Positions 1-56,260 of a stretch of DNA of 56,260 nt are shown here, in pieces (position 1 is the stretch's first letter; every line of letters starts with the position of its first letter). Source of the DNA: Mycobacterium nebraskense (GTDB taxonomy: Bacteria > Actinomycetota > Actinomycetes > Mycobacteriales > Mycobacteriaceae); contig NZ_LQPH01000071.1 of NCBI RefSeq assembly GCF_002102255.1, forward strand, positions 1-56,260. The letters run 5' to 3'. The notes beneath the pieces are model-generated. The model did not search any database. It was not told the DNA's origin and saw only the letters and a program-made list of their open reading frames with translations. The position numbers were made by a program, and so were the translations under genes.

Positions 1-201
1 CATCCCGCCAACCGGACTCACACCAGCAAAATCCACACCGACCAGCGTAAGTCCACTTAAGCAGATAAGCAGTACATGCGTTCGATAACAAGCCGCAGAG
101 CGCGGCTTTGTGGATGAATCGCCGACTGTGGATAACCGGCGGCCTGACGTGCCAGGATGAGACAAGGCCAGTGCCGCAACAACCGGTCGAGTGGTGTGCC
201 A

Positions 202-1149
202 ATGCCTGGTATGGACAAGCCCACGGGGCGGGTCGTCGCCCTGATCGTGCTGCTGCTCGTCGTCTCCGCCGCCCTGCGCGGCTATCTGCCGGCCTCGCAC
301 CACGCCGTGCACGGCGAGCCAACCAATAACCCGGCGGCGCTGGTACTCGTCGTAGCCGCCCTTGGAGTGACTCTCGCGCTGGTGGCCGTCGCGGTCATCG
401 CGCGGTTGCGCGACCCGCGCGCGGCGGCGCCGCAAGCCGGCCAGCTGTCCGAGATGCTTGGCACCGGCAGGGGACGGCCGAGCTGGCGCGTGTTGCTGAT
501 CGGGCTGGCAATCATCGTTGCCTGGCTGCTGATCGTCTTGGTGGCGTCCCGCCTGTTGGGACCCCACGGTGTCGGTCAGGCGCAGCCCCCGCCGGCGACC
601 GGCGCTCCGCCGGCCGAGCACGCCAACGCCCCGGCGTTGGGGCGGCCACATCCGCAGAACGGGGACATGTTCGGCATCCTGCTTGCCGCCACCGTCCCAA
701 TGATGCTGATCATCGTCACCGGAACGGTCGTCATGTCACGGCGACGGTGGCGCGCGGCTACGCCGGGCCCCGTCGCCGATGATCACGCCGAATCCCCGGC
801 GCCGCCGACCCGTTCGGAATCACTGGCGCGGGCGGCCGAACGCGGGCTGGCCGAGATGACCGACCTCAGCCGGGAACCCCGCGAGGCGATCATCGCCTGT
901 TATGCGGCGATGGAACGTGAACTCGCCAATGTGCCCGGCGCCGTCCCGCAGGACTTCGACACCCCGACCGAGGTGTTGGCCCGGGCGGTCGAACACCATG
1001 CGCTGCACGCCGATAATGCCGTGGAATTGGTGAACCTGTTCGCCGAGGCGCGATTCAGCCCGCACGTGATGAACGAGGGCCACCGCGACGTGGCGGTGCG
1101 CGTTCTCCAGGTGGTCCTTGACGAACTGGGCTCACGGAGCCTCGTATGA
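202..1149 (+). CDS. DUF4129-type membrane protein, first gene of the MoxR3 cluster
   Basis: A protein of about 315 residues with three hydrophobic segments: near the N-terminus (VVALIVLLLVVSAAL), a pair in the first third, and one around residues 155-175. A soluble C-terminal domain of about 120 residues has the look of DUF4129 (IIACYAAMERELA, then DTPTEVLARA). Proteins of this type commonly sit beside MoxR ATPases and DUF58 proteins, and the M. tuberculosis counterpart is Rv3166c from memory. ATG at 202 is preferred because the upstream residues are not membrane-like; the frame is open back to 157. The stop overlaps the next start by 4 bases. The preceding 200 bases hold no gene I can support. 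Biochemical function unknown. Confidence 0.75.
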   Translation: MPGMDKPTGRVVALIVLLLVVSAALRGYLPASHHAVHGEPTNNPAALVLVVAALGVTLALVAVAVIARLRDPRAAAPQAGQLSEMLGTGRGRPSWRVLLIGLAIIVAWLLIVLVASRLLGPHGVGQAQPPPATGAPPAEHANAPALGRPHPQNGDMFGILLAATVPMMLIIVTGTVVMSRRRWRAATPGPVADDHAESPAPPTRSESLARAAERGLAEMTDLSREPREAIIACYAAMERELANVPGAVPQDFDTPTEVLARAVEHHALHADNAVELVNLFAEARFSPHVMNEGHRDVAVRVLQVVLDELGSRSLV

Positions 1150-1624
1150 AAAAAACGCTGGCCCTTGGCATCTGCCTCATCGTCGGGATCGAGCTGCTGG
1201 CGCTGATACAGCACGATCGGCGGTTCGTGCTGGCCGCATCGGGCGGTGCCCTGGCTCTGGTGCTGCTCACCGTCCGTCGCGTCGTGGGGCGCGGAATCCG
1301 ACCCGAGACCGAAGCGGATCCCGACGATCTCGGGGATTCGTTGCGCCGCTGGCTTTCCAACACCGAAACGACGATCCGGTGGTCGGAGTCCACCCGGGTG
1401 GACTGGGACCGGCATCTGCGCCCGATGCTCGCACGCAGATACGAGATGGCGACCGGCCAGAGACGATCCAAAGACCCCATGGCATATCAGGTGAGCGGCC
1501 AAATGCTCTTCGGGACCGAATTGTGGGAATGGGTTAATCCGAACAACGTCGCGCGGACCGGCGACCGGCGGCCCGGTCCCGGCCGTGCGGCGCTGGAAGA
1601 GATTCTGCGAAAGTTGGAACAGGT

Positions 1625-1628
<4 letters not shown>
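1146..1628 (+). CDS. small conserved membrane protein of the MoxR cluster
   Basis: 160 residues with two hydrophobic stretches at the N-terminus (LALGICLIVGIELLALI, then VLAASGGALALVLLTV), followed by a charged cytoplasmic-type domain rich in Trp and Arg. It overlaps the preceding gene and moxR3 by 4 bases each (ATGA type), so translation of the three is probably coupled. Its place corresponds to M. tuberculosis Rv3165c, from memory. I see no enzymatic motif; a structural or adaptor role with the MoxR ATPase is inference from position only. Confidence 0.75.
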
Positions 1629-2602
<974 letters not shown>

Positions 2603-2609
2603 GTGCGGC

Positions 2610-3875
2610 ATGACCCAGTCCGCAGTCGAGTTCCGCTGGCGCGCATCGCACTTGACCCGCGCCATCGCCAGTTGCGCGGGGTTTGCGCTCGCGGTCGCGG
2701 TGATCGGCGCGCGGTGGCAGCTGATCGCCTTCGCGGCGCCGCTGCTCGGCGTGCTCTGCTCGATCAGCTGGCAACGGCCCGTGCCGACGATTCGCGTGCA
2801 CGGCGATCCCGATTCGCAGCGGTGCTTCGAAAACGACCGGGCGCGGGTGCGTATCTGGGCGACGGAAGAGGGCGAGGCAACGGGGTTTTCGGCGGTCGAG
2901 GTCACGGCCCCGCCCGTCGAGGGGATGCAGCTGGAAATTCTCGACTCGGAGTCCCGCCACGCCAAAGCCGTTGCGGTAACCGCGCAACGCTGGGGTCGGT
3001 ACTTCATCCGGGCCCGGGTCGACGCGGTCGCGCGCGGTGGGCTGCTGTCGGGGACGGCGACCGTTGACGCCGCGGAAGTGATCGTGTTTCCTCTCACGCC
3101 TCCGCAGTCGACGCCGATCCCGCAGACCGAGCTGCTCAACCGCCTGGGAGCCCACCTGACCCGGCATATCGGCCCCGGCGTCGAATATGCCGACATTCGC
3201 GCCTACGTGCCCGGAGACCAACTGCGCGCGGTGAACTGGCCGGTGAGCGCGCGGCGCGGCCAACTGCACGTCACGCAGCGCCTGACCGACCGCGCCGCCG
3301 ACGTGGTGGTGCTGATCGATACGTATCGGCAACCGGCGGGCCCGGCCACGGACGCGACCGAGCGCGTCGTACGCGGCGCTGCGCAAGTCGTACAGACCGC
3401 GTTGCGGCACGGGGACCGCGCCGGGATCATAGCCCTGGGCGGCAATCGCCCGCGCTGGCTGGGCGCCGACATCGGGCAGCGCCAGTTCTATCGGGTGCTC
3501 GACACGGTGCTCGGGGCCGGCGATCGATTCGAGAACACAACGGGCACTTTGGCGCCCCGCGCGGCCGTTCCGGCGGGTGCGATCGTCATCGCGTTCTCCA
3601 CGCTGCTCGATACCGAATTCGCGCTCGCGTTGATCGATCTGCGCAAGCGTGGCCACGTCGTCGTCACCGTCGACATCCTGGACAGCTCTCCTTTCGAGGG
3701 CGAGCAGGATCCCCTGGTGGAGCGGATGTGGGCGCTGCAGCGCTCCTCCATGTATCGCGACATGGCCACCGTCGGTGTCGACATCGTGTCGTGGCAAGGA
3801 GATAGCGGGTTGGAGCAGTCCATGGGAGTACTGCCGGACCGCCGCCGGCGGGTGCGGGGACGGCTCCGTGGCTAG
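2610..3875 (+). CDS. DUF58 domain (vWA-like) membrane protein
   Basis: About 421 residues from ATG 2610, seven bases after the moxR3 stop. The open frame extends upstream to 2526, inside moxR3, but that stretch is a shadow. Two N-terminal hydrophobic segments (IASCAGFALAVAVIGA, LIAFAAPLLGVLC) anchor it. A central domain precedes the DUF58 signature around residue 200 (VPGDQLRAVNWPVSARR), which leads into a vWA-like fold (VVVLIDTYR). DUF58 proteins pair with MoxR ATPases in many bacteria, and metal-ion-dependent binding to partners is presumed. Rv3163c is the likely M. tuberculosis counterpart. Confidence 0.85.
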   Translation: MTQSAVEFRWRASHLTRAIASCAGFALAVAVIGARWQLIAFAAPLLGVLCSISWQRPVPTIRVHGDPDSQRCFENDRARVRIWATEEGEATGFSAVEVTAPPVEGMQLEILDSESRHAKAVAVTAQRWGRYFIRARVDAVARGGLLSGTATVDAAEVIVFPLTPPQSTPIPQTELLNRLGAHLTRHIGPGVEYADIRAYVPGDQLRAVNWPVSARRGQLHVTQRLTDRAADVVVLIDTYRQPAGPATDATERVVRGAAQVVQTALRHGDRAGIIALGGNRPRWLGADIGQRQFYRVLDTVLGAGDRFENTTGTLAPRAAVPAGAIVIAFSTLLDTEFALALIDLRKRGHVVVTVDILDSSPFEGEQDPLVERMWALQRSSMYRDMATVGVDIVSWQGDSGLEQSMGVLPDRRRRVRGRLRG

Positions 3876-4332
3876 CGATGACACGGCAACGCCGCCGCGG
3901 CTGTGGGCCCTGGTGTTCTCTGTCGCGTTCGGCCTGCTGATGGTGGGCTTGGCCGCCGACGGTTCGCACGGGCTCGCCGTGGCCGCGTGGGCGGCGGCTC
4001 TGGGCGCGGTGGCAGGGGCAACGGTATTTCGTCCTGCCGCAACGCTTGCCGTGTTGCTGTCAGTGGTCACCATCGGGCTGTCCGACCCGCCGCTGGTGTT
4101 CGTCGCACTGTCCGGCCTGTGCGCCGCCGCGTACCTGGTCTGCCGCCACGCGTTCGGCGCGTCGGCCGCCGTCGTGATGGGGAGCTGGCCGACAGCCGTT
4201 GGCGCCGTTGGCTTTACGTTCGCCGGGTTGGTCGCGACGTCGTTCCCGCTGCAACTGCCGTGGCTGCCGTTGGCCGCGCCGCTGGCGGCGCTGGCCGTTT
4301 ATGTGCTCGCCGTGCGGCCGTTCCTGAGCTGA
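3868..4332 (+). CDS. integral membrane protein, last gene of the MoxR cluster
   Basis: 154 residues starting at GTG 3868, which overlaps the DUF58 stop by 8 bases. It is almost wholly hydrophobic, with about four or five predicted helices (for example LWALVFSVAFGLLMVGLA and LAVLLSVVTIGLS). No catalytic motif is seen. It matches Rv3162c in position. It ends only 3 bases before the convergent nuoN stop, leaving no room for a separate terminator. Confidence 0.75.
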   Translation: MASDDTATPPRLWALVFSVAFGLLMVGLAADGSHGLAVAAWAAALGAVAGATVFRPAATLAVLLSVVTIGLSDPPLVFVALSGLCAAAYLVCRHAFGASAAVVMGSWPTAVGAVGFTFAGLVATSFPLQLPWLPLAAPLAALAVYVLAVRPFLS

Positions 4333-4335
4333 CTT

Positions 4336-5925
4336 TCAGTGCAGCAGCTGGGCGGCCTGATCGGCCAGGTCGAGCAGCGGCTGCGGGAAGATGCCCAGCA
4401 CCACGGTGACCGCGGCGCATACGGCAATCGCGGCCTTGCTCAGAATCCCCGGCGCCACCACGTGTGGGGTGTCGTCGGTTGCCTCGGTGAAGAACATCGA
4501 CACGATCACCCGCACGTAGAAGTAAGCGGCGATTCCGCTGGCGACCACACCGATGATCACCAGCGGCGCAGCGCCGCCCTGGGCGGCGGCCTTGAACACG
4601 GCGAGCTTGCTGACGAACCCACTCGTCAACGGGATGCCGGCGAAGGCCAGCAGGAACATCGAAAACATCACGCCCACAATGGGGGAGCGCTGCCCGAGCC
4701 CCGCCCAGTGCGACACGGTGGCGTCTTCGACGCCGTCGGCATCGCGGATCAGGCTGACGATGGCGAACGCCCCGACGGTGCTGAAGCTGTAGGCGAGCAG
4801 GTAGAACAGCGTGGACGAAAGGCCCGCCTGGTTGTCGGCGATCACGCCGGTGAGGATGAACCCGACGTGGGCGACCGACGAATAGGCCAGCATGCGCTTG
4901 ACGTCGGTCTGGTTGACCGCGGTGATGGTACCCACCGCCATGGTGAGAATCGAGATGGTCCACAGCACCGGCCGCCATTGATCGTGCAGTGGCGGCAGCG
5001 CGACGTAGACCACCCGCAGCAGCGCGCCGAAGGCCGCGACCTTGGTGGCCGCCGCCATGAACCCGGTGATGGGAGTGGGCGCACCCTGGTAGACGTCCGG
5101 AATCCACGAATGGAACGGAACCGCACCCACTTTGAACAACAGGCCGACCGACAGTAGCGCGACTCCCACCAGCGCCATCGAGGTGTCTCCGTGCGCCGCC
5201 AGCGCGTCCCGGATGCCGGTCAGCAGCAGCGTGCCGGTCGCGCCGTACAGCAACGCCACGCCGTACAGGAAGAACGCCGACGAGAACGCACCCAGCAGGA
5301 AGTACTTCATGGCCGCCTCCTGCGACAGCAGGCGCCGATGACGGGCCAGGCCGCACATCAGGTACAGCGGCAGCGAAAGAACTTCGAGCGCAACGAACAT
5401 CGTCAACAGGTCGTTGGAGGCCGGGAAGACCATCATGCCGCCGACGGACAGCATCGCCAGTGGGAACAGTTCCGTCTGCGCGGCCCCGGCCCGCTCCGCG
5501 TCACGCTCGGCGTCGCTGCCGGGAACCGCGGACGCCTGCGGGGTGAAGGAGTCCAGTCCGACCGATCCGGCGGCTCCCACCCCCGCGGCGACCTTGCTGT
5601 CCGCCTTGGCTTGCGTGCGTTCGGCGATGAAGATGACCGACAACACCGCGACCAGCAGCACCGTGCCCTGCAGGAACAGAGTGGTTCGGTCAATGGCCAT
5701 CGCGCCCAGCACCGCCGCGCGGCCGGAGGCCGGAATCGACTCGGCCACTTCCACGGTCGCCACGAATGCCGCGGCCAGACCGGCCAGGGCGAGGGTCACC
5801 TGGGCGCCGTAGCGAACCCGCCTGGGCAGAAACGCTTCCGCGAGGACGCCGACGACCGCGACGCCGAACACGATGAGCGTCGGGCAGAGCAGAAAGTACT
5901 CGATGCTCGGGGTGGGAAGGGTCAT
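4336..5925 (-). CDS. nuoN: NADH-quinone oxidoreductase subunit N
   Basis: 529 residues, an antiporter-like membrane subunit of complex I (proton_antipo family) with about 14 helices. The family signature with the conserved lysine and proline helices is visible (KVGAVPFHSWIPDVYQGAP, then MAAATKVAAFGALLRV). It acts in the membrane arm that couples quinone reduction to proton pumping. An acidic loop around residues 110-150 is longer than in many homologues. Its ATG shares one base with the nuoM TAA. Last gene of the nuo operon; the stop is 3 bases from a convergent gene. Confidence 0.95.
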   Translation of the reverse strand: MTLPTPSIEYFLLCPTLIVFGVAVVGVLAEAFLPRRVRYGAQVTLALAGLAAAFVATVEVAESIPASGRAAVLGAMAIDRTTLFLQGTVLLVAVLSVIFIAERTQAKADSKVAAGVGAAGSVGLDSFTPQASAVPGSDAERDAERAGAAQTELFPLAMLSVGGMMVFPASNDLLTMFVALEVLSLPLYLMCGLARHRRLLSQEAAMKYFLLGAFSSAFFLYGVALLYGATGTLLLTGIRDALAAHGDTSMALVGVALLSVGLLFKVGAVPFHSWIPDVYQGAPTPITGFMAAATKVAAFGALLRVVYVALPPLHDQWRPVLWTISILTMAVGTITAVNQTDVKRMLAYSSVAHVGFILTGVIADNQAGLSSTLFYLLAYSFSTVGAFAIVSLIRDADGVEDATVSHWAGLGQRSPIVGVMFSMFLLAFAGIPLTSGFVSKLAVFKAAAQGGAAPLVIIGVVASGIAAYFYVRVIVSMFFTEATDDTPHVVAPGILSKAAIAVCAAVTVVLGIFPQPLLDLADQAAQLLH

Positions 5926-7499
5926 TATCGCGGTCCTTCGGCTGTCCGGGGTACGCGGTTGACTGCCGGCACGCTCGGCGCGGGATCGTGCTGACCGATG
6001 GTGGTCATGGTGTTCTCGACGGCGGGGTTGATGATGTCGAGCACCGGCTTGGGGTAGACGCCGAGGACGAGCAGCAGCGCGATCAGTGGTGCGACGACGA
6101 TCAATTCGCGCGCCCGCAGGTCACCGATCTTCTCGTTGCCGGTGGCCACCGGTCCGGTCATCATGCGTTGGTAGAGCCACAGCATGTAGATGGCGGACAG
6201 CACCAGCGCGGTGACACCGAAGGCGGCGGCCAGCCAGTACCGGTTGAAAGTGCCTAGCAGGACCAGGAATTCGCTGATGAATGGTGCCAGGCCGGGTAGC
6301 GACAGGGTGGCCATGGCAGAGACGAGGAAGGTCCCCGCCAGGATGGGCGCCACCTTCTGCACCCCGCCGTAGTCGGCGATCGCCCGGCTGCCGTGCCGCG
6401 ATATCAGGAAGCCCGCGATCAGGAAAACCGCTGCCGTGGACAGGCCGTGGTTGAGCATGTACAGCGTCGACCCGCTCTGCCCCTGGCTCGTCATCACGAA
6501 GATGCCCAGGATGATGAACCCGAAGTGGGAGATGGAGGTGTAGGCGATCAGGCGCATGATGTCGGTCTGCCCGATGGCCACGACCGCGCCGTAGATGACC
6601 CCGATGACGGCCAGCACGATGATCAGGGGGCGGAAATAGGTTGAGGCGCCGGGGAACAGCTGCAGGCAGTAGCGCAGCATGCCGAAGGTGCCGACCTTGT
6701 CCATTACCGCCATCATCAGCACTGCGGTCGCCGGGGTGGCCTCGACGGCGGCGTCGGGCAGCCACCGGTGGAACGGCCACAGCGGCGCTTTGATGGCGAA
6801 CGCGAACATGAAGCCCAGGAACAGCGCCTTGAACACCGCGGAGTCCGCACCGTAGCGGCCGGAGGCGACGCCGGCCACGATCTCGCGGAAGTCGAAGGTG
6901 CCCGAACCGTGCTCCGCGGTCACCACGTAAAGCCCGATCACCGCGGCCAGCATGATCAGCCCGCCGAACAGGTTGTACAGCAAGAACTTCACCGCCGCGC
7001 GTGACCTGCCGGCCCCGCCGCCGAAGCCCCCGATCAGGAAGTACATCGGGATGAGCATGGCCTCGAAAAACACGTAGAACAGCAACACGTCCAGCGCGAC
7101 CACGGAGATCAGCACCATCGACTCGATGGCGAGCGTCAGGGCGACGTAGGCGTGCACGCCCCGGGGGCTGCGTTCGCCGCCGTCGTTCCAGCCGGCCACC
7201 TGCAGCACCGGGATCAGCACCGCGGTCAGCAGTACCAGCACCACGGCGATGCCGTCCACACCGAGGGAGTAGGTGGCCCCGAACGCCGGTATCCAGGAAT
7301 GGCTTTCGACGAATTGGTAAGCGCTGCCACCGGTCTTGAAGCCGAGGGTGATGACGATCGCCACCGCCAGCGTCAGGATGCCGAAGACAAGGCCGGTCCA
7401 CTTGGCGAGCCGGCGCAGCCCCGGTGGCAGCAGGATGACGAGCACCGAGCCGGCCAGCGGCACCAGCCACAGGATGCTCAGCCACGGAAGGTTGTTCAC
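5925..7499 (-). CDS. nuoM: NADH-quinone oxidoreductase subunit M
   Basis: 524 residues from GTG 7499, chosen because the GTGA overlap with the nuoL stop gives the family's usual N-terminus ([17 protein letters not shown]); the frame stays open upstream but that is nuoL shadow. It is a second antiporter-like subunit with many helices and the motif [23 protein letters not shown] (here AVEATPATA). The conserved glutamate region [17 protein letters not shown] is intact. Translation is probably coupled to nuoL and nuoN. Confidence 0.95.
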
Positions 7500-9382
7500 C
7501 ACAGTTTCACCGCCAGGATCAGCGCGATCACCAGGACCGCGCCCGTCAGCATCGACAATGCGTAATTGCGGGCGAAGCCGGTTTGCAGCCCCCGCAGGCG
7601 ATTCGAAGTCCGGCCGACCAGCGCGGCCAGTGCGTTGACGGAGCCGTCCACGCCCGCGTTGTCGACGTCGACAAGCGCCTGAGTCAGTTCGGCTCCGGGG
7701 CGCATGAACACCTCCTCGTTGAAGGCGTCGCCGTAGAAGTCCCTGCGGGCGGCCGTCGTCACCGGCGACACCGAGAGCGGCGCCACCCTGGGGATTTCCG
7801 CGGTCGCGTACAACCGGTAGGCCACCGCGATCCCGATCGCGACGACGCCCAGCGCGAGGGCGGTGCTCACCCAGGCCGGCAACGCCTGGGTGACCTCTTC
7901 GTGCTTCCCGACGACCGGCTCGAGCCAGCGCTGCAGGGTGCCCCGCCACGCCAGCAGCCCGCCGGAGACCACGGAGCCGACGGCGAGCAGGATCATCGGC
8001 CACGTCATCAGGCCGGGCGCCTCGTGGGGATGGGTGCCAGGGGCCCAACGCTTTTTGCCGAAGAAGGTCATCAGCATCACGCGGGTCATGTAGAACGCGG
8101 TGACGCCCGCGCCCAGCAGCGCGGCCCCGCCCAGCACGTAGCCGCGGGCGTCGCCGGCGCCCAGCGCGGCCTCGATGATCGCGTCCTTGGAGAAGAAGCC
8201 CGCGAACGGCGGCACGCCGATGATGGCCAGATAGCCGAGGCCGAAGGTGGCGAAGGTGATTGGCAGCGCGGCGCGCAAGCCGCCGTAGCGACGCATGTCC
8301 TGTTCCTCGTGCATCGCGTGGATCACCGCGCCGGAGCCGAGGAACAAGCCGGCCTTGAAGAAGCCGTGGGTGAGGAGATGCATGATCGCGAACGCGTAGC
8401 CGGCCGGGCCGAGGCCGGCGGCCAGCACCATGTAGCCGATCTGGCTCATCGTCGACGCCGCCAGCGCACGCTTGATGTCGTCCTTGGCGCAGCCGATGAA
8501 CGCCCCGAGCAGCAACGTGACTGCGCCGACGATGACCACGGCGGTTCGAGCATCGGGCGCCAGGTTGTAGAGCGGGTTGGACCGCACGATGAGGTACACG
8601 CCGGCGGTCACCATGGTGGCGGCGTGGATCAGGGCGGACACCGGGGTGGGGCCCTCCATGGCGTCACCCAACCACGCCTGCAACGGGACCTGCGCGGACT
8701 TTGCGCAGGCACCCAGCAGCAGCAGCAACCCCATCGCCGTCAGCGCACCCCGGCCGGCACCGGGCGCACCGGCGAACACCCCGGCGTAGGACAGCGTGCC
8801 GAAAGTGCTGAACATCAAGAACATTCCGAGAGCGAGCCCGGCGTCCCCGACCCGGTTCATCACGAACGCCTTCTTGGCCGCGGTAGCCGCCGTCGGCTTG
8901 TGGTACCAGAACCCGATGAGCAGGTAGGACGCCAGGCCGACGCCTTCCCAGCCGACGTAGAGCACCACGTAGTTGTCGGCGACCACCAGCAGCAGCATCG
9001 AGGCCAGGAACAAGTTGAGGTAGCCGAAAAACCTTCGGCGGTCCGGGTCTTCGGCCATGTAGGCGACCGAGTAGATGTGGATCAGCGACCCGACCCCGGA
9101 GATCAACAGCACGAAACACACGGACAGCTGGTCGATCTGCAGGCCGAGGTCCACCTGCAATTGGCCGACCGGGATCCAGGTGAACAACGTCTGGTGGATG
9201 ACCCGGTCGTCAGCACCGCGACCGAGCAACTCGTTCAGCAGGCTCAGGCCCACGCCAAATGCCCCGAGGGCGGCGGCGCAACCCAGCCAATGGCCCCAGG
9301 GATCGGTGCGTCGCCCGCCGAACAACAGGATCGCGGCACCCGCCAGCGGCAGTGCCACCAGCAGCCAGGTGTAGTGAGTCAT
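7496..9382 (-). CDS. nuoL: NADH-quinone oxidoreductase subunit L
   Basis: 628 residues, the largest antiporter-like subunit and the distal end of the membrane arm. Signatures include [37 protein letters not shown] and the helix [15 protein letters not shown]. The C-terminus carries the amphipathic extension expected to lie along the arm and ends in a final helix ([13 protein letters not shown]). It starts at ATG 9382, about 10 bases after the nuoK stop, and overlaps nuoM by 4 bases. Confidence 0.95.
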
Positions 9383-9392
9383 GTTGGCGTTG

Positions 9393-9692
9393 TCAGCCTT
9401 TGAGTAGGTTCGCGTCGTCGACCGACGCCGATTTGCGGGCCCGGAAAATCGTCATGATGATGGCCAGGCCGACGACGACCTCGCACGCGGCCACCACCAT
9501 CGTGAAGAACGCGATCATCTGGCCGTCCAGGTGGCCGTGCATCCGCGCGAACGTGACGAACGCCAGGTTGACCGCGTTGAGCATCAGCTCGACGCACATG
9601 AACATCACGATGGCGTTGCGTCGCAACAACACCCCCGAGGCCCCGATGGTGAACAGCAAGGCCGAAAGGTACAGGTAATTCGCCGGATTCAC
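9393..9692 (-). CDS. nuoK: NADH-quinone oxidoreductase subunit K
   Basis: 99 residues from GTG 9692 ([17 protein letters not shown]), which overlaps the nuoJ stop as GTGA. A small subunit with three helices. The membrane-embedded glutamate of the proton path is visible in [16 protein letters not shown], and the second in [13 protein letters not shown]. Length is normal. The open frame runs on upstream to 10529 but that part is antisense/shadow of nuoJ. Confidence 0.95.
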
Positions 9693-10501
9693 GACGCACC
9701 GCCTTGTGACAAACTCGGGCTGGGTGGACGAGAGGGAGTTTCCTTGCCGTCGGCGCCGCGGCTGCGCAGGATCGGCGACACCGACAGCTCCGAGTACGAC
9801 CCGTCTGGCAGCAGGGCCGCCACATCGACGGCGTTGTGGCGCGCGTAGACGCCGGGGCTGGGCATCGGGGTGGGGTGCCCACCGGGCTGGAACCGCTCCT
9901 GCGAGAGCTCCCGCTGCGTCTTGCGGCGCTCGAAACGCTCGCGGTGTGCCAGCACCATCGCCCCGACCGCCGCGGTGATCAGCAGCGCGCTGGTGAGTTC
10001 GAACGCCCAGACATACCGGGAGAAGATCAGCGCCGCAAGCCCTTCCACATTGCCGTTGGCGTTGGCGGTCGTCAGCCCCGCGAAGCCACCCGTCGCGGCG
10101 GTGCCGATCGCGGCGATCAGCAGAACGCCGAACCCGACACCGGCCAGCACCGCGGCGATGCGCTGTCCGTGCAGCGTCTCCTTCAAAGATTCCGCGGAGT
10201 CCACGCCGATCAGCATCAACACGAACAAGAACAACATCATCACCGCGCCGGTGTAGACCACGACTTGGACGACACCCAGAAACAGCGCGTCCTGGATCAT
10301 GTAGAACACCGCGAGGATGATCATCGTCATCGCCAGGAACATCGCCGAGTACACGGCGTTGACCGCCAGCACCACCCCGACCGCGCCGATCAACGCCAGC
10401 GCCCCCAGCACCCAGAACGCCACCGCTTCGCCGGTGGAGGTGCGGACGATCGTGTCGGAAGCCAGATTGGAAGCCAGGAGCTGGCCCGTCACCGCAGTCA
10501 C
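9689..10501 (-). CDS. nuoJ: NADH-quinone oxidoreductase subunit J
   Basis: 270 residues from GTG 10501, overlapping the nuoI stop (GTGA). Five helices in the first 200 residues, with the NuoJ signature [17 protein letters not shown] and [19 protein letters not shown]. The C-terminal 70 residues form a polar tail ending in a Ser/Pro-rich segment, as in mycobacterial NuoJ but longer than in E. coli. Part of the membrane arm near the quinone site. Confidence 0.94.
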
Positions 10502-11043
10502 CGGGAGTCTCCGACCGTATCCGTCTCAAGCACGCCGTCCGCCGTCACATTGCCTTGGTAGTAGTCCTTGTCGGTGGCGCCGGGTGCCCGGGGGTGCGGC
10601 GGCGCGGTCATGTCGGGGAGCAGGGGGGCCAGCAGCCGGTCCTTCTCGTAGATCAGGTCGGCGCGGTTGTCGTCCGCCATCTCGTAGTCGTTGGTCATCG
10701 TCAGCGCCCGGGTCGGGCAGGCCTCGATGCACAGACCGCAGCCGATGCAACGCAGGTAATTGATTTGATAGACCCGGCCGTAGCGTTCACCCGGCGAATA
10801 CCTGAGCTCCTCGGTGTTGTCCGCGCCCTCGACGTAGATCGCGTCGGCCGGGCACGCCCAGGCGCACAGCTCGCACCCGATGCACTTCTCCAGGCCGTCC
10901 GCGTAGCGGTTGAGCTGGTGACGGCCGTGATAGCGCGGCGCGACGGGGCCCGGCTTCTCCGGATACTCTTCGGTGACATGTTTTTTGAACATCGATCCGA
11001 ACGTCACGCCGAATCCGGCCACGGCGTCCAAGAACTTAGCCAC
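10498..11043 (-). CDS. nuoI: NADH-quinone oxidoreductase subunit I (two 4Fe-4S)
   Basis: 181 residues from GTG 11043. A ferredoxin-type subunit with two CxxCxxCxxxCP motifs, [12 protein letters not shown] and [12 protein letters not shown], binding clusters N6a and N6b that pass electrons toward NuoB. It overlaps the nuoH stop by 8 bases and nuoJ by 4. Normal length for mycobacteria. Confidence 0.96.
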
Positions 11044-12307
11044 GTGCTTTCTCCTTGCTCGCAGTCGCCAGGGACTTCATCGGCAGCGGCGGTGTCGGGA
11101 ATACCGGTGTGGAGGTCTCTCCGGCCGGGAGTTGCTTGGCCTGGCGGCGGAGCTGTCGCTCCAGCGCACGAATACCGGGCGCGCTGAACGGTTTTCGCAG
11201 CAACAGCACCAGTGCCGTGGCGAACACGATGCTGCTGACCACCAGCAACGGGGTCCAATGCGCGTAGCCCTGGTTCTGCAGCGTGCGAATCACCGCCGCG
11301 ATCAGCACCCAGACCAGCGAGGCCGGGATCAGCAGCTTCCAGCCGAGCCCCATGAACTGGTCGTAGCGCAGCCGAGGCAATGAGGCCCGCAGCCAGAAGT
11401 AGATGAACAGGAAGGTCCACATCTTGGCCGTGAACCAGAGCACCGGCCACCACCCGGTGTTGGCGCCGGCCCACATGTCGATCGGCCATGGCGCATGCCA
11501 GCCACCAAAGAACAACACGGTGGCCAGCGACGAAACCGTCATCATGTTGACGTACTCGGCCAGCATGAACATCGCGAACTTCAGCGACGAGTACTCGGTG
11601 TGGAATCCGGCGACCAGCTCACCCTCGGCCTCGGGCAAATCGAATGGCGCCCGGTTGGTTTCACCGACCATGGAGATCAGGTAGATCACGAACGACGGCA
11701 GCAGCAGGAATACGTACCAGACCCGGTCTTGCGCGGCCACGATCTGCGATGTCGACATGGTGCCGGCGTAGAGGAACACCGCCGCGAACGACAGCCCCAT
11801 CGCCACCTCATAGGAGATGACCTGGGCGGTGGAGCGCACCCCGCCGAGCAGAGGGTAGGTGGACCCGGACGCCCAGCCGCCGAGCACGATTCCGTACACG
11901 CCGATCGCCGACAGCCCCAGGATGAAGAGCACCGCGACCGGAAGATCGGTGAGTTGGAGCGGTGTGCGGTGGCCGAACACCGAGACCACCGGGCCGAACG
12001 GGATGAAGGCGAAGGCGGTGAACGCGGGGATGGTGGAGATGACCGGCGCCGCGAAGTAGACGAACTTGTCGACGCCGCCCGGGGTGATGGTTTCCTTGAG
12101 CGCCAACTTGATTCCGTCGGCCAGGCTCTGCAGGACGCCCCACGGTCCCGCCCGGTTGGGCCCGGGGCGCAGCTGCATCCAGCCGAGGATCTTGCGTTCG
12201 AGCAGGATCGCGACCAGCACGTTGAGCATGAGGAACACGAAGATGGCCAGCGCCTTGCCCAGCACCAGCCACCAGGTGTCGTGTCCGAAGGCGGTCAAAC
12301 CGGTCAT
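11036..12307 (-). CDS. nuoH: NADH-quinone oxidoreductase subunit H
   Basis: 423 residues from ATG 12307, which overlaps the nuoG stop as ATGA; the frame is open further upstream inside nuoG. The subunit forms the quinone-binding heel of the membrane arm. Motifs: [38 protein letters not shown] with the conserved acidic loop, and [17 protein letters not shown]-terminal basic extension of about 50 residues ([15 protein letters not shown]) is typical of mycobacteria. Confidence 0.95.
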
Positions 12308-14730
12308 GAATGCACTCCGATTTTCACTGTGCTGCCCAGCGTTACGCCCAGCTGCCGGTGTACGGCCGAACCCGGCGAGTTCAGCGGAAGCCACACCACC
12401 CGGTCGGGCATGTCGGTGATGATCAGCGGCAGGCTGATCGATCCGCGCGGCGTACTGATGGTGACCGCGTCACCGTCGGCGGCGCCGATCTCGGCCGCCG
12501 TGTCGGCCGACAGCCGCACCGCGGGTGTGCGCGCGGTGCCGGCCAGATGCGGTTCGCCGTCTTGCATTCGGCCGTTGTCCAGCAGCATCCGCCAGCCGGT
12601 CAACACAGCTTGTCCCTTTTCAGGCCCTGGCCGGGCCTGGTCCGCCTGCGGGGTCGCGACGGCGGGCCCGGCGGCCCAGTCGCCGTCCCAGGTGCCCAGC
12701 GCGGACAGCTCCGCGCGGGCCGCTTCGACAGTCGACAGCCCCAGATAAACGCCCATTTCGTCGGCCAGCGCGTCGAGCACCTGGTGGTCGGATTGGCTGG
12801 CTTGCTGGGCGCTACCGCGCAGGGCCGGTTCGAACGGGCGATAGCGGCCCTCCCAGTTGACGAAAGCGCCGGCCTTCTGCGTCGTCGGTGCGACCGGAAA
12901 CACGACGTCGGCACGCTCGGTCACCGCGCTGTGCCGCAGTTCCAGGCTGACCACGAACCCGGCCGCGTCCAGCGCGGCCAGCACGGCTTCGGGGTCGGCG
13001 AAGTCGTCGGGTTCGACACCGCCGACCAGCAAGGCGCCCAGCGTCCCGTCGGCAGCGGCGGCCAGGATGCCGTCGACGTCACGCCCACCGGCGGAAGGCA
13101 ATTCGGAGACGTGCCACGCCGCGGCGATCTGCGCGCGGGCGGTCTCGTCGGCAAGTGGGCGGCCACCCGGCAGCAGGGCGGGCAGCGCGCCGGCCTCCAG
13201 CGCCCCACGCTCGCCGGCCCGGCGCGGCACCCACGCCAGCCGCGCCCCGGTGGCGTCGGCGAGCCGGGCAGCGGCGGACAATCCGCCGGGCACGGTGGCC
13301 AGGCGCTCCCCGACCATGATGACCGCGCCGGGAGAGGACAGCAGGTCGCCCACCTCGCCGGTGGTCAGCCCGTCCAGCGCCGCAGCTTCAGCCCCCGGAA
13401 CGGTTTTGATGAGCCGTCCGGACATCTTCACCAGTGCCCGGGTGGCGAACGGCGCAACCGCATACACCGGTAGCCGGTGCTTGCGGGCGGCCTTGCGCAG
13501 CCGCAGGAACACGATGGGCGACTCGTCTTCCGGCTCGAACCCGACCAGCACCACCACCGGCGCCGATTCCAGATCGGAATAGCTGACGTCGCGCCGGCCG
13601 GCGATGCGCGACGCCAGGAAGTCGGCCTCCTCGGCCGAGTTCGGGCGCGCGCGGAAGTCGATGTCGTTGCTGTCCAACACGATTCGGGCGAACTTGGAGT
13701 ACGCGTAGGCGTCTTCCAAGGTGGCCCGCCCACCGACCAGCACCCCCGTACGCCCGCGGGCCGCATCGAGTCCCCGAATCGCCGTCGCCATCGCGTGCGA
13801 CCACGACGCGGGCACCAGTGCGCCGTCAGCGTCGCGGATCAGGGGAGTGGTGATCAGGTCGTGCTGGGTCGCGTAGGTGAACGCCCACCGGCCCTTGTCG
13901 CAGTTCCACTCCTCGTTGACCTCGGGGTCGTCGCCGGCCAGTCGGCGCAGCACCTTGCCGCGCCGGTGGTCGGTGCGCTGTGCGCACCCGGACGCGCAGT
14001 GTTCGCAGACGCTGGGGCTGGACACCAGGTCGAAGGGGCGGGCCCGGAAGCGGTAGGCGGTTCCGGTCAGCGCGCCCACCGGGCAGATCTGCACCGTGTT
14101 GCCCGAGAAGTACGAGTCGAACGGCTCATTGGCGTAGATCCCGACCTGCTGCAGGGCGCCCCGCTCCTGCATGTCGATGAAAATGTCGCCGGCGATCTGC
14201 TCGGAGAACCGCGTGCAACGGGCGCACAGGATGCAGCGCTCACGGTCCAGCAGTACCTGGGCGGAGATGTTGATCGGCTTGGCGAACGTGCGTTTGACGT
14301 CGGTGAAGCGAGAATCCGCGCGGCCGTTGGACATCGCCTGGTTCTGCAGCGGGCACTCGCCACCCTTGTCGCACATCGGGCAATCCAGCGGATGGTTGAT
14401 GAGCAGCAACTCCATCACACCGTGCTGGGCTTTGTCGGCGGCCTCCGACGTGAGCTGCGTGCGCACGACCATGTCGTCGGTGGCGACGGTGGTGCACGAC
14501 GCCATCGGCTTGCGTTGCCCCTCAACCTCGACCAGGCACTGCCGGCATGCGCCGACCGGCTCGAGCAGCGGGTGGTCGCAGAACCGCGGGATCTGGATGC
14601 CCATCAACTCGGCCGCGCGGATCACCAATGTGCCCTTGGGCACGCTGATTTCGTTGTCGTCGATGGTCAACGTCACCATGTCCGGCGGACGCACCTCGTC
14701 GCCGGTTTGAGTCTTGGCGGCCTGGGTCAT
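12304..14730 (-). CDS. nuoG: NADH-quinone oxidoreductase subunit G
   Basis: 808 residues from ATG 14730, with AAGGAG about 8 bases upstream deciding the start over an open frame to 14778. The N-terminal [2Fe-2S] ferredoxin fold ([21 protein letters not shown] with a later Cys) is followed by the His/Cys cluster ([17 protein letters not shown]), the [10 protein letters not shown] and ICPVGALT motifs, and a molybdopterin-oxidoreductase-type domain with CEHCASGC. It carries electrons from NuoF to NuoI in the peripheral arm. The C-terminal domain (PRGSISLPL) is the molydop-binding type. It overlaps nuoH by 4 bases. Confidence 0.95.
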
Positions 14731-14746
14731 GAGCGCCGCTCCTTCC

Positions 14747-14798
14747 CCCACAAGTGGGTGGTGCCCCCACCCCCGCAAGTGGGTGGTGCCCCCACTGC
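14747..14798. repeat. tandem short hairpin repeat between nuoF and nuoG
   Basis: Two near-identical units of about 25 bases lie head to tail. Each has the form CC(A/G)CAAGTGGGTGGTGCCCCC, and the first contains the small perfect hairpin CCCAC-AA-GTGGG. They occupy most of the 97-base nuoF-nuoG gap, the widest intergenic gap in the operon. Similar short GC-rich repeats are scattered in non-tuberculous mycobacterial genomes, by recollection. Confidence 0.7.
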
Positions 14799-14826
14799 AT
14801 CGTCGCCGGTGCGTGTCATTCGGGCA

Positions 14827-16155
14827 TCATGCCTTTCCGTTCGGCGTCAGCATGGAGTCTCGGGGGTCGAACGGGCATCCACCGCCTTCGACGTGAGCCA
14901 CGTATTCGTCACGGAAGTACTCGATCGACGACATCACCGGGCTGGCGGCACCATCGCCCAACGCGCAGAACGCCTTTCCCAAGATCGAATCCGAGATATC
15001 CAACAGCTTGTCGATGTCCTCGGGAGTGCCCTTGCCGGTTTCCAGCCGCTCGTAGATCTTGTCCAGCCAGAAGGTCCCCTCCCGGCATGGTGTGCACTTG
15101 CCGCACGACTCGTGCTTGTAGAAGTACGTCCAACGCTGCACCGCGCGCACCACGCAGGTGGTCTCGTCGAAGATCTCCAGCGCCTTGGTGCCCAGCATCG
15201 ACCCGACCCCGCCCACACCCTCGTAGTCCAACGGCACGTCGAGGTGCTCGTCGGTGAGCAGGGGGGTGGACGACCCGCCGGGCGTCCAGAATTTGAGCCG
15301 GTGCCCGGCCCGCACCCCGCCGGCGTAGGCGAGCAACTCGCGCAGCGTGATACCCAGCGGGGCCTCGTACTGGCCCGGGCGGGCGACATGCCCGGACAGC
15401 GAATACAGCGTGAAGCCAGGGGATTTCTCGCTGCCCATCGACCGGAACCACTCGACGCCGTTGAGGATGATGGACGGCACGCTGGCAATCGTCTCGACGT
15501 TGTTGATCACCGTGGGGCAGCCGTAGAGCCCCGCCACCGCGGGGAACGGCGGCCGGAGCCGCGGCTGGCCGCGCCGGCCTTCCAGCGAATCGAGCAGCGC
15601 GGTTTCCTCTCCGCAGATGTAGGCGCCGGCGCCGGCATGCACCACCAGCTCCAGGTCGAAACCCGAGCCGTTGATGTCGCGGCCCAGGTACCCGGCGGCG
15701 TAGGCCTCGGCCACCGCGTTCTGCAGGCGGCGCAACACCGGGAGCACTTCCCCGCGCACGTAGATGAACGCGTGGCTGGCCCGGATCGCGTAGGCGGCGA
15801 TGATGACGCCCTCGACGAGCACGTGCGGCGTCGCCAGCATCAACGGAATGTCTTTGCACGTACCGGGTTCCGACTCGTCGGCGTTGACCACCAGGTAGTG
15901 CGGCTTGGCGGCCGCGCCGGTGTCGCCCTGCGGGATGAACGACCACTTGGTTCCGGTCGAGAAGCCGGCGCCGCCCCGCCCGCGCAACCCGGAATCCTTG
16001 ACGGTGGCAATTACGTCGTCGGGCGCCATGGATAGCGCCTTCCTCATGGCCTCGTAGCCATCGTGACGACGGTAGGTCTCAAGGGTCCAGGACTCGGGGT
16101 CGTCCCAGAAGCGGCTGATGACTGGGGTGAGAGGCGTGGCCTGAGAGCTTGTCAT
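14827..16155 (-). CDS. nuoF: NADH-quinone oxidoreductase subunit F (NADH/FMN-binding)
   Basis: 442 residues from ATG 16155. The FMN/NADH-binding subunit where hydride enters complex I. The glycine-rich GLRGRGGAGFSTGTKWS at about residues 53-70 and the flavin-site YLVVNADESEPGT are intact. The C-terminal 4Fe-4S motif is SCGKCTPCREGT plus a later Cys (FCALGDGA). Start codon overlaps the nuoE stop by 4 bases. Confidence 0.96.
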   Translation of the reverse strand: MTSSQATPLTPVISRFWDDPESWTLETYRRHDGYEAMRKALSMAPDDVIATVKDSGLRGRGGAGFSTGTKWSFIPQGDTGAAAKPHYLVVNADESEPGTCKDIPLMLATPHVLVEGVIIAAYAIRASHAFIYVRGEVLPVLRRLQNAVAEAYAAGYLGRDINGSGFDLELVVHAGAGAYICGEETALLDSLEGRRGQPRLRPPFPAVAGLYGCPTVINNVETIASVPSIILNGVEWFRSMGSEKSPGFTLYSLSGHVARPGQYEAPLGITLRELLAYAGGVRAGHRLKFWTPGGSSTPLLTDEHLDVPLDYEGVGGVGSMLGTKALEIFDETTCVVRAVQRWTYFYKHESCGKCTPCREGTFWLDKIYERLETGKGTPEDIDKLLDISDSILGKAFCALGDGAASPVMSSIEYFRDEYVAHVEGGGCPFDPRDSMLTPNGKA

Positions 16156-16910
16156 GACTGGCTTTCTGGGGGAGTCGGCGCCTGCATGCCGAGTTCCTTG
16201 GCCACCTTCAGTCCGGCCAAGGTGGCCTCACCCGCGCCGCCCTGGCCTTGGTCGGGCCGCTGGTCGGGCAGGCCGGCCAGAATGCGCGAGGTCTCGCGGA
16301 AGACGCACAGCGGGGCACCGCGCGTGGGCGGCTTGGGCGTGCCCGAGCGCAGGGAGTCGACGAGCTCGCGGGCCGACTCCGGTGTCTGGTTGTCGAAGAA
16401 TTCCCAGTTGACCATCACCACCGGCGCGTAATCGCAGGCGGCGTTGCACTCGATGTGTTGCAGGGTGACCGAGCCATCTGAGGTGGTCTCGTCGTTGCCG
16501 ATGCCCAAATGCTCCTTCAGGGCGTCGAATACGGCGTCGCCGCCCATGACGGCGCACAGCGTGTTGGTGCAGACACCGACCAGGTAGTCGCCGGTGGGTC
16601 CGCGTCGGTACATCGTGTAGAAGCTCGCCACCGCCGACACCTCGGCGCCCGTCAGTCCCAGCTGCTCGCCGCAGAACTCCAAACCCGCCGGCGTCAGGTA
16701 GGAGTCCTCGGCCTGCACCAGGTGCAGCAACGGCAACAGCGCCGAGCGCTTGTTGGGGTAGCGGCCGATGATTTCCTTGGCGTCGACTTCCAGCCGTGCC
16801 CGCACCTCCGGTGAATACGATTGCGGCGCACCCTCGACGACGAACGCGTTGGGTTCGTCGGGCGGTGGTCCGAGCCGGATGAAGACCGGCTGTCCTTGCG
16901 GGCCGGTCAT
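16152..16910 (-). CDS. nuoE: NADH-quinone oxidoreductase subunit E ([2Fe-2S])
   Basis: 252 residues from ATG 16910, which makes an ATGA overlap with nuoD; the frame is open upstream to 16985. Thioredoxin-like [2Fe-2S] protein with ligands in [11 protein letters not shown] and [11 protein letters not shown]. It works with NuoF in the NADH-oxidising module. A C-terminal tail of about 70 residues rich in Gly/Gln/Ala is a mycobacterial feature. Confidence 0.95.
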
Positions 16911-18235
16911 CGGTCCACCCCACCCATGACCGGGTCGATGCTGGCGACCGCGGTGATCAGGTCGGCCACCATTCCGCCCTCGCACATCGCGGCGACCGAC
17001 TGCAGGTTGGTGAACGACGGGTCGCGATAGTGCACCCGGTAGGGGCGGGTACCCCCGTCGCTCACCATGTGCACGCCCAGCTCCCCGCGCGGCGACTCCA
17101 CCGCGGTGTAGACCTGGCCGGCCGGAACCCGAATGCCCTCGGTGACCAGCTTGAAGTGGTGGATCAATGCCTCCATCGAGCTGCCCATGATCTTGGCGAT
17201 GTGCTCGGGTGAGTTACCCATGCCGTCCGGGCCGACCTTCAAGTCGGCCGGCCAGGCGATCTTGCGGTCCTCGACCATGGTCGGGCCCGGCTTCAACTTG
17301 TCCAGACACTGCTCGACGATCTTGATCGACTCCCACATCTCCTTGACGCGAATCATGTAGCGCCCGTAAGCATCACATGTGTCCGCGGTGATCACGTCGA
17401 ATTCGTAGTTTTCATATCCGCAGTAAGGTTCGCTCTTGCGCAGGTCGTGCGGCAACCCGGTGGCACGCAGGATCGGCCCGGTGATGCCCAGCGCCATGCA
17501 GCCGGTCAGGTCCAGGTAGCCGACGTCCTGGGTGCGGGCCTTCCAGATGGCGTTTTCGTTGAGCAGATCGCCCATTTCGCGCAGCACCTGGCGCAGCGGC
17601 TTGAGGGCTTCGGTGATGTCGGACTCCGCGCCCGGCGGCAGGTCCTGCGCCACGCCTCCCGGCCGGATGTAGGCGCTGTTCATCCGCAACCCGGAAATCT
17701 TCTCGAACAGGGTCAGGACGATCTCGCGGCCGCGGAAACCGACGAACATCGGGGTCATGGCGCCTAATTCCATGCCGCCGGTGGCCAGCGCGACCAGGTG
17801 CGAGGAGATCCGGTTGAGTTCCATCATCATCACCCGGATGACGTTGACCCGCTCCGGTATCTGATCGGTGATGCCGAGCAGTTTCTCCACGCCCAGGCAG
17901 TACGCGGTCTCGTTGAAAAACGGTGACAGGTAATCCATCCGGGTCACGAAGGTGACGCCCTGGGTCCAGTAGCGGTATTCGAGGTTCTTTTCGATCCCGG
18001 TGTGCAGGTAGCCGATTCCGCAGCGGACCTCGGTGACCGTTTCGCCCTCGATCTCGAGGATCAGCCGCAGCACCCCGTGCGTGGAGGGGTGCTGCGGCCC
18101 CATGTTGACGACGATCCGTTCGCCGGGGTCCGCTTTGCGCGCGGCGTCGACGATCTGGTCCCAGTCCTGGCCGCCGGCGACCAAGACGGTCTCACCGGCG
18201 CCACCATCGTGCGTCGAGTCAGTGATTGTGCTCAT
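16907..18235 (-). CDS. nuoD: NADH-quinone oxidoreductase subunit D
   Basis: 442 residues from ATG 18235. The 49-kDa-type subunit lining the quinone pocket, related to the large subunit of NiFe hydrogenases but lacking the nickel cysteines. The quinone-site histidine motif is in [15 protein letters not shown]. Another family block is [14 protein letters not shown]. It shares one base with the nuoC stop (TGATG). Confidence 0.96.
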
Positions 18236-18942
18236 CAGTTGTACGCTCTCCGCTCGTCGGGCGGGGGTATCTGCGCTCCCTTGTATTCCACCGGGATGCC
18301 GCCCAGGGGATAGTCCTTGCGTTGCGGATGGCCATGCCAGTCGTCGGGCATCTCGATGCGGGTCAGCGACGGGTGTCCGTCGAAAATGATGCCGAAGAAG
18401 TCGTAGGTTTCGCGCTCGTGCCAGTCGCTGGTCGGGTAGACCCCGTACAGCGAGGGGATGCGCGGATCACCGTCCGGCGCAGCCACTTCCAGGCGGACGC
18501 GACGATTGTGCGTGATCGACTGCAACGGGTACACCGCGTGCAGTTCGCAACCTGTCTCGTGGGGGTAGTGCACCCCGCTGACGCCCAGGCACATCTCGAA
18601 ACGCAGCTCCGGCTCGTCGCGAAGGTGCTTTGCCACCCGGGGGAGTGCCTCGCGGCGCACGTGCAGGGTCAGCTCGTCGCGGTACACCACGACTTTTTCT
18701 ATAGCGTCGGAGAATTCGACGTCGGTGTTTTTGAGCGCCTGGGCCAGTTTGTCGACCACGTCATCGAAGTAGCCGCCGTAGGGCCGGGGGCTGCTGCCCG
18801 GGAGCGTGACCTCACGCACCAGACGCCCGTAGCCGGACGTGTCGCCCGAGCCCTTGGCGCCGAACATGCCGCGGCGCACGTCGATCACTTCTTCGTCGGC
18901 CTGGCTGATTGCCTCTTTGGGGTCTTGGTCCGGCGAGCTCAT
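18235..18942 (-). CDS. nuoC: NADH-quinone oxidoreductase subunit C
   Basis: 235 residues from ATG 18942, overlapping the nuoB stop by 4 bases; the open frame to 19410 is a shadow over nuoB. The 30-kDa-type subunit with the signature [19 protein letters not shown] followed by the basic RKDYPLGG segment. It is separate from NuoD, unlike the fused NuoCD of E. coli. Structural partner of NuoB and NuoD in the connecting module. Confidence 0.95.
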
Positions 18943-19493
18943 CGCAGCAGCCCGCGCATCTCGATCGTGGGCCTGGCCGACAGCGCCGCCTGCTCGGCCT
19001 CGGCGATGGCTTCTTCGCGGTTGACGCCCAGCGGCATCTCTTGAATCTTCTCGTGCAGCTTGAGGATTGCGTGCAGCAACATCTCCGGGCGCGGCGGGCA
19101 ACCGGGCAGGTAGATGTCCACCGGAACCACGTGGTCCACGCCCTGCACGATCGCGTAGTTGTTGAACATCCCGCCGGACGACGCGCACACGCCCATGGCC
19201 AGCACCCACTTCGGCTCGCCCATCTGGTCGTAGATCTGGCGCAGCACCGGTGCCATCTTCTGGCTCACCCGCCCGGCCACGATCATCAGATCCGCCTGCC
19301 GCGGCGTCGCCGAGAACCGCTCCATGCCGAACCGCGCGATGTCGAATCTTGGCCCGGCCGTTGCCATCATCTCGATGGCACAGCAGGCCAACCCGAACGT
19401 CGCCGGCCACAACGAGTTCTTGCGGACATAGCCGGCCACCTTCTCGACCGTTGACAGCAGAATCCCACCGGGCAGCTGTTCCTCGAGACCCAC
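18939..19493 (-). CDS. nuoB: NADH-quinone oxidoreductase subunit B (cluster N2)
   Basis: 184 residues from GTG 19493 ([17 protein letters not shown]). It holds the N2 4Fe-4S cluster that reduces quinone: tandem cysteines in [11 protein letters not shown], a third in [13 protein letters not shown] and a fourth in [13 protein letters not shown]. Length and sequence look very close to M. tuberculosis NuoB as I recall it. Seven bases separate it from nuoA. Confidence 0.97.
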
Positions 19494-19500
19494 GTCTACC

Positions 19501-19965
19501 TCAATCCCACGTCAGGCCGCCGCGGCGCCACACATAGGCGTACGCCACAAAGACCGTGAGCATGAACACCACCATCTCGACCAACGCGAACGTTCCCAGC
19601 GCGTCGTAACTGACCGCCCAGGGATACAAGAACACGATTTCGATGTCGAAGACGATAAAAAGCATTGCGGTCAGGTAATACTTCACCGGGAACCGCTGCC
19701 CGGGCGTCGCATGCGGGCCACTCACCGACGTTTCCGTGGGCTCGATGCCGCATTCGTATGGGGCCATCTTCGACTTGTTGTAGCGCGACGGGCCGGCCAG
19801 GCTCGCGATGGCAACCGATCCCACGGCAAAGGCCGCGGCTATCGCTCCGAGCACCAGGATGGGTATGTAGACGTTCAACTGGCTCCAAGATCTCCTCGTA
19901 CGGGCCGCCGGTGCGGCGGCCGGGCGGGGGCCGGGCTGCTGTGACATACCCGGGCCGCGGGCCAT
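19501..19965 (-). CDS. nuoA: NADH-quinone oxidoreductase subunit A, with probable N-terminal extension
   Basis: Three-helix membrane subunit; signatures [18 protein letters not shown] and [11 protein letters not shown] are intact. The N-terminus of M. tuberculosis NuoA ([10 protein letters not shown]) aligns with codons from TTG 19878. The ATG at 19965 is preferred because GGAGGT lies 7 bases upstream of it (19973-19978), a strong ribosome site, giving 154 residues with an extra 29-residue Pro/Ala/Arg leader ([12 protein letters not shown]...). The TTG alternative has only a close GGAG 4 bases away. First gene of the nuo operon. Confidence 0.88.
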
Positions 19966-19978
19966 CACAGTGACCTCC

Positions 19979-20150
19979 ACAACATAGCGTCGCGAAGACG
20001 AGGGTGTTTTGTCGGGGTGGGGGTATTCGTTTCGTTTTTGTGTCGCCGCAACCGGGCAGCTCGTGGCCGCGTGCGGCCGGCGTCGCATCAAGGGGGGCTT
20101 CGCGCCCGCCGGTGGGGCGGTGATCGCGGTATTACCGCAGCTAGAAAGCG
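19979..20150 (-). promoter_or_regulatory. nuo operon upstream region with small dyads
   Basis: The 170 bases between the receiver gene and nuoA contain no gene and most likely carry the nuo promoter or leader. A perfect dyad GCGGTA-T-TACCGC lies at 20126-20138, and GCTAG-6-CTAGC follows at about 20140-20155, overlapping the end of the receiver gene. No convincing -10/-35 pair was identified, and the upstream gene points the same way, so read-through is possible. Confidence 0.4.
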
Positions 20151-20564
20151 CTAGCGAGTGGGCGTGCGGAGCAGTCCGAGCACCGTGCGGCCGAGGACGA
20201 TGGGATCCAGGGGATGCGGCACCGCGGCCTCGGCCCGCGACCAGTTGGCCAGCCAGGCGTCGTCCGGGCGGCCGGTGAGCACCAGGATCGGCGGGCACGT
20301 CGCGAGTTCGTCTTTGAGTTGTTTGGCGATTCCCATGCCGCCGGTGGGCGTGGCCTCCCCGTCGAGAATGGCCAAGTCGATGCCGCCCTCGTCCATCTGC
20401 CGCACCACCATCGGGGCGGTCGCCACCTCGAGGTAGGTCAGCTCGGGCAGGTCCGGATGCAGATGCTTGCCCAGCGCCCGGATCACTTGTTCGCGGGTTT
20501 TGGCGTTATCGCTGTAGACCAGGATCCGCAGGGCAACGCTGGATTCGGGGCTGGAGTCCGACAC
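20151..20564 (-). CDS. orphan receiver-domain protein (Rv3143-like)
   Basis: 137 residues from GTG 20564, a lone response-regulator receiver domain without output domain. Phosphoacceptor Asp68 (AILDGEATP), acidic Asp19 and Thr97 (LVLTG) are present, but the usual Lys before Pro is His117 (VPHPLDP). No sensor kinase is nearby. It lies directly upstream of nuoA on the same strand. In M. tuberculosis the corresponding Rv3143 was reported, as I recall, to interact with Nuo subunits, so a role in tuning complex I is plausible. Confidence 0.85.
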   Translation of the reverse strand: MSDSSPESSVALRILVYSDNAKTREQVIRALGKHLHPDLPELTYLEVATAPMVVRQMDEGGIDLAILDGEATPTGGMGIAKQLKDELATCPPILVLTGRPDDAWLANWSRAEAAVPHPLDPIVLGRTVLGLLRTPTR

Positions 20565-20594
20565 GGTGCAGATGCTACTGGTGTCGCGCCGGCT

Positions 20595-21131
20595 TTACTG
20601 GGCAGCCCGCGCGAAGACGGCTTCCGCCGCGGCCGTCGCCGTCGAGCCGATCATGCCGAGCCGGTTCCAGCCCAGGTCGAACTGGGTGCGATCGACCTTG
20701 GTCTGCCCGGCGATCCGAATCGAGCCGTCGTCGAGCTCGGTGATCGTGGCGGACAGTGGCAGCGGCGCGGTGACGCCTTTGATGGTGAAGGCGGCCCGGA
20801 GGTCGGCGGCTTTGCCTTTGGTCGGGTGCACCGCGGTGACGACGACGCTGATCTCATCGAAGCGTTCGACGTCGAAGAAGTCGGCCGAGCGCAGGTGCTT
20901 GTCGCGACGGCCGATCCCGGTGTCCAGGGACGCGGCGCGGATGTCGAGCCGGCCGAAAACCGCCCCCTTGCCCGTCAGTTGGCCGTCGCCGCTGAACTCG
21001 GTGAAGCGGCCCTTGACGTTCAGCAGGCCCCACATGTTTCTGACCTTGAAGGTGATGGTCGAGCGGTCCGGGACGAGGTTCCACACGCCGGCCAGGTCGG
21101 GATCGTTCAGAAGTGTTTCCAGAGTCGTCAT
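20595..21131 (-). CDS. YceI family protein
   Basis: About 178 residues from ATG 21131; ATG 21143 in frame is an alternative and neither has a strong ribosome site. YceI proteins form a lipocalin-like barrel that binds isoprenoid or amphiphilic molecules. Typical features here: LAGVWNLVPDRSTITFKV at the start, GRLDIRAASLDTGIGRRDKH, then ADFFDVERFDEI. No signal peptide, so cytoplasmic. It is 33 bases downstream of the NTF2-like gene and may be the last gene of the operon that starts at 29142. Confidence 0.82.
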   Translation of the reverse strand: MTTLETLLNDPDLAGVWNLVPDRSTITFKVRNMWGLLNVKGRFTEFSGDGQLTGKGAVFGRLDIRAASLDTGIGRRDKHLRSADFFDVERFDEISVVVTAVHPTKGKAADLRAAFTIKGVTAPLPLSATITELDDGSIRIAGQTKVDRTQFDLGWNRLGMIGSTATAAAEAVFARAAQ

Positions 21132-21164
21132 CGTCACCCCCATCTGTCGTGCCGAATCTAACGC

Positions 21165-21554
21165 CTAGTCCATCAATGGCGCGATCTCGGCGGGGTCGAA
21201 GTACTCGTCGATCCGGTCGAGCTCGCCGTTGCTGCCCACCCTGATCACGATGCAGACCCGCATCGAGATCGATTGGCCGGCATGGCCGGTGGCGTGCAGG
21301 ATGTGCTGCTGGACGAAGCCGCCCTCGAAGAATCGCCGGTCCAGAATTTCATAGCGGCGCTCGATGGTCGCGGTGATGAACCAGTCGATGACGCGTAGCG
21401 CGCGGGCCTTGCCGTCATTGCGGCGCGCGCCGACTCGCCAGACCGCGATGCCGTCGCTCCACATCCGGTCAACCGCCGCGAAGTCGCCCTTCTCGATCGC
21501 CGTGAACAGGCGGTCTGCCGCTTCGGCAACGATTTCCGCACTCGCAGCGGGCAT
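21165..21554 (-). CDS. NTF2-like / SnoaL-type protein
   Basis: 129 residues with the layout of the SnoaL/NTF2-like superfamily: N-terminal helices (AADRLFTAIEKGDFAAVDRMWSDG), a curved sheet, and the closing IDEYFDPAEIAPL motif common in limonene-epoxide-hydrolase-like and ketosteroid-isomerase-like proteins. The fold hosts many small isomerases and hydrolases; the reaction cannot be assigned. Six bases downstream of the DUF6285-like gene, in the putative catabolic operon. Confidence 0.75.
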   Translation of the reverse strand: MPAASAEIVAEAADRLFTAIEKGDFAAVDRMWSDGIAVWRVGARRNDGKARALRVIDWFITATIERRYEILDRRFFEGGFVQQHILHATGHAGQSISMRVCIVIRVGSNGELDRIDEYFDPAEIAPLMD

Positions 21555-21560
21555 GCGCTC

Positions 21561-21899
21561 CTATTCGCTGTCGTATCCCGGGTGGGCGGCCGCCAGCCGG
21601 CGCCGCACCAACGTGCGCAGGCAGGCGGTGACTTCCAGGTCCCGCCCGTCCATCTCGCCGGCCCGTATCGCGGCGGCCAGCTCTTCCTCGTCGGCGAACC
21701 CGAGGTCGGCCAGCGCGGCGCGGGATTCGGCCTCGCTCTCGTCGAGCAGTTCGCGCTCGACGATCCGCAACGCGTTGGCGGCCACCCTCGCGTGGAAGTT
21801 GACCTGCCCGCTGGTCGCCGTCCGCACGTCGGTCTCCAGGAATTCGGCCACCGCGGCCACCAGTTCGGCGGCCAGCGGGCGGCCGTACGGGCCGATCAT
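21561..21899 (-). CDS. DUF6285-like small protein
   Basis: 112 residues from ATG 21899, sharing one base with the stop of the kinase-like gene (TGATG). A helical, acidic protein (ALRIVERELLDESEAE, FADEEELAAAIRAGEMD) resembling the DUF6285 family, which usually accompanies aminoglycoside-phosphotransferase-like proteins and acyl-CoA dehydrogenases. The open frame continues upstream to 22058 but that is a shadow. Function unknown; probably an accessory of the kinase or dehydrogenase. Confidence 0.72.
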   Translation of the reverse strand: MIGPYGRPLAAELVAAVAEFLETDVRTATSGQVNFHARVAANALRIVERELLDESEAESRAALADLGFADEEELAAAIRAGEMDGRDLEVTACLRTLVRRRLAAAHPGYDSE

Positions 21900-22894
21900 C
21901 ACGCGGCCCCTTCGAGCAGGTCGAGCAGGTCCCACTCGGTCTCGCACACGCGGCGACCGATGGTGGCCAGCTCCACCGAGCGGAACTGACCGGTCAAATG
22001 CCGCTCCGCCTGATAGCGGCAGATGACGCCCCAGCGCAGCGTGGCCAGTATCAGCCACCAGTGAAACGCCACCCGGTCGACGCTAGTCCCGCTGGCTTGC
22101 TCGTAGTCGCGCAGGAAGCTCTCGATGCTGCCGAGGCCGCCGGCGCCGAGGCTGGCGGGGGCGCCGAAGCGCCAGGCCCGGATGCAGAACCAGGCCAGGT
22201 CGTCGTACGGGTCGCCGCGGTGCACCAGCTCCCAGTCGAGGACGGCGGCGAGGCGGGACCCGTCGACGATGAGGTTGCCCATCCGGTAGTCCCCGTGCAC
22301 CAGAACGTCCGCCGACGGCTGGGACCTTTGAGGCCGGTTGCCTTCGAGCCAGCGAAACGCCCATTCGAAGGTGGCCGTGGTGTCACCCATGGCGTCGAGC
22401 CGCTCGCGCCATTGCGCGAGCGGATCCTCGCGGACCAGACCGGGGATGCGCGGGTCGGCTCGGTGGATGGCCGCCAGCGCCTGCGCGCATTGCCGCAGCA
22501 GTTCCGCGCGGGCCGCGTGCCCGCCCGCGGCGTCGAGCTGACGTTGAATGCGCCGGACGATGGTCTCGCCCGCGATCGCGTCGCAGATCAGAAACGGATT
22601 GCCCAGTGCGGCAGGCGAATCGTCGGCGACGAGGACGTGGGGGACCGGTGCGCCGGCGGCCGCGGCGGCGGCTTGGGCGCGTGCCTCCAACTCCATGCCG
22701 GCATGCACGTCGTCGGGCGCGCCGGTACGCAGGATCAGGGCTTGCCGTCGGTCGCCGGCGACGGCGTCGAACGCCCACGTGGAGCGGCTGGCGCCCCCGG
22801 TCAGCCCGCGCAGGTTTTCCACCGCGACGTCGGCGCCGAGGACCGGCGCCAGCACGCTGGCCAGTTGAGGGGCCAGCTCCTCGGTCGGCGTCAC
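21899..22894 (-). CDS. aminoglycoside-phosphotransferase-like kinase (ACAD10/11-associated type)
   Basis: 331 residues from GTG 22894. Protein-kinase-like fold with catalytic loop VLVHGDYRMGNLIVD and metal-binding VLDWELVHRGDPYDDLAW. The nucleotide-lid region LTGGASRSTWAFD is near residue 30. This subtype is typically paired with acyl-CoA dehydrogenases, and fused to them in animal ACAD10/11, where it phosphorylates 4-hydroxyacyl-CoAs for beta-oxidation. Overlap of 4 bases with the dehydrogenase supports the same pairing here. Antibiotic resistance is not implied. Confidence 0.85.
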   Translation of the reverse strand: MTPTEELAPQLASVLAPVLGADVAVENLRGLTGGASRSTWAFDAVAGDRRQALILRTGAPDDVHAGMELEARAQAAAAAAGAPVPHVLVADDSPAALGNPFLICDAIAGETIVRRIQRQLDAAGGHAARAELLRQCAQALAAIHRADPRIPGLVREDPLAQWRERLDAMGDTTATFEWAFRWLEGNRPQRSQPSADVLVHGDYRMGNLIVDGSRLAAVLDWELVHRGDPYDDLAWFCIRAWRFGAPASLGAGGLGSIESFLRDYEQASGTSVDRVAFHWWLILATLRWGVICRYQAERHLTGQFRSVELATIGRRVCETEWDLLDLLEGAA

Positions 22895-24126
22895 CTGCCA
22901 AACTTAAACAGCCGCTGCGCCACCCGGCGAATCTGGATCTCTTCGGCTCCCTCGGTGATCCGGTAGCGACGGTGGTGGCGATAGATGTGCTCGAACGGCT
23001 CGTGACGGCTGTAGCCGAGCCCACCGAAGATCTGCATGGCCCGGTCCGCGGCGTCGCAGACGAGTCGGTTGGCCCGATAGTTGGCCATCGACACCTTGTC
23101 CGAGACCTCCATGTGGTGGTCGCGGTCCAGATGCCAGGCGGCATAGGCCACCAGCAGCCGCACCATCTGGGCTTCGGTCTGCAGTTCGGCCAGCGGCCAT
23201 TGCACGGCCTGGTTGACCGACAGCGGCTTGCCGAAGACGGTCCGCCTGCCGGCGTATTCGGCGGCGCGATCGATGCAGTATTGGGCCGCACCCAGGCTGC
23301 TGGCCGCCTGCCGAATCCTGTTCTCGTGCAAGAAGGTTTGCGCAACCTCCAGGCCGCGGTCCACCTCGCCCAGCACCGCATCCGCGGGCACCCGGACGTC
23401 GGTCAACTGGACTTCGCCGTGGTCGGTCGGCATGTTGAACGTCCACCAGTAGTAGGGGACGGTGAACCCGGGCGCATCCGTCGGCACCAGAAACGCCGTG
23501 ATGCCCCGCGCCTGGCCGGGCTCACCGGAGGTGCGGGCGAAGACCAGGTCGTGGGTCGCGCGGTGGACGCCGGTGTTGAACCGCTTGGAGCCGTTGATCA
23601 CCCAGCCGTCGCCATCGGCTTGCGCGCGCGTCTCCAGCCAAGTGGCGTCCGAACCGTGCTGCGGCTCGGTCAGTCCGAACGCCATGGAGCGTTCCCCGGT
23701 GATCAGCGCTTCCGACCAGAGCCGTCGTTGCTCCTCGGTGCCAAAGCGCTCCATCATGATCACCTGCGGGAAGTTCCCGACGATCGAGGATTCGTTCTGC
23801 AAATCGTTGTGCAGACCAAGGCCTTTGTGCGCCAGGTGCTCCCGGATGACGGCCATGTCGACGTTGGTGCCGTCACGGCCGCCCAGCGAGGCCGGCAGCC
23901 CGTACCGCAGCCAGCCCGCTTTGTCGGCTCGCCTGCGCATCTCGGCGAGCAGGTCCTCCCACTCGCGCGTCGGGATGCCGTCGTTGTCCCAGTCGGTGCG
24001 GGCATGTTCTCGACGCTTGTCGAAATACTGGATGTGTTCGCGCTCCAACGGTTTGATCTCGGCCTCGATGAACTCGTCCATCTGGGCAAGCAGACCCGGA
24101 AGGTGCTCGGGGAGTGTGAAATCCAC
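22891..24126 (-). CDS. acyl-CoA dehydrogenase (ACAD10/11-like)
   Basis: 411 residues from GTG 24126, with AAGGAG 6 bases upstream. FAD acyl-CoA dehydrogenase: AFGLTEPQHGSDATW is the flavin/substrate block and RITEGAEEIQIRRV holds the candidate catalytic Glu. Central features NGSKRFNTGVHRATHD and the C-terminal IFGGLGYSRHEPFEHIYRH fit the ACAD10/11 branch rather than short-chain enzymes. It follows the TetR gene by 10 bases and overlaps the kinase gene. Likely acts on a branched or hydroxylated acyl-CoA. Confidence 0.9.
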   Translation of the reverse strand: MDFTLPEHLPGLLAQMDEFIEAEIKPLEREHIQYFDKRREHARTDWDNDGIPTREWEDLLAEMRRRADKAGWLRYGLPASLGGRDGTNVDMAVIREHLAHKGLGLHNDLQNESSIVGNFPQVIMMERFGTEEQRRLWSEALITGERSMAFGLTEPQHGSDATWLETRAQADGDGWVINGSKRFNTGVHRATHDLVFARTSGEPGQARGITAFLVPTDAPGFTVPYYWWTFNMPTDHGEVQLTDVRVPADAVLGEVDRGLEVAQTFLHENRIRQAASSLGAAQYCIDRAAEYAGRRTVFGKPLSVNQAVQWPLAELQTEAQMVRLLVAYAAWHLDRDHHMEVSDKVSMANYRANRLVCDAADRAMQIFGGLGYSRHEPFEHIYRHHRRYRITEGAEEIQIRRVAQRLFKFGR

Positions 24127-24136
24127 AGTTGTCTCC

Positions 24137-24751
24137 TTATACGCCGTAGAGGGTTTTCTTCCAGATCGTCGACAGGGTGACGATGGCGTCCTTATCGCTG
24201 ATCTTGAGGCCCAGGTTGGAGGGGCCGACGAAGACGGTGGTGAAGTTCTCGAACAACAGGGCGATGGCCGCCGCGGTGTGTTGCGGGTCCAGCTCGGTTC
24301 CGTAGCCCTGCTCCTGGGCGCGGCGGACCGAGGCGGCGACGATATCCATGCCGAACCGGCGGAATTCGTTCTGGACGGTCGCGAAGCGTCGCTGCGTGGC
24401 GGCCAGCTGCGCCACGGCGATCATGATGCCGATGTTCTGCTTGAACATGTTCCAATACCCGGTGACCACCGCGGTGAAGAACGCGTCGTCATCATGCGAT
24501 TCCGGTAGTTCGAGGCTCAACCCGGACGGCGTCAGGACATCGTGCAGGAACGATTCCGCAAGGGCGGCGAGCAGGTCTTCCTTGTCGGCAAAATACCGGT
24601 AGAACACGGCCGGTGACTTGCCCGCCGCAGAGGTGATGTCGGCCAGCGTGGTACCGTGAAAGCCGCGTTCCGCAAACAGCTTTCGGGCCGACTGCTCGAT
24701 GGCCTGCCTGGTCTGGCGGCCCTTGGCGGTCAGCGCTTCCGGGGCTGGCAT
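24137..24751 (-). CDS. TetR-family transcriptional regulator
   Basis: 204 residues from ATG 24751, sharing one base with the lyase stop; the open frame to 25222 is a shadow. N-terminal helix-turn-helix: IEQSARKLFAERGFHGTTL, DITSAAGKSPAVFYRYFADK at residues 20-60. The C-terminal ligand-binding domain is helical. Its embedding inside the catabolic operon suggests autoregulation and response to an acyl-CoA intermediate; the inverted repeat at 29250-29273 upstream of the first gene is a candidate operator. Confidence 0.9.
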   Translation of the reverse strand: MPAPEALTAKGRQTRQAIEQSARKLFAERGFHGTTLADITSAAGKSPAVFYRYFADKEDLLAALAESFLHDVLTPSGLSLELPESHDDDAFFTAVVTGYWNMFKQNIGIMIAVAQLAATQRRFATVQNEFRRFGMDIVAASVRRAQEQGYGTELDPQHTAAAIALLFENFTTVFVGPSNLGLKISDKDAIVTLSTIWKKTLYGV

Positions 24752-25647
24752 CAGGTCCGCATCCGGTCGCCGGCGCGGAGCAGCGCGCTCGGCAGGTCGT
24801 GGCCGATAACTGATTTGGCGACGTCGGCCGCGGTGATGGCCGCCTGCAGGTCCACGTCGACGTCGATGCCGCTGTCGCGCAGCAGGTACACCAGGTCTTC
24901 GGTGGCGATGTTTCCGGTGGCGCCCGGGGCGAACGGGCAGCCGCCCAACCCGCCGACCGAAGCGTCCAGCCGGGTCACGCCGGAGCTGACCGCGGCGTAG
25001 GCGCTCGCCAGCCCGGAGCCGCGGGTGTTGTGGAAATGACCGCCCAGCGGCAGGTCGCCGATCACCGGACGCAGTTGTGCGATCAGCGAATTCACGCGGC
25101 CCGGGGTGGTGGTGCCGATCGTGTCGGCGATCGACAGGCGGTCGACGCCGCGGTCGCGAGCGGCCGCGGCGATGTCGAGCACCCGCTGGGGCGGGGTGGG
25201 ACCCTCGAACGGGGAGTCCCACGCGGTGGCGATGACCACTTCGACGGTGACATTGCTGCTATGCGCGATGGCGACGATCTCGTCGATCTGGTTGGTGGCC
25301 TCGGCGCTGGTGCGCCCGACGTTGGCCTTGCTGAACGTGTCGTCGGCGGCCACCACGTACTCGATCGAGCGCAGCCCTGCCGCGACGGCACGCTTGGCTC
25401 CGTTGGGGCTGGCCACCAGGGCGGAGAACTCGATGTCGGGGTAGTCGTGCAGGTGAGCGGCGAGTTGGGCGGCATCGGCCATCGACGGCACCTTCGACGG
25501 CGAGACGAACGCGGTGGCCTCCACCTCGCGGACCCCGGTCGCGGCGACCGCGGCCAGCAGTTCGAGCTTGGCCGACAACGGGATTGGCGCTTCGATCTGC
25601 AGACCATCGCGCAGCGCCACTTCCCGGATGGCCACATGTGTGTTCAC
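24751..25647 (-). CDS. hydroxymethylglutaryl-CoA lyase family enzyme
   Basis: 298 residues from GTG 25647 with a GAGGAGG ribosome site just upstream. TIM-barrel of the HMGL-like family: catalytic Arg-Asp in REVALRDGLQIE, Glu in VREVEATAFVSPSKVP, metal-binding histidines in GGHFHNTRGSG and the C-terminal loop cysteine in GGLGGCPFAPGATGN. The family cleaves 3-hydroxy-3-methylglutaryl-CoA or similar 3-hydroxyacyl-CoAs to acetyl-CoA plus an acid or aldehyde. The precise substrate here is open; the operon suggests a branched intermediate. Confidence 0.9.
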   Translation of the reverse strand: MNTHVAIREVALRDGLQIEAPIPLSAKLELLAAVAATGVREVEATAFVSPSKVPSMADAAQLAAHLHDYPDIEFSALVASPNGAKRAVAAGLRSIEYVVAADDTFSKANVGRTSAEATNQIDEIVAIAHSSNVTVEVVIATAWDSPFEGPTPPQRVLDIAAAARDRGVDRLSIADTIGTTTPGRVNSLIAQLRPVIGDLPLGGHFHNTRGSGLASAYAAVSSGVTRLDASVGGLGGCPFAPGATGNIATEDLVYLLRDSGIDVDVDLQAAITAADVAKSVIGHDLPSALLRAGDRMRT

Positions 25648-26858
25648 AGCACCTCCTCGGCCCGCAACTTCTCGAGCTGCTCGGCAGTCTTGCCCAGCAG
25701 CCCGATGTAGACGTCGTCGTTGTGCTGGCCCGGACGCGCGGGCCCGGCGTTGCGCAGGCGGCCCGGGGATTCCGAGAGCACCGGCACGATGCCCGGCCCC
25801 AATACGTCCCGCTCGAGCCTTTCATCGAAGTGTTCGACCAGCATGCCGCGGGCCCGCAGCTGCGGGTCGTTGACCACCTCCGCGACCGTGTTGATCGGCC
25901 CGGCGATCACTCCTGCGGCACTGAGGGTTTCGATGATGTCACCGGGCTGGCGCTCCGCGGCCCACGCGCTGATGATCTCGTCGAGTTCATCCTGGTTGCG
26001 GCCGCGGGCGACGTGCGTGGCGAACCGGTCGTCGGTGGCCAGCTCCGGGCTGCCCATCGCCTTGCACAGCCGGACGAAGACGGTGTCCTGGTTGGCGGCG
26101 ATCACCACCCACGAGCCGTCGGCGCTGCGATAGATGTTCGACGGCGCGATGCCCTCCAGTCGGGTGCCCGACGGGCCGCGCACCACGCCGCCCACGTCGT
26201 AGTCCGGGATGGTGGATTCCTGGACGGCCAAACAGGATTCGGTCAGCGCGACGTCCACCACCTGGCCGCGCCCGGTGACGGTGCGGCGGTACAGCGCCGC
26301 CAGCGCGCCCTGGGCGCCGAACATGCCGGCCAGGGTGTCGCCGAGCGAGAGCGCCAGCCGGGGCGGCGGGCCGCCGGGGAAGCCGTTGAGGTAGCGCAGC
26401 CCGCTGGCCGCCTCGGCCACCGAAGCGTAGCCGGCCTTGTGCGCGTCGGGGCCGGTCTGCCCGTAGCCGGACACCCGAACCAGGATGATGCCCGGGTTGC
26501 GGGCGCTGAGCACGTCGTAGCCCAGGTCCCATTTCTCTAGCGTCCCCGGGCGGAAGTTCTCCACGATGATGTCGGACTTCTCGACGAGCTCGCAGAACAG
26601 CTCGCGGCCGCGCGGGCGGCGCAGGTCGAGGGTGATGGCTCTCTTGTTGCGCGCGTGCACGGTCCAGAAGACGTGCTGCCCGTCGACCTCGGCCTGGCCC
26701 CAGGTGCGCAGCGGGTCGGGGGCACCGGGGGGTTCCACCTTGATGACGTCGGCGCCCATGTCACCGAGCAGCCGGCCGGCGAAGGGGCCTGCGATCAACG
26801 TGCCGAGTTCGAGCACCCGGACGCCGTCCAGCGGTCCCGCCAAACCGGGAGCGGTCAT
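25644..26858 (-). CDS. CaiB/BaiF family CoA-transferase
   Basis: 404 residues from ATG 26858. Family III CoA-transferase: N-terminal GVRVLELGTLIAGPFAGRLLGDMGADVIKVE-type Rossmann segment, ENFRPGTLEKWDLGYD, and RGQVVDVALTES with the candidate nucleophilic Asp. These enzymes move CoA between carboxylic acids. It overlaps the hydrolase and lyase genes by 4 bases each, so it probably activates the acid made in the same pathway. The acid cannot be named from sequence. Confidence 0.92.
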   Translation of the reverse strand: MTAPGLAGPLDGVRVLELGTLIAGPFAGRLLGDMGADVIKVEPPGAPDPLRTWGQAEVDGQHVFWTVHARNKRAITLDLRRPRGRELFCELVEKSDIIVENFRPGTLEKWDLGYDVLSARNPGIILVRVSGYGQTGPDAHKAGYASVAEAASGLRYLNGFPGGPPPRLALSLGDTLAGMFGAQGALAALYRRTVTGRGQVVDVALTESCLAVQESTIPDYDVGGVVRGPSGTRLEGIAPSNIYRSADGSWVVIAANQDTVFVRLCKAMGSPELATDDRFATHVARGRNQDELDEIISAWAAERQPGDIIETLSAAGVIAGPINTVAEVVNDPQLRARGMLVEHFDERLERDVLGPGIVPVLSESPGRLRNAGPARPGQHNDDVYIGLLGKTAEQLEKLRAEEVL

Positions 26859-28036
26859 TCTTTGCCCGCGAAGTCGTGGCGGATCAGCCAGTCGGTGACG
26901 ATGTCGACGGCCGCGCGCAACTTGTCGCGCTGGTCGGGGCCGGCGTAATAGTGGGTGGCCCCGGGGATTTCGTGCATCTCCTTGTCATGGTGCCCGATCG
27001 CATTGAACAGCCGCCGGGTGTGGCTGGGTGTGCAGGCGTCGTCCGCCAGGTTACCGATGACCAGCGCCGGGATCGCGATGTCGGCCCCGCAGGCGACCCC
27101 GTCGCCGCGGGCGTCGTCGTAACTCCATTGCGAGAGCCAGCCGCGCAACGTGGAGAAGCGGGCCAACCCCACCGGGCTCATGTTCACCACTTGAGGATCC
27201 CCCAGGTAGCAGGTCCCCGGGATGCGTTCGTTGGGATCGACGGTCGGGTCCAGCCAGCGCGGGTCGGCCATGGTGCCGTGCACGACGAATCCGAATTCGT
27301 CATCGGGGCGCCCGGCCGCCTTCAACTCGGCGAGCTTGTCCCTGACCCACGCGGTGATGCGCCGGTTGCGTTCGACCTGTGCGCTGCGGTACCGGGCCAG
27401 GAATTCCTGGCTGTAGGGCGGCTGGTTCGGATTGTCCGGGTTGTACAGGTCCAGCTCGGGATCGCGCTTGGTGGGGTCGGATTCGTCGAGGATCGACGCG
27501 TCGAGCCATTCGGTCAGCGTGCCGTGCCGGCTGATGTGCGCCGCCAACAGCATGATGCCGTCGGCGGCGGGCAGGTCCAGGGCGGTCAGGTCGGGACCGT
27601 CGCCGGATGGGCTCGACGTGATCGTCGGGTGCTGGGCCTGCTGCTGATAAAACATCGACAGCGAGCCGCCGCCACTCCACCCGGCCAGCACCACCTTCTG
27701 ATAGCCCAGCCGCTTCTTGGCGTCCTTGATGCACTCGCCGAGATCCTCGACCACCTTCTCCATCAGCAGCGCCGAGTCGGTGCCGCGGAACCGGCTGTTG
27801 CAGTAGATGACGTGATGGCCGGCCCGGGCCAGCGCGTTGATCACCGGCAGGTAGGCGCCGCCGCCGATCGGGTGCATGAACACCAGCACGGTGTCCGACG
27901 GCTTGTCCTTCGGCTTGAGCAGGTAGCTTTCCAGCACGGTGATCTCAGCCAGCCCGCCGTAGACGTCGCGGACGGCGGAATTGTTCTGGAAGGCAACGAG
28001 ATAGGGGATTCGTTCGTATTCGTGGCGGGTCGTCAT
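26855..28036 (-). CDS. alpha/beta hydrolase
   Basis: 393 residues from ATG 28036, two bases after the dioxygenase stop. Alpha/beta-hydrolase core with oxyanion-region HPIGGGAY, nucleophile elbow VVLAGWSGGGSL (Ser), acid in NLADDACTPSH and His in IPGATHYYAG. A long insert between residues about 150 and 260 forms a large lid. No signal peptide. In the operon it probably hydrolyses the ring-cleavage or ester product of the adjacent dioxygenase. Confidence 0.85.
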   Translation of the reverse strand: MTTRHEYERIPYLVAFQNNSAVRDVYGGLAEITVLESYLLKPKDKPSDTVLVFMHPIGGGAYLPVINALARAGHHVIYCNSRFRGTDSALLMEKVVEDLGECIKDAKKRLGYQKVVLAGWSGGGSLSMFYQQQAQHPTITSSPSGDGPDLTALDLPAADGIMLLAAHISRHGTLTEWLDASILDESDPTKRDPELDLYNPDNPNQPPYSQEFLARYRSAQVERNRRITAWVRDKLAELKAAGRPDDEFGFVVHGTMADPRWLDPTVDPNERIPGTCYLGDPQVVNMSPVGLARFSTLRGWLSQWSYDDARGDGVACGADIAIPALVIGNLADDACTPSHTRRLFNAIGHHDKEMHEIPGATHYYAGPDQRDKLRAAVDIVTDWLIRHDFAGKE

Positions 28037-28038
28037 GG

Positions 28039-29142
28039 TCAGTGTTGTCCTAGGTCGTGCGCCAGCACCTCGGCCGACGGGTTCAGGCGCCGGCGGGTGT
28101 CGACGGCGATAACTTGCCAATCGACGCGGGAGTACTCGTCGAACTTGCGGCGCGCCCGTTCCCGCGCCTTCTCCGGTGCGCCGTGGTGAACGCCTTGCGG
28201 CGCATGGGAAATCAGACCGGGCGGCATCGGGATGCCATAGAGCGAGCCGCCGTGGAAGAAGGCGATCTCGTCATAGTCGACATTGCGGTGGTACCACGGT
28301 GTGCGCTCGGTGCCCTGAACACCTTCAGCCGGCTTCGGCAAGAAATTCATCACGTAGACGCCGGTGGCCTGCATGAACAGGTGCACCGTCGGCGGTAGGT
28401 GGACACTGTCGGAGGTGACCACGTTGTAGTCCGCGATGTTGAACGTGAACGCGAAGTTGTCACCGCGCCATCCCTCCACGTCGAGCGGATTGTGTTGGTA
28501 GAACAGCGTTGTCGGGCCGCCATCCTCGATAGGCCGGTGGATGAGCCGGACCTCGTACTCGTCCCGGCCGTCGTCGTCGATGGGCGCCGGGTCGGGGATG
28601 GTGGCCTGCGACGGGTCGAACGGGAAGTGGCGGCCCAACGGCCCGGGCGGCGGCACCCGGAACTCGTCGGTGGCCTCGACCATCAACATCGTCGTCTGGC
28701 CGTCGGGCACCTGACGCCACGTGCATGCCTTCGGCAGGTAGACCCAGTCGCCGTCCCGGTAGCGCAGCGGGCCGAACTCGGTTTCGAGCAGGCCGGCGCC
28801 CTGGTGGACGAAGCACAGCAGGTCGCCGTCGACATGGCGGGTGTAGTACGGCATCGGCTCGTGGCGACGGCTCAACAGGATTCGGCAGTCGGCGTTGCTG
28901 AACATCAGCAGGGGGCCGCCGTTGGCGTCGGTGGCGTCACTGGGCTTGAGCTCGCCGGCCAGCACGTCGACGGGGCGCAGCGGGCCGACCGAACGGTAGG
29001 CGGTGGGGTCGTGGCGGCGGTAGAGGTTCGCCGTGCGGCCCGTGAATCCGCCCCGGCCCAGCTCGTCGTCCTTGAGCCCGTCGAGGTCGGCGTGCAGGCG
29101 CCGCGGGGTCGTGCCTTTTCGCAAGTGGACGAAGGATTCCAT
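28039..29142 (-). CDS. homogentisate 1,2-dioxygenase-like cupin
   Basis: 367 residues from ATG 29142; open frame to 29211 is not used. The protein has the double-cupin layout of homogentisate dioxygenase. The metal site block is recognisable: YHRNVDYDEIAFFHGG (His and Glu ligands) and, later, ISHAPQGVHHGAPE. It is shorter than the approximately 430-residue classical enzyme, and the usual partners maleylacetoacetate isomerase and fumarylacetoacetase are absent. It is the first gene of the putative operon. Substrate may be homogentisate or another dihydroxylated aromatic acid. Confidence 0.85.
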   Translation of the reverse strand: MESFVHLRKGTTPRRLHADLDGLKDDELGRGGFTGRTANLYRRHDPTAYRSVGPLRPVDVLAGELKPSDATDANGGPLLMFSNADCRILLSRRHEPMPYYTRHVDGDLLCFVHQGAGLLETEFGPLRYRDGDWVYLPKACTWRQVPDGQTTMLMVEATDEFRVPPPGPLGRHFPFDPSQATIPDPAPIDDDGRDEYEVRLIHRPIEDGGPTTLFYQHNPLDVEGWRGDNFAFTFNIADYNVVTSDSVHLPPTVHLFMQATGVYVMNFLPKPAEGVQGTERTPWYHRNVDYDEIAFFHGGSLYGIPMPPGLISHAPQGVHHGAPEKARERARRKFDEYSRVDWQVIAVDTRRRLNPSAEVLAHDLGQH

Positions 29143-29176
29143 GGCTGACCCCCGGCTCGGGTGGCGGACAAAACTG

Positions 29177-29273
29177 AAAGTGACATTACTTTTTGTTTCC
29201 AGGCCGCACAAGGGCCAGCGGATCTGCTGACCAAGCGCGGCTTCCAGGTTTTGATATCGCCCGCGCTATCAAA
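29177..29273 (-). promoter_or_regulatory. candidate operators upstream of the catabolic operon
   Basis: Within the 179-base gap between fadB4 and the dioxygenase gene are two dyads. TTTGATA-10-TATCAAA spans 29250-29273 with perfect 7-base arms, and AAAGT-6-ACTTT spans 29177-29192. Both are AT-rich islands in GC-rich DNA, 35 to 110 bases upstream of the ATG at 29142. A TetR-type repressor encoded in the operon (24137-24751) is the obvious candidate binder. No gene is seen in this gap. Confidence 0.55.
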
Positions 29274-29321
29274 TCCTGCGAAGGCCGCACGACCGGGCGG
29301 GTCCGGTTCGGCCCGGGCCCG

Positions 29322-30293
29322 TCAGTCGCGGACGCGCACCACGACCTTGCCTTTGGCGGTGCGGTTCTCCAGGGAGGCCACCGCGGCGGCAGCCTGCTCC
29401 AGGGGGTAGACCTCCGGGTTCGGGGCGGCCAGCCGGCCCGAGCTGAGCAGCTTCTCGAGACCGGCCCACTGCTCGGCCAGCGCGTTCGGATGCGTCGCCG
29501 TCCAGGCGCCCCAGCCCACGCCGACCACATCAATGTTGTTGAGCAGCAACCGGTTCACCTTCACGGTCGGAATGTCTCCACCGGTGAAGCCGACGACCAG
29601 CAGCCGCCCGCCCGGTGCGAGCGAGCGCAGCGAATCGGTGAACCGGTCGCCGCCGACCGGGTCGAGTACGACGTCCACGCCGCGGCCGCCGGTCAGTTCC
29701 TTGACCGCGTCCTTGAACCCGTCCGCCAGCACCACATCGGTGGCCCCGGCGGCCGTCGCGACGTCCGCCTTCTCTTCCGTGCTGACGACGGCGATGGAGC
29801 GGGACGCCCCGAGCAGCGACGCCAGCCGCAGCGTCGACGTCCCGATGCCGCCGGCGGCGCCGTGCACCAAAACTGTCTCGCCTTGGGCCAGCCGGCCACG
29901 CACCGTCAGGGCGAAGTAGACAGTGAGGTCGTTGAACAGCAGGCCCGCGCCCGCCTCGAAACTCACGTTGTCGGGGAGCTTGAACACCCGGTCCGGCTGC
30001 AGGATCGCGACTTCGGCCATGCCACCGCTGAGCATGGTCAGTCCGACGACGCGGTCGCCGGCCTTTACGTGCGCGTTGTCCGGCGCTGAGCGAACCACCC
30101 CGGCGATCTCGGCGCCCAGCACGAACGGCGGCTCCGGGCGGTACTGGTAGAGCCCCCGCGTCAGTAGGGCATCGGGAAAGGCGGCGCCGGCGGCGTGCAC
30201 CTCGACGACCACGCCGTCACCCGACGGTTCGTCGACCTCCGCCACTTCGATCGCGTCCGGACCGTCTAGCCGAATCACCCGTGCAGCCCGCAT
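29322..30293 (-). CDS. fadB4: zinc-free quinone oxidoreductase (FadB4-like)
   Basis: 323 residues from ATG 30293. Medium-chain dehydrogenase/reductase of the quinone-oxidoreductase type: GroES-like N-terminal domain, NAD(P)-binding VLVHGAAGGIGTSTLRLA around residue 145, and no structural zinc cysteines. Length equals that of M. tuberculosis FadB4 (Rv3141) as I recall. Despite the name it is not a classical 3-hydroxyacyl-CoA dehydrogenase. In M. tuberculosis it follows fadE24-fadE23; here two extra genes intervene. Confidence 0.85.
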   Translation of the reverse strand: MRAARVIRLDGPDAIEVAEVDEPSGDGVVVEVHAAGAAFPDALLTRGLYQYRPEPPFVLGAEIAGVVRSAPDNAHVKAGDRVVGLTMLSGGMAEVAILQPDRVFKLPDNVSFEAGAGLLFNDLTVYFALTVRGRLAQGETVLVHGAAGGIGTSTLRLASLLGASRSIAVVSTEEKADVATAAGATDVVLADGFKDAVKELTGGRGVDVVLDPVGGDRFTDSLRSLAPGGRLLVVGFTGGDIPTVKVNRLLLNNIDVVGVGWGAWTATHPNALAEQWAGLEKLLSSGRLAAPNPEVYPLEQAAAAVASLENRTAKGKVVVRVRD

Positions 30294-30315
30294 GGTCGGA
30301 CAGCCTACTGCCGGG

Positions 30316-31314
30316 TCAAAATCCGCCGGCGACCCGCACCACCGCCCGGCCGGTGAACTTGCCGGCGCGCACCTGATCCAGCACATCGACCACGTCCCTG
30401 ACGTCGACGTCGCTGGTGAGTGAGTCGAGATGACGCGGGCGCAACGAATCGCCCAGCAGCGCCCACAGTTTGCGGCGCGGGCCGATCGGCATCTGCACCG
30501 AATCCATCCCCAGCAACGCGACGCCGCGCAGGATGAACGGCATCACCGTGGTGTGCAACGCCGGACCGCCGGTCAGGCCGCTACAGGCCACCGCCCCGCC
30601 GTAGTCGACGGCGCTGAGCACGTCGGCCAGCGTCGCGCCGCCCACGCAGTCCACCGCGGCCGCCCAGCGCGCCTTGGCCAGCGGCCGCGGTTTGGCATCG
30701 GGATCTTCCGGCAGCCGGCCGATAACCTCCGCGGCGCCAAGCTCTTTCAGCAGCCCGGCCGCCCCCTCCTTGCCGGTCGAGGCGACCACCCGGTAGCCCT
30801 TGGCGGCCAACAGGTCCACGCTGACCGAGCCGACACCGCCGGAGGCGCCGGTGACGACCACCGACCCGGCGCCGGGTTGGACACCCCAGTCGATCAGCGC
30901 CTGCACGCTCATCGCGGCGGTGAAGCCGGCGGTCCCGATCGCGGCGCCCTCGTGCGGGCTCAACGCGCCGAGCGCGACGACCTGGTCGGCCGGGAGCCGC
31001 GCGTATTCGGCGTAGCCGCCGTGGTGGCCGGTGCCGATCTGGTACCCGTGGGCCAGCACCTTCTCGCCGAGGGTGAAGTCGAGTGATTGCGACTCGACGA
31101 CCTCGCCGGTCAGGTCGATGCCCGGCACCACCGGGTAGCTGCGCACCACCCCGCCGCCCGGGGTGAGCGCGAGCGCGTCCTTGTAGTTCACGCTCGAATA
31201 GAGCACCCGGATCGTCACGTCGCCGGGCGGCAGGTCGGAGTGGCTCAAGGTCTCGACCGACGCGGTTATCCGGTCACCATCTTCGCGAGCGACGAGCGCC
31301 TGAAATGTGTCCAT
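30316..31314 (-). CDS. YhdH/AcuI-type acrylyl-CoA reductase-like oxidoreductase
   Basis: 332 residues. MDR family with signatures LYSSVNYKDALALTPGG, VVPGIDLTGEV and the cofactor site VVVTGASGGVGSVSVDLLAAKGYRVVAST-like block. This is the YhdH/YhfP branch, which reduces acryloyl-CoA to propionyl-CoA with NADPH. It ends 22 bases before fadB4 and starts 22 bases from the divergent aldo/keto reductase. It could serve redox steps of short-chain acyl-CoA breakdown with fadE23/24. Confidence 0.87.
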   Translation of the reverse strand: MDTFQALVAREDGDRITASVETLSHSDLPPGDVTIRVLYSSVNYKDALALTPGGGVVRSYPVVPGIDLTGEVVESQSLDFTLGEKVLAHGYQIGTGHHGGYAEYARLPADQVVALGALSPHEGAAIGTAGFTAAMSVQALIDWGVQPGAGSVVVTGASGGVGSVSVDLLAAKGYRVVASTGKEGAAGLLKELGAAEVIGRLPEDPDAKPRPLAKARWAAAVDCVGGATLADVLSAVDYGGAVACSGLTGGPALHTTVMPFILRGVALLGMDSVQMPIGPRRKLWALLGDSLRPRHLDSLTSDVDVRDVVDVLDQVRAGKFTGRAVVRVAGGF

Positions 31315-31336
31315 GCCTCGACGCTAACCTCACCGT

Positions 31337-32194
31337 ATGGATTCCTTTCCACTCGGTCACTTTTCGGTCTCGCGGGTCGGCTTCGGCGCCATGCAGTTGC
31401 CGGGCCCGAACGCGTTCGGACCGCCCCGGGACCGCGGCGAGGCGCTGGCCGTCCTGCGGCGGGCGGTCGAACGCGGCGTCGACCACATCGACACCGCACA
31501 GTTCTACGGTCCCGATGTCGCCAACGAGCTCATCCGCGAGGCGCTGCATCCGTATCCGGAGAACCTGGCGCTGGTGAGTAAGGTCGGCGGGCGTCGCGAC
31601 GACAACGGTGGCTGGATACCGATCGATGGGCCGGCCGACTTGCGGCGCGACATCGAGACCAACCTGCGCGCCCTCGGCGTCGACCAACTGGCCGCGGTCA
31701 ACCTGCGCGTGTTCGAAAGCGACGGGCCGGATCAGCTCTTCGACGACCAACTTTCGGTCATGATCGAAGCCCGCGACGAGGGACTGATCGGCGGGATCGG
31801 GCTGAGCAACGTCAGCCGTGAACACCTACTGCGTGCGTGTGATCGCACCGAAATCGCCTGTGTGCAAAACGCGTTCAACCTCATTCACCGCGATTCGGCG
31901 CCGGTGTTGAAGGAGTGCACGGCGCGCGGTATCGCATTCGTCCCGTTCTTCCCATTGGGGGCCGCCTTCATGCAGCCGAACCCGGTGCTCACTCACCGAC
32001 TGGTGGTCGACGCCGCCGAGCGGCTCGGGCGTACGCCGGCGCAGGTCGCGTTGGCGTGGACGCTCAGCGTGGCGCCCAATGTGCTGCTGATCCCCGGCAC
32101 GTCGTCAGTCCGGCACCTGGACGAGAACTTGGACGTCGCGTCCATCGGGCTCGACGACGACGTCCGCGAGCAGCTCAACGCGGTCGCTGCGTAG
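31337..32194 (+). CDS. aldo/keto reductase
   Basis: 285 residues. AKR TIM barrel: GFGAMQLPGP, catalytic Asp/Tyr region VDHIDTAQFYGP, Lys in LVSKVGGR, and C-terminal cofactor block LIPGTSSVRHLDENL. NADPH-dependent aldehyde/ketone reductase; substrate unknown. It stands alone on the + strand within a block transcribed the other way, so it may have been inserted between fadE23 and the fadB4 region. Confidence 0.9.
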   Translation: MDSFPLGHFSVSRVGFGAMQLPGPNAFGPPRDRGEALAVLRRAVERGVDHIDTAQFYGPDVANELIREALHPYPENLALVSKVGGRRDDNGGWIPIDGPADLRRDIETNLRALGVDQLAAVNLRVFESDGPDQLFDDQLSVMIEARDEGLIGGIGLSNVSREHLLRACDRTEIACVQNAFNLIHRDSAPVLKECTARGIAFVPFFPLGAAFMQPNPVLTHRLVVDAAERLGRTPAQVALAWTLSVAPNVLLIPGTSSVRHLDENLDVASIGLDDDVREQLNAVAA

Positions 32195-32213
32195 ATCCCG
32201 GCGGACGTGCACC

Positions 32214-32265
32214 CACTGCGAAAAACAGGCGGATCTGTCGCAGTGTTTGCACGTTCGGCGCAAAC
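32214..32265. terminator. convergent hairpins between aldo/keto reductase and fadE23
   Basis: The 85-base gap between the convergent genes holds two hairpins. CACTGCGA-16-TCGCAGTG spans 32214-32245 and GTTTGC-9-GCAAAC spans 32245-32265. They have no T-tract, which is usual in mycobacteria, but their placement fits bidirectional termination. Confidence 0.5.
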
Positions 32266-32279
32266 GGTGGCTGCAAGAC

Positions 32280-33485
32280 CTATTTGAGCTCGGCCGACGA
32301 CAGGCCCAGCAAGCGGCGCGCGACCACCAACTGCTGGATCTGCTGAGTGCCCTCGAAGATGTCCAGGATCTTGGAGTCGCGAGCCCACTTTTCCAGCATC
32401 GATTGCTCGGAATAGCCTGCGGTGCCCGCTAATTCGACTGCCTTGAGGGTGACGTCGCTGGCCATCCGGCCAGCCTTGGCCTTGCTCATCGACGCCTCTT
32501 TGGAGTTGGGGATCTTGTTGTCGGCCTGCCACGCCGCGCGCAGCGCCAGCAGGTAGGCGGCTTCCCAGTCGGCCTCCATCCGCAGGAACTCGGCCGCCGC
32601 GGCGCTCTGGGCGTGCGACGGTTTGTCATAGGAGATCTCGACCCCGGCCTCGGTGAGGATCTTGCGGATTTCCTCCAGGGCGGCGCGGCCTATCCCGATG
32701 GCCATGGCGGCCACGATCGGCCGGGTGTTGTCGAAGGTCTCCATCACGCCGGAAAAGCCTTTGCCGACTTCGATTTCCGGGTTGCCGAGCAAGTTCTCCT
32801 TCGGAATGCGGACGTTGTCGAACCTGATCGCGGCGGTGTCGGAGCCTTTGATGCCGAGCTTGCGTTCGAGCCGTTCGACCGTGACGCCGGGGTGCTCGCG
32901 CGGAACGATGAACGACTTGATCGCCGCACGGCCTTGCGACTTGTCCAGCGTCGCCCACACCACGATGTGGGTGGCGCGCGAACCGGCGGTGACATAGATC
33001 TTTTCGCCGTTGATCACGTACTCGTCGCCGTCCAGCTTGGCGGTGGTCGACACCGCCGCCGAGTCGGAACCGAAGCCCGGTTCGGTGATGGCCATCGCCG
33101 CCCACACCTTGCCCAGGCGTTCCAGCTGTTCGTCGGTCGCGACGGCGGAGATGGCCGCGTTGCCCAACCCCTGATAGGGGACCGACAACATCATCGCGAC
33201 GTCGCCCCAGCAAGCCTCCAAGGTCTGCAGCAGCGCAGCCATGTTGGCGCCGTTGTGGTTTTGGTCCCTGTCTTGGTTCTCGTCACCCAGATTGTCGGCT
33301 CCGGCGAATTCGATCGACTCCGAGGCGCCCGCGAACAGGTTGTACAGCGTGTCGAGTTCGACCGGGTAGGCGTGTTCCTTGAGGTCGTACTTGCGGGCGA
33401 TCGGCCGCATCAGCTCCGCGGCGCCCTGATGGGTCTTGACCACGACCGCTTGCAGCTTGCGGGGCAGTTCCAGATTGATTGCCAT
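32280..33485 (-). CDS. fadE23: acyl-CoA dehydrogenase FadE23
   Basis: 401 residues. Full acyl-CoA dehydrogenase with AMAITEPGFGSDSAAVST (FAD/substrate block), YVTAGSRATHIVVWATL and KILDIFEGTQQIQQLVVAR with the catalytic Glu. It begins 34 bases after fadE24 and is almost certainly co-transcribed. Paired FadE proteins in mycobacteria can form alpha2beta2 heterotetramers, so FadE23/FadE24 may work as one enzyme. Substrate not determined; the M. tuberculosis operon is isoniazid-induced, from memory. Confidence 0.93.
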   Translation of the reverse strand: MAINLELPRKLQAVVVKTHQGAAELMRPIARKYDLKEHAYPVELDTLYNLFAGASESIEFAGADNLGDENQDRDQNHNGANMAALLQTLEACWGDVAMMLSVPYQGLGNAAISAVATDEQLERLGKVWAAMAITEPGFGSDSAAVSTTAKLDGDEYVINGEKIYVTAGSRATHIVVWATLDKSQGRAAIKSFIVPREHPGVTVERLERKLGIKGSDTAAIRFDNVRIPKENLLGNPEIEVGKGFSGVMETFDNTRPIVAAMAIGIGRAALEEIRKILTEAGVEISYDKPSHAQSAAAAEFLRMEADWEAAYLLALRAAWQADNKIPNSKEASMSKAKAGRMASDVTLKAVELAGTAGYSEQSMLEKWARDSKILDIFEGTQQIQQLVVARRLLGLSSAELK

Positions 33486-33519
33486 GATTGGTCTTTCGGT
33501 AGTCCGGGTCAGTGACGGC

Positions 33520-34929
33520 CTAGATAACTACGACGCCCTCGGCCACGCCGATGGCCCGCAGGTCGCGATACCAACGCTCGACCGGGTGTTCTTTCGTAAA
33601 GCCGTGGCCGCCGAGCAGCTGCACGCCGTCCAGGCCGATCTGCATGCCCTTGTCGGCGCCCAGCCGCTTGGCCAGCGCCGCCTCGCGAATGAAGGGGAGG
33701 CCCTGTTCGGCGCGGGCGGCGCCGCGCCAGGTGATCAACCGCAGCCCGTCCAGCTCGATGGCGATGTTGGCGCACATGAACGCGACGGCCTGACGATGGG
33801 CGATCGGCTCGCCGAAGGCCTCGCGCTCCTTCACGTAGGGCACGACGTAGTCGAGCACCGCGTGCGAGGTCCCCACCGCCAGCGCCGCCCAGCCGAGCCG
33901 AGACAGCGCGATCGCCTCGGAGTAGTCCTCGTCTGTTGCCTCATCCTCGCCGAGCCGTGCGCTCAGGGGGACCGTGACGCCGGAGAGCCCCACGTGGCCC
34001 AAGGCCGCCGCGCGGATGCCCATGCTCGGATCCGTCTTGACCGCAAGGCCTTTCGTCGACGACTCGACGATGAACAGGGCCGGCTTGCCGTCCAGCTGCG
34101 CGCCGACGACGAACAGCTCCGCGTCGGCCGCAGCGGGGACCAACGACTTCACGCCGTCGAGGCGGAAGCCACTCGGTGTGCGCACCGCGGTGGTCGTCAA
34201 TCGGGTGGGATCGAACAGCGGTTGCGGCTCGGCGATGGCGACGCAGGCCTGGGGCACGTTCTCACCGGCGAACTCGGGCAGATAGGTGGCCTGCTGGTCC
34301 GCGCTGCCCCAATGGGTCAGCGCGGAGGCCACGCCCCCGGGAGCCAGGATCGGCAAGGCGAGACCCATGTCGCCGTAGGCCAGCGCCTCGGCCACCAGCA
34401 CGTTGGTCACGCTGGAGCGGTGTGCGGCGATGCCGTCAAAGTCCTCGGGAATGTTGATCGCGGTGATGCCCAACTCGGCGGCCTTGGCGATCAGGTCGGA
34501 CGGGTAGGTCGCCGCCTCGTCGGCATCGTGCGCCGCAGGCCGGAGCACCTCCTCGGCGAATTCGTTGAGGGTCTCGACGATCATCTTCTGGTCGTCGTCG
34601 GGCGTCAGGTCGAAGTAGTCCTTGCCGCTCGACTTCAGCCGGGTCGGCCCGCTGCGCAGGTTCTGCAGTCGTTTGAACTGCCGCGAGGCGGTGGCGGCCG
34701 TGGAGAAGACGGTCTTGGTGCCGTACTGCAGCCCGCGGTTGACCGGATCGCGCAGCCGGTATTTGTCCAGGAATTCCTGGCCCATGAGCGGGGTGAGCAG
34801 CGCGATGGCGATGTCGACGCCCGTGCGCTTATGGGATTGCAGTCCGACCCCGCTCGGGCTGTCTTTCCGTTTGCGACGGGAGCGGGCCGATTTTGAGGTC
34901 TTTGGTGAACCGGAACGAGTGTCGGTCAT
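33520..34929 (-). CDS. fadE24: acyl-CoA dehydrogenase FadE24
   Basis: 469 residues from ATG 34929. Longer FadE with a basic N-terminal leader (SPKTSKSARSRRKRKD) preceding the dehydrogenase domain. The FAD block is less canonical (VAIAEPQPLFDPTRL) and the C-terminus ends HPVERWYRDLRAIGVAEGVVVI, truncated right after the Glu region, typical of a partner subunit. First gene of the fadE24-fadE23 unit, with an operator-like palindrome at its promoter. Confidence 0.93.
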   Translation of the reverse strand: MTDTRSGSPKTSKSARSRRKRKDSPSGVGLQSHKRTGVDIAIALLTPLMGQEFLDKYRLRDPVNRGLQYGTKTVFSTAATASRQFKRLQNLRSGPTRLKSSGKDYFDLTPDDDQKMIVETLNEFAEEVLRPAAHDADEAATYPSDLIAKAAELGITAINIPEDFDGIAAHRSSVTNVLVAEALAYGDMGLALPILAPGGVASALTHWGSADQQATYLPEFAGENVPQACVAIAEPQPLFDPTRLTTTAVRTPSGFRLDGVKSLVPAAADAELFVVGAQLDGKPALFIVESSTKGLAVKTDPSMGIRAAALGHVGLSGVTVPLSARLGEDEATDEDYSEAIALSRLGWAALAVGTSHAVLDYVVPYVKEREAFGEPIAHRQAVAFMCANIAIELDGLRLITWRGAARAEQGLPFIREAALAKRLGADKGMQIGLDGVQLLGGHGFTKEHPVERWYRDLRAIGVAEGVVVI

Positions 34930-34968
34930 GTCGGCAGCCTCGGTAGTTGGGGCAATGCGGATAACCCT

Positions 34969-34988
34969 ATCTTACTCCGGAGTAAGAT
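34969..34988. promoter_or_regulatory. perfect 20-base palindrome at the fadE24 promoter
   Basis: ATCTTACTCC followed immediately by its exact reverse complement, 40 bases upstream of fadE24. On the minus strand it overlaps a candidate -10 (TAAGAT) placed 17 bases from TTCTCT. This is the form expected for a TetR-type repressor operator. No regulator is encoded next to it. Confidence 0.75.
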
Positions 34989-35007
34989 CACAGAGAACAC
35001 TTGTTAA

Positions 35008-35796
35008 CTAATTCACAGCGCTATCGAGGATGCCGAGCACCTGCGCATGCAGCGGCCCGTTCGTCGCCACGGCGCTGCCTCGATGCGGACCCGCGACGCC
35101 GTCCAGGCCGGTCATCGTCCCGCCCGCCTCGCGCACCAGGATGTCGAGGGCGGCGAGGTCCCATACCGACACCTCGGGTTCGGCGGCGATGTCGACGGCG
35201 CCCTCGGCCACCAAGCAGTAGGAGAGGAAGTCGCCGAAGGCGCGCACTCGCCAGACGGCGTCGGTCAGCGCGATGAAGCGATCCCGCAGACCACGCTGCG
35301 CCCAACCGGACAGGCTGGAGAAGGACAGGTTGGCCGAATCCAGTTGCGCCACAGAGGAAACCGATAGCCGGCGTGGCGGTGCGTCATCGACCGCGACGAA
35401 GGCGCCCCGGCCGCGCGCCGCCCACCATCGGCGCTGCAGCGCGGGCGCGCTGACGACGCCGACCGCGGGCACACCGTCTTCGAGCAAGGCGATCAGACTG
35501 GCCCAGACCGGCACGCCGCGCACGAAGTTCTTGGTGCCGTCGATGGGGTCGATGATCCACTGGCGTCCGGTGAAAGTGGTGGTTCCGCCGAACTCCTCGC
35601 CGACGATGCTGTCGTGCGGCCGTTCGCGTCCCAGCACCTCGCGCAACTCGGTTTCCGCCGCGCGATCGGCGTCGGTGACCGGCGTCAGGTCTGGTTTGGT
35701 GTCAACGCGCAGGTCGAGCGCCCCGAACCGGGCAAAAGTCAGCGCGTCCGCGCGGTCGGCCAGCGTCAGCGCCAACGTCAGATCGTCCGGACTCAT
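35008..35796 (-). CDS. hisN: inositol-monophosphatase family, histidinol-phosphatase type
   Basis: 262 residues. Lithium-sensitive-phosphatase fold with metal ligands in VGEEFG (about 65-70), DPIDGTKNF (83-91) and [15 protein letters not shown] (about 212). M. tuberculosis Rv3137 holds the same place beside fadE24 and acts as histidinol-phosphate phosphatase in histidine synthesis, so hisN is used here; generic inositol phosphatase activity is the alternative. pflA, between these genes in M. tuberculosis, is missing. Confidence 0.83.
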
Positions 35797-35829
35797 GACG
35801 CAGTCCTATCACGGCCCTACCATGGCGGC

Positions 35830-36159
35830 GTGTGGGAATTCGGTGTGCTGATCCTGTTGGTGGCCGTCTTGGCAGTTGCTCTTGCCCAGCGGTTCCTTCC
35901 TCGCGGGCCCCGCGGCGAGATGCTGAACGGGACGCTGCTGGTGACCGGGGTGAGCCCGCGACCGGACACCACCGGTGAACAGTTCGTCACCATCGCCGGT
36001 GTGATCAACGGGCCCACCGTTAGCGAACACGCGGTGTATCAGCGCATGGCGGTCGATGTCGACCACTGGCCGACCATGGGCCAGTTGTTTCCGGTGGTGT
36101 ATTCGCCGAAGAATCCCGACAACTGGAGGTTGGCACCGCCCGAGCCGCCGCCGGTGTAG
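35830..36159 (+). CDS. small membrane-anchored protein of unknown function
   Basis: 109 residues from GTG 35830 (WEFGVLILLVAVLAVALAQRFL), a single N-terminal helix followed by a soluble segment with beta character (LLVTGVSPRPDTTGEQFVTIAGVINGP, shown in part). It is divergent from hisN with only 33 bases between, and convergent with the slipin. I do not recognise a family; the soluble part resembles domains of actinobacterial membrane proteins that bind DNA-independent partners only in the loosest sense. Confidence 0.65.
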   Translation: MWEFGVLILLVAVLAVALAQRFLPRGPRGEMLNGTLLVTGVSPRPDTTGEQFVTIAGVINGPTVSEHAVYQRMAVDVDHWPTMGQLFPVVYSPKNPDNWRLAPPEPPPV

Positions 36160-36183
36160 CGCGAGTAACCGGTGCGGCGGCAA

Positions 36184-36981
36184 TCACCCCCGATTGTTGA
36201 AGTTGTCGACGACGCCCTGTAGTACCTCCGGGTGCCGCAAGAACGGAGTGATGATGTCGACCGGCAACGGGAAGACGACGGTCGAATTCTGGTCCGCCCC
36301 CAACTCCAACAGCGTTTGCAGATAACGCAATTGCAGCGAGGCGGGGCTCTTCGAGAGGGTCTCTGCTGCTTGACGCAGCTCTTCGGAAGCCTGCAATTCC
36401 CCGCGGGCGTTGATGACTTTCGCGCGGCGTTCGCGTTCGGCTTCGGCTTCGCGGGCCATCGCCCGCTGCATCGACTCAGGAATCTCGACGTCTTTGATCT
36501 CCACGACCCGGACCTGCACGCCCCACGGCTCGGTCTGTTTTTCGATGATCGTGCGCAGATCGCTGTTGAGGTCCTCCCGGTGTGCCAGCAGGGTGTCCAG
36601 GTCGGCCCGGCCGAGCAGCGAACGCAGCGTCGTCTGGGCGATCTGCGAGGTGGCCACCGCGTAGTTTTCCACCGCCAGAATCGCTTTCAGCGGCTCCATC
36701 ACCTGGAACATGACGACGGCGTTGACCCGGGCCGGCACGTTGTCGCGGGTGATCACCTCCTGCGGCGGAATGGTCAGCGTCACCAGCCGCTGGTCGACGC
36801 GGATCATCTTGTCCACAAAGGGGATAAGGAAACGAAGGCCGGGACCGTACAGCGGGCGCACATGGCCCATCCGGAAGACGACTCCTCGTTCGTACTCGCG
36901 CAGCACGGCCAGCGACCAGATCGCGAGCACGGCAAGCGCGACAATCGCGGCGATGACGACGACGATCACAACGGCGGTCAT
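36184..36981 (-). CDS. slipin (SPFH/stomatin-like membrane protein)
   Basis: 265 residues from ATG 36981 with AAGGAGGG upstream; the frame is open to 37443 as shadow. One N-terminal helix, then the SPFH domain: EYERGVVFRMGHVRPLYGPG, QEVITRDNVPARVNAVV, TLRSLLGRADLDTLLAHRE. A coiled-coil follows (AMAREAEAERERRAKVINA). Prokaryotic slipins organise membrane microdomains or scaffold proteases. The start overlaps the zinc-membrane gene by 4 bases, making it the third gene of the norZ operon; a NfeD partner is not present. Confidence 0.9.
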   Translation of the reverse strand: MTAVVIVVVIAAIVALAVLAIWSLAVLREYERGVVFRMGHVRPLYGPGLRFLIPFVDKMIRVDQRLVTLTIPPQEVITRDNVPARVNAVVMFQVMEPLKAILAVENYAVATSQIAQTTLRSLLGRADLDTLLAHREDLNSDLRTIIEKQTEPWGVQVRVVEIKDVEIPESMQRAMAREAEAERERRAKVINARGELQASEELRQAAETLSKSPASLQLRYLQTLLELGADQNSTVVFPLPVDIITPFLRHPEVLQGVVDNFNNRG

Positions 36982-37604
36982 GTTGTCTTGCCCTCCTTGC
37001 TTTCCCAGCTGCCCCACCGGGTCGAATACTTGTCTATCGCCGCGGCCGCCTGGTCCTCGAGCGCGGTGCGGTGCGGGAGGTGCTCCGGCGCGTTGGACGG
37101 GGTGTTCCACAGGTGGCGGACTAGCGGCAGGCCGAGCAGCGCGACAACCAAAATGGTGCCCGTCAAGACCAACACATCGGCGGCCGAGTGGTTGGCGACC
37201 AACGTGGCCAGCGGCAGCACGATTCCGAATGCGGCCACGCAACAAGCGATCCCGCGGTGGAACCGTCCGGCGTCCGAATGCGGCCACGGGTCGACCTCGC
37301 GGCTGATCTCCCGGCCGTGATCGGATGTCGTACAGCTGGATTTGACGGGACAACTGTTGCACACCACCGGTAGGGAGCGATATCGCATGACCCGGTGCCG
37401 CGGATCGAACGAAGTCGGCCAGAGCCAGTGGTCCTGTGGACACAGCCAGGCGTCATGGTCGGGCCGGTAGGTGAATTGACCTGTGCGCCAACGGGCCGCG
37501 CGCGCCGACGCCCGTCGGGCCATCGAGTCGAAACTCCAGCCGATGGCCAGCAGGGCAAGGGAATACCCGGCGATCAGCCATACCGAGGCAACCGGTTGAG
37601 TCAC
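36978..37604 (-). CDS. membrane protein with transposase-type zinc-binding segment
   Basis: 208 residues. One N-terminal helix (VWLIAGYSLALLAIGWSF), a soluble loop at about 40-105, and two C-terminal helices. The loop has WLCPQDHWLWP then RYRSLPVVCNSCPVKSSC and TTSDHGREISRE. This pattern resembles the small cysteine domain in the C-terminal part of IS1182-type transposases, but no catalytic transposase domain is present. It lies 3 bases after norZ and overlaps the slipin gene, so it is probably a redox- or metal-sensing or assembly partner of the NO reductase. Function is inference. Confidence 0.75.
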   Translation of the reverse strand: MTQPVASVWLIAGYSLALLAIGWSFDSMARRASARAARWRTGQFTYRPDHDAWLCPQDHWLWPTSFDPRHRVMRYRSLPVVCNSCPVKSSCTTSDHGREISREVDPWPHSDAGRFHRGIACCVAAFGIVLPLATLVANHSAADVLVLTGTILVVALLGLPLVRHLWNTPSNAPEHLPHRTALEDQAAAAIDKYSTRWGSWESKEGKTT

Positions 37605-37607
37605 CGG

Positions 37608-39926
37608 TCAGTCTTTCGCCGACACCGTGGCGCCGGTCTCCGGCTCGGTCGGGGCATCGACGTACAGCGGGTGTTCGGGCAATTCTTGAACCGTTGAACC
37701 CGTGCGGAAATGCCGCAACGCGGTCCAGGCGATCCAGACAAACGGCAGCACACCGCCGACGATCAGGATGATGTCGCCCGGCATCCGCAGCCATTCGATC
37801 ACCGCATTGCCGGGTCTGGTGATGTAGCCCAGCGAACGAGCCTCGAAGTACCCATCGTTGACCGAGTGATACAGCTGCAGAACGCCCAGCGGCAGCAGGG
37901 TGACGAACACCATCCAGGCGAGACCAATGTTCATACACCAGAACGAAATTCGCGCTAACTTTTCCGGCCATTTGTCGGCCGGAATCACGTAGCGAAAAGC
38001 AAACATCGCCAGGCCGACGGCGAGCATGCCATAGACGCCCATCATCGCGCCGTGTGCATGGTTGGCGGTCAGTGCGGTGCCGATCTGGTAGTAGGACACG
38101 ATCGGCAGGTTGATCAGGAATCCGAAGATGCCTGCGCCCAGGAAGTTCCAGAATCCGACGGCGACCAGGAACATCACCGCCCAGCGGTGCGGGAAGGGCT
38201 GGGAGTCGCCCGACTGCTGCCGCGAACCCAGCTGCAGGAACGCCCACGCCTCGACGGTGAGGAAGGTCAACGGAATGACTTCGGCCGCCGAGAAGAACGC
38301 GCCCAGCGCCATGTGTTCCACCGGGGTGCCCGAGAAGTACAGGTGGTGCATGGTGCCGATGACGCCACCCGCCGAGTACAGGATGACGTCAAGGAAGATC
38401 ACGCCCAGCGCGATCCGTTCGCGCACCACGCCCAGCAACACGAACATGTACGCCACCATCACCGTGGTGAACAGCTCGAGGAAGTCCTCGACCCACAGGT
38501 GCACTACCCAGAACCGCCAGAATTCGGCGACGGTGTAATGCGTTCCGCTGCTGGCCAATAGCCCGACGGTGTAGAACGCGGGGATCGCCAGTCCGGAAAA
38601 GAAGAACAACCACGGCATGTTCATCTTCGATTCGCCTTTGAGCCGGGCACGCATGCCCCGGTAGATGATCGCGATCCACAGGAACATGCCGATGATCAGC
38701 AGGATCTGGAACAGCCGCGGCAGGTCGAGATACTCCCACTGCTGGGACAGCAGCCCGTGCGGGATCACTCCGTAGATGGAGAGTGCCTCGCAAATCAGCG
38801 AGCCGAACACCACCACCGCAACCGCGCCCAGCAACACGTAGGCCAGCAGGCCCTGACGGCGCGGCTCGCGGCGGGAGATGAACGGCACCAGGAAGATGCC
38901 ACCGGCCAGAAAAGCTGCCGCGGTCCAGAACAGCGCCAGTTGCACATGCCAGGTGCGCGCCAGGTTGTACGGCAGCACCCGGGCCAGATCCAGCCCGAAG
39001 AAGTTCGACAAGTCGGCCCGGTAATGCTCGGCCGCGGCGCCCAGCAGCGTCTGCGCCAGGAACAGCACCGACACGATCGCGAAGAACCAGATCGTGGCCC
39101 GCTGTGCCGGCGTCAGGCTTACCTCGCCCGGTTGGCGGAACGACAGCGTGGAGCCCTCGGCGCCGTGCCAGCCGACCTTCTGGCTCCATCGCCCGTAGAC
39201 CGCGAACATGATGCCGATACCGCCGAGCAACGCGATCAGCGACAGCGCCGACCACACGATCACCGGAGCGGTCGGGCCGTTGTCGACCCGCGGCTCGGCC
39301 GGCCAGTTGTTGGTGTAGCTGTACTTGTGGCCGGGGCGTTCTGCCGCGCCTGCCCAGGCCGTCCACGCGAAGAACGCCGTCAAGTCGTGGATCTGCGCCT
39401 TGTCGGTGATCATCCGGGGCAGCAGCCCATATTTGGTCGAGTTCTCACCGAAGTAGGCCGCGTAATGGCCTTGGATGTGGTCGAATGCCGCGGCCTGCCG
39501 GTCGGTGAACACCAGCGTCTTGGTGGCGGCGTTGTACCGGTTGGCCCGGAACTCGGTGACCACCCGATCGCGCGGATCGGTCACGCCCTGGGTCCGCAGT
39601 TGATTGGCAACGTCGTCGGTCGCCATCCGCAGGTATTCGGCGGTGTAGTCAGGTCCCAGGTATGCGCCATGCCCCAGCACCGAGCCGTATTCCATGAGGC
39701 CCCGAGCCTGGTAGAGCTCCTGCCCCCGGGTGATGTCGTCGCCGGTGAACAGCAGCTGGCCCGATTCGTTGACGACTTTGTCCGGCATCGGCATCGATGC
39801 CGAGTACGTGCGATAGGCCAGGATTCCCATGACCAGGAAGCCGAAGATCATCACCAGGGCGACGCCTTGGATCCAGCCTTTGCCTACCAGGGGCTGCGAG
39901 GATTGAGCGGTCTGTTGAGCGGCCAT
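37608..39926 (-). CDS. norZ: quinol-dependent nitric oxide reductase (qNOR)
   Basis: 772 residues from ATG 39926, with GGGAG 8 bases upstream; the open frame to 40049 is not used. An N-terminal helix and a periplasmic domain (GQLLFTGDDITRGQELYQ) replace the cytochrome-c subunit of cNOR, with no CxxCH motif, so electrons come from quinol. The NorB core carries haem and iron ligands: TWHVQLALFWTAAAF, VVHLWVEDFLELFTT, GTMHHLYFSG, ANHAHGAMMGVYG. It reduces 2 NO to N2O at the membrane. First gene of a three-gene operon, with DosR-like boxes upstream. Confidence 0.95.
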   Translation of the reverse strand: MAAQQTAQSSQPLVGKGWIQGVALVMIFGFLVMGILAYRTYSASMPMPDKVVNESGQLLFTGDDITRGQELYQARGLMEYGSVLGHGAYLGPDYTAEYLRMATDDVANQLRTQGVTDPRDRVVTEFRANRYNAATKTLVFTDRQAAAFDHIQGHYAAYFGENSTKYGLLPRMITDKAQIHDLTAFFAWTAWAGAAERPGHKYSYTNNWPAEPRVDNGPTAPVIVWSALSLIALLGGIGIMFAVYGRWSQKVGWHGAEGSTLSFRQPGEVSLTPAQRATIWFFAIVSVLFLAQTLLGAAAEHYRADLSNFFGLDLARVLPYNLARTWHVQLALFWTAAAFLAGGIFLVPFISRREPRRQGLLAYVLLGAVAVVVFGSLICEALSIYGVIPHGLLSQQWEYLDLPRLFQILLIIGMFLWIAIIYRGMRARLKGESKMNMPWLFFFSGLAIPAFYTVGLLASSGTHYTVAEFWRFWVVHLWVEDFLELFTTVMVAYMFVLLGVVRERIALGVIFLDVILYSAGGVIGTMHHLYFSGTPVEHMALGAFFSAAEVIPLTFLTVEAWAFLQLGSRQQSGDSQPFPHRWAVMFLVAVGFWNFLGAGIFGFLINLPIVSYYQIGTALTANHAHGAMMGVYGMLAVGLAMFAFRYVIPADKWPEKLARISFWCMNIGLAWMVFVTLLPLGVLQLYHSVNDGYFEARSLGYITRPGNAVIEWLRMPGDIILIVGGVLPFVWIAWTALRHFRTGSTVQELPEHPLYVDAPTEPETGATVSAKD

Positions 39927-40039
39927 TGGCGAGTCTCCCGTCTGATGATGGGTGGTGGTGCCCGCTGTCCATCTGCGCAAACAGCTTGTATTCGGTTGTC
40001 GTCCTGGTCGAGACGCCAATTTTTGCCGTCGTCGGTCCC

Positions 40040-40079
40040 TAGGGGCCAATGGCCCCTATATCGGGACCAATGCCCCTGG
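40040..40079. promoter_or_regulatory. tandem DosR-like boxes between norZ and the usp gene
   Basis: Two dyads about 20 bases apart, centre to centre. Box 1, TAGGGGCC-AAT-GGCCCCTA (40040-40058), is perfectly symmetric. Box 2, GGGACC-AAT-GCCCC (40063-40076), matches the GGGAC-N-GNCCC core of the DosR consensus. Each matches about 13 of 20 consensus positions as I recall it. They lie in the 233-base divergent gap and could serve both genes. Nothing else is recognised in this gap. Confidence 0.7.
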
Positions 40080-40159
40080 GGCAATGCCATTCCCGGCCAT
40101 AACGTCATGGCTGAGCGACGTGAAAGTTGGGCGTCTACAGCTCAGCAGAGGAGACGGCG

Positions 40160-40957
40160 ATGAGCAATAGCCATCCAGCTCCGGCAGTCGTCGTGGGGGT
40201 GGACGGGTCGAGGGCGGCGGAGCGGGCGGCGCTGTGGGCGATCGATGAGGCGGCCAGCCGGGACATCCCGATGCGATTGGTGTACGTCATCGATCCGCGG
40301 GACGCTTCCACCGCGCATGCCTGCGAGGCGCGCCTCGCCGCGGCACGGACGGCGCTGTCCGACGCTCATCGGTCCGTGGACGCCACCGGCGCTCCCGTCA
40401 AAATCGAAACCGACATTCTCTGCGGAAGGCCGCTCGCCAAGTTGATGGAGGAGTCGAGATCGGCGGCCATGATGTGTGTCGGTTCGATCGGACTCAACCA
40501 TGCCCGTCACGGCGGGACCTCCGTCGCAACCTCCTTGGCCCGCTCGGCGCGGTGCCCGGTTGCCGTGATCCATCAGCCGGCCAGACGGTCAGCAGTCCCG
40601 AAGATCAGCAACGTCCTGGCCGAAGTCGACAATGGCATGGTGCTGCGGCACGCGTTCGAGGAGGCGAGGCTGCGCGGAGCCACGTTGCGCGCACTCTGGG
40701 TATGCCAGGGTGAGGACGCCGACGATGCCGGCGACGGAATGCGCTCGGCGCAAGCGCAATTGAGTCGACGCCTCGCGCGGTGGACGCGGCTGTACCCCGA
40801 TGTGCGGGCGGAGTCCGCGATCGTGCGCGGCAGTGTGGAGCATTACCTTCGCGCCAGCCCCGAAGCAGGGCAGTTGCTGGTCACCGATTGTCATACCGCT
40901 GAGCAGGTTTGCAGCGCAGGGCATTCCGTGCTGGCGATACGGTGCAGCAACCTGTGA
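40160..40957 (+). CDS. tandem universal stress protein (UspA family)
   Basis: 265 residues from ATG 40160 with GAGGAGA upstream; an in-frame TTG at 40127 is less likely. Domain 1 has VVVGVDGSRAAERAALWA and the ATP-site MCVGSIGLNHARHGGTSVATSLA. Domain 2 (from residue about 145) is degenerate, ending SAGHSVLAIRC without the glycine-rich ATP motif. Many mycobacterial tandem USPs belong to the DosR dormancy regulon, in keeping with the boxes upstream. Divergent from norZ. Confidence 0.9.
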   Translation: MSNSHPAPAVVVGVDGSRAAERAALWAIDEAASRDIPMRLVYVIDPRDASTAHACEARLAAARTALSDAHRSVDATGAPVKIETDILCGRPLAKLMEESRSAAMMCVGSIGLNHARHGGTSVATSLARSARCPVAVIHQPARRSAVPKISNVLAEVDNGMVLRHAFEEARLRGATLRALWVCQGEDADDAGDGMRSAQAQLSRRLARWTRLYPDVRAESAIVRGSVEHYLRASPEAGQLLVTDCHTAEQVCSAGHSVLAIRCSNL

Positions 40958-40998
40958 CAGCGGGAACGAGTGTGTGGCTCGCGACCGTCGGACCGTGA

Positions 40999-42366
40999 TC
41001 AGCCGTGGCTGATCCGCAACAGCTCGGTCAGGTTGGGCAGCTTGACGCGCGGGCGCCCGTGCGGCTCACCGGCGGCACGCTCGTGGCGGTCGATGATCTC
41101 CCAGTGCGCGGAGGTGACCAGCTTGGGCTGGCGTGAGGCGAGCCAGTCGCCCAACTTGTCGGCGTGGTCGTTGGGGAACCCCGCCAGATCGCCTTCCTTC
41201 GCGCGGCCCAGATCGGCGAGCAGGGTATCGACGGTGTCCTGAGAGTCCTTTTTATTGGTACCGATGACACCGGTCGGCCCGCGCTTGATCCAGCCGACGA
41301 CGTATTCGTTGCGGCGCCCCTCAACCCGGCCTGCGGTGTTGGGGATCGTCGCACTCTTCTCGTCGAACGGCAGCCCGGGGGTCGGCACACCGCGGTAGCC
41401 GACCGACCGCACGACCAGCTGAACCGGCAGCTCCTCGCGCTCGCCGGTGTCCTTGGCAGAAACCCGCCCGTTCTCGTCGGTGACCAGTTCGTTGCGGCCC
41501 AGCACGATGCGCTCCACCCTGTCCTCGCCCTTGATCTCGATGGGGGAGGTCATGAATCGCAGCACGATCCGACGGTGGCCGGGGCGCGCGTCGCGCTTTG
41601 CGTAGTCCCGCAGCACGTTGATGTTCTGCTTGGCCGTTTTGCCGGCCGCGGCCGCGTCTTCGTCGGTGACGCCCTCCAGCTGGGCGGGGTCGACGATCAC
41701 GTCGACCCCTTCGAGGTCTCCCAGCTCACGCAGCTCGAGCGTGGTGAAGGCGGTCTGCAGGGGGCCGCGCCGGCCGAGGACCACCACCTCCTCGACGCCG
41801 CATGGCCGCAGCGAATCGAGCGCGTGATCGGCGATGTCGGTGACCCCCAGCACTTCGGGATCGGTGACCAGGATGCGTGCCACGTCGAGCGCCACGTTGC
41901 CGTTGCCGACCACCACGGCGCGGGCGCCGGAGAGGTCGGGGGTGGCCTCCTCGAAATTGGGATGCGCGTTGTACCAACCGACGAAGTCGACGGCGGCGAC
42001 ACTGCCCGGCAGGTCCTCACCGGGAATGTTGAGCGCGCGGTCGGACTGGGCCCCGACGGCATAGACGACGGCGTCGTAGCGTTCGGCCAGCTCGCTGGCC
42101 TGCACGTGTTCACCGACCACCACGTTGCCGAAGAATCGGAAGCGGGGATCTTCGGCGGTCTTTTCGAACTGCTTGCTGATCGACTTGATCTTCGGGTGGT
42201 CGGGCGCGACGCCGGAGCGCACCAGCCCCCACGGGGTGGGCAGCATTTCCAGCATGTCGACGGCCACTTCGATGTCCTCGGACGCATCGGCCGCCTTGAG
42301 CAGCGATGACGCGGCGAAGAACCCCGATGGTCCGGAGCCGACGATTGCAACGTGGTATGGGCGCAT
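40999..42366 (-). CDS. fprA: NADPH-ferredoxin reductase FprA
   Basis: 455 residues from ATG 42366; the frame continues to 42432 but the FAD motif places the start here. FAD site at about residues 6-20 (VAIVGSGPSGFFAASSL), the adrenodoxin-reductase block EMLPTPWGLVRSGVAPDHP, and NADP site VVVGNGNVALDVARIL. The C-terminal GWIKRGPTGVIGTNKKDS is diagnostic of FprA. It passes electrons from NADPH to ferredoxins for cytochromes P450. Convergent with the usp gene, divergent from prfB. Confidence 0.95.
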   Translation of the reverse strand: MRPYHVAIVGSGPSGFFAASSLLKAADASEDIEVAVDMLEMLPTPWGLVRSGVAPDHPKIKSISKQFEKTAEDPRFRFFGNVVVGEHVQASELAERYDAVVYAVGAQSDRALNIPGEDLPGSVAAVDFVGWYNAHPNFEEATPDLSGARAVVVGNGNVALDVARILVTDPEVLGVTDIADHALDSLRPCGVEEVVVLGRRGPLQTAFTTLELRELGDLEGVDVIVDPAQLEGVTDEDAAAAGKTAKQNINVLRDYAKRDARPGHRRIVLRFMTSPIEIKGEDRVERIVLGRNELVTDENGRVSAKDTGEREELPVQLVVRSVGYRGVPTPGLPFDEKSATIPNTAGRVEGRRNEYVVGWIKRGPTGVIGTNKKDSQDTVDTLLADLGRAKEGDLAGFPNDHADKLGDWLASRQPKLVTSAHWEIIDRHERAAGEPHGRPRVKLPNLTELLRISHG

Positions 42367-42476
42367 TCTCGACCTTCTATTCGTGCCCGGTGAGCGCGCG
42401 GGGGCTGTAGGCGCGCAGGGCGGGGTGCACATGACCCGTGACTCGATGCTAAACGCATGACCGCTGGTCGTGGCCT

Positions 42477-42502
42477 GAGCACTCGCCGGGGACGGAGTGC
42501 TC
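42477..42502. promoter_or_regulatory. inverted repeat upstream of prfB
   Basis: Perfect 8-base arms GAGCACTC and GAGTGCTC separated by 10 bases, ending 25 bases before the prfB GTG. It could be an operator or a hairpin in the prfB leader. No U-tract follows. Confidence 0.5.
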
Positions 42503-42527
42503 GGGGGGCCCGGTAACGTTGTTCGCT

Positions 42528-43649
42528 GTGGACCCCGACCGTCAAGCCGACATCGCCGCCCTTGACTCCACCCTGACCACGGTGGAGCGGGTGCTCGATG
42601 TGGGCGGTCTGCGCAGCCGCATCGAGAAGCTCGAACATGAGGCGTCCGATCCCCAATTGTGGGATGACCAGGCCCGCGCGCAGCGGGTGACCAGTGAGTT
42701 GTCTCACGCTCAGGGGGAGTTGCGACGGATCGAGGAGTTGCGGGGGCGCCTCGACGACTTGCCGGTGCTCTACGAGCTGGCGGCCGAGGAAACCGAGGGT
42801 GCGGCCAGCAAAATAGAAGCGCTCGCCGAGGCGGACGCCGAGCTGAAGGCGCTGCGCGCCGACATAGAAGCCACCGAGGTGCGCACCTTGCTCTCGGGTG
42901 AATACGACGATCGCGAGGCGCTGGTCACCATCCGGTCCGGCGCCGGCGGGGTCGACGCCGCCGACTGGGCCGAGATGCTGATGCGGATGTATATGCGGTG
43001 GGCCGAGCAGCACAAGTATCCCGTCGAAGTGTTCGACACCTCCTATGCGGAGGAAGCGGGCATCAAGAGCGCGACGTTCGCGGTGCACGCTCCGTTCGCC
43101 TACGGCACGTTGTCCGTCGAGCAGGGCACCCATCGGCTGGTGCGGATCAGCCCGTTTGACAACCAAAGCCGACGCCAGACGTCGTTCGCCGAAGTCGAGG
43201 TCCTTCCGGTGGTGGACACCACCGATCACATCGACATTCCGGAAGGCGATGTGCGCGTTGACGTTTACCGCTCCAGCGGCCCCGGCGGCCAATCGGTGAA
43301 CACCACTGACTCGGCGGTTCGTTTAACCCACATCCCAACGGGTATCGTCGTGACTTGCCAGAACGAAAAATCGCAACTGCAGAACAAGGTTTCGGCGATG
43401 CGTGTGCTCCAAGCAAAATTGTTGGAGCGCAAGCGTTCCGAAGAACGCGCGGAGCTGGACGCGTTGAAAGGCGAAGGCGGCAGTTCGTGGGGCAACCAGA
43501 TGCGCTCCTATGTACTGCACCCGTATCAGATGGTGAAGGATCTGCGGACCGAGTACGAGGTCGGTAATCCGGCGGCCGTCCTGGACGGAGACATCGACGG
43601 GTTCCTGGAAGCGGGAATCCGGTGGCGCAACCGAAAAGATGACGACTAA
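42528..43649 (+). CDS. prfB: peptide chain release factor 2
   Basis: 373 residues from GTG 42528 ([15 protein letters not shown]); an in-frame TTG at 42519 is possible. Class I release factor reading UGA/UAA: the stop-codon tripeptide SPF in [15 protein letters not shown] and the catalytic GGQ in [16 protein letters not shown]. Unlike E. coli prfB there is no programmed +1 frameshift; the gene is one continuous frame. It overlaps the MscS-like gene by 11 bases, beginning a + strand unit that runs to smpB. Confidence 0.97.
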
Positions 43650-44634
43650 CACAACTCTTCTCGCCTCGACCGCCTTGACAAAGGCGCTGGGCTGGCACGA
43701 CTTTTGGCGCGGTGACGTCGGGCAATGGATCATCACCCGCGGTCTGCGGATCGTCATGGTGCTGATCGCGGCGGTGCTGGCGGCCCGGTTCGTCAACTGG
43801 GTGGCGCAGCACGTGACCCGTCAGCTCAACGTGGGCTTCGCCGAAAGCGACGCGCTGGTGCGCTCGGAAGCGTCCAAGCACCGCCAGGCCGTGGCGTCGG
43901 TGATCTCCTGGGTGTCGGTGGTCATCATCGGCATCTGGGTCATGATGCAGATCGCCAGCGTGCTGCAGTTTTCGGTGGGGGGACTGGTCGCGCCGGCCAC
44001 CGTGGTCGGCGCTGCGCTGGGTTTCGGCGCGCAGCAGTTGGTGAGAGACCTGCTGTCCGGCTTCTTCATCCTGGTGGAGAGGCAGTACGGTTTCGGGGAT
44101 CTGGTCACCCTGACCGTCGTTTCCGCGACGGAAGCCAGCGGCACGGTCGAGAACGTGACGTTGCGGGTGACCCGACTGCGCTCGCCGGATGGCGAGGTGT
44201 TGACGATTCCCAATGGGCAGATCGTCAAGGTGGTCAACCTGTCCAAGGATTGGGCGCGCGCGGTGGTGGACATCCCGGTGTCCACGAACGCCGACCTGAA
44301 CAGGGTCAACGAGGTCTTGCACCAGGAATGCGACCGCGCAATGGACAACCCGGTGCTGGGACCATTGCTGTTGGATGCGCCCACCGTGATGGGTGTGGAG
44401 AGCATCGAGGTCGACACCGTCACCCTGCGTCTGGTGGCGCGGACCCTGCCCGGCAAGCAATTCGAGGTCGGCCGGCAGTTGCGTGTCATGGTCATTCGTG
44501 CGCTGGCCCGCGTCGGCATCGTGACCGCGGCGGACGCGACGGTGGGCCTGGTGGAAGACCCGGCCGTCCCGGCCGCCGAGGCCACCGAAGACCGAATCGA
44601 CGATGACGTGCAAGGTGCGGTGCAGAAGCGTTGA
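43639..44634 (+). CDS. small-conductance mechanosensitive channel (MscS family)
   Basis: 331 residues. Three N-terminal helices, with the pore-lining helix and MscS signature at about 125-165 ([35 protein letters not shown]). A beta domain follows with [17 protein letters not shown]. The C-terminal tail is acidic. The family releases solutes on hypo-osmotic shock. Corresponds to the membrane gene Rv3104c beside prfB in M. tuberculosis, from memory. Stop overlaps the next TTG start. Confidence 0.88.
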
Positions 44635-45104
44635 AGTTCACCCTGAGCATCCTCGAGAGGCGCAGCGAAGACTCGGATGCGGAACGCCGCTGGCCGCACT
44701 ACATCTTCGGCGGCCGAGTCCGCACGTCGACCTTCGTGTTGATCATCGCCTTTTTCGCCGTGTGGTGGGTCTACGACACCTACCGCCCGGAACCGGCGCC
44801 CAAGCCACCGACGCAGCAAGTGGTGCCGCCGGGTTTCGTGCCCGACCCGAACTACACCTGGGTGCCGCGCAGTCGCGTGCAGCAGCCGCCGGCCACCGAC
44901 ACGTATACGCCGACCCCCACGAGCACGCCGCCGCCACCACCGGTGACGACGACCACGACAACGCCGCCGGTGCAGCTGCCGCAGCTGCCATGCCTGCTGC
45001 CGGCGCCGTTCTGCCCACCCAGCACGAGCCCGCCCACACCGCCGCCTCAGCTACCGCAGCCGGGGCCCGGTCCGGCGCCTGGTTCACCGCCGCCAGCCAG
45101 TTGA
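44631..45104 (+). CDS. proline-rich single-pass membrane protein
   Basis: 157 residues from TTG 44631 (TTGA overlap with the channel gene). A short basic N-terminus, one helix at about 32-47 ([17 protein letters not shown]), then an extracellular-type tail of more than 100 residues rich in Pro and Thr ([23 protein letters not shown]). Rv3103c holds this place in M. tuberculosis. Probably spans the cell wall; its role next to ftsE/ftsX may be linked to the envelope, by position only. Confidence 0.8.
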
Positions 45105-45147
45105 CTTGGCTTGCCAGCGAAATTCACGGCTACACTGGCGTGCCGTG

Positions 45148-45837
45148 ATGATCACCCTGGACCATGTCAGCAAGAAGTACAAAGCGTCGGCCCGTCCGGC
45201 GTTGGAGGACGTCAACGTCAAGATCGACAAGGGTGAATTCGTCTTCCTGATCGGCCCGTCGGGCTCCGGCAAGTCGACGTTCATGCGGCTGCTGCTCGGC
45301 GAGGAGAACCCGACCACCGGTGACATCCGGGTGTCGAAGTTCCACGTCAACAAGCTGCGCGGGCGTCACATACCGAAGCTGCGTCAGGTGATCGGGACCG
45401 TCTTCCAGGACTTCCGCCTATTGCAGCAAAAGACGGTGTACGAGAACGTCGCGTTCGCGCTGGAAGTGATCGGCAAACGGACCGACGCGATCAACCGGGT
45501 GGTGCCCGAGGTGCTGGAAACCGTCGGCCTGTCCGGCAAAGCCAACCGGCTGCCCCACGAGTTGTCCGGCGGCGAGCAGCAACGCGTGGCGATCGCGCGC
45601 GCGTACGTCAACCGGCCCCTGGTTCTGCTGGCCGACGAGCCGACTGGCAATCTCGACCCAGACACCAGTAAGGACATCATGGATTTGTTGGAGCGGATCA
45701 ACCGCACTGGGACGACGGTGCTGATGGCCACGCACGACCACCACATCGTCGACTCGATGCGTCAGCGCGTCGTGGAGTTGTCTCTGGGGCGGCTGGTTCG
45801 CGACGAACAGCGCGGCGTCTATGGGATGGACCGCTAA
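45148..45837 (+). CDS. ftsE: cell-division ABC ATPase FtsE
   Basis: 229 residues from ATG 45148; a GTG lies one codon before it. ABC ATPase with Walker [10 protein letters not shown] at about 37-45, Q-loop VFQDFRLL, signature [14 protein letters not shown], Walker [14 protein letters not shown] and H-loop ATHDHHIV. FtsEX controls peptidoglycan hydrolases such as RipC at the septum in mycobacteria. It ends one base before the ftsX start. Confidence 0.97.
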
Positions 45838-46731
45838 GTGCGCTTTGGGTTCCTGTTCAACGAGGTCCTGACCGGTCTTCGGCGCAACGTCACGATGACG
45901 GCCGCGATGATCCTCACCACGGCCATCTCCATCGGCTTGTTCGGTGGCGGTCTGCTGGTGGTCCGGCTGGCCGACAACTCGCGGGAGATCTATCTCGACC
46001 GCGTCGAGACCCAGGTGTTCCTCACCGACGACATCTCCGCCAACGACGCGACGTGCGCGTCCGGTCCGTGTAAAGCGCTGCGGGACAAGATCGATGCGCG
46101 ACAAGACGTCAAATCGGTGCGCTTCGTCAACCGGCAGGACGCCTACAACGACGCGATCAAGAAGTTCCCGGAGTTCAAGGACGTGGCGGGCAAGGAATCG
46201 TTTCCCGCGTCGTTCATCGTCAAATTGAACAACCCCGAACAGCACGCGGAGTTCGATGCCGCGATGCAGGGGCAGCCCGGGGTGCGCAGCATCCTCAATG
46301 AAAAGGAGTTGATCGACCGGCTGTTCGCGGTTCTGGACGGTTTGCGCGACGCCGCGTTCGCCGTCGCCCTGGTGCAGGCCGTGGGGGCGATCTTGCTGAT
46401 TGCCAACATGGTCCAAGTCGCGGCGTACACGCGGCGCACAGAAATCGGGATCATGCGGTCGGTCGGTGCCAGTCGCTGGTATACCCAGCTGCCTTTCTTG
46501 GTGGAGGCGATGCTGGCCGCGGCTATCGGTGTGGCCATCGCGATCGCCGGCTTGGTTTTGGTTCGGGCGTGGTTCCTGGACAACGCGCTGAGTCAGTTCT
46601 ACCAAGCCCATTTGATCGCGAAGGTCGACTATGCCGACATCCTCTACATCTCGCCGTGGTTGTTCCTGCTCGGCGTGTCGATGGCCGGCTTGACCGCCTA
46701 CGCGACGTTGCGCCTCTACATACGGCGATAG
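45838..46731 (+). CDS. ftsX: cell-division membrane protein FtsX
   Basis: 297 residues from GTG 45838, directly after the ftsE stop. First helix at about 25-45 ([19 protein letters not shown]), then an extracellular domain of about 120 residues with a Cys pair ([11 protein letters not shown]), and three C-terminal helices with the FtsX block [19 protein letters not shown]. It transmits ATP hydrolysis by FtsE to cell-wall hydrolases. Confidence 0.96.
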
Positions 46732-46733
46732 CT

Positions 46734-47243
46734 ATGGCCAAAGATTCCGGCCGGGCCAAGGGGGCGGGCGGCAAGCGTGGCAGCAAACAGATTGTGGCCA
46801 CCAATCGCAAAGCGCGGCACAACTTTTCGATCCTCGAGGAGTTCGAGGCCGGAGTGGCTTTACAAGGCACAGAGGTGAAGAGCCTGCGCGAGGGCCATGC
46901 ATCCCTGGCCGATGCGTTCGCAACCGTCGACGACGGCGAAGTGTGGTTGCGCAACTTGTACATTCCGGAGTATCAGCACGGTAGCTGGACCAACCATGAG
47001 CCCCGTCGCAATCGAAAGTTGTTGTTACATAGGCAACAAATCGACCGTCTGGTCGGAAAGATACGAGATGGTAACCTCGCCCTCGTGCCGATGTCTCTGT
47101 ATTTCTCCGAAGGAAAGGTCAAGGTCGAGCTCGCTTTAGCGCGCGGCAAGCGAGCGCACGACAAACGTCAGGACATGGCCCGCCGCGATGCCCAGCGCGA
47201 AGTGATCCGTGAATTGGGTCGCCGAGCCAAGGGCATGAACTGA
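46734..47243 (+). CDS. smpB: SsrA-binding protein SmpB
   Basis: 169 residues from ATG 46734, two bases after ftsX. OB-fold tmRNA-binding protein: NRKARHNFSILEEFEAGV, GTEVKSLREGHASLADAF, and the C-terminal tail RRDAQREVIRELGRRAKG. It brings alanyl-tmRNA to stalled ribosomes. The N-terminal Lys/Gly-rich leader (AKDSGRAKGAGGKRGSKQ) is longer than in E. coli. The tmRNA gene lies 1.8 kb downstream. Confidence 0.97.
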   Translation: MAKDSGRAKGAGGKRGSKQIVATNRKARHNFSILEEFEAGVALQGTEVKSLREGHASLADAFATVDDGEVWLRNLYIPEYQHGSWTNHEPRRNRKLLLHRQQIDRLVGKIRDGNLALVPMSLYFSEGKVKVELALARGKRAHDKRQDMARRDAQREVIRELGRRAKGMN

Positions 47244-48085
47244 TTGGGGCCGCTTACGCCCAGCTGTCGGCCGTTACTTACGGCGTCAGCGATTTTGTGG
47301 GCGGTGTAGCCGCTCGACGGGTAGCCGCGCTGCGCGTGATGCTGGTGGTCTACCCGATCGAGACACTCTTGCTGGGCGCGCTGGCCCTCGTCGTGGGCGG
47401 GCCGATTTCGCCCGGTGCCATCTTCTGGGGCTGCCTCTATGGCGTCGGCATGGCGGTCGGCATGTGGGCGTTCTTCGCGGCGCTGGGTGCCGGGCCGATC
47501 TCGGTCGTCTCACCGTTGGCGGCAGTCCTCAACGCGGCCGTGCCGGTCGCGGTTGGAGTGGCCCTGGGGGAGCGCCCGGGGCCAGGGGCTTCGGTGGGCG
47601 TCGTACTGGCCCTTGTCGCTGTCATGCTGGTGAGCCGAGAGGCCACTGCCCAAGGTGTCACGCCGTATCGATTCACCCCGAAGGTGGCGTGGCTCACGCT
47701 CCTGGCCGGCTCGGCGATGGGGCTGAACCTGGTGTTCCTCCATCAGGCGCCGCACGCATGCAAACTGTGGCCGCTGGTCTTCGCCCGGCTTTCTGCCACG
47801 GTGGTGATCTTCGTGATGGCTGCGGCCAGCAATAACCTGCGGGCGCCGCGCGGGAAGCCGATGAAGCTGGCGTGGGCCGTGGCCGTACTGGACATCTGCG
47901 CCAACGTGACCATGCTGCTGGCGCTGCACACGTGGTTGCTCTCGCTGGCCAGCATCCTTATCTCGCTCTACCCGGCGGCCACGGTCGTGCTGGCGATGGT
48001 CGTGCTGCGCGAGCGGCTGACGCGCTGGCAGGGGTTCGGCATGGTGATGGCCATGGGATCCGTGGCGATGATCGCCGCCAGCTGA
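47240..48085 (+). CDS. EamA/DMT family transporter
   Basis: About 10 helices in two EamA repeats (AALGAGPISVVSPLAAVLNA; LASILISLYPAATVVLAMVVLRERL). The first in-frame common start is GTG 47297, but codons upstream of it encode GAAYAQLSAVTYGVSDFVGG, the conserved first helix of this family. The frame runs back into smpB; CTG at 47240 would give a CTGA overlap with the smpB stop, like other junctions here, and ATT 47243 is another option. Exported substrate unknown. The start is uncertain. Confidence 0.82.
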   Translation: MIGAAYAQLSAVTYGVSDFVGGVAARRVAALRVMLVVYPIETLLLGALALVVGGPISPGAIFWGCLYGVGMAVGMWAFFAALGAGPISVVSPLAAVLNAAVPVAVGVALGERPGPGASVGVVLALVAVMLVSREATAQGVTPYRFTPKVAWLTLLAGSAMGLNLVFLHQAPHACKLWPLVFARLSATVVIFVMAAASNNLRAPRGKPMKLAWAVAVLDICANVTMLLALHTWLLSLASILISLYPAATVVLAMVVLRERLTRWQGFGMVMAMGSVAMIAAS

Positions 48086-48131
48086 CGGCGGCGCCTGTCG
48101 ATCGGGTAGTCGATCGGCCTACTATCCGACC

Positions 48132-48977
48132 ATGGCCGATCGCCCCGTCACCAAGCTTGATAAGTCCGAGGTGCTCGCTGGTCTGTTCGCCGTGTGGGAC
48201 GACATCACCGCACTGCTGGGCGGATTGCCGGAAGCGGAGTGGGAGGCGGCCAGTCCGCTACCCGGCTGGGACGTCAAGGCGCTGGTAGCGCACATGATCG
48301 GCACCGAATCGTTCCTCGCCGGAGTCCCCGCGCCCCAGCCCGACATCGACGTCTCGACGCTCGGGCATGTCCGCAACGACATCGGCGTGATGAACGAGTG
48401 CTGGGTGCGTCACCTCAGCGCGGAAACCGGCGCGGACGTGCTCAAACGGTTCAAGGACATCACCGACGATCGGCGCAAGGCGCTGACCAGCATGTCCGCC
48501 GACGAGTGGGACGCGGTGACGCTGACGCCGGTGGGCCCGGAGAGCTACGGGCGGTTCATGCGGGTCCGGGTGTTCGACTGCTGGATGCACGAGCAGGACA
48601 TCCGCGAGGCGCTGCGCTGGCCGTCGTCCGATGATCAGCTTGTCGGGCCCGCGTCCGAGCTGTCCCTCGACGAGATCGCCGGCACGATGGGCTACGTGGT
48701 GCGCAAGCGGGCCAATGCGCCCGAGGGTTCGCGGGTCCTGTTCGAGCTGACCGGGCCGCTTTCCCGCAGCATCCGCGTCAGCGTCGATGGCCGGGCCCAG
48801 TTGGTCGACGACTTCGGCGGCCAGGAGCCGACGGCGACGATCCGGCTGGACGGCCTGCAGTTCACCAGGCTCGCAGGTGGGCGGCCGTTGTGCCCCGCCC
48901 GGTCGCAGGACATCGACCTGGGCGGGGATAAGGAAGTGGCCGCCCAGGTCGTCGAGCATCTGAACTTCGTGATCTGA
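48132..48977 (+). CDS. maleylpyruvate isomerase family, mycothiol-dependent enzyme
   Basis: 281 residues. N-terminal DinB/MDMPI-type four-helix bundle (FAVWDDITALLGGLPEAEWEA, DVKALVAHMIGTESFL, MHEQDIREALRWP with metal-ligand His residues) and a C-terminal domain of the MDMPI_C type (LFELTGPLSRSIRVSVDG). Members use mycothiol, the actinobacterial thiol, for isomerase or transferase reactions. Substrate unknown. It lies between the EamA gene and ssrA. Confidence 0.85.
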   Translation: MADRPVTKLDKSEVLAGLFAVWDDITALLGGLPEAEWEAASPLPGWDVKALVAHMIGTESFLAGVPAPQPDIDVSTLGHVRNDIGVMNECWVRHLSAETGADVLKRFKDITDDRRKALTSMSADEWDAVTLTPVGPESYGRFMRVRVFDCWMHEQDIREALRWPSSDDQLVGPASELSLDEIAGTMGYVVRKRANAPEGSRVLFELTGPLSRSIRVSVDGRAQLVDDFGGQEPTATIRLDGLQFTRLAGGRPLCPARSQDIDLGGDKEVAAQVVEHLNFVI

Positions 48978-49067
48978 TCGCAGCGCCCGGCCGGAACATA
49001 ACTCCGTTGCCGGGTGTTGATACCGGCGTACCATAGATTGTCCTGCCGAAAATCGGCAGGGATGCGA

Positions 49068-49432
49068 GGGGCTGAACGGTTTCGACTTCGCGCATCGAAT
49101 CAAGGGAAGCGTGCCGGTGCAGGCAAGAGACCACCGTAAGCGTCGTTGCAACCAAATAAGCGCCGATTCACATCAGCGCGACTACGCTCTCGCTGCCTAA
49201 GCGACAGCTAGTCCGTCAGACCGGGAAAGCCCTCGACCCGGAGCCTGGCGTCAGCTAGAGGGATCAACCGGTGAGTTCGGTCGCGGGACTCATCGGGACA
49301 CCAACAGCGACTGGGATCGTCATCCTGGCTAGTTCGCGTGACCAGGAGATCCGAGCAGAGGCATAGCGAACTGCGCACGGAGAAGTCTTGAGGGAATGCC
49401 GTAGGACCCGGGTTCGATTCCCGGCAGCTCCA
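49068..49432 (+). ncRNA. ssrA: transfer-messenger RNA (tmRNA)
   Basis: Single-molecule tmRNA with 5' GGGGCTGA pairing with the 3' CAGCTCC of the acceptor stem and a T-loop GGTTCGATTCC. The proteolysis-tag frame is at 49162-49200 and reads ADSHQRDYALAA followed by TAA, the mycobacterial tag. The CCA end is only partly encoded (CA after the discriminator). It rescues ribosomes stalled on damaged mRNA with SmpB, whose gene is nearby. TAGATT at 49034-49039 may be part of its promoter. Confidence 0.96.
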
Positions 49433-49433
49433 C
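49409..49433 (+). repeat. attachment-like direct repeat, copy 1 (3' end of tmRNA)
   Basis: The last 25 bases of the tmRNA gene, starting CGGGTTCGATTCCC, are repeated exactly at 50215-50239. The repeat covers the T-arm and acceptor end, the classic target of tyrosine integrases, so this is the expected attB/attL-type half that keeps tmRNA intact. Confidence 0.85.
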
Positions 49434-49443
49434 AGAGAAGTAG

Positions 49444-49479
49444 CTGGTCAGAGCCACAAGCTTTGGCCAGTTTTCTTTT
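49444..49479 (+). terminator. intrinsic terminator after tmRNA
   Basis: Stem CTGGTCAGAGC / GCTTTGGCCAG (11 pairs, with G-U wobbles) and loop CACAA, followed by TTTTCTTTT. This is a canonical rho-independent terminator, uncommon in mycobacteria, only 12 bases after the tmRNA end. Confidence 0.85.
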
Positions 49480-49549
49480 ACGTCGGCTTTGGCTGACTAT
49501 CTTCCATCAGAGTTCAATGCTGACAGGGGCTCTGGATAAAGGAGTGCTT

Positions 49550-50098
49550 ATGATCTATCGCCTTGCTATCGGGGTGCTCGCCACTTTGGCGGTGGCGATC
49601 ATCGTCCCTCCCCAGGGCCATGCCGATCCGCCGACGAAGTGTCTGACCAACACTCCTAAGGGCAAGCAGGTCTACGTGCCCTGCGATCTGCTCAACGCCG
49701 GCGCGAATTTCCCGCCGGGGCAGCGTTGTCCTCTACCGCTCGAGCAGTACCCGAAAGATGTGGCGGACTGGTGTGGCGAAGGCCCAGGTCTTGCGAGTTC
49801 CACGCCCGCGAGTCCTATGAGCCCGACAAGTCCCGCGAGCCCGACAAGTCCCGCGAGCCCGACGACTCCTGCGAGTCCGACAAGTCCCGCGAGCCCGACA
49901 AGTCCCGCGAGCCCTACGACTCCTGCGAGTCCGACAAGTCCCGCGAGTCCGACAAGTCCTACGAGCCCGACGACTCCTGCGAGTCCGACGACTCCTGCGA
50001 GTCCGACGACTCCTGCGAGCCCGACGAGTCCGACGCCGACCAGTCCGACGAACCCGACCAGTCCCACGAGTCCTGCGAGCCCGGGCAGTGGATCGTGA
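49550..50098 (+). CDS. secreted Ser/Thr-Pro repeat protein
   Basis: 182 residues from ATG 49550 with AAGGAG 5 bases upstream; the frame is open upstream through the tmRNA end and is not coding there. A signal peptide (RLAIGVLATLAVAIIVPP) is cut probably after GHA. A small domain with four Cys (KCLTNTPKGKQVYVPCDLL, QRCPLP, DWCGEG) follows. The last 100 residues are (S/T)-P repeats such as ASPTSPASPTTP. The gene sits alone between the two 25-base direct repeats. Likely a cell-wall or mannosylated protein; no homologue recognised. Confidence 0.8.
   Translation: MIYRLAIGVLATLAVAIIVPPQGHADPPTKCLTNTPKGKQVYVPCDLLNAGANFPPGQRCPLPLEQYPKDVADWCGEGPGLASSTPASPMSPTSPASPTSPASPTTPASPTSPASPTSPASPTTPASPTSPASPTSPTSPTTPASPTTPASPTTPASPTSPTPTSPTNPTSPTSPASPGSGS
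49799..50091 (+). repeat. degenerate tandem repeat encoding SPTSPA units
   Basis: About 16 degenerate copies of an 18-base unit (gcgagcccgacaagtccc type) or its 9-base half, encoding alternating Ala/Thr-Ser-Pro. Such a stretch is prone to length change by slippage. The opposite strand is also open through it, as a by-product. Confidence 0.85.
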
Positions 50099-50214
50099 GC
50101 ATTGACGCGACGCCGTCAAGACCCGAAAACGGAGCCGCAGGTAACGAGCGGCACTGAGTTGGACCGAAATGGAACGAAACCGCAGTTGAGCAACCAAATT
50201 GCCTGGTAGAGAAT

Positions 50215-50239
50215 CGGGTTCGATTCCCGGCAGCTCCAC
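50215..50239 (+). repeat. attachment-like direct repeat, copy 2
   Basis: Exact 25-base copy of the tmRNA 3' end (49409-49433). The sequence before it (GGTAGAGAAT) is not the rest of a tRNA or tmRNA, so this is a terminal remnant, as left by site-specific integration. No integrase gene is seen between the copies or within the next 6 kb. Confidence 0.8.
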
Positions 50240-50387
50240 TGCTGTTTGGTGAGCCGTTGAAGTTCGCCGTGTGCGACGACGAGTGGTCCGCGTTGCTGTC
50301 CGCGAACTCAACGATCCAGCCGGTGCGCCGCCGCGGGATTGGCAGCATGCCCGCCGGGCTGATTCCTTTGTATGCCCGACGAGACGT

Positions 50388-51263
50388 TCAGGGGGATGGG
50401 GATCCGTACAAACCCGGGCCTGTGATGCGCAGTTGCGCCAGGAACGAGCGAGCGGACACATACGCGGCCTCGATCAACGCTGCGGTGTGTGTGAAGTCAA
50501 GTGGCGACACCAGTCTGGGCGCGGGCCCGGGAAGGTACACGACCGGGATGCCGGCGGCGATGCCAGGAGCCTCGAGCACGGACTGTGCCCGCATCGCGAC
50601 CATCGCCGTGTAGAGCAGAATGTCGGCGATGGTGTCAGTCGAACCCGGCAGTTGGCCAGGAAAGTTGCAGTCGAGCACCACCAACGAGCGTGCCCCCATC
50701 TCGACCGCTTGGCGCATCGGGACGTTCGCCACCAAACCGCCGTCGTAAAGCTGGTGGCCGTCGAGGTCGACGGATGGGAAGATGCCCGGGATCGCCGCGC
50801 TGGCCAGCAGAGCGGGGAGCAGCGGACCGTCACGCACAACGTGCGGCCGAGCCGTGGCGATATCTGTCGTGACTGCGGCGAACGGCAGTGTCAGATCGGC
50901 GAATATCGTTGCCTGCCCGACAAAGTCGGTGATCACCGCGGCCAATCCGGTGTTGGGGAACAGGTGCGTCTTGACCCTCTGCAGCAGCAAGGCTTGGGTG
51001 AGCAAACCGCCCGGGAACACCTGATCTCGCGTCATTCGTGCCCACACGTGCGAGAGCCGGTTCACAGCACCCTTCGGGTCCGCGGCGATGACCGCGCCGT
51101 TGAGCGATCCAACCGAGGTTCCGGTGACGAGATCGGGAGTGACTTCGTACTCGCTGAGCGCTTGAAGCATGCCCACTTGGATCGCGCCAAGGCTGGCACC
51201 TCCGCCAAGGACGTACCCAACTGGTCGGGGCAGCTCTTCCAGCGTACGCACGTCACCGTTCAC
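50388..51263 (-). CDS. patatin-like phospholipase
   Basis: 291 residues from GTG 51263. Patatin fold with oxyanion GYVLGGGASLGAIQVGML, nucleophile GTSVGSLNGA (Gly-x-Ser-x-Gly) and the dyad Asp in YDGGLVANVPM. A serine acyl hydrolase acting on phospholipids or lipid droplets; no signal peptide. It points back toward the direct repeat, 148 bases away, and ends the accessory region's first unit. It is 77 bases from the TetR gene. Confidence 0.92.
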   Translation of the reverse strand: MNGDVRTLEELPRPVGYVLGGGASLGAIQVGMLQALSEYEVTPDLVTGTSVGSLNGAVIAADPKGAVNRLSHVWARMTRDQVFPGGLLTQALLLQRVKTHLFPNTGLAAVITDFVGQATIFADLTLPFAAVTTDIATARPHVVRDGPLLPALLASAAIPGIFPSVDLDGHQLYDGGLVANVPMRQAVEMGARSLVVLDCNFPGQLPGSTDTIADILLYTAMVAMRAQSVLEAPGIAAGIPVVYLPGPAPRLVSPLDFTHTAALIEAAYVSARSFLAQLRITGPGLYGSPSP

Positions 51264-51340
51264 CCAATCAGGCTAAAACGCCCATTCACAACAACCACTC
51301 GTCGTGGTCCGACAGCTGGCGGTAATGGCGCCATGGCGAC

Positions 51341-52054
51341 TCACTGGGTTCGGGGTGATCCGTCCGCGCGGGAGAGGGATGACGCCAGGCTGGGGAGCAG
51401 TAGATCGAGGCCGCGGTCGAGTTCGGCGGCGCCGTCGTAGGAGGCCAAGGCCGGTGCCAGGGCACGCACCAGGGGAAACTCGGTAATCGCCAGCCGGTGC
51501 AGACCGAGCCGCAGTACGTGGTCGGTTTCCTCGGGTCGCTCAATGACCTCTTGCAACTCAGTGAGGACGTGGCCGTACAAGTAGGCGAATAGCACCCGGT
51601 AGATGTGCAGCGCATCATCGCCGGTGAACCCGGCGGAGGTGAGCAGCGCGAGGACGTCTTCGAGATGCCGCAGGGTTCCGGGCGGGCGCTGGCCGAGCGG
51701 GGTTGCCAACGGTCGAGTGACCAATAGCGGCACCACGTTCGGGTGGGCCAGGGCCAACCGTCGAAAGTCGTGTGCGACAACCCGCAGCTGGCCGGCCCAG
51801 TCCGGGTCTGCGGTGTCCACCGCGAGTTGCGCAAGGACGATCTCCGCGACACCGTCGAGCACTGCGGCTTTGTTCGGCACGTGCCGGTACAGCACCGCGG
51901 GATCGCGACCCACCGCATCGCTGAGGCGGCGCATGGACAAGCCGTCTACACCGTCGCGGTCGATAATTGCCAACGCGGTCTGCAGGATTAGCGGCGGCGT
52001 GACCTGGCCGCTATCGGGTCCCGCGGCCCCGTCGGAGGGGGTCATCGGCTCCAT
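51341..52054 (-). CDS. TetR-family transcriptional regulator
   Basis: About 237 residues from ATG 52054 (MEPMTPSDGAAG); the frame is open upstream and GTG or ATG 52045 are alternatives. DNA-binding domain: LILQTALAIIDRDGVDGLSM, RRLSDAVGRDPAVLYRHVPN. The C-terminal part is the TetR_C type. Divergent from the stress-gene set at 52208, with a large dyad between them, so it probably represses that unit and itself. Confidence 0.88.
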   Translation of the reverse strand: MEPMTPSDGAAGPDSGQVTPPLILQTALAIIDRDGVDGLSMRRLSDAVGRDPAVLYRHVPNKAAVLDGVAEIVLAQLAVDTADPDWAGQLRVVAHDFRRLALAHPNVVPLLVTRPLATPLGQRPPGTLRHLEDVLALLTSAGFTGDDALHIYRVLFAYLYGHVLTELQEVIERPEETDHVLRLGLHRLAITEFPLVRALAPALASYDGAAELDRGLDLLLPSLASSLSRADGSPRTQ

Positions 52055-52114
52055 CGGCTCCGTCGGGCCCGGTGGGCTGGTTCGACATCGTGATAGCACT
52101 TCCCTTCTGGTCGT

Positions 52115-52174
52115 CACTGTAGACCACCGGTATGGGTCCACAGTGTTGACAGACGTACTAGCTCGGCGTTTACT
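52115..52174 (+). promoter_or_regulatory. TetR operator and promoter for the stress-gene unit
   Basis: An inverted repeat with 11-base arms CACTGTAGACC and GGTCCACAGTG (10 of 11 matching, 9-base spacer) spans 52115-52145. Immediately after it is a perfect -35 TTGACA (52146-52151) and, 17 bases on, TTTACT (52169-52174) as -10. The dyad therefore abuts the promoter for the gene at 52208. A repressor bound here would block RNA polymerase. Confidence 0.75.
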
Positions 52175-52207
52175 CAAAGATCTGGCAGCAGAAATAGAGG
52201 CGCCATC

Positions 52208-52741
52208 ATGCTTGTGATGCTTGGATTAGTTGTCCTGGTCGTCGCCATGATTGTCGCTATCGTCTGCGTGCTGAGCAATTCGGGGGCCGCCCACCCGTTG
52301 ACCGAGAACTTCTCAGTATCCGGCTATCACGTCACCGGGTCGACCGGCACTTTGTTCCTTTTCGGGATCGTGATCGGTGCGGTGGCGATGCTGGGACTGA
52401 GCGTGCTGCTGGCCGGTGCCCGGCGCTCCGCGGGCCGCGGGCGAGACGCCCGACGCGAACTCGCGAGGTCCCAACGCGAAACGGCGTTTCTGAAGCAAGA
52501 ACGCGACGAACGCCTCGAACACAGCCAGCAGGTCGGCGCAGCCGCGGGCGCACCGGTGAACTCGCAGCCAACCACGACCCGTTGGAACAGGGTTCCCCTG
52601 CTCGGTCGCTGGTCGCGGCGTCGGCAACCGACGGTTCGCACCGACGTCGGCGAACCCGGTGGGCACCGAAGCACGGTCGATTCTGTCAGCCCGCAGTCGC
52701 GGTCTGTGCTCACCGAAACCGATGGAAGGAAACCGCAATGA
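52208..52741 (+). CDS. two-helix membrane protein with charged tail
   Basis: 177 residues. N-terminal helix (LVMLGLVVLVVAMIVAIVCVL), short loop, second helix (LFLFGIVIGAVAMLGLSVLL), then a coiled basic tail (RDARRELARSQRETAFLKQERDERL) and a disordered C-terminus. The arrangement recalls LapA-domain proteins, but I cannot be sure. First gene of the unit under the dyad; overlaps the CsbD gene by 4 bases. Confidence 0.75.
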   Translation: MLVMLGLVVLVVAMIVAIVCVLSNSGAAHPLTENFSVSGYHVTGSTGTLFLFGIVIGAVAMLGLSVLLAGARRSAGRGRDARRELARSQRETAFLKQERDERLEHSQQVGAAAGAPVNSQPTTTRWNRVPLLGRWSRRRQPTVRTDVGEPGGHRSTVDSVSPQSRSVLTETDGRKPQ

Positions 52742-52911
52742 GCATTGGTAAGAAGCGCGCGCACAAGGCCGAAGCCATCAAGGGCGCCACCAAGAAATAT
52801 TTCGGCCGCGCGACCGGCAACACCCGGCTGCGCACCGAGGGCCGCGCCGATCAGGCTAAGGCCAACGCAAAACAGGCAGGGGCCAAAGTCAAAGACGCCT
52901 TCAAGCACTGA
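52738..52911 (+). CDS. CsbD-like stress protein
   Basis: 57 residues from ATG 52738 with AAGGAAA upstream. Short, highly charged and helical (AEAIKGATKKYFGRATGN, RADQAKANAKQAGAKVKDAFK), the CsbD pattern in which most members are general-stress proteins. Its ATG lies inside the stop of the preceding gene. A related copy is at 55301. Confidence 0.85.
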   Translation: MSIGKKRAHKAEAIKGATKKYFGRATGNTRLRTEGRADQAKANAKQAGAKVKDAFKH

Positions 52912-52960
52912 TTAACCGGCCCGGAACAGCTGCCTCGACATCGAAACTAAGGGAAACACC

Positions 52961-53116
52961 ATGATCATCCTCGGAATCATCCTTCTCATCGTCGGGTTCG
53001 TGTTCAAAATCTCCATCTTGTGGACCATCGGCATCGTCCTCCTCGTCATCGGAGCGGTGCTGTGGATGTTGGGGGCGATGGGACACGCTGTCGGCGGCCG
53101 CCGCCACTACTACTGA
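52961..53116 (+). CDS. DUF6131-like tiny membrane protein
   Basis: 51 residues, starting at ATG 52961 after AAGGGAAACACC. Two hydrophobic helices (IILGIILLIVGFVFKI, WTIGIVLLVIGAVLWMLG) and the ending GRRHYY. This resembles the small DUF6131 family of actinobacteria, often beside CsbD genes. Forty-nine bases after the CsbD stop, so probably the same transcript. Function unknown. Confidence 0.8.
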   Translation: MIILGIILLIVGFVFKISILWTIGIVLLVIGAVLWMLGAMGHAVGGRRHYY

Positions 53117-53313
53117 CCGGCCACCCGCAAACCACGCGACTGGTCCGATTCGACGGCACATGAATCGCCGCATTGCGAATACGGCCAGAACCACCGCCGC
53201 GGCCCGGCGACGGGATATCGAGCACACGCAACGGCAGTCACCAGATGACCCCGTCGCTCTTTCATGACTCACCGCCCGGGCCTCCCGGCGGTCGACTATC
53301 CAAGGAGACAGAC

Positions 53314-53514
53314 ATGATGCGTATCGTCGGACTGCTCGTGCTCGCATGGCTCGTCGTTGGCGCCATCGCGGCCGGCCAACGTGGGTATTTCACCCACGCC
53401 GCAGAAAACTGTGCCAGCGCCGGGACGATCGCGGTCACAGTGATCGCCGGACCGCTGAATTACTTCGGGGTCAACCCCAAAGTGACGAACTGCACAGTGC
53501 CTAAACCCAGCTGA
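53314..53514 (+). CDS. small membrane/secreted protein
   Basis: 66 residues from ATG 53314 with CAAGGAGA upstream. One N-terminal helix (MRIVGLLVLAWLVVGAIAAG) then a short domain with two Cys (AENCASAGTI, KVTNCTVPKPS) that may form a disulphide outside the membrane. The 197 bases before it contain no other gene. I do not recognise a named family. Confidence 0.75.
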   Translation: MMRIVGLLVLAWLVVGAIAAGQRGYFTHAAENCASAGTIAVTVIAGPLNYFGVNPKVTNCTVPKPS

Positions 53515-53581
53515 CGACGCACACCGTCACGTCGCCACCGAGGAACCCATCGACCGTGTTCAACCACCATAAGGAACCGAT

Positions 53582-53974
53582 ATGACTACCGGCGCTATGG
53601 TTTTGATTGTCGGCGTCGCGGTCGCGGCAATTCTGCTCATCGCAGGGCCGGTGTGGCTGGCGCGCACCAAACGCAACAAACACGGCCACGTCGAAGCCGA
53701 CAAGATCCGCGGTGCTGCCAGGCAGGAAACACTCCACGTCAGGCAGCAGGAGGCGCTCGCCGACGAGACTGCCGCCAAGGCCCACGCCGCCAAGGCCGAA
53801 GCCGACGTCAACGCGGCCCAAGCCTCCGGTCTGCAACAGCAAGCCGCCGCCCACCGCAACGAGGCAGCCACCTCCCGTGGCCAACTCAACGGACGTGACC
53901 ACGATGTTGCCGCACTCGAATCTCCGCAGCGTGTTCGTCGGCCCGCGAGTGGGGCGGCAAGCCACCTCGCCTGA
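53582..53974 (+). CDS. membrane-anchored coiled-coil protein
   Basis: 130 residues from ATG 53582 with AAGGAACC upstream. One N-terminal helix (VLIVGVAVAAILLIAGPVWL) and a long Ala/Gln/Glu-rich coiled-coil (ADKIRGAARQETLHVRQQ, AKAEADVNAAQASGLQQQ) facing the cytoplasm. No catalytic motif. Ends 17 bases before the desaturase gene. Confidence 0.75.
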   Translation: MTTGAMVLIVGVAVAAILLIAGPVWLARTKRNKHGHVEADKIRGAARQETLHVRQQEALADETAAKAHAAKAEADVNAAQASGLQQQAAAHRNEAATSRGQLNGRDHDVAALESPQRVRRPASGAASHLA

Positions 53975-53991
53975 ATGTTGGTGAGGCGTCG

Positions 53992-55221
53992 ATGGCAATC
54001 ACAAACGTCGCCGAATACGCTCATCTGAGCGGGGCCGACCTCGATGCGCTTGCGGTCGCATTGGAGGCGATCCGCCGCGACATCGAGGATTCGCGCGGCG
54101 AAAAGGACAGGACATACATCCAGCGCACCATCGCTTTTCAGCGATGCCTCGACGTCGCCGCGCGGCTCGTTATCGGCGGGAGCCGGAGCAAGGTCGGCTG
54201 GGCGCTCGGAACCGCCGCACTCGCCGTGGCCAAGAGCATCGAAAATATGGAACTCGGCCATAACATCGGCCACGGCCAATGGGATTGGATGAACGACCCG
54301 GAAATCCATTCCAGTACCTGGGAATGGGACATGGTAGGTGTCTCGTCGCAATGGCGGTATTCCCACAACTACCGTCACCACGTGTTCACCAACATCGTCG
54401 GCGTGGACGACGACCTCGGATACGGTGTCCTGCGGGTCACCCGTGACCAACGATGGCAGCCCAGTAATCTGCTGCAGCCTTTGCGAAACCTGTTGTTGGC
54501 CATCACGTTCGAATGGGGCATCGCATTGCACGGCTTGCACTCGGAGCATGAGCGCACCGCGACCGACGCGGAGAAATCCACCCACACCAGGGCGCTGATC
54601 CGCAAGATTGCCCGGCAGGCTGGCAAGGACTATGTGCTCTTTCCCGCACTCGGTCCTCGACGGTGGCGCCGCACACTCACGGCAAACGCGGCGGCGAACC
54701 TGCTACGCAATGTGTGGGCGTATGTCGTGATCTGCTGCGGACACTTCACCGACGGCGCGGAGAAGTTCACTCCTGCCGCGCTCGGCGGTGAGACGAAGCC
54801 CGAATGGTATCTGCGACAAATGCTGGGTACCGCGAACTTTCGCGCCGGGCCGGTGTTGGCGTTCCTCAGTGGAAACCTGTGCTACCAGATTGAACACCAC
54901 CTCTACCCCGATCTGCCGAGTAACCGCTATGCGGAGATCGCCCCACGGGTTCAGGCGGTGTGCGCCACCTACAACCTGCCGTATACCACCGGTCCGCTAG
55001 CCCGCCAGTACCTGCTGACCTTGCGCACCATTTCCAAGCTGGCGCTCCCGGACCACTTCCTCGCCGCCACCTCCGATGACGCACCAGAGACGTTGTCGGA
55101 GAACAGGTTCCGCAATGTCGGGAAACAATCGCACTTGTCGAGCGTGCGCGACGACAGCCGCCCGGCGGCGCGGATTGGATACAGCAATACTGGACCGAAC
55201 AAATCGGTGTCAGCGGATTGA
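53992..55221 (+). CDS. membrane fatty-acid desaturase (DesA3-like)
   Basis: 409 residues. Three histidine boxes of membrane desaturases: HNIGHGQWDW at about residue 89, HNYRHH at about 125 and QIEHHLYP at about 299, ligands of a di-iron centre. The block WMNDPEIHSSTWEWDMVGV is similar to mycobacterial DesA3/linoleoyl-CoA desaturase-like proteins as I recall. It would introduce a double bond into acyl-CoA or lipid chains, adjusting membrane fluidity under stress. Last gene of the + unit. Confidence 0.92.
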   Translation: MAITNVAEYAHLSGADLDALAVALEAIRRDIEDSRGEKDRTYIQRTIAFQRCLDVAARLVIGGSRSKVGWALGTAALAVAKSIENMELGHNIGHGQWDWMNDPEIHSSTWEWDMVGVSSQWRYSHNYRHHVFTNIVGVDDDLGYGVLRVTRDQRWQPSNLLQPLRNLLLAITFEWGIALHGLHSEHERTATDAEKSTHTRALIRKIARQAGKDYVLFPALGPRRWRRTLTANAAANLLRNVWAYVVICCGHFTDGAEKFTPAALGGETKPEWYLRQMLGTANFRAGPVLAFLSGNLCYQIEHHLYPDLPSNRYAEIAPRVQAVCATYNLPYTTGPLARQYLLTLRTISKLALPDHFLAATSDDAPETLSENRFRNVGKQSHLSSVRDDSRPAARIGYSNTGPNKSVSAD

Positions 55222-55278
55222 TCAGCGCACCTGCGGCAAAGGCCACTGGGTGGCCGCGTCCACGGTCGACCGGTGAAA

Positions 55279-55298
55279 GCAGGGTACCGTTACCCTGC
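55279..55298. terminator. hairpin between desaturase and CsbD genes
   Basis: Perfect 8-base stem GCAGGGTA / TACCCTGC with loop CCGT between two convergent genes. On the + strand it is followed by a T-rich run (ACTTCTTTTT, part of the CsbD gene), so it should end transcription of the desaturase. Confidence 0.75.
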
Positions 55299-55300
55299 AC

Positions 55301-55477
55301 CTACTTCTTTTTGAAGGCGTCCTTAACCTTCTCACCGGCGTCTTTGAGGTTGGACTTCGCCTGGTCGCGCTTGCCCTCATTTTCAGTGCTGGTGTCGCCG
55401 GTGACCTTGCCGACCGCTTCCTTGACCATTCCCGCAAGCTCTTCGAGCTTGTTCTTCGCCTTATCCATACCGCTCAC
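55301..55477 (-). CDS. CsbD-like stress protein, second copy
   Basis: 58 residues from GTG 55477, with AGGAG 8 bases upstream; ATG 55468 is an internal alternative. Charged helical protein (KAKNKLEELAGMVKEAVGKV, GKRDQAKSNLKDAGEKVKD, ending FKKK), closer to the CsbD consensus than the copy at 52738. Its C-terminus is nearly the same as that of the other copy (AGEKVKDAFK vs AGAKVKDAFK), which suggests duplication or shared function. Confidence 0.85.
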   Translation of the reverse strand: MSGMDKAKNKLEELAGMVKEAVGKVTGDTSTENEGKRDQAKSNLKDAGEKVKDAFKKK

Positions 55478-55502
55478 AGTGTCTTCTCCTACTTTGGGGT
55501 CC

Positions 55503-56166
55503 TCAGGCCAGGTGTCTGATCAATCCGAGTTCGCGGGCACGGGCGACCGCATCGGCGCGATTGCACACCCAGCTTCTTGTAGGCACGCTCGGCGCGTTCT
55601 TTGGCGGCGGAGCGCGAGATCCCAAGCTTGTCGGCCACCAGCGCAAACGTCATCTTCGTCGGCAAGTAGCGCAGGACTTGCAGCTCGACCCGGCTGACCG
55701 AGGCGGCCACCGCGGCCTCGTCCGCCTTATGCGCAGCCGCCTCAATCGCCGCCGTCGACGCCGCCACCGCCTCGGTTTGCGCGGCGTACGCCTCGTCGAT
55801 CACCCGGGCGGTGTCCTCCAGGGCCGCGAGTTGCACACCGACGAGCTTCTCGGTCTGTTCTCCGATGAAACCCTCGCTGAATACCACGCCACCCAGACCC
55901 GCGATCGAATCGAACAACGGCCTGGCCCAACGATGCTCCACCAGGATCAGGGCCAGGCCCGAACCCGGGACCAGCGACTGCACCAGAGCCTGGGCTCGCA
56001 CGCTCTACAACACCTCGACGCCACGGCCCTCGAACATGGCGAACACGTCGAAGGGATCGAGTTGGGCGCCGGCGATCAGCAGGTCGCCGAAGTCCTCGTC
56101 CGCGATCTCTACGCGCGTCAGTGATCCATCATCGTCGATGGTCAGCACAAGCAGGTCGAGCAGGCG
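55503..56166 (-). pseudogene. broken regulator gene with LuxR-like helix-turn-helix
   Basis: Conceptually joined frames encode an N-terminal part (LTIDDDGSLTRVEIADEDFG, GAQLDPFDVFAMFEGRGVEVL), a TAG at 56005-56007 where a Gln codon would fit, then VRAQALVQSLVPGSGLALIL and a long helical linker. A C-terminal helix-turn-helix follows (LRYLPTKMTFALVADKLG, SRSAAKERAERAYKKLGV). At about 55563-55567 a net 2-base loss shifts the frame; in the other frame it continues NRADAVARARELGLIRHLA and a stop at 55503. No good start codon remains. Either an inactive gene or two sequencing errors; the remaining part reads open from GTG 56001. Confidence 0.75.
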
Positions 56167-56202
56167 AAGAACGCCATGTCCTTCTAGTGGTGTGTCCCGT
56201 CA

Positions 56203-56260
56203 TTAGCTGATGGTTTGTAGGGCGACGCGTCCGCGCCGGACTTTCTCCAGAATGGAGTCG
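56203..56260 (-). other. possible C-terminal end of a transposase or other ORF at the window edge
   Basis: The last 58 bases, read on the minus strand, give an open 18-codon tail (DSILEKVRRGRVALQTIS) ending in TAA at 56203-56205, cut by the window edge. The bases just beyond it (GACGGGACACACC) could be an insertion-sequence terminus, and the neighbouring gene is broken. Too short to identify. Confidence 0.3.

What the first reader, a model, noticed from the sequence alone, without database searches (positions are those of the whole stretch)
36184..40957. Candidate NO/hypoxia module: qNOR, zinc-type membrane protein and slipin, divergent from a USP gene under DosR-like boxes
norZ, a Cys-rich membrane protein and a slipin are spaced 3 and -4 bases apart, so they form one operon. 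Two dyads of the DosR type, about two helical turns apart, lie in the gap shared with a tandem universal stress protein gene. M. tuberculosis has no qNOR that I know of at this place. A quinol-linked NO reductase induced by the NO/hypoxia regulator, with a dedicated scaffold (slipin) and a new Cys protein, would be a coherent NO-defence unit.
Basis: partly seen in the sequence, partly recalled or inferred. Interest (0 to 1): 0.8.

Follow-up and report, generated by a model that had tools for sequence, protein, structure and literature searches.

The report
NO reductase with transposase-domain membrane partner
Three adjacent genes that stay together in many mycobacteria and other actinobacteria encode an enzyme predicted to turn toxic nitric oxide into nitrous oxide, an uncharacterised predicted membrane protein carrying a four-cysteine domain shared with jumping-gene enzymes, and a slipin that is likely its scaffold; in this genome they are likely switched on by DosR, the regulator of the low-oxygen and nitric-oxide response.

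Summary
norZ (37608-39926), a Cys-rich membrane protein (CysTM, 36978-37604) and a slipin (36184-36981) are spaced +3 and -4 bases. Two DosR-type boxes 21 bp apart (40039-40058, 40060-40079) lie between norZ and a tandem USP gene. All 80 named loci with CysTM have the slipin and 79 have norZ. NorZ keeps the catalytic qNOR residues. CysTM is not without relatives: its Cys4 domain (C-x26-C-x2-C-x5-C) is homologous to one in IS1182 transposases and sits among predicted membrane helices. DosR control is supported by sequence (dosR/dosS present; box pair p=5e-5) but untested, and it concerns a subset of species; by plain match count to the 20-bp consensus the boxes do not stand out. The USP gene is not part of the conserved unit. 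A NirK fusion in this genome, found mostly in norZ genomes, suggests partial denitrification beside NO defence. What CysTM and slipin do is inferred.

The parts
37608..39926 (-). norZ, quinol-type NO reductase, 772 aa from ATG
   Evidence: PF22085 + PF00115; 3ayf E 1.7e-153; catalytic residues kept
36978..37604 (-). CysTM, 208-aa predicted membrane protein, likely NorZ partner
37278..37484 (-). Cys4 domain of CysTM (C-x26-C-x2-C-x5-C), shared with IS1182 transposases
36184..36981 (-). slipin (SPFH/Band_7), overlaps CysTM by 4 bases
   Evidence: E 3.5e-39; same 51 genomes as norZ
40039..40058 (.). DosR-type box 1
   Evidence: 12.7 bits
40060..40079 (.). DosR-type box 2, 21 bp from box 1
   Evidence: 14.5 bits; strict-pattern match 40063-40076; pair p=5e-5
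40160..40957 (+). divergent tandem universal stress protein gene; shares the box region, not part of the conserved unit
   Evidence: two Usp stretches; 39% identical to the USP gene before dosR

Best explanation
This is a conserved three-gene operon for a quinol-type NO reductase predicted to reduce NO to N2O, with a predicted membrane protein bearing a transposase-type Cys4 domain that is likely a dedicated assembly or stabilising subunit, and a slipin that would scaffold it; here the operon is likely activated by DosR from two boxes. Shown: operon spacing, co-occurrence, conserved qNOR residues, homology of the Cys4 domain, the boxes, and dosR/dosS in the genome. Inferred: CysTM binds NorZ in the membrane; the Cys4 centre faces the cytoplasm and holds a metal (zinc or an Fe-S cluster) that helps load or protect the enzyme; the slipin clusters the complex; DosS/DosT sensing of NO or low oxygen activates norZ and the USP gene together. 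NO may come from a host, from neighbours, or from the cell's own NirK fusion.
For: Same 51 of 148 genus genomes for norZ, CysTM and this slipin; 54 of 54 CysTM copies directly behind norZ, gap at most 114 bp; three genomes carry two whole units; 79 of 80 named loci have norZ and 80 of 80 the slipin, the exception being cut by a contig end. Pairwise distances of norZ and CysTM correlate at r=0.94, norZ and slipin 0.82 (75 loci). qNOR catalytic residues in 75 of 75 loci. CysTM under purifying selection, dN/dS 0.10-0.15. Five Arg follow the first helix and none precedes it. G863 keeps a 116-aa membrane protein behind norZ that matches CysTM weakly (E 4e-4) and lacks the Cys domain. Boxes and dosR/dosS.
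Against: No binding, metal or expression data. Counts are not corrected for shared descent, which also raises the distance correlation. Four norZ-positive genomes have no CysTM (G189, G393, and the partial hits G283, G277) and G327, G349, G489 no slipin nearby, so neither partner is universal. G630 has only an unrelated-looking 109-aa membrane protein there. A CysTM-like stretch stands without norZ in G452. Plain consensus count and genome-wide control do not favour the boxes; second-copy units have none.
Confidence: 0.55

Rival explanations
1. Partial denitrification: a membrane NirK fusion likely makes NO from nitrite and NorZ removes it, so the unit is the second step of nitrite-to-N2O respiration at low oxygen rather than a defence against host NO.
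For: Own genome encodes an 861-aa protein with cupredoxin and NirK domains. Hits of this kind at E<=1e-30 in 30 of 148 genus genomes, 26 of them with norZ (Fisher p=4e-11; sets).
Against: 25 of 51 norZ genomes have no such hit; all hits are below the family's curated cut-off; the p-value ignores shared descent; in this genome the two genes lie on different contigs.
Confidence: 0.4
2. CysTM is a NO or redox sensor: its Cys4 centre is damaged by NO and would change NorZ activity or stability, rather than assembling the enzyme.
For: Invariant Cys4 on the predicted cytoplasmic side; obligate neighbour of an NO enzyme.
Against: No DNA-binding domain found; no data on the centre; nothing here separates sensing from assembly.
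Confidence: 0.2
3. The unit is not DosR-controlled; the boxes are chance palindromes and another regulator acts.
For: Strict pattern no commoner than its control genome-wide; boxes 13 of 20 by plain count; 39 of 41 loci without USP lack a box pair at p<0.001; an Rrf2-type gene (by eye only) before norZ in L195.
Against: Box pair p=5e-5 and kept in 23 of 33 loci with a divergent USP; matrix sites beside DosR-regulon-type genes in this genome.
Confidence: 0.15
4. CysTM is a transposase remnant of no function, as database names suggest.
For: Some sources name relatives 'Transposase DDE domain-containing'; IS1182 match.
Against: dN/dS 0.10-0.15, four Cys kept in 80 of 80 named loci, strict co-occurrence with norZ, added helices.
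Confidence: 0.03

Closest known systems
Quinol-dependent NO reductase (qNOR/NorZ; 3ayf Geobacillus, Alcaligenes, Neisseria)
   Same: Full-length alignment, N-terminal cytochrome c-like domain, catalytic His/Glu set, quinol-site His and Phe
   Different: Asp in place of Glu332 (69 of 75 loci); accompanied by CysTM and slipin, while qNORs are described as a single fused subunit (PMC8756737, passage)
IS1182-family transposases (Cys4 domain)
   Same: 14 invariant positions including all four Cys in alignment with three transposases
   Different: CysTM lacks the DDE and DUF772 domains and has membrane-type helices; scores below the IS1182 model's curated cut-off
NorQ/NorD maturation proteins of cNOR (PMC9976466, abstract start in a listing)
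   Same: Possible like role: helping an NO reductase get its iron
   Different: AAA+ and VWA proteins; no sequence likeness indicated; CysTM's role untested
DosR regulon of M. tuberculosis and M. avium
   Same: Consensus-type boxes, divergent USP gene, dosR/dosS present
   Different: No qNOR among regulon genes in the passages read (PMC2275270, PMC11876180); regulation here untested
Slipin/SPFH membrane scaffolds
   Same: Band_7 domain
   Different: Operon partner is CysTM; the usual NfeD partner (recalled) is not in the operon

Membership tests
qNOR | Catalytic His508, Glu512, His559, His560 equivalents | tested here: met
   75 of 75 aligned loci and the window (list from PMC10286720)
qNOR | Quinol-site His328, Glu332, Phe336 | tested here: inconclusive
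   His and Phe in 75 of 75; position 332 is Asp in 69 and Glu in 6
qNOR | NO to N2O with quinol | not testable with these tools
   needs enzyme assay
NO dismutase | His560 to Asn and altered quinol site | tested here: not met
   His560 and His328 equivalents kept
DosR regulon | DosR-type box(es) upstream, matrix from independent sites | tested here: met
   14.5 and 12.7 bits, pair p=5e-5; plain consensus count only 13 of 20
DosR regulon | dosR and a sensor kinase in the genome | tested here: met
DosR regulon | Induction by NO/hypoxia, lost without dosR | not testable with these tools
   needs expression data
IS1182 transposase | DDE catalytic domain | tested here: not met
   208 aa; only residues 34-106 match model positions 348-419 of 488; PF13751 19 bits, cut-off 25.1
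IS1182 transposase | Cys4 domain | tested here: met
Slipin/SPFH | Band_7 domain after an N-terminal membrane helix | tested here: met
   PF01145 E 3.5e-39, residues 26-195
Metal-binding Cys4 protein | Bound zinc or Fe-S cluster | not testable with these tools
   only the Cys pattern is shown

The most novel reading that the evidence does not exclude
Actinobacterial qNORs have a second, so far unrecognised subunit: a membrane protein that shares the Cys4 domain of IS1182 transposases and uses it as a metal centre to load, protect or gate the NO reductase; with a dedicated slipin, a DosR switch and a membrane NirK fusion it gives non-tuberculous mycobacteria a hypoxia-inducible nitrite-to-N2O route.
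Probability: 0.3. Interest if true: 0.78.

Novelty: new variant of a known kind. Interest (0 to 1): 0.6.

Why it matters
qNORs are described as a single fused subunit (PMC8756737, passage). A partner that follows norZ in 62 of the 68 norZ-positive genomes seen in three samples makes a missing assembly or control factor directly testable, and would be a transposase-type domain put to use in respiration. A DosR-controlled NO reductase, with a NirK fusion in the same genome, would add NO removal and N2O formation to what the DosR response does in environmental mycobacteria.

Full report
What is there. The window is contig C71 of a 6.73-Mb genome; the closest named loci are Mycobacterium. On the minus strand lie norZ (37608-39926), CysTM (36978-37604) and a slipin (36184-36981), spaced +3 and -4. 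233 bp separate norZ from a plus-strand tandem USP gene (40160-40957). On one side follow a small gene, an inositol-phosphatase-type gene (NCBIfam HisN) and two acyl-CoA-dehydrogenase-like genes, on the other a reductase and a release-factor gene (the names fadE23, fadE24, fprA and prfB used in my scripts are recalled).

The enzyme. NorZ carries the qNOR N-terminal domain and COX1 and aligns over residues 28-744 with the Geobacillus qNOR 3ayf (E 1.7e-153). In the 75 of 80 named loci with a norZ stretch over 600 aa, the His508, Glu512, His559 and His560 equivalents, Glu581, two later His, quinol-site His328 and Phe336 and a late Asp are kept in 75 of 75; position 332 is Asp in 69 and Glu in 6 (residue lists from passages of PMC6713497 and PMC10286720; the late Asp is recalled as a quinol-site residue). 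So it is a qNOR by residues and not an NO dismutase.

Co-occurrence in the genus (148 genomes, drawn evenly by the tool). CysTM: 56 have a match at E<=0.001; 51 are long (151 residues or more) and five are remnants or short transposase-like pieces (G015, G029, G033, G042, G064). norZ: 52 at E<=1e-30, 51 substantial (split in G045, G076 and G089) and one fragment (G023). The two sets of 51 are identical. All 54 CysTM copies lie on the same strand directly behind norZ, match-to-match gap at most 114 bp. The slipin at 72% identity or more is in the same 51 (split over two contigs in G094); the rest of the listing, which is cut, shows only fragments at that level (G015, G024) and paralogues of at most 51%. 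G046, G048 and G131 have two whole units. G015, G023 and G029 keep the USP gene beside remnants: the operon has decayed in place. These counts are not corrected for common descent.

Beyond the genus. Of 94 relatives found, the best 80 were kept; all 80 have the slipin and 79 norZ (L103 begins at a contig end). 33 of 80 show the neighbours of this window and 47 do not; USP is near in 31, so the unit has moved or its surroundings have changed. They include Humibacillus, Microlunatus, Rhodococcus, Kocuria, Ruicaihuangia, Tessaracoccus, Georgenia, Arachnia, Ornithinimicrobium, Propionibacterium and a MAG labelled Acidobacteria. Because these loci were found through CysTM, they cannot show norZ without it; the next two samples can. 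In 394 genomes of the class 18 have norZ: 15 with CysTM behind it; G863 with a 116-aa membrane protein there that matches CysTM weakly (E 4e-4) and lacks the Cys domain; G630 with a 109-aa membrane protein there without significant match; G283 (partial hit) with none. In 396 genomes of the phylum 11 have norZ: seven with CysTM (G327, G349, G489 without slipin nearby) and four without (G189, G393 and the partial hits G283, G277). Over the three samples: 68 distinct genomes with norZ, 62 with CysTM, 2 with a short membrane protein in its place, 4 with neither. Two CysTM-like stretches have no norZ: G504 (contig edge) and G452 (none on a 5-kb contig). Seven weaker hits look like transposases; three were checked and carry DUF772 and DDE domains.

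The partner. CysTM residues 34-106 match the IS1182 model (E 7e-11, 41.6 bits, below its cut-off of 270; positions 348-419 of 488). Aligned with three real transposases, 14 positions are invariant, all four Cys among them. The 26-2-5 spacing is found by full signature in 78 of 80 named loci; L053 and L104 differ behind the last Cys and keep all four. The model has helices 6-40, 111-135 and 141-163 around a beta-rich domain. Five Arg follow the first helix, none precedes it, so the domain is predicted to be cytoplasmic. dN/dS is 0.10-0.15 for CysTM, 0.06-0.13 for norZ, 0.04-0.10 for the slipin (four comparisons). Pairwise distances of norZ and CysTM correlate at 0.94, norZ and slipin 0.82, CysTM and slipin 0.82 (75 loci). 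Which way the domain travelled is not shown.

Regulation. The genome has a dosR-like gene (response regulator + LuxR domain) next to a dosS-like kinase (GAF, HisKA_3) and USP genes, and a second such kinase (names by recalled likeness). The window's USP is 39% identical to the one before dosR, so it is another paralogue. The strict pattern has 23 places; one is 40063-40076, and six others used for the matrix stand beside HSP20, nitroreductase, pyridoxamine-oxidase, desaturase, WS/DGAT and release-factor-like genes, families of the kind known from DosR regulons. Those six were picked from pattern matches for that reason, and the reversed control pattern has 24 places. The matrix (six sites, both strands, plus the consensus of PMC2275270, passages) did not use the norZ boxes and ranks them best in the window. 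Pair p=5e-5 in 20,000 control windows; 23 of 33 loci with a divergent USP have a pair at p<0.001, against 2 of 41 without; loci are related. By plain count to the 20-bp consensus the boxes score 13 of 20 and do not stand out. Second-copy loci L069, L072 and L078 have no site above 12 bits. L195 has what looks by eye like an Rrf2-type gene before norZ. L101 (Microlunatus) has a 23.1-bit site.

How it likely works (inferred). DosS/DosT sense NO or lack of oxygen; DosR at both boxes activates norZ-CysTM-slipin and USP. NorZ takes electrons from quinol and reduces NO. CysTM binds NorZ, suggested by the strict pairing and shared divergence, and its Cys4 centre would hold a metal used to load or protect the enzyme; the G863 form hints that the membrane part can serve without it. 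The slipin would hold the complex in a membrane patch. NO may be external or internal: the genome encodes an 861-aa protein with cupredoxin and NirK domains (2dv6 E 1.8e-50), which keeps the copper-ligand motifs by eye (motif roles recalled). Such hits at E<=1e-30 occur in 30 of 148 genus genomes, 26 with norZ (p=4e-11), none over the family's cut-off.

Verdict. Observation confirmed. I found no report of this unit in the held library by the searches (listings; passages of PMC13332983); the library lacks most subscription papers.

Noticed in passing
L244:6750-9335 (G000:C181, minus strand): 861-aa predicted membrane protein with cupredoxin and NirK domains, near a WS/DGAT gene with a DosR-type box and two hemerythrin genes; such hits are mostly in norZ genomes. 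In G048 and G131 it lies about 25 kb from the second norZ unit.
   Followed up: partly
L225:16089-17737 (G000:C47): A second slipin (48% identical) behind a flavodoxin gene with DosR-type sites of 18.6 and 11.5 bits, on the contig that carries dosR.
   Followed up: partly
L261, region 1034-1330, and L262:1055-1381: Short membrane proteins (116 and 109 aa) behind norZ where CysTM would be, without the Cys domain; only the first matches CysTM, weakly.
   Followed up: partly
L196 and L194: CysTM stands beside genes that look by eye like cytochrome bd genes in two distant genomes.
   Followed up: no
L078:5056-5544: A hemerythrin-like gene (by eye) directly before a second-copy norZ unit.
   Followed up: no
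L200, L201, L202: Decayed versions of the locus: remnants of norZ, CysTM or slipin between USP and phosphatase genes.
   Followed up: no
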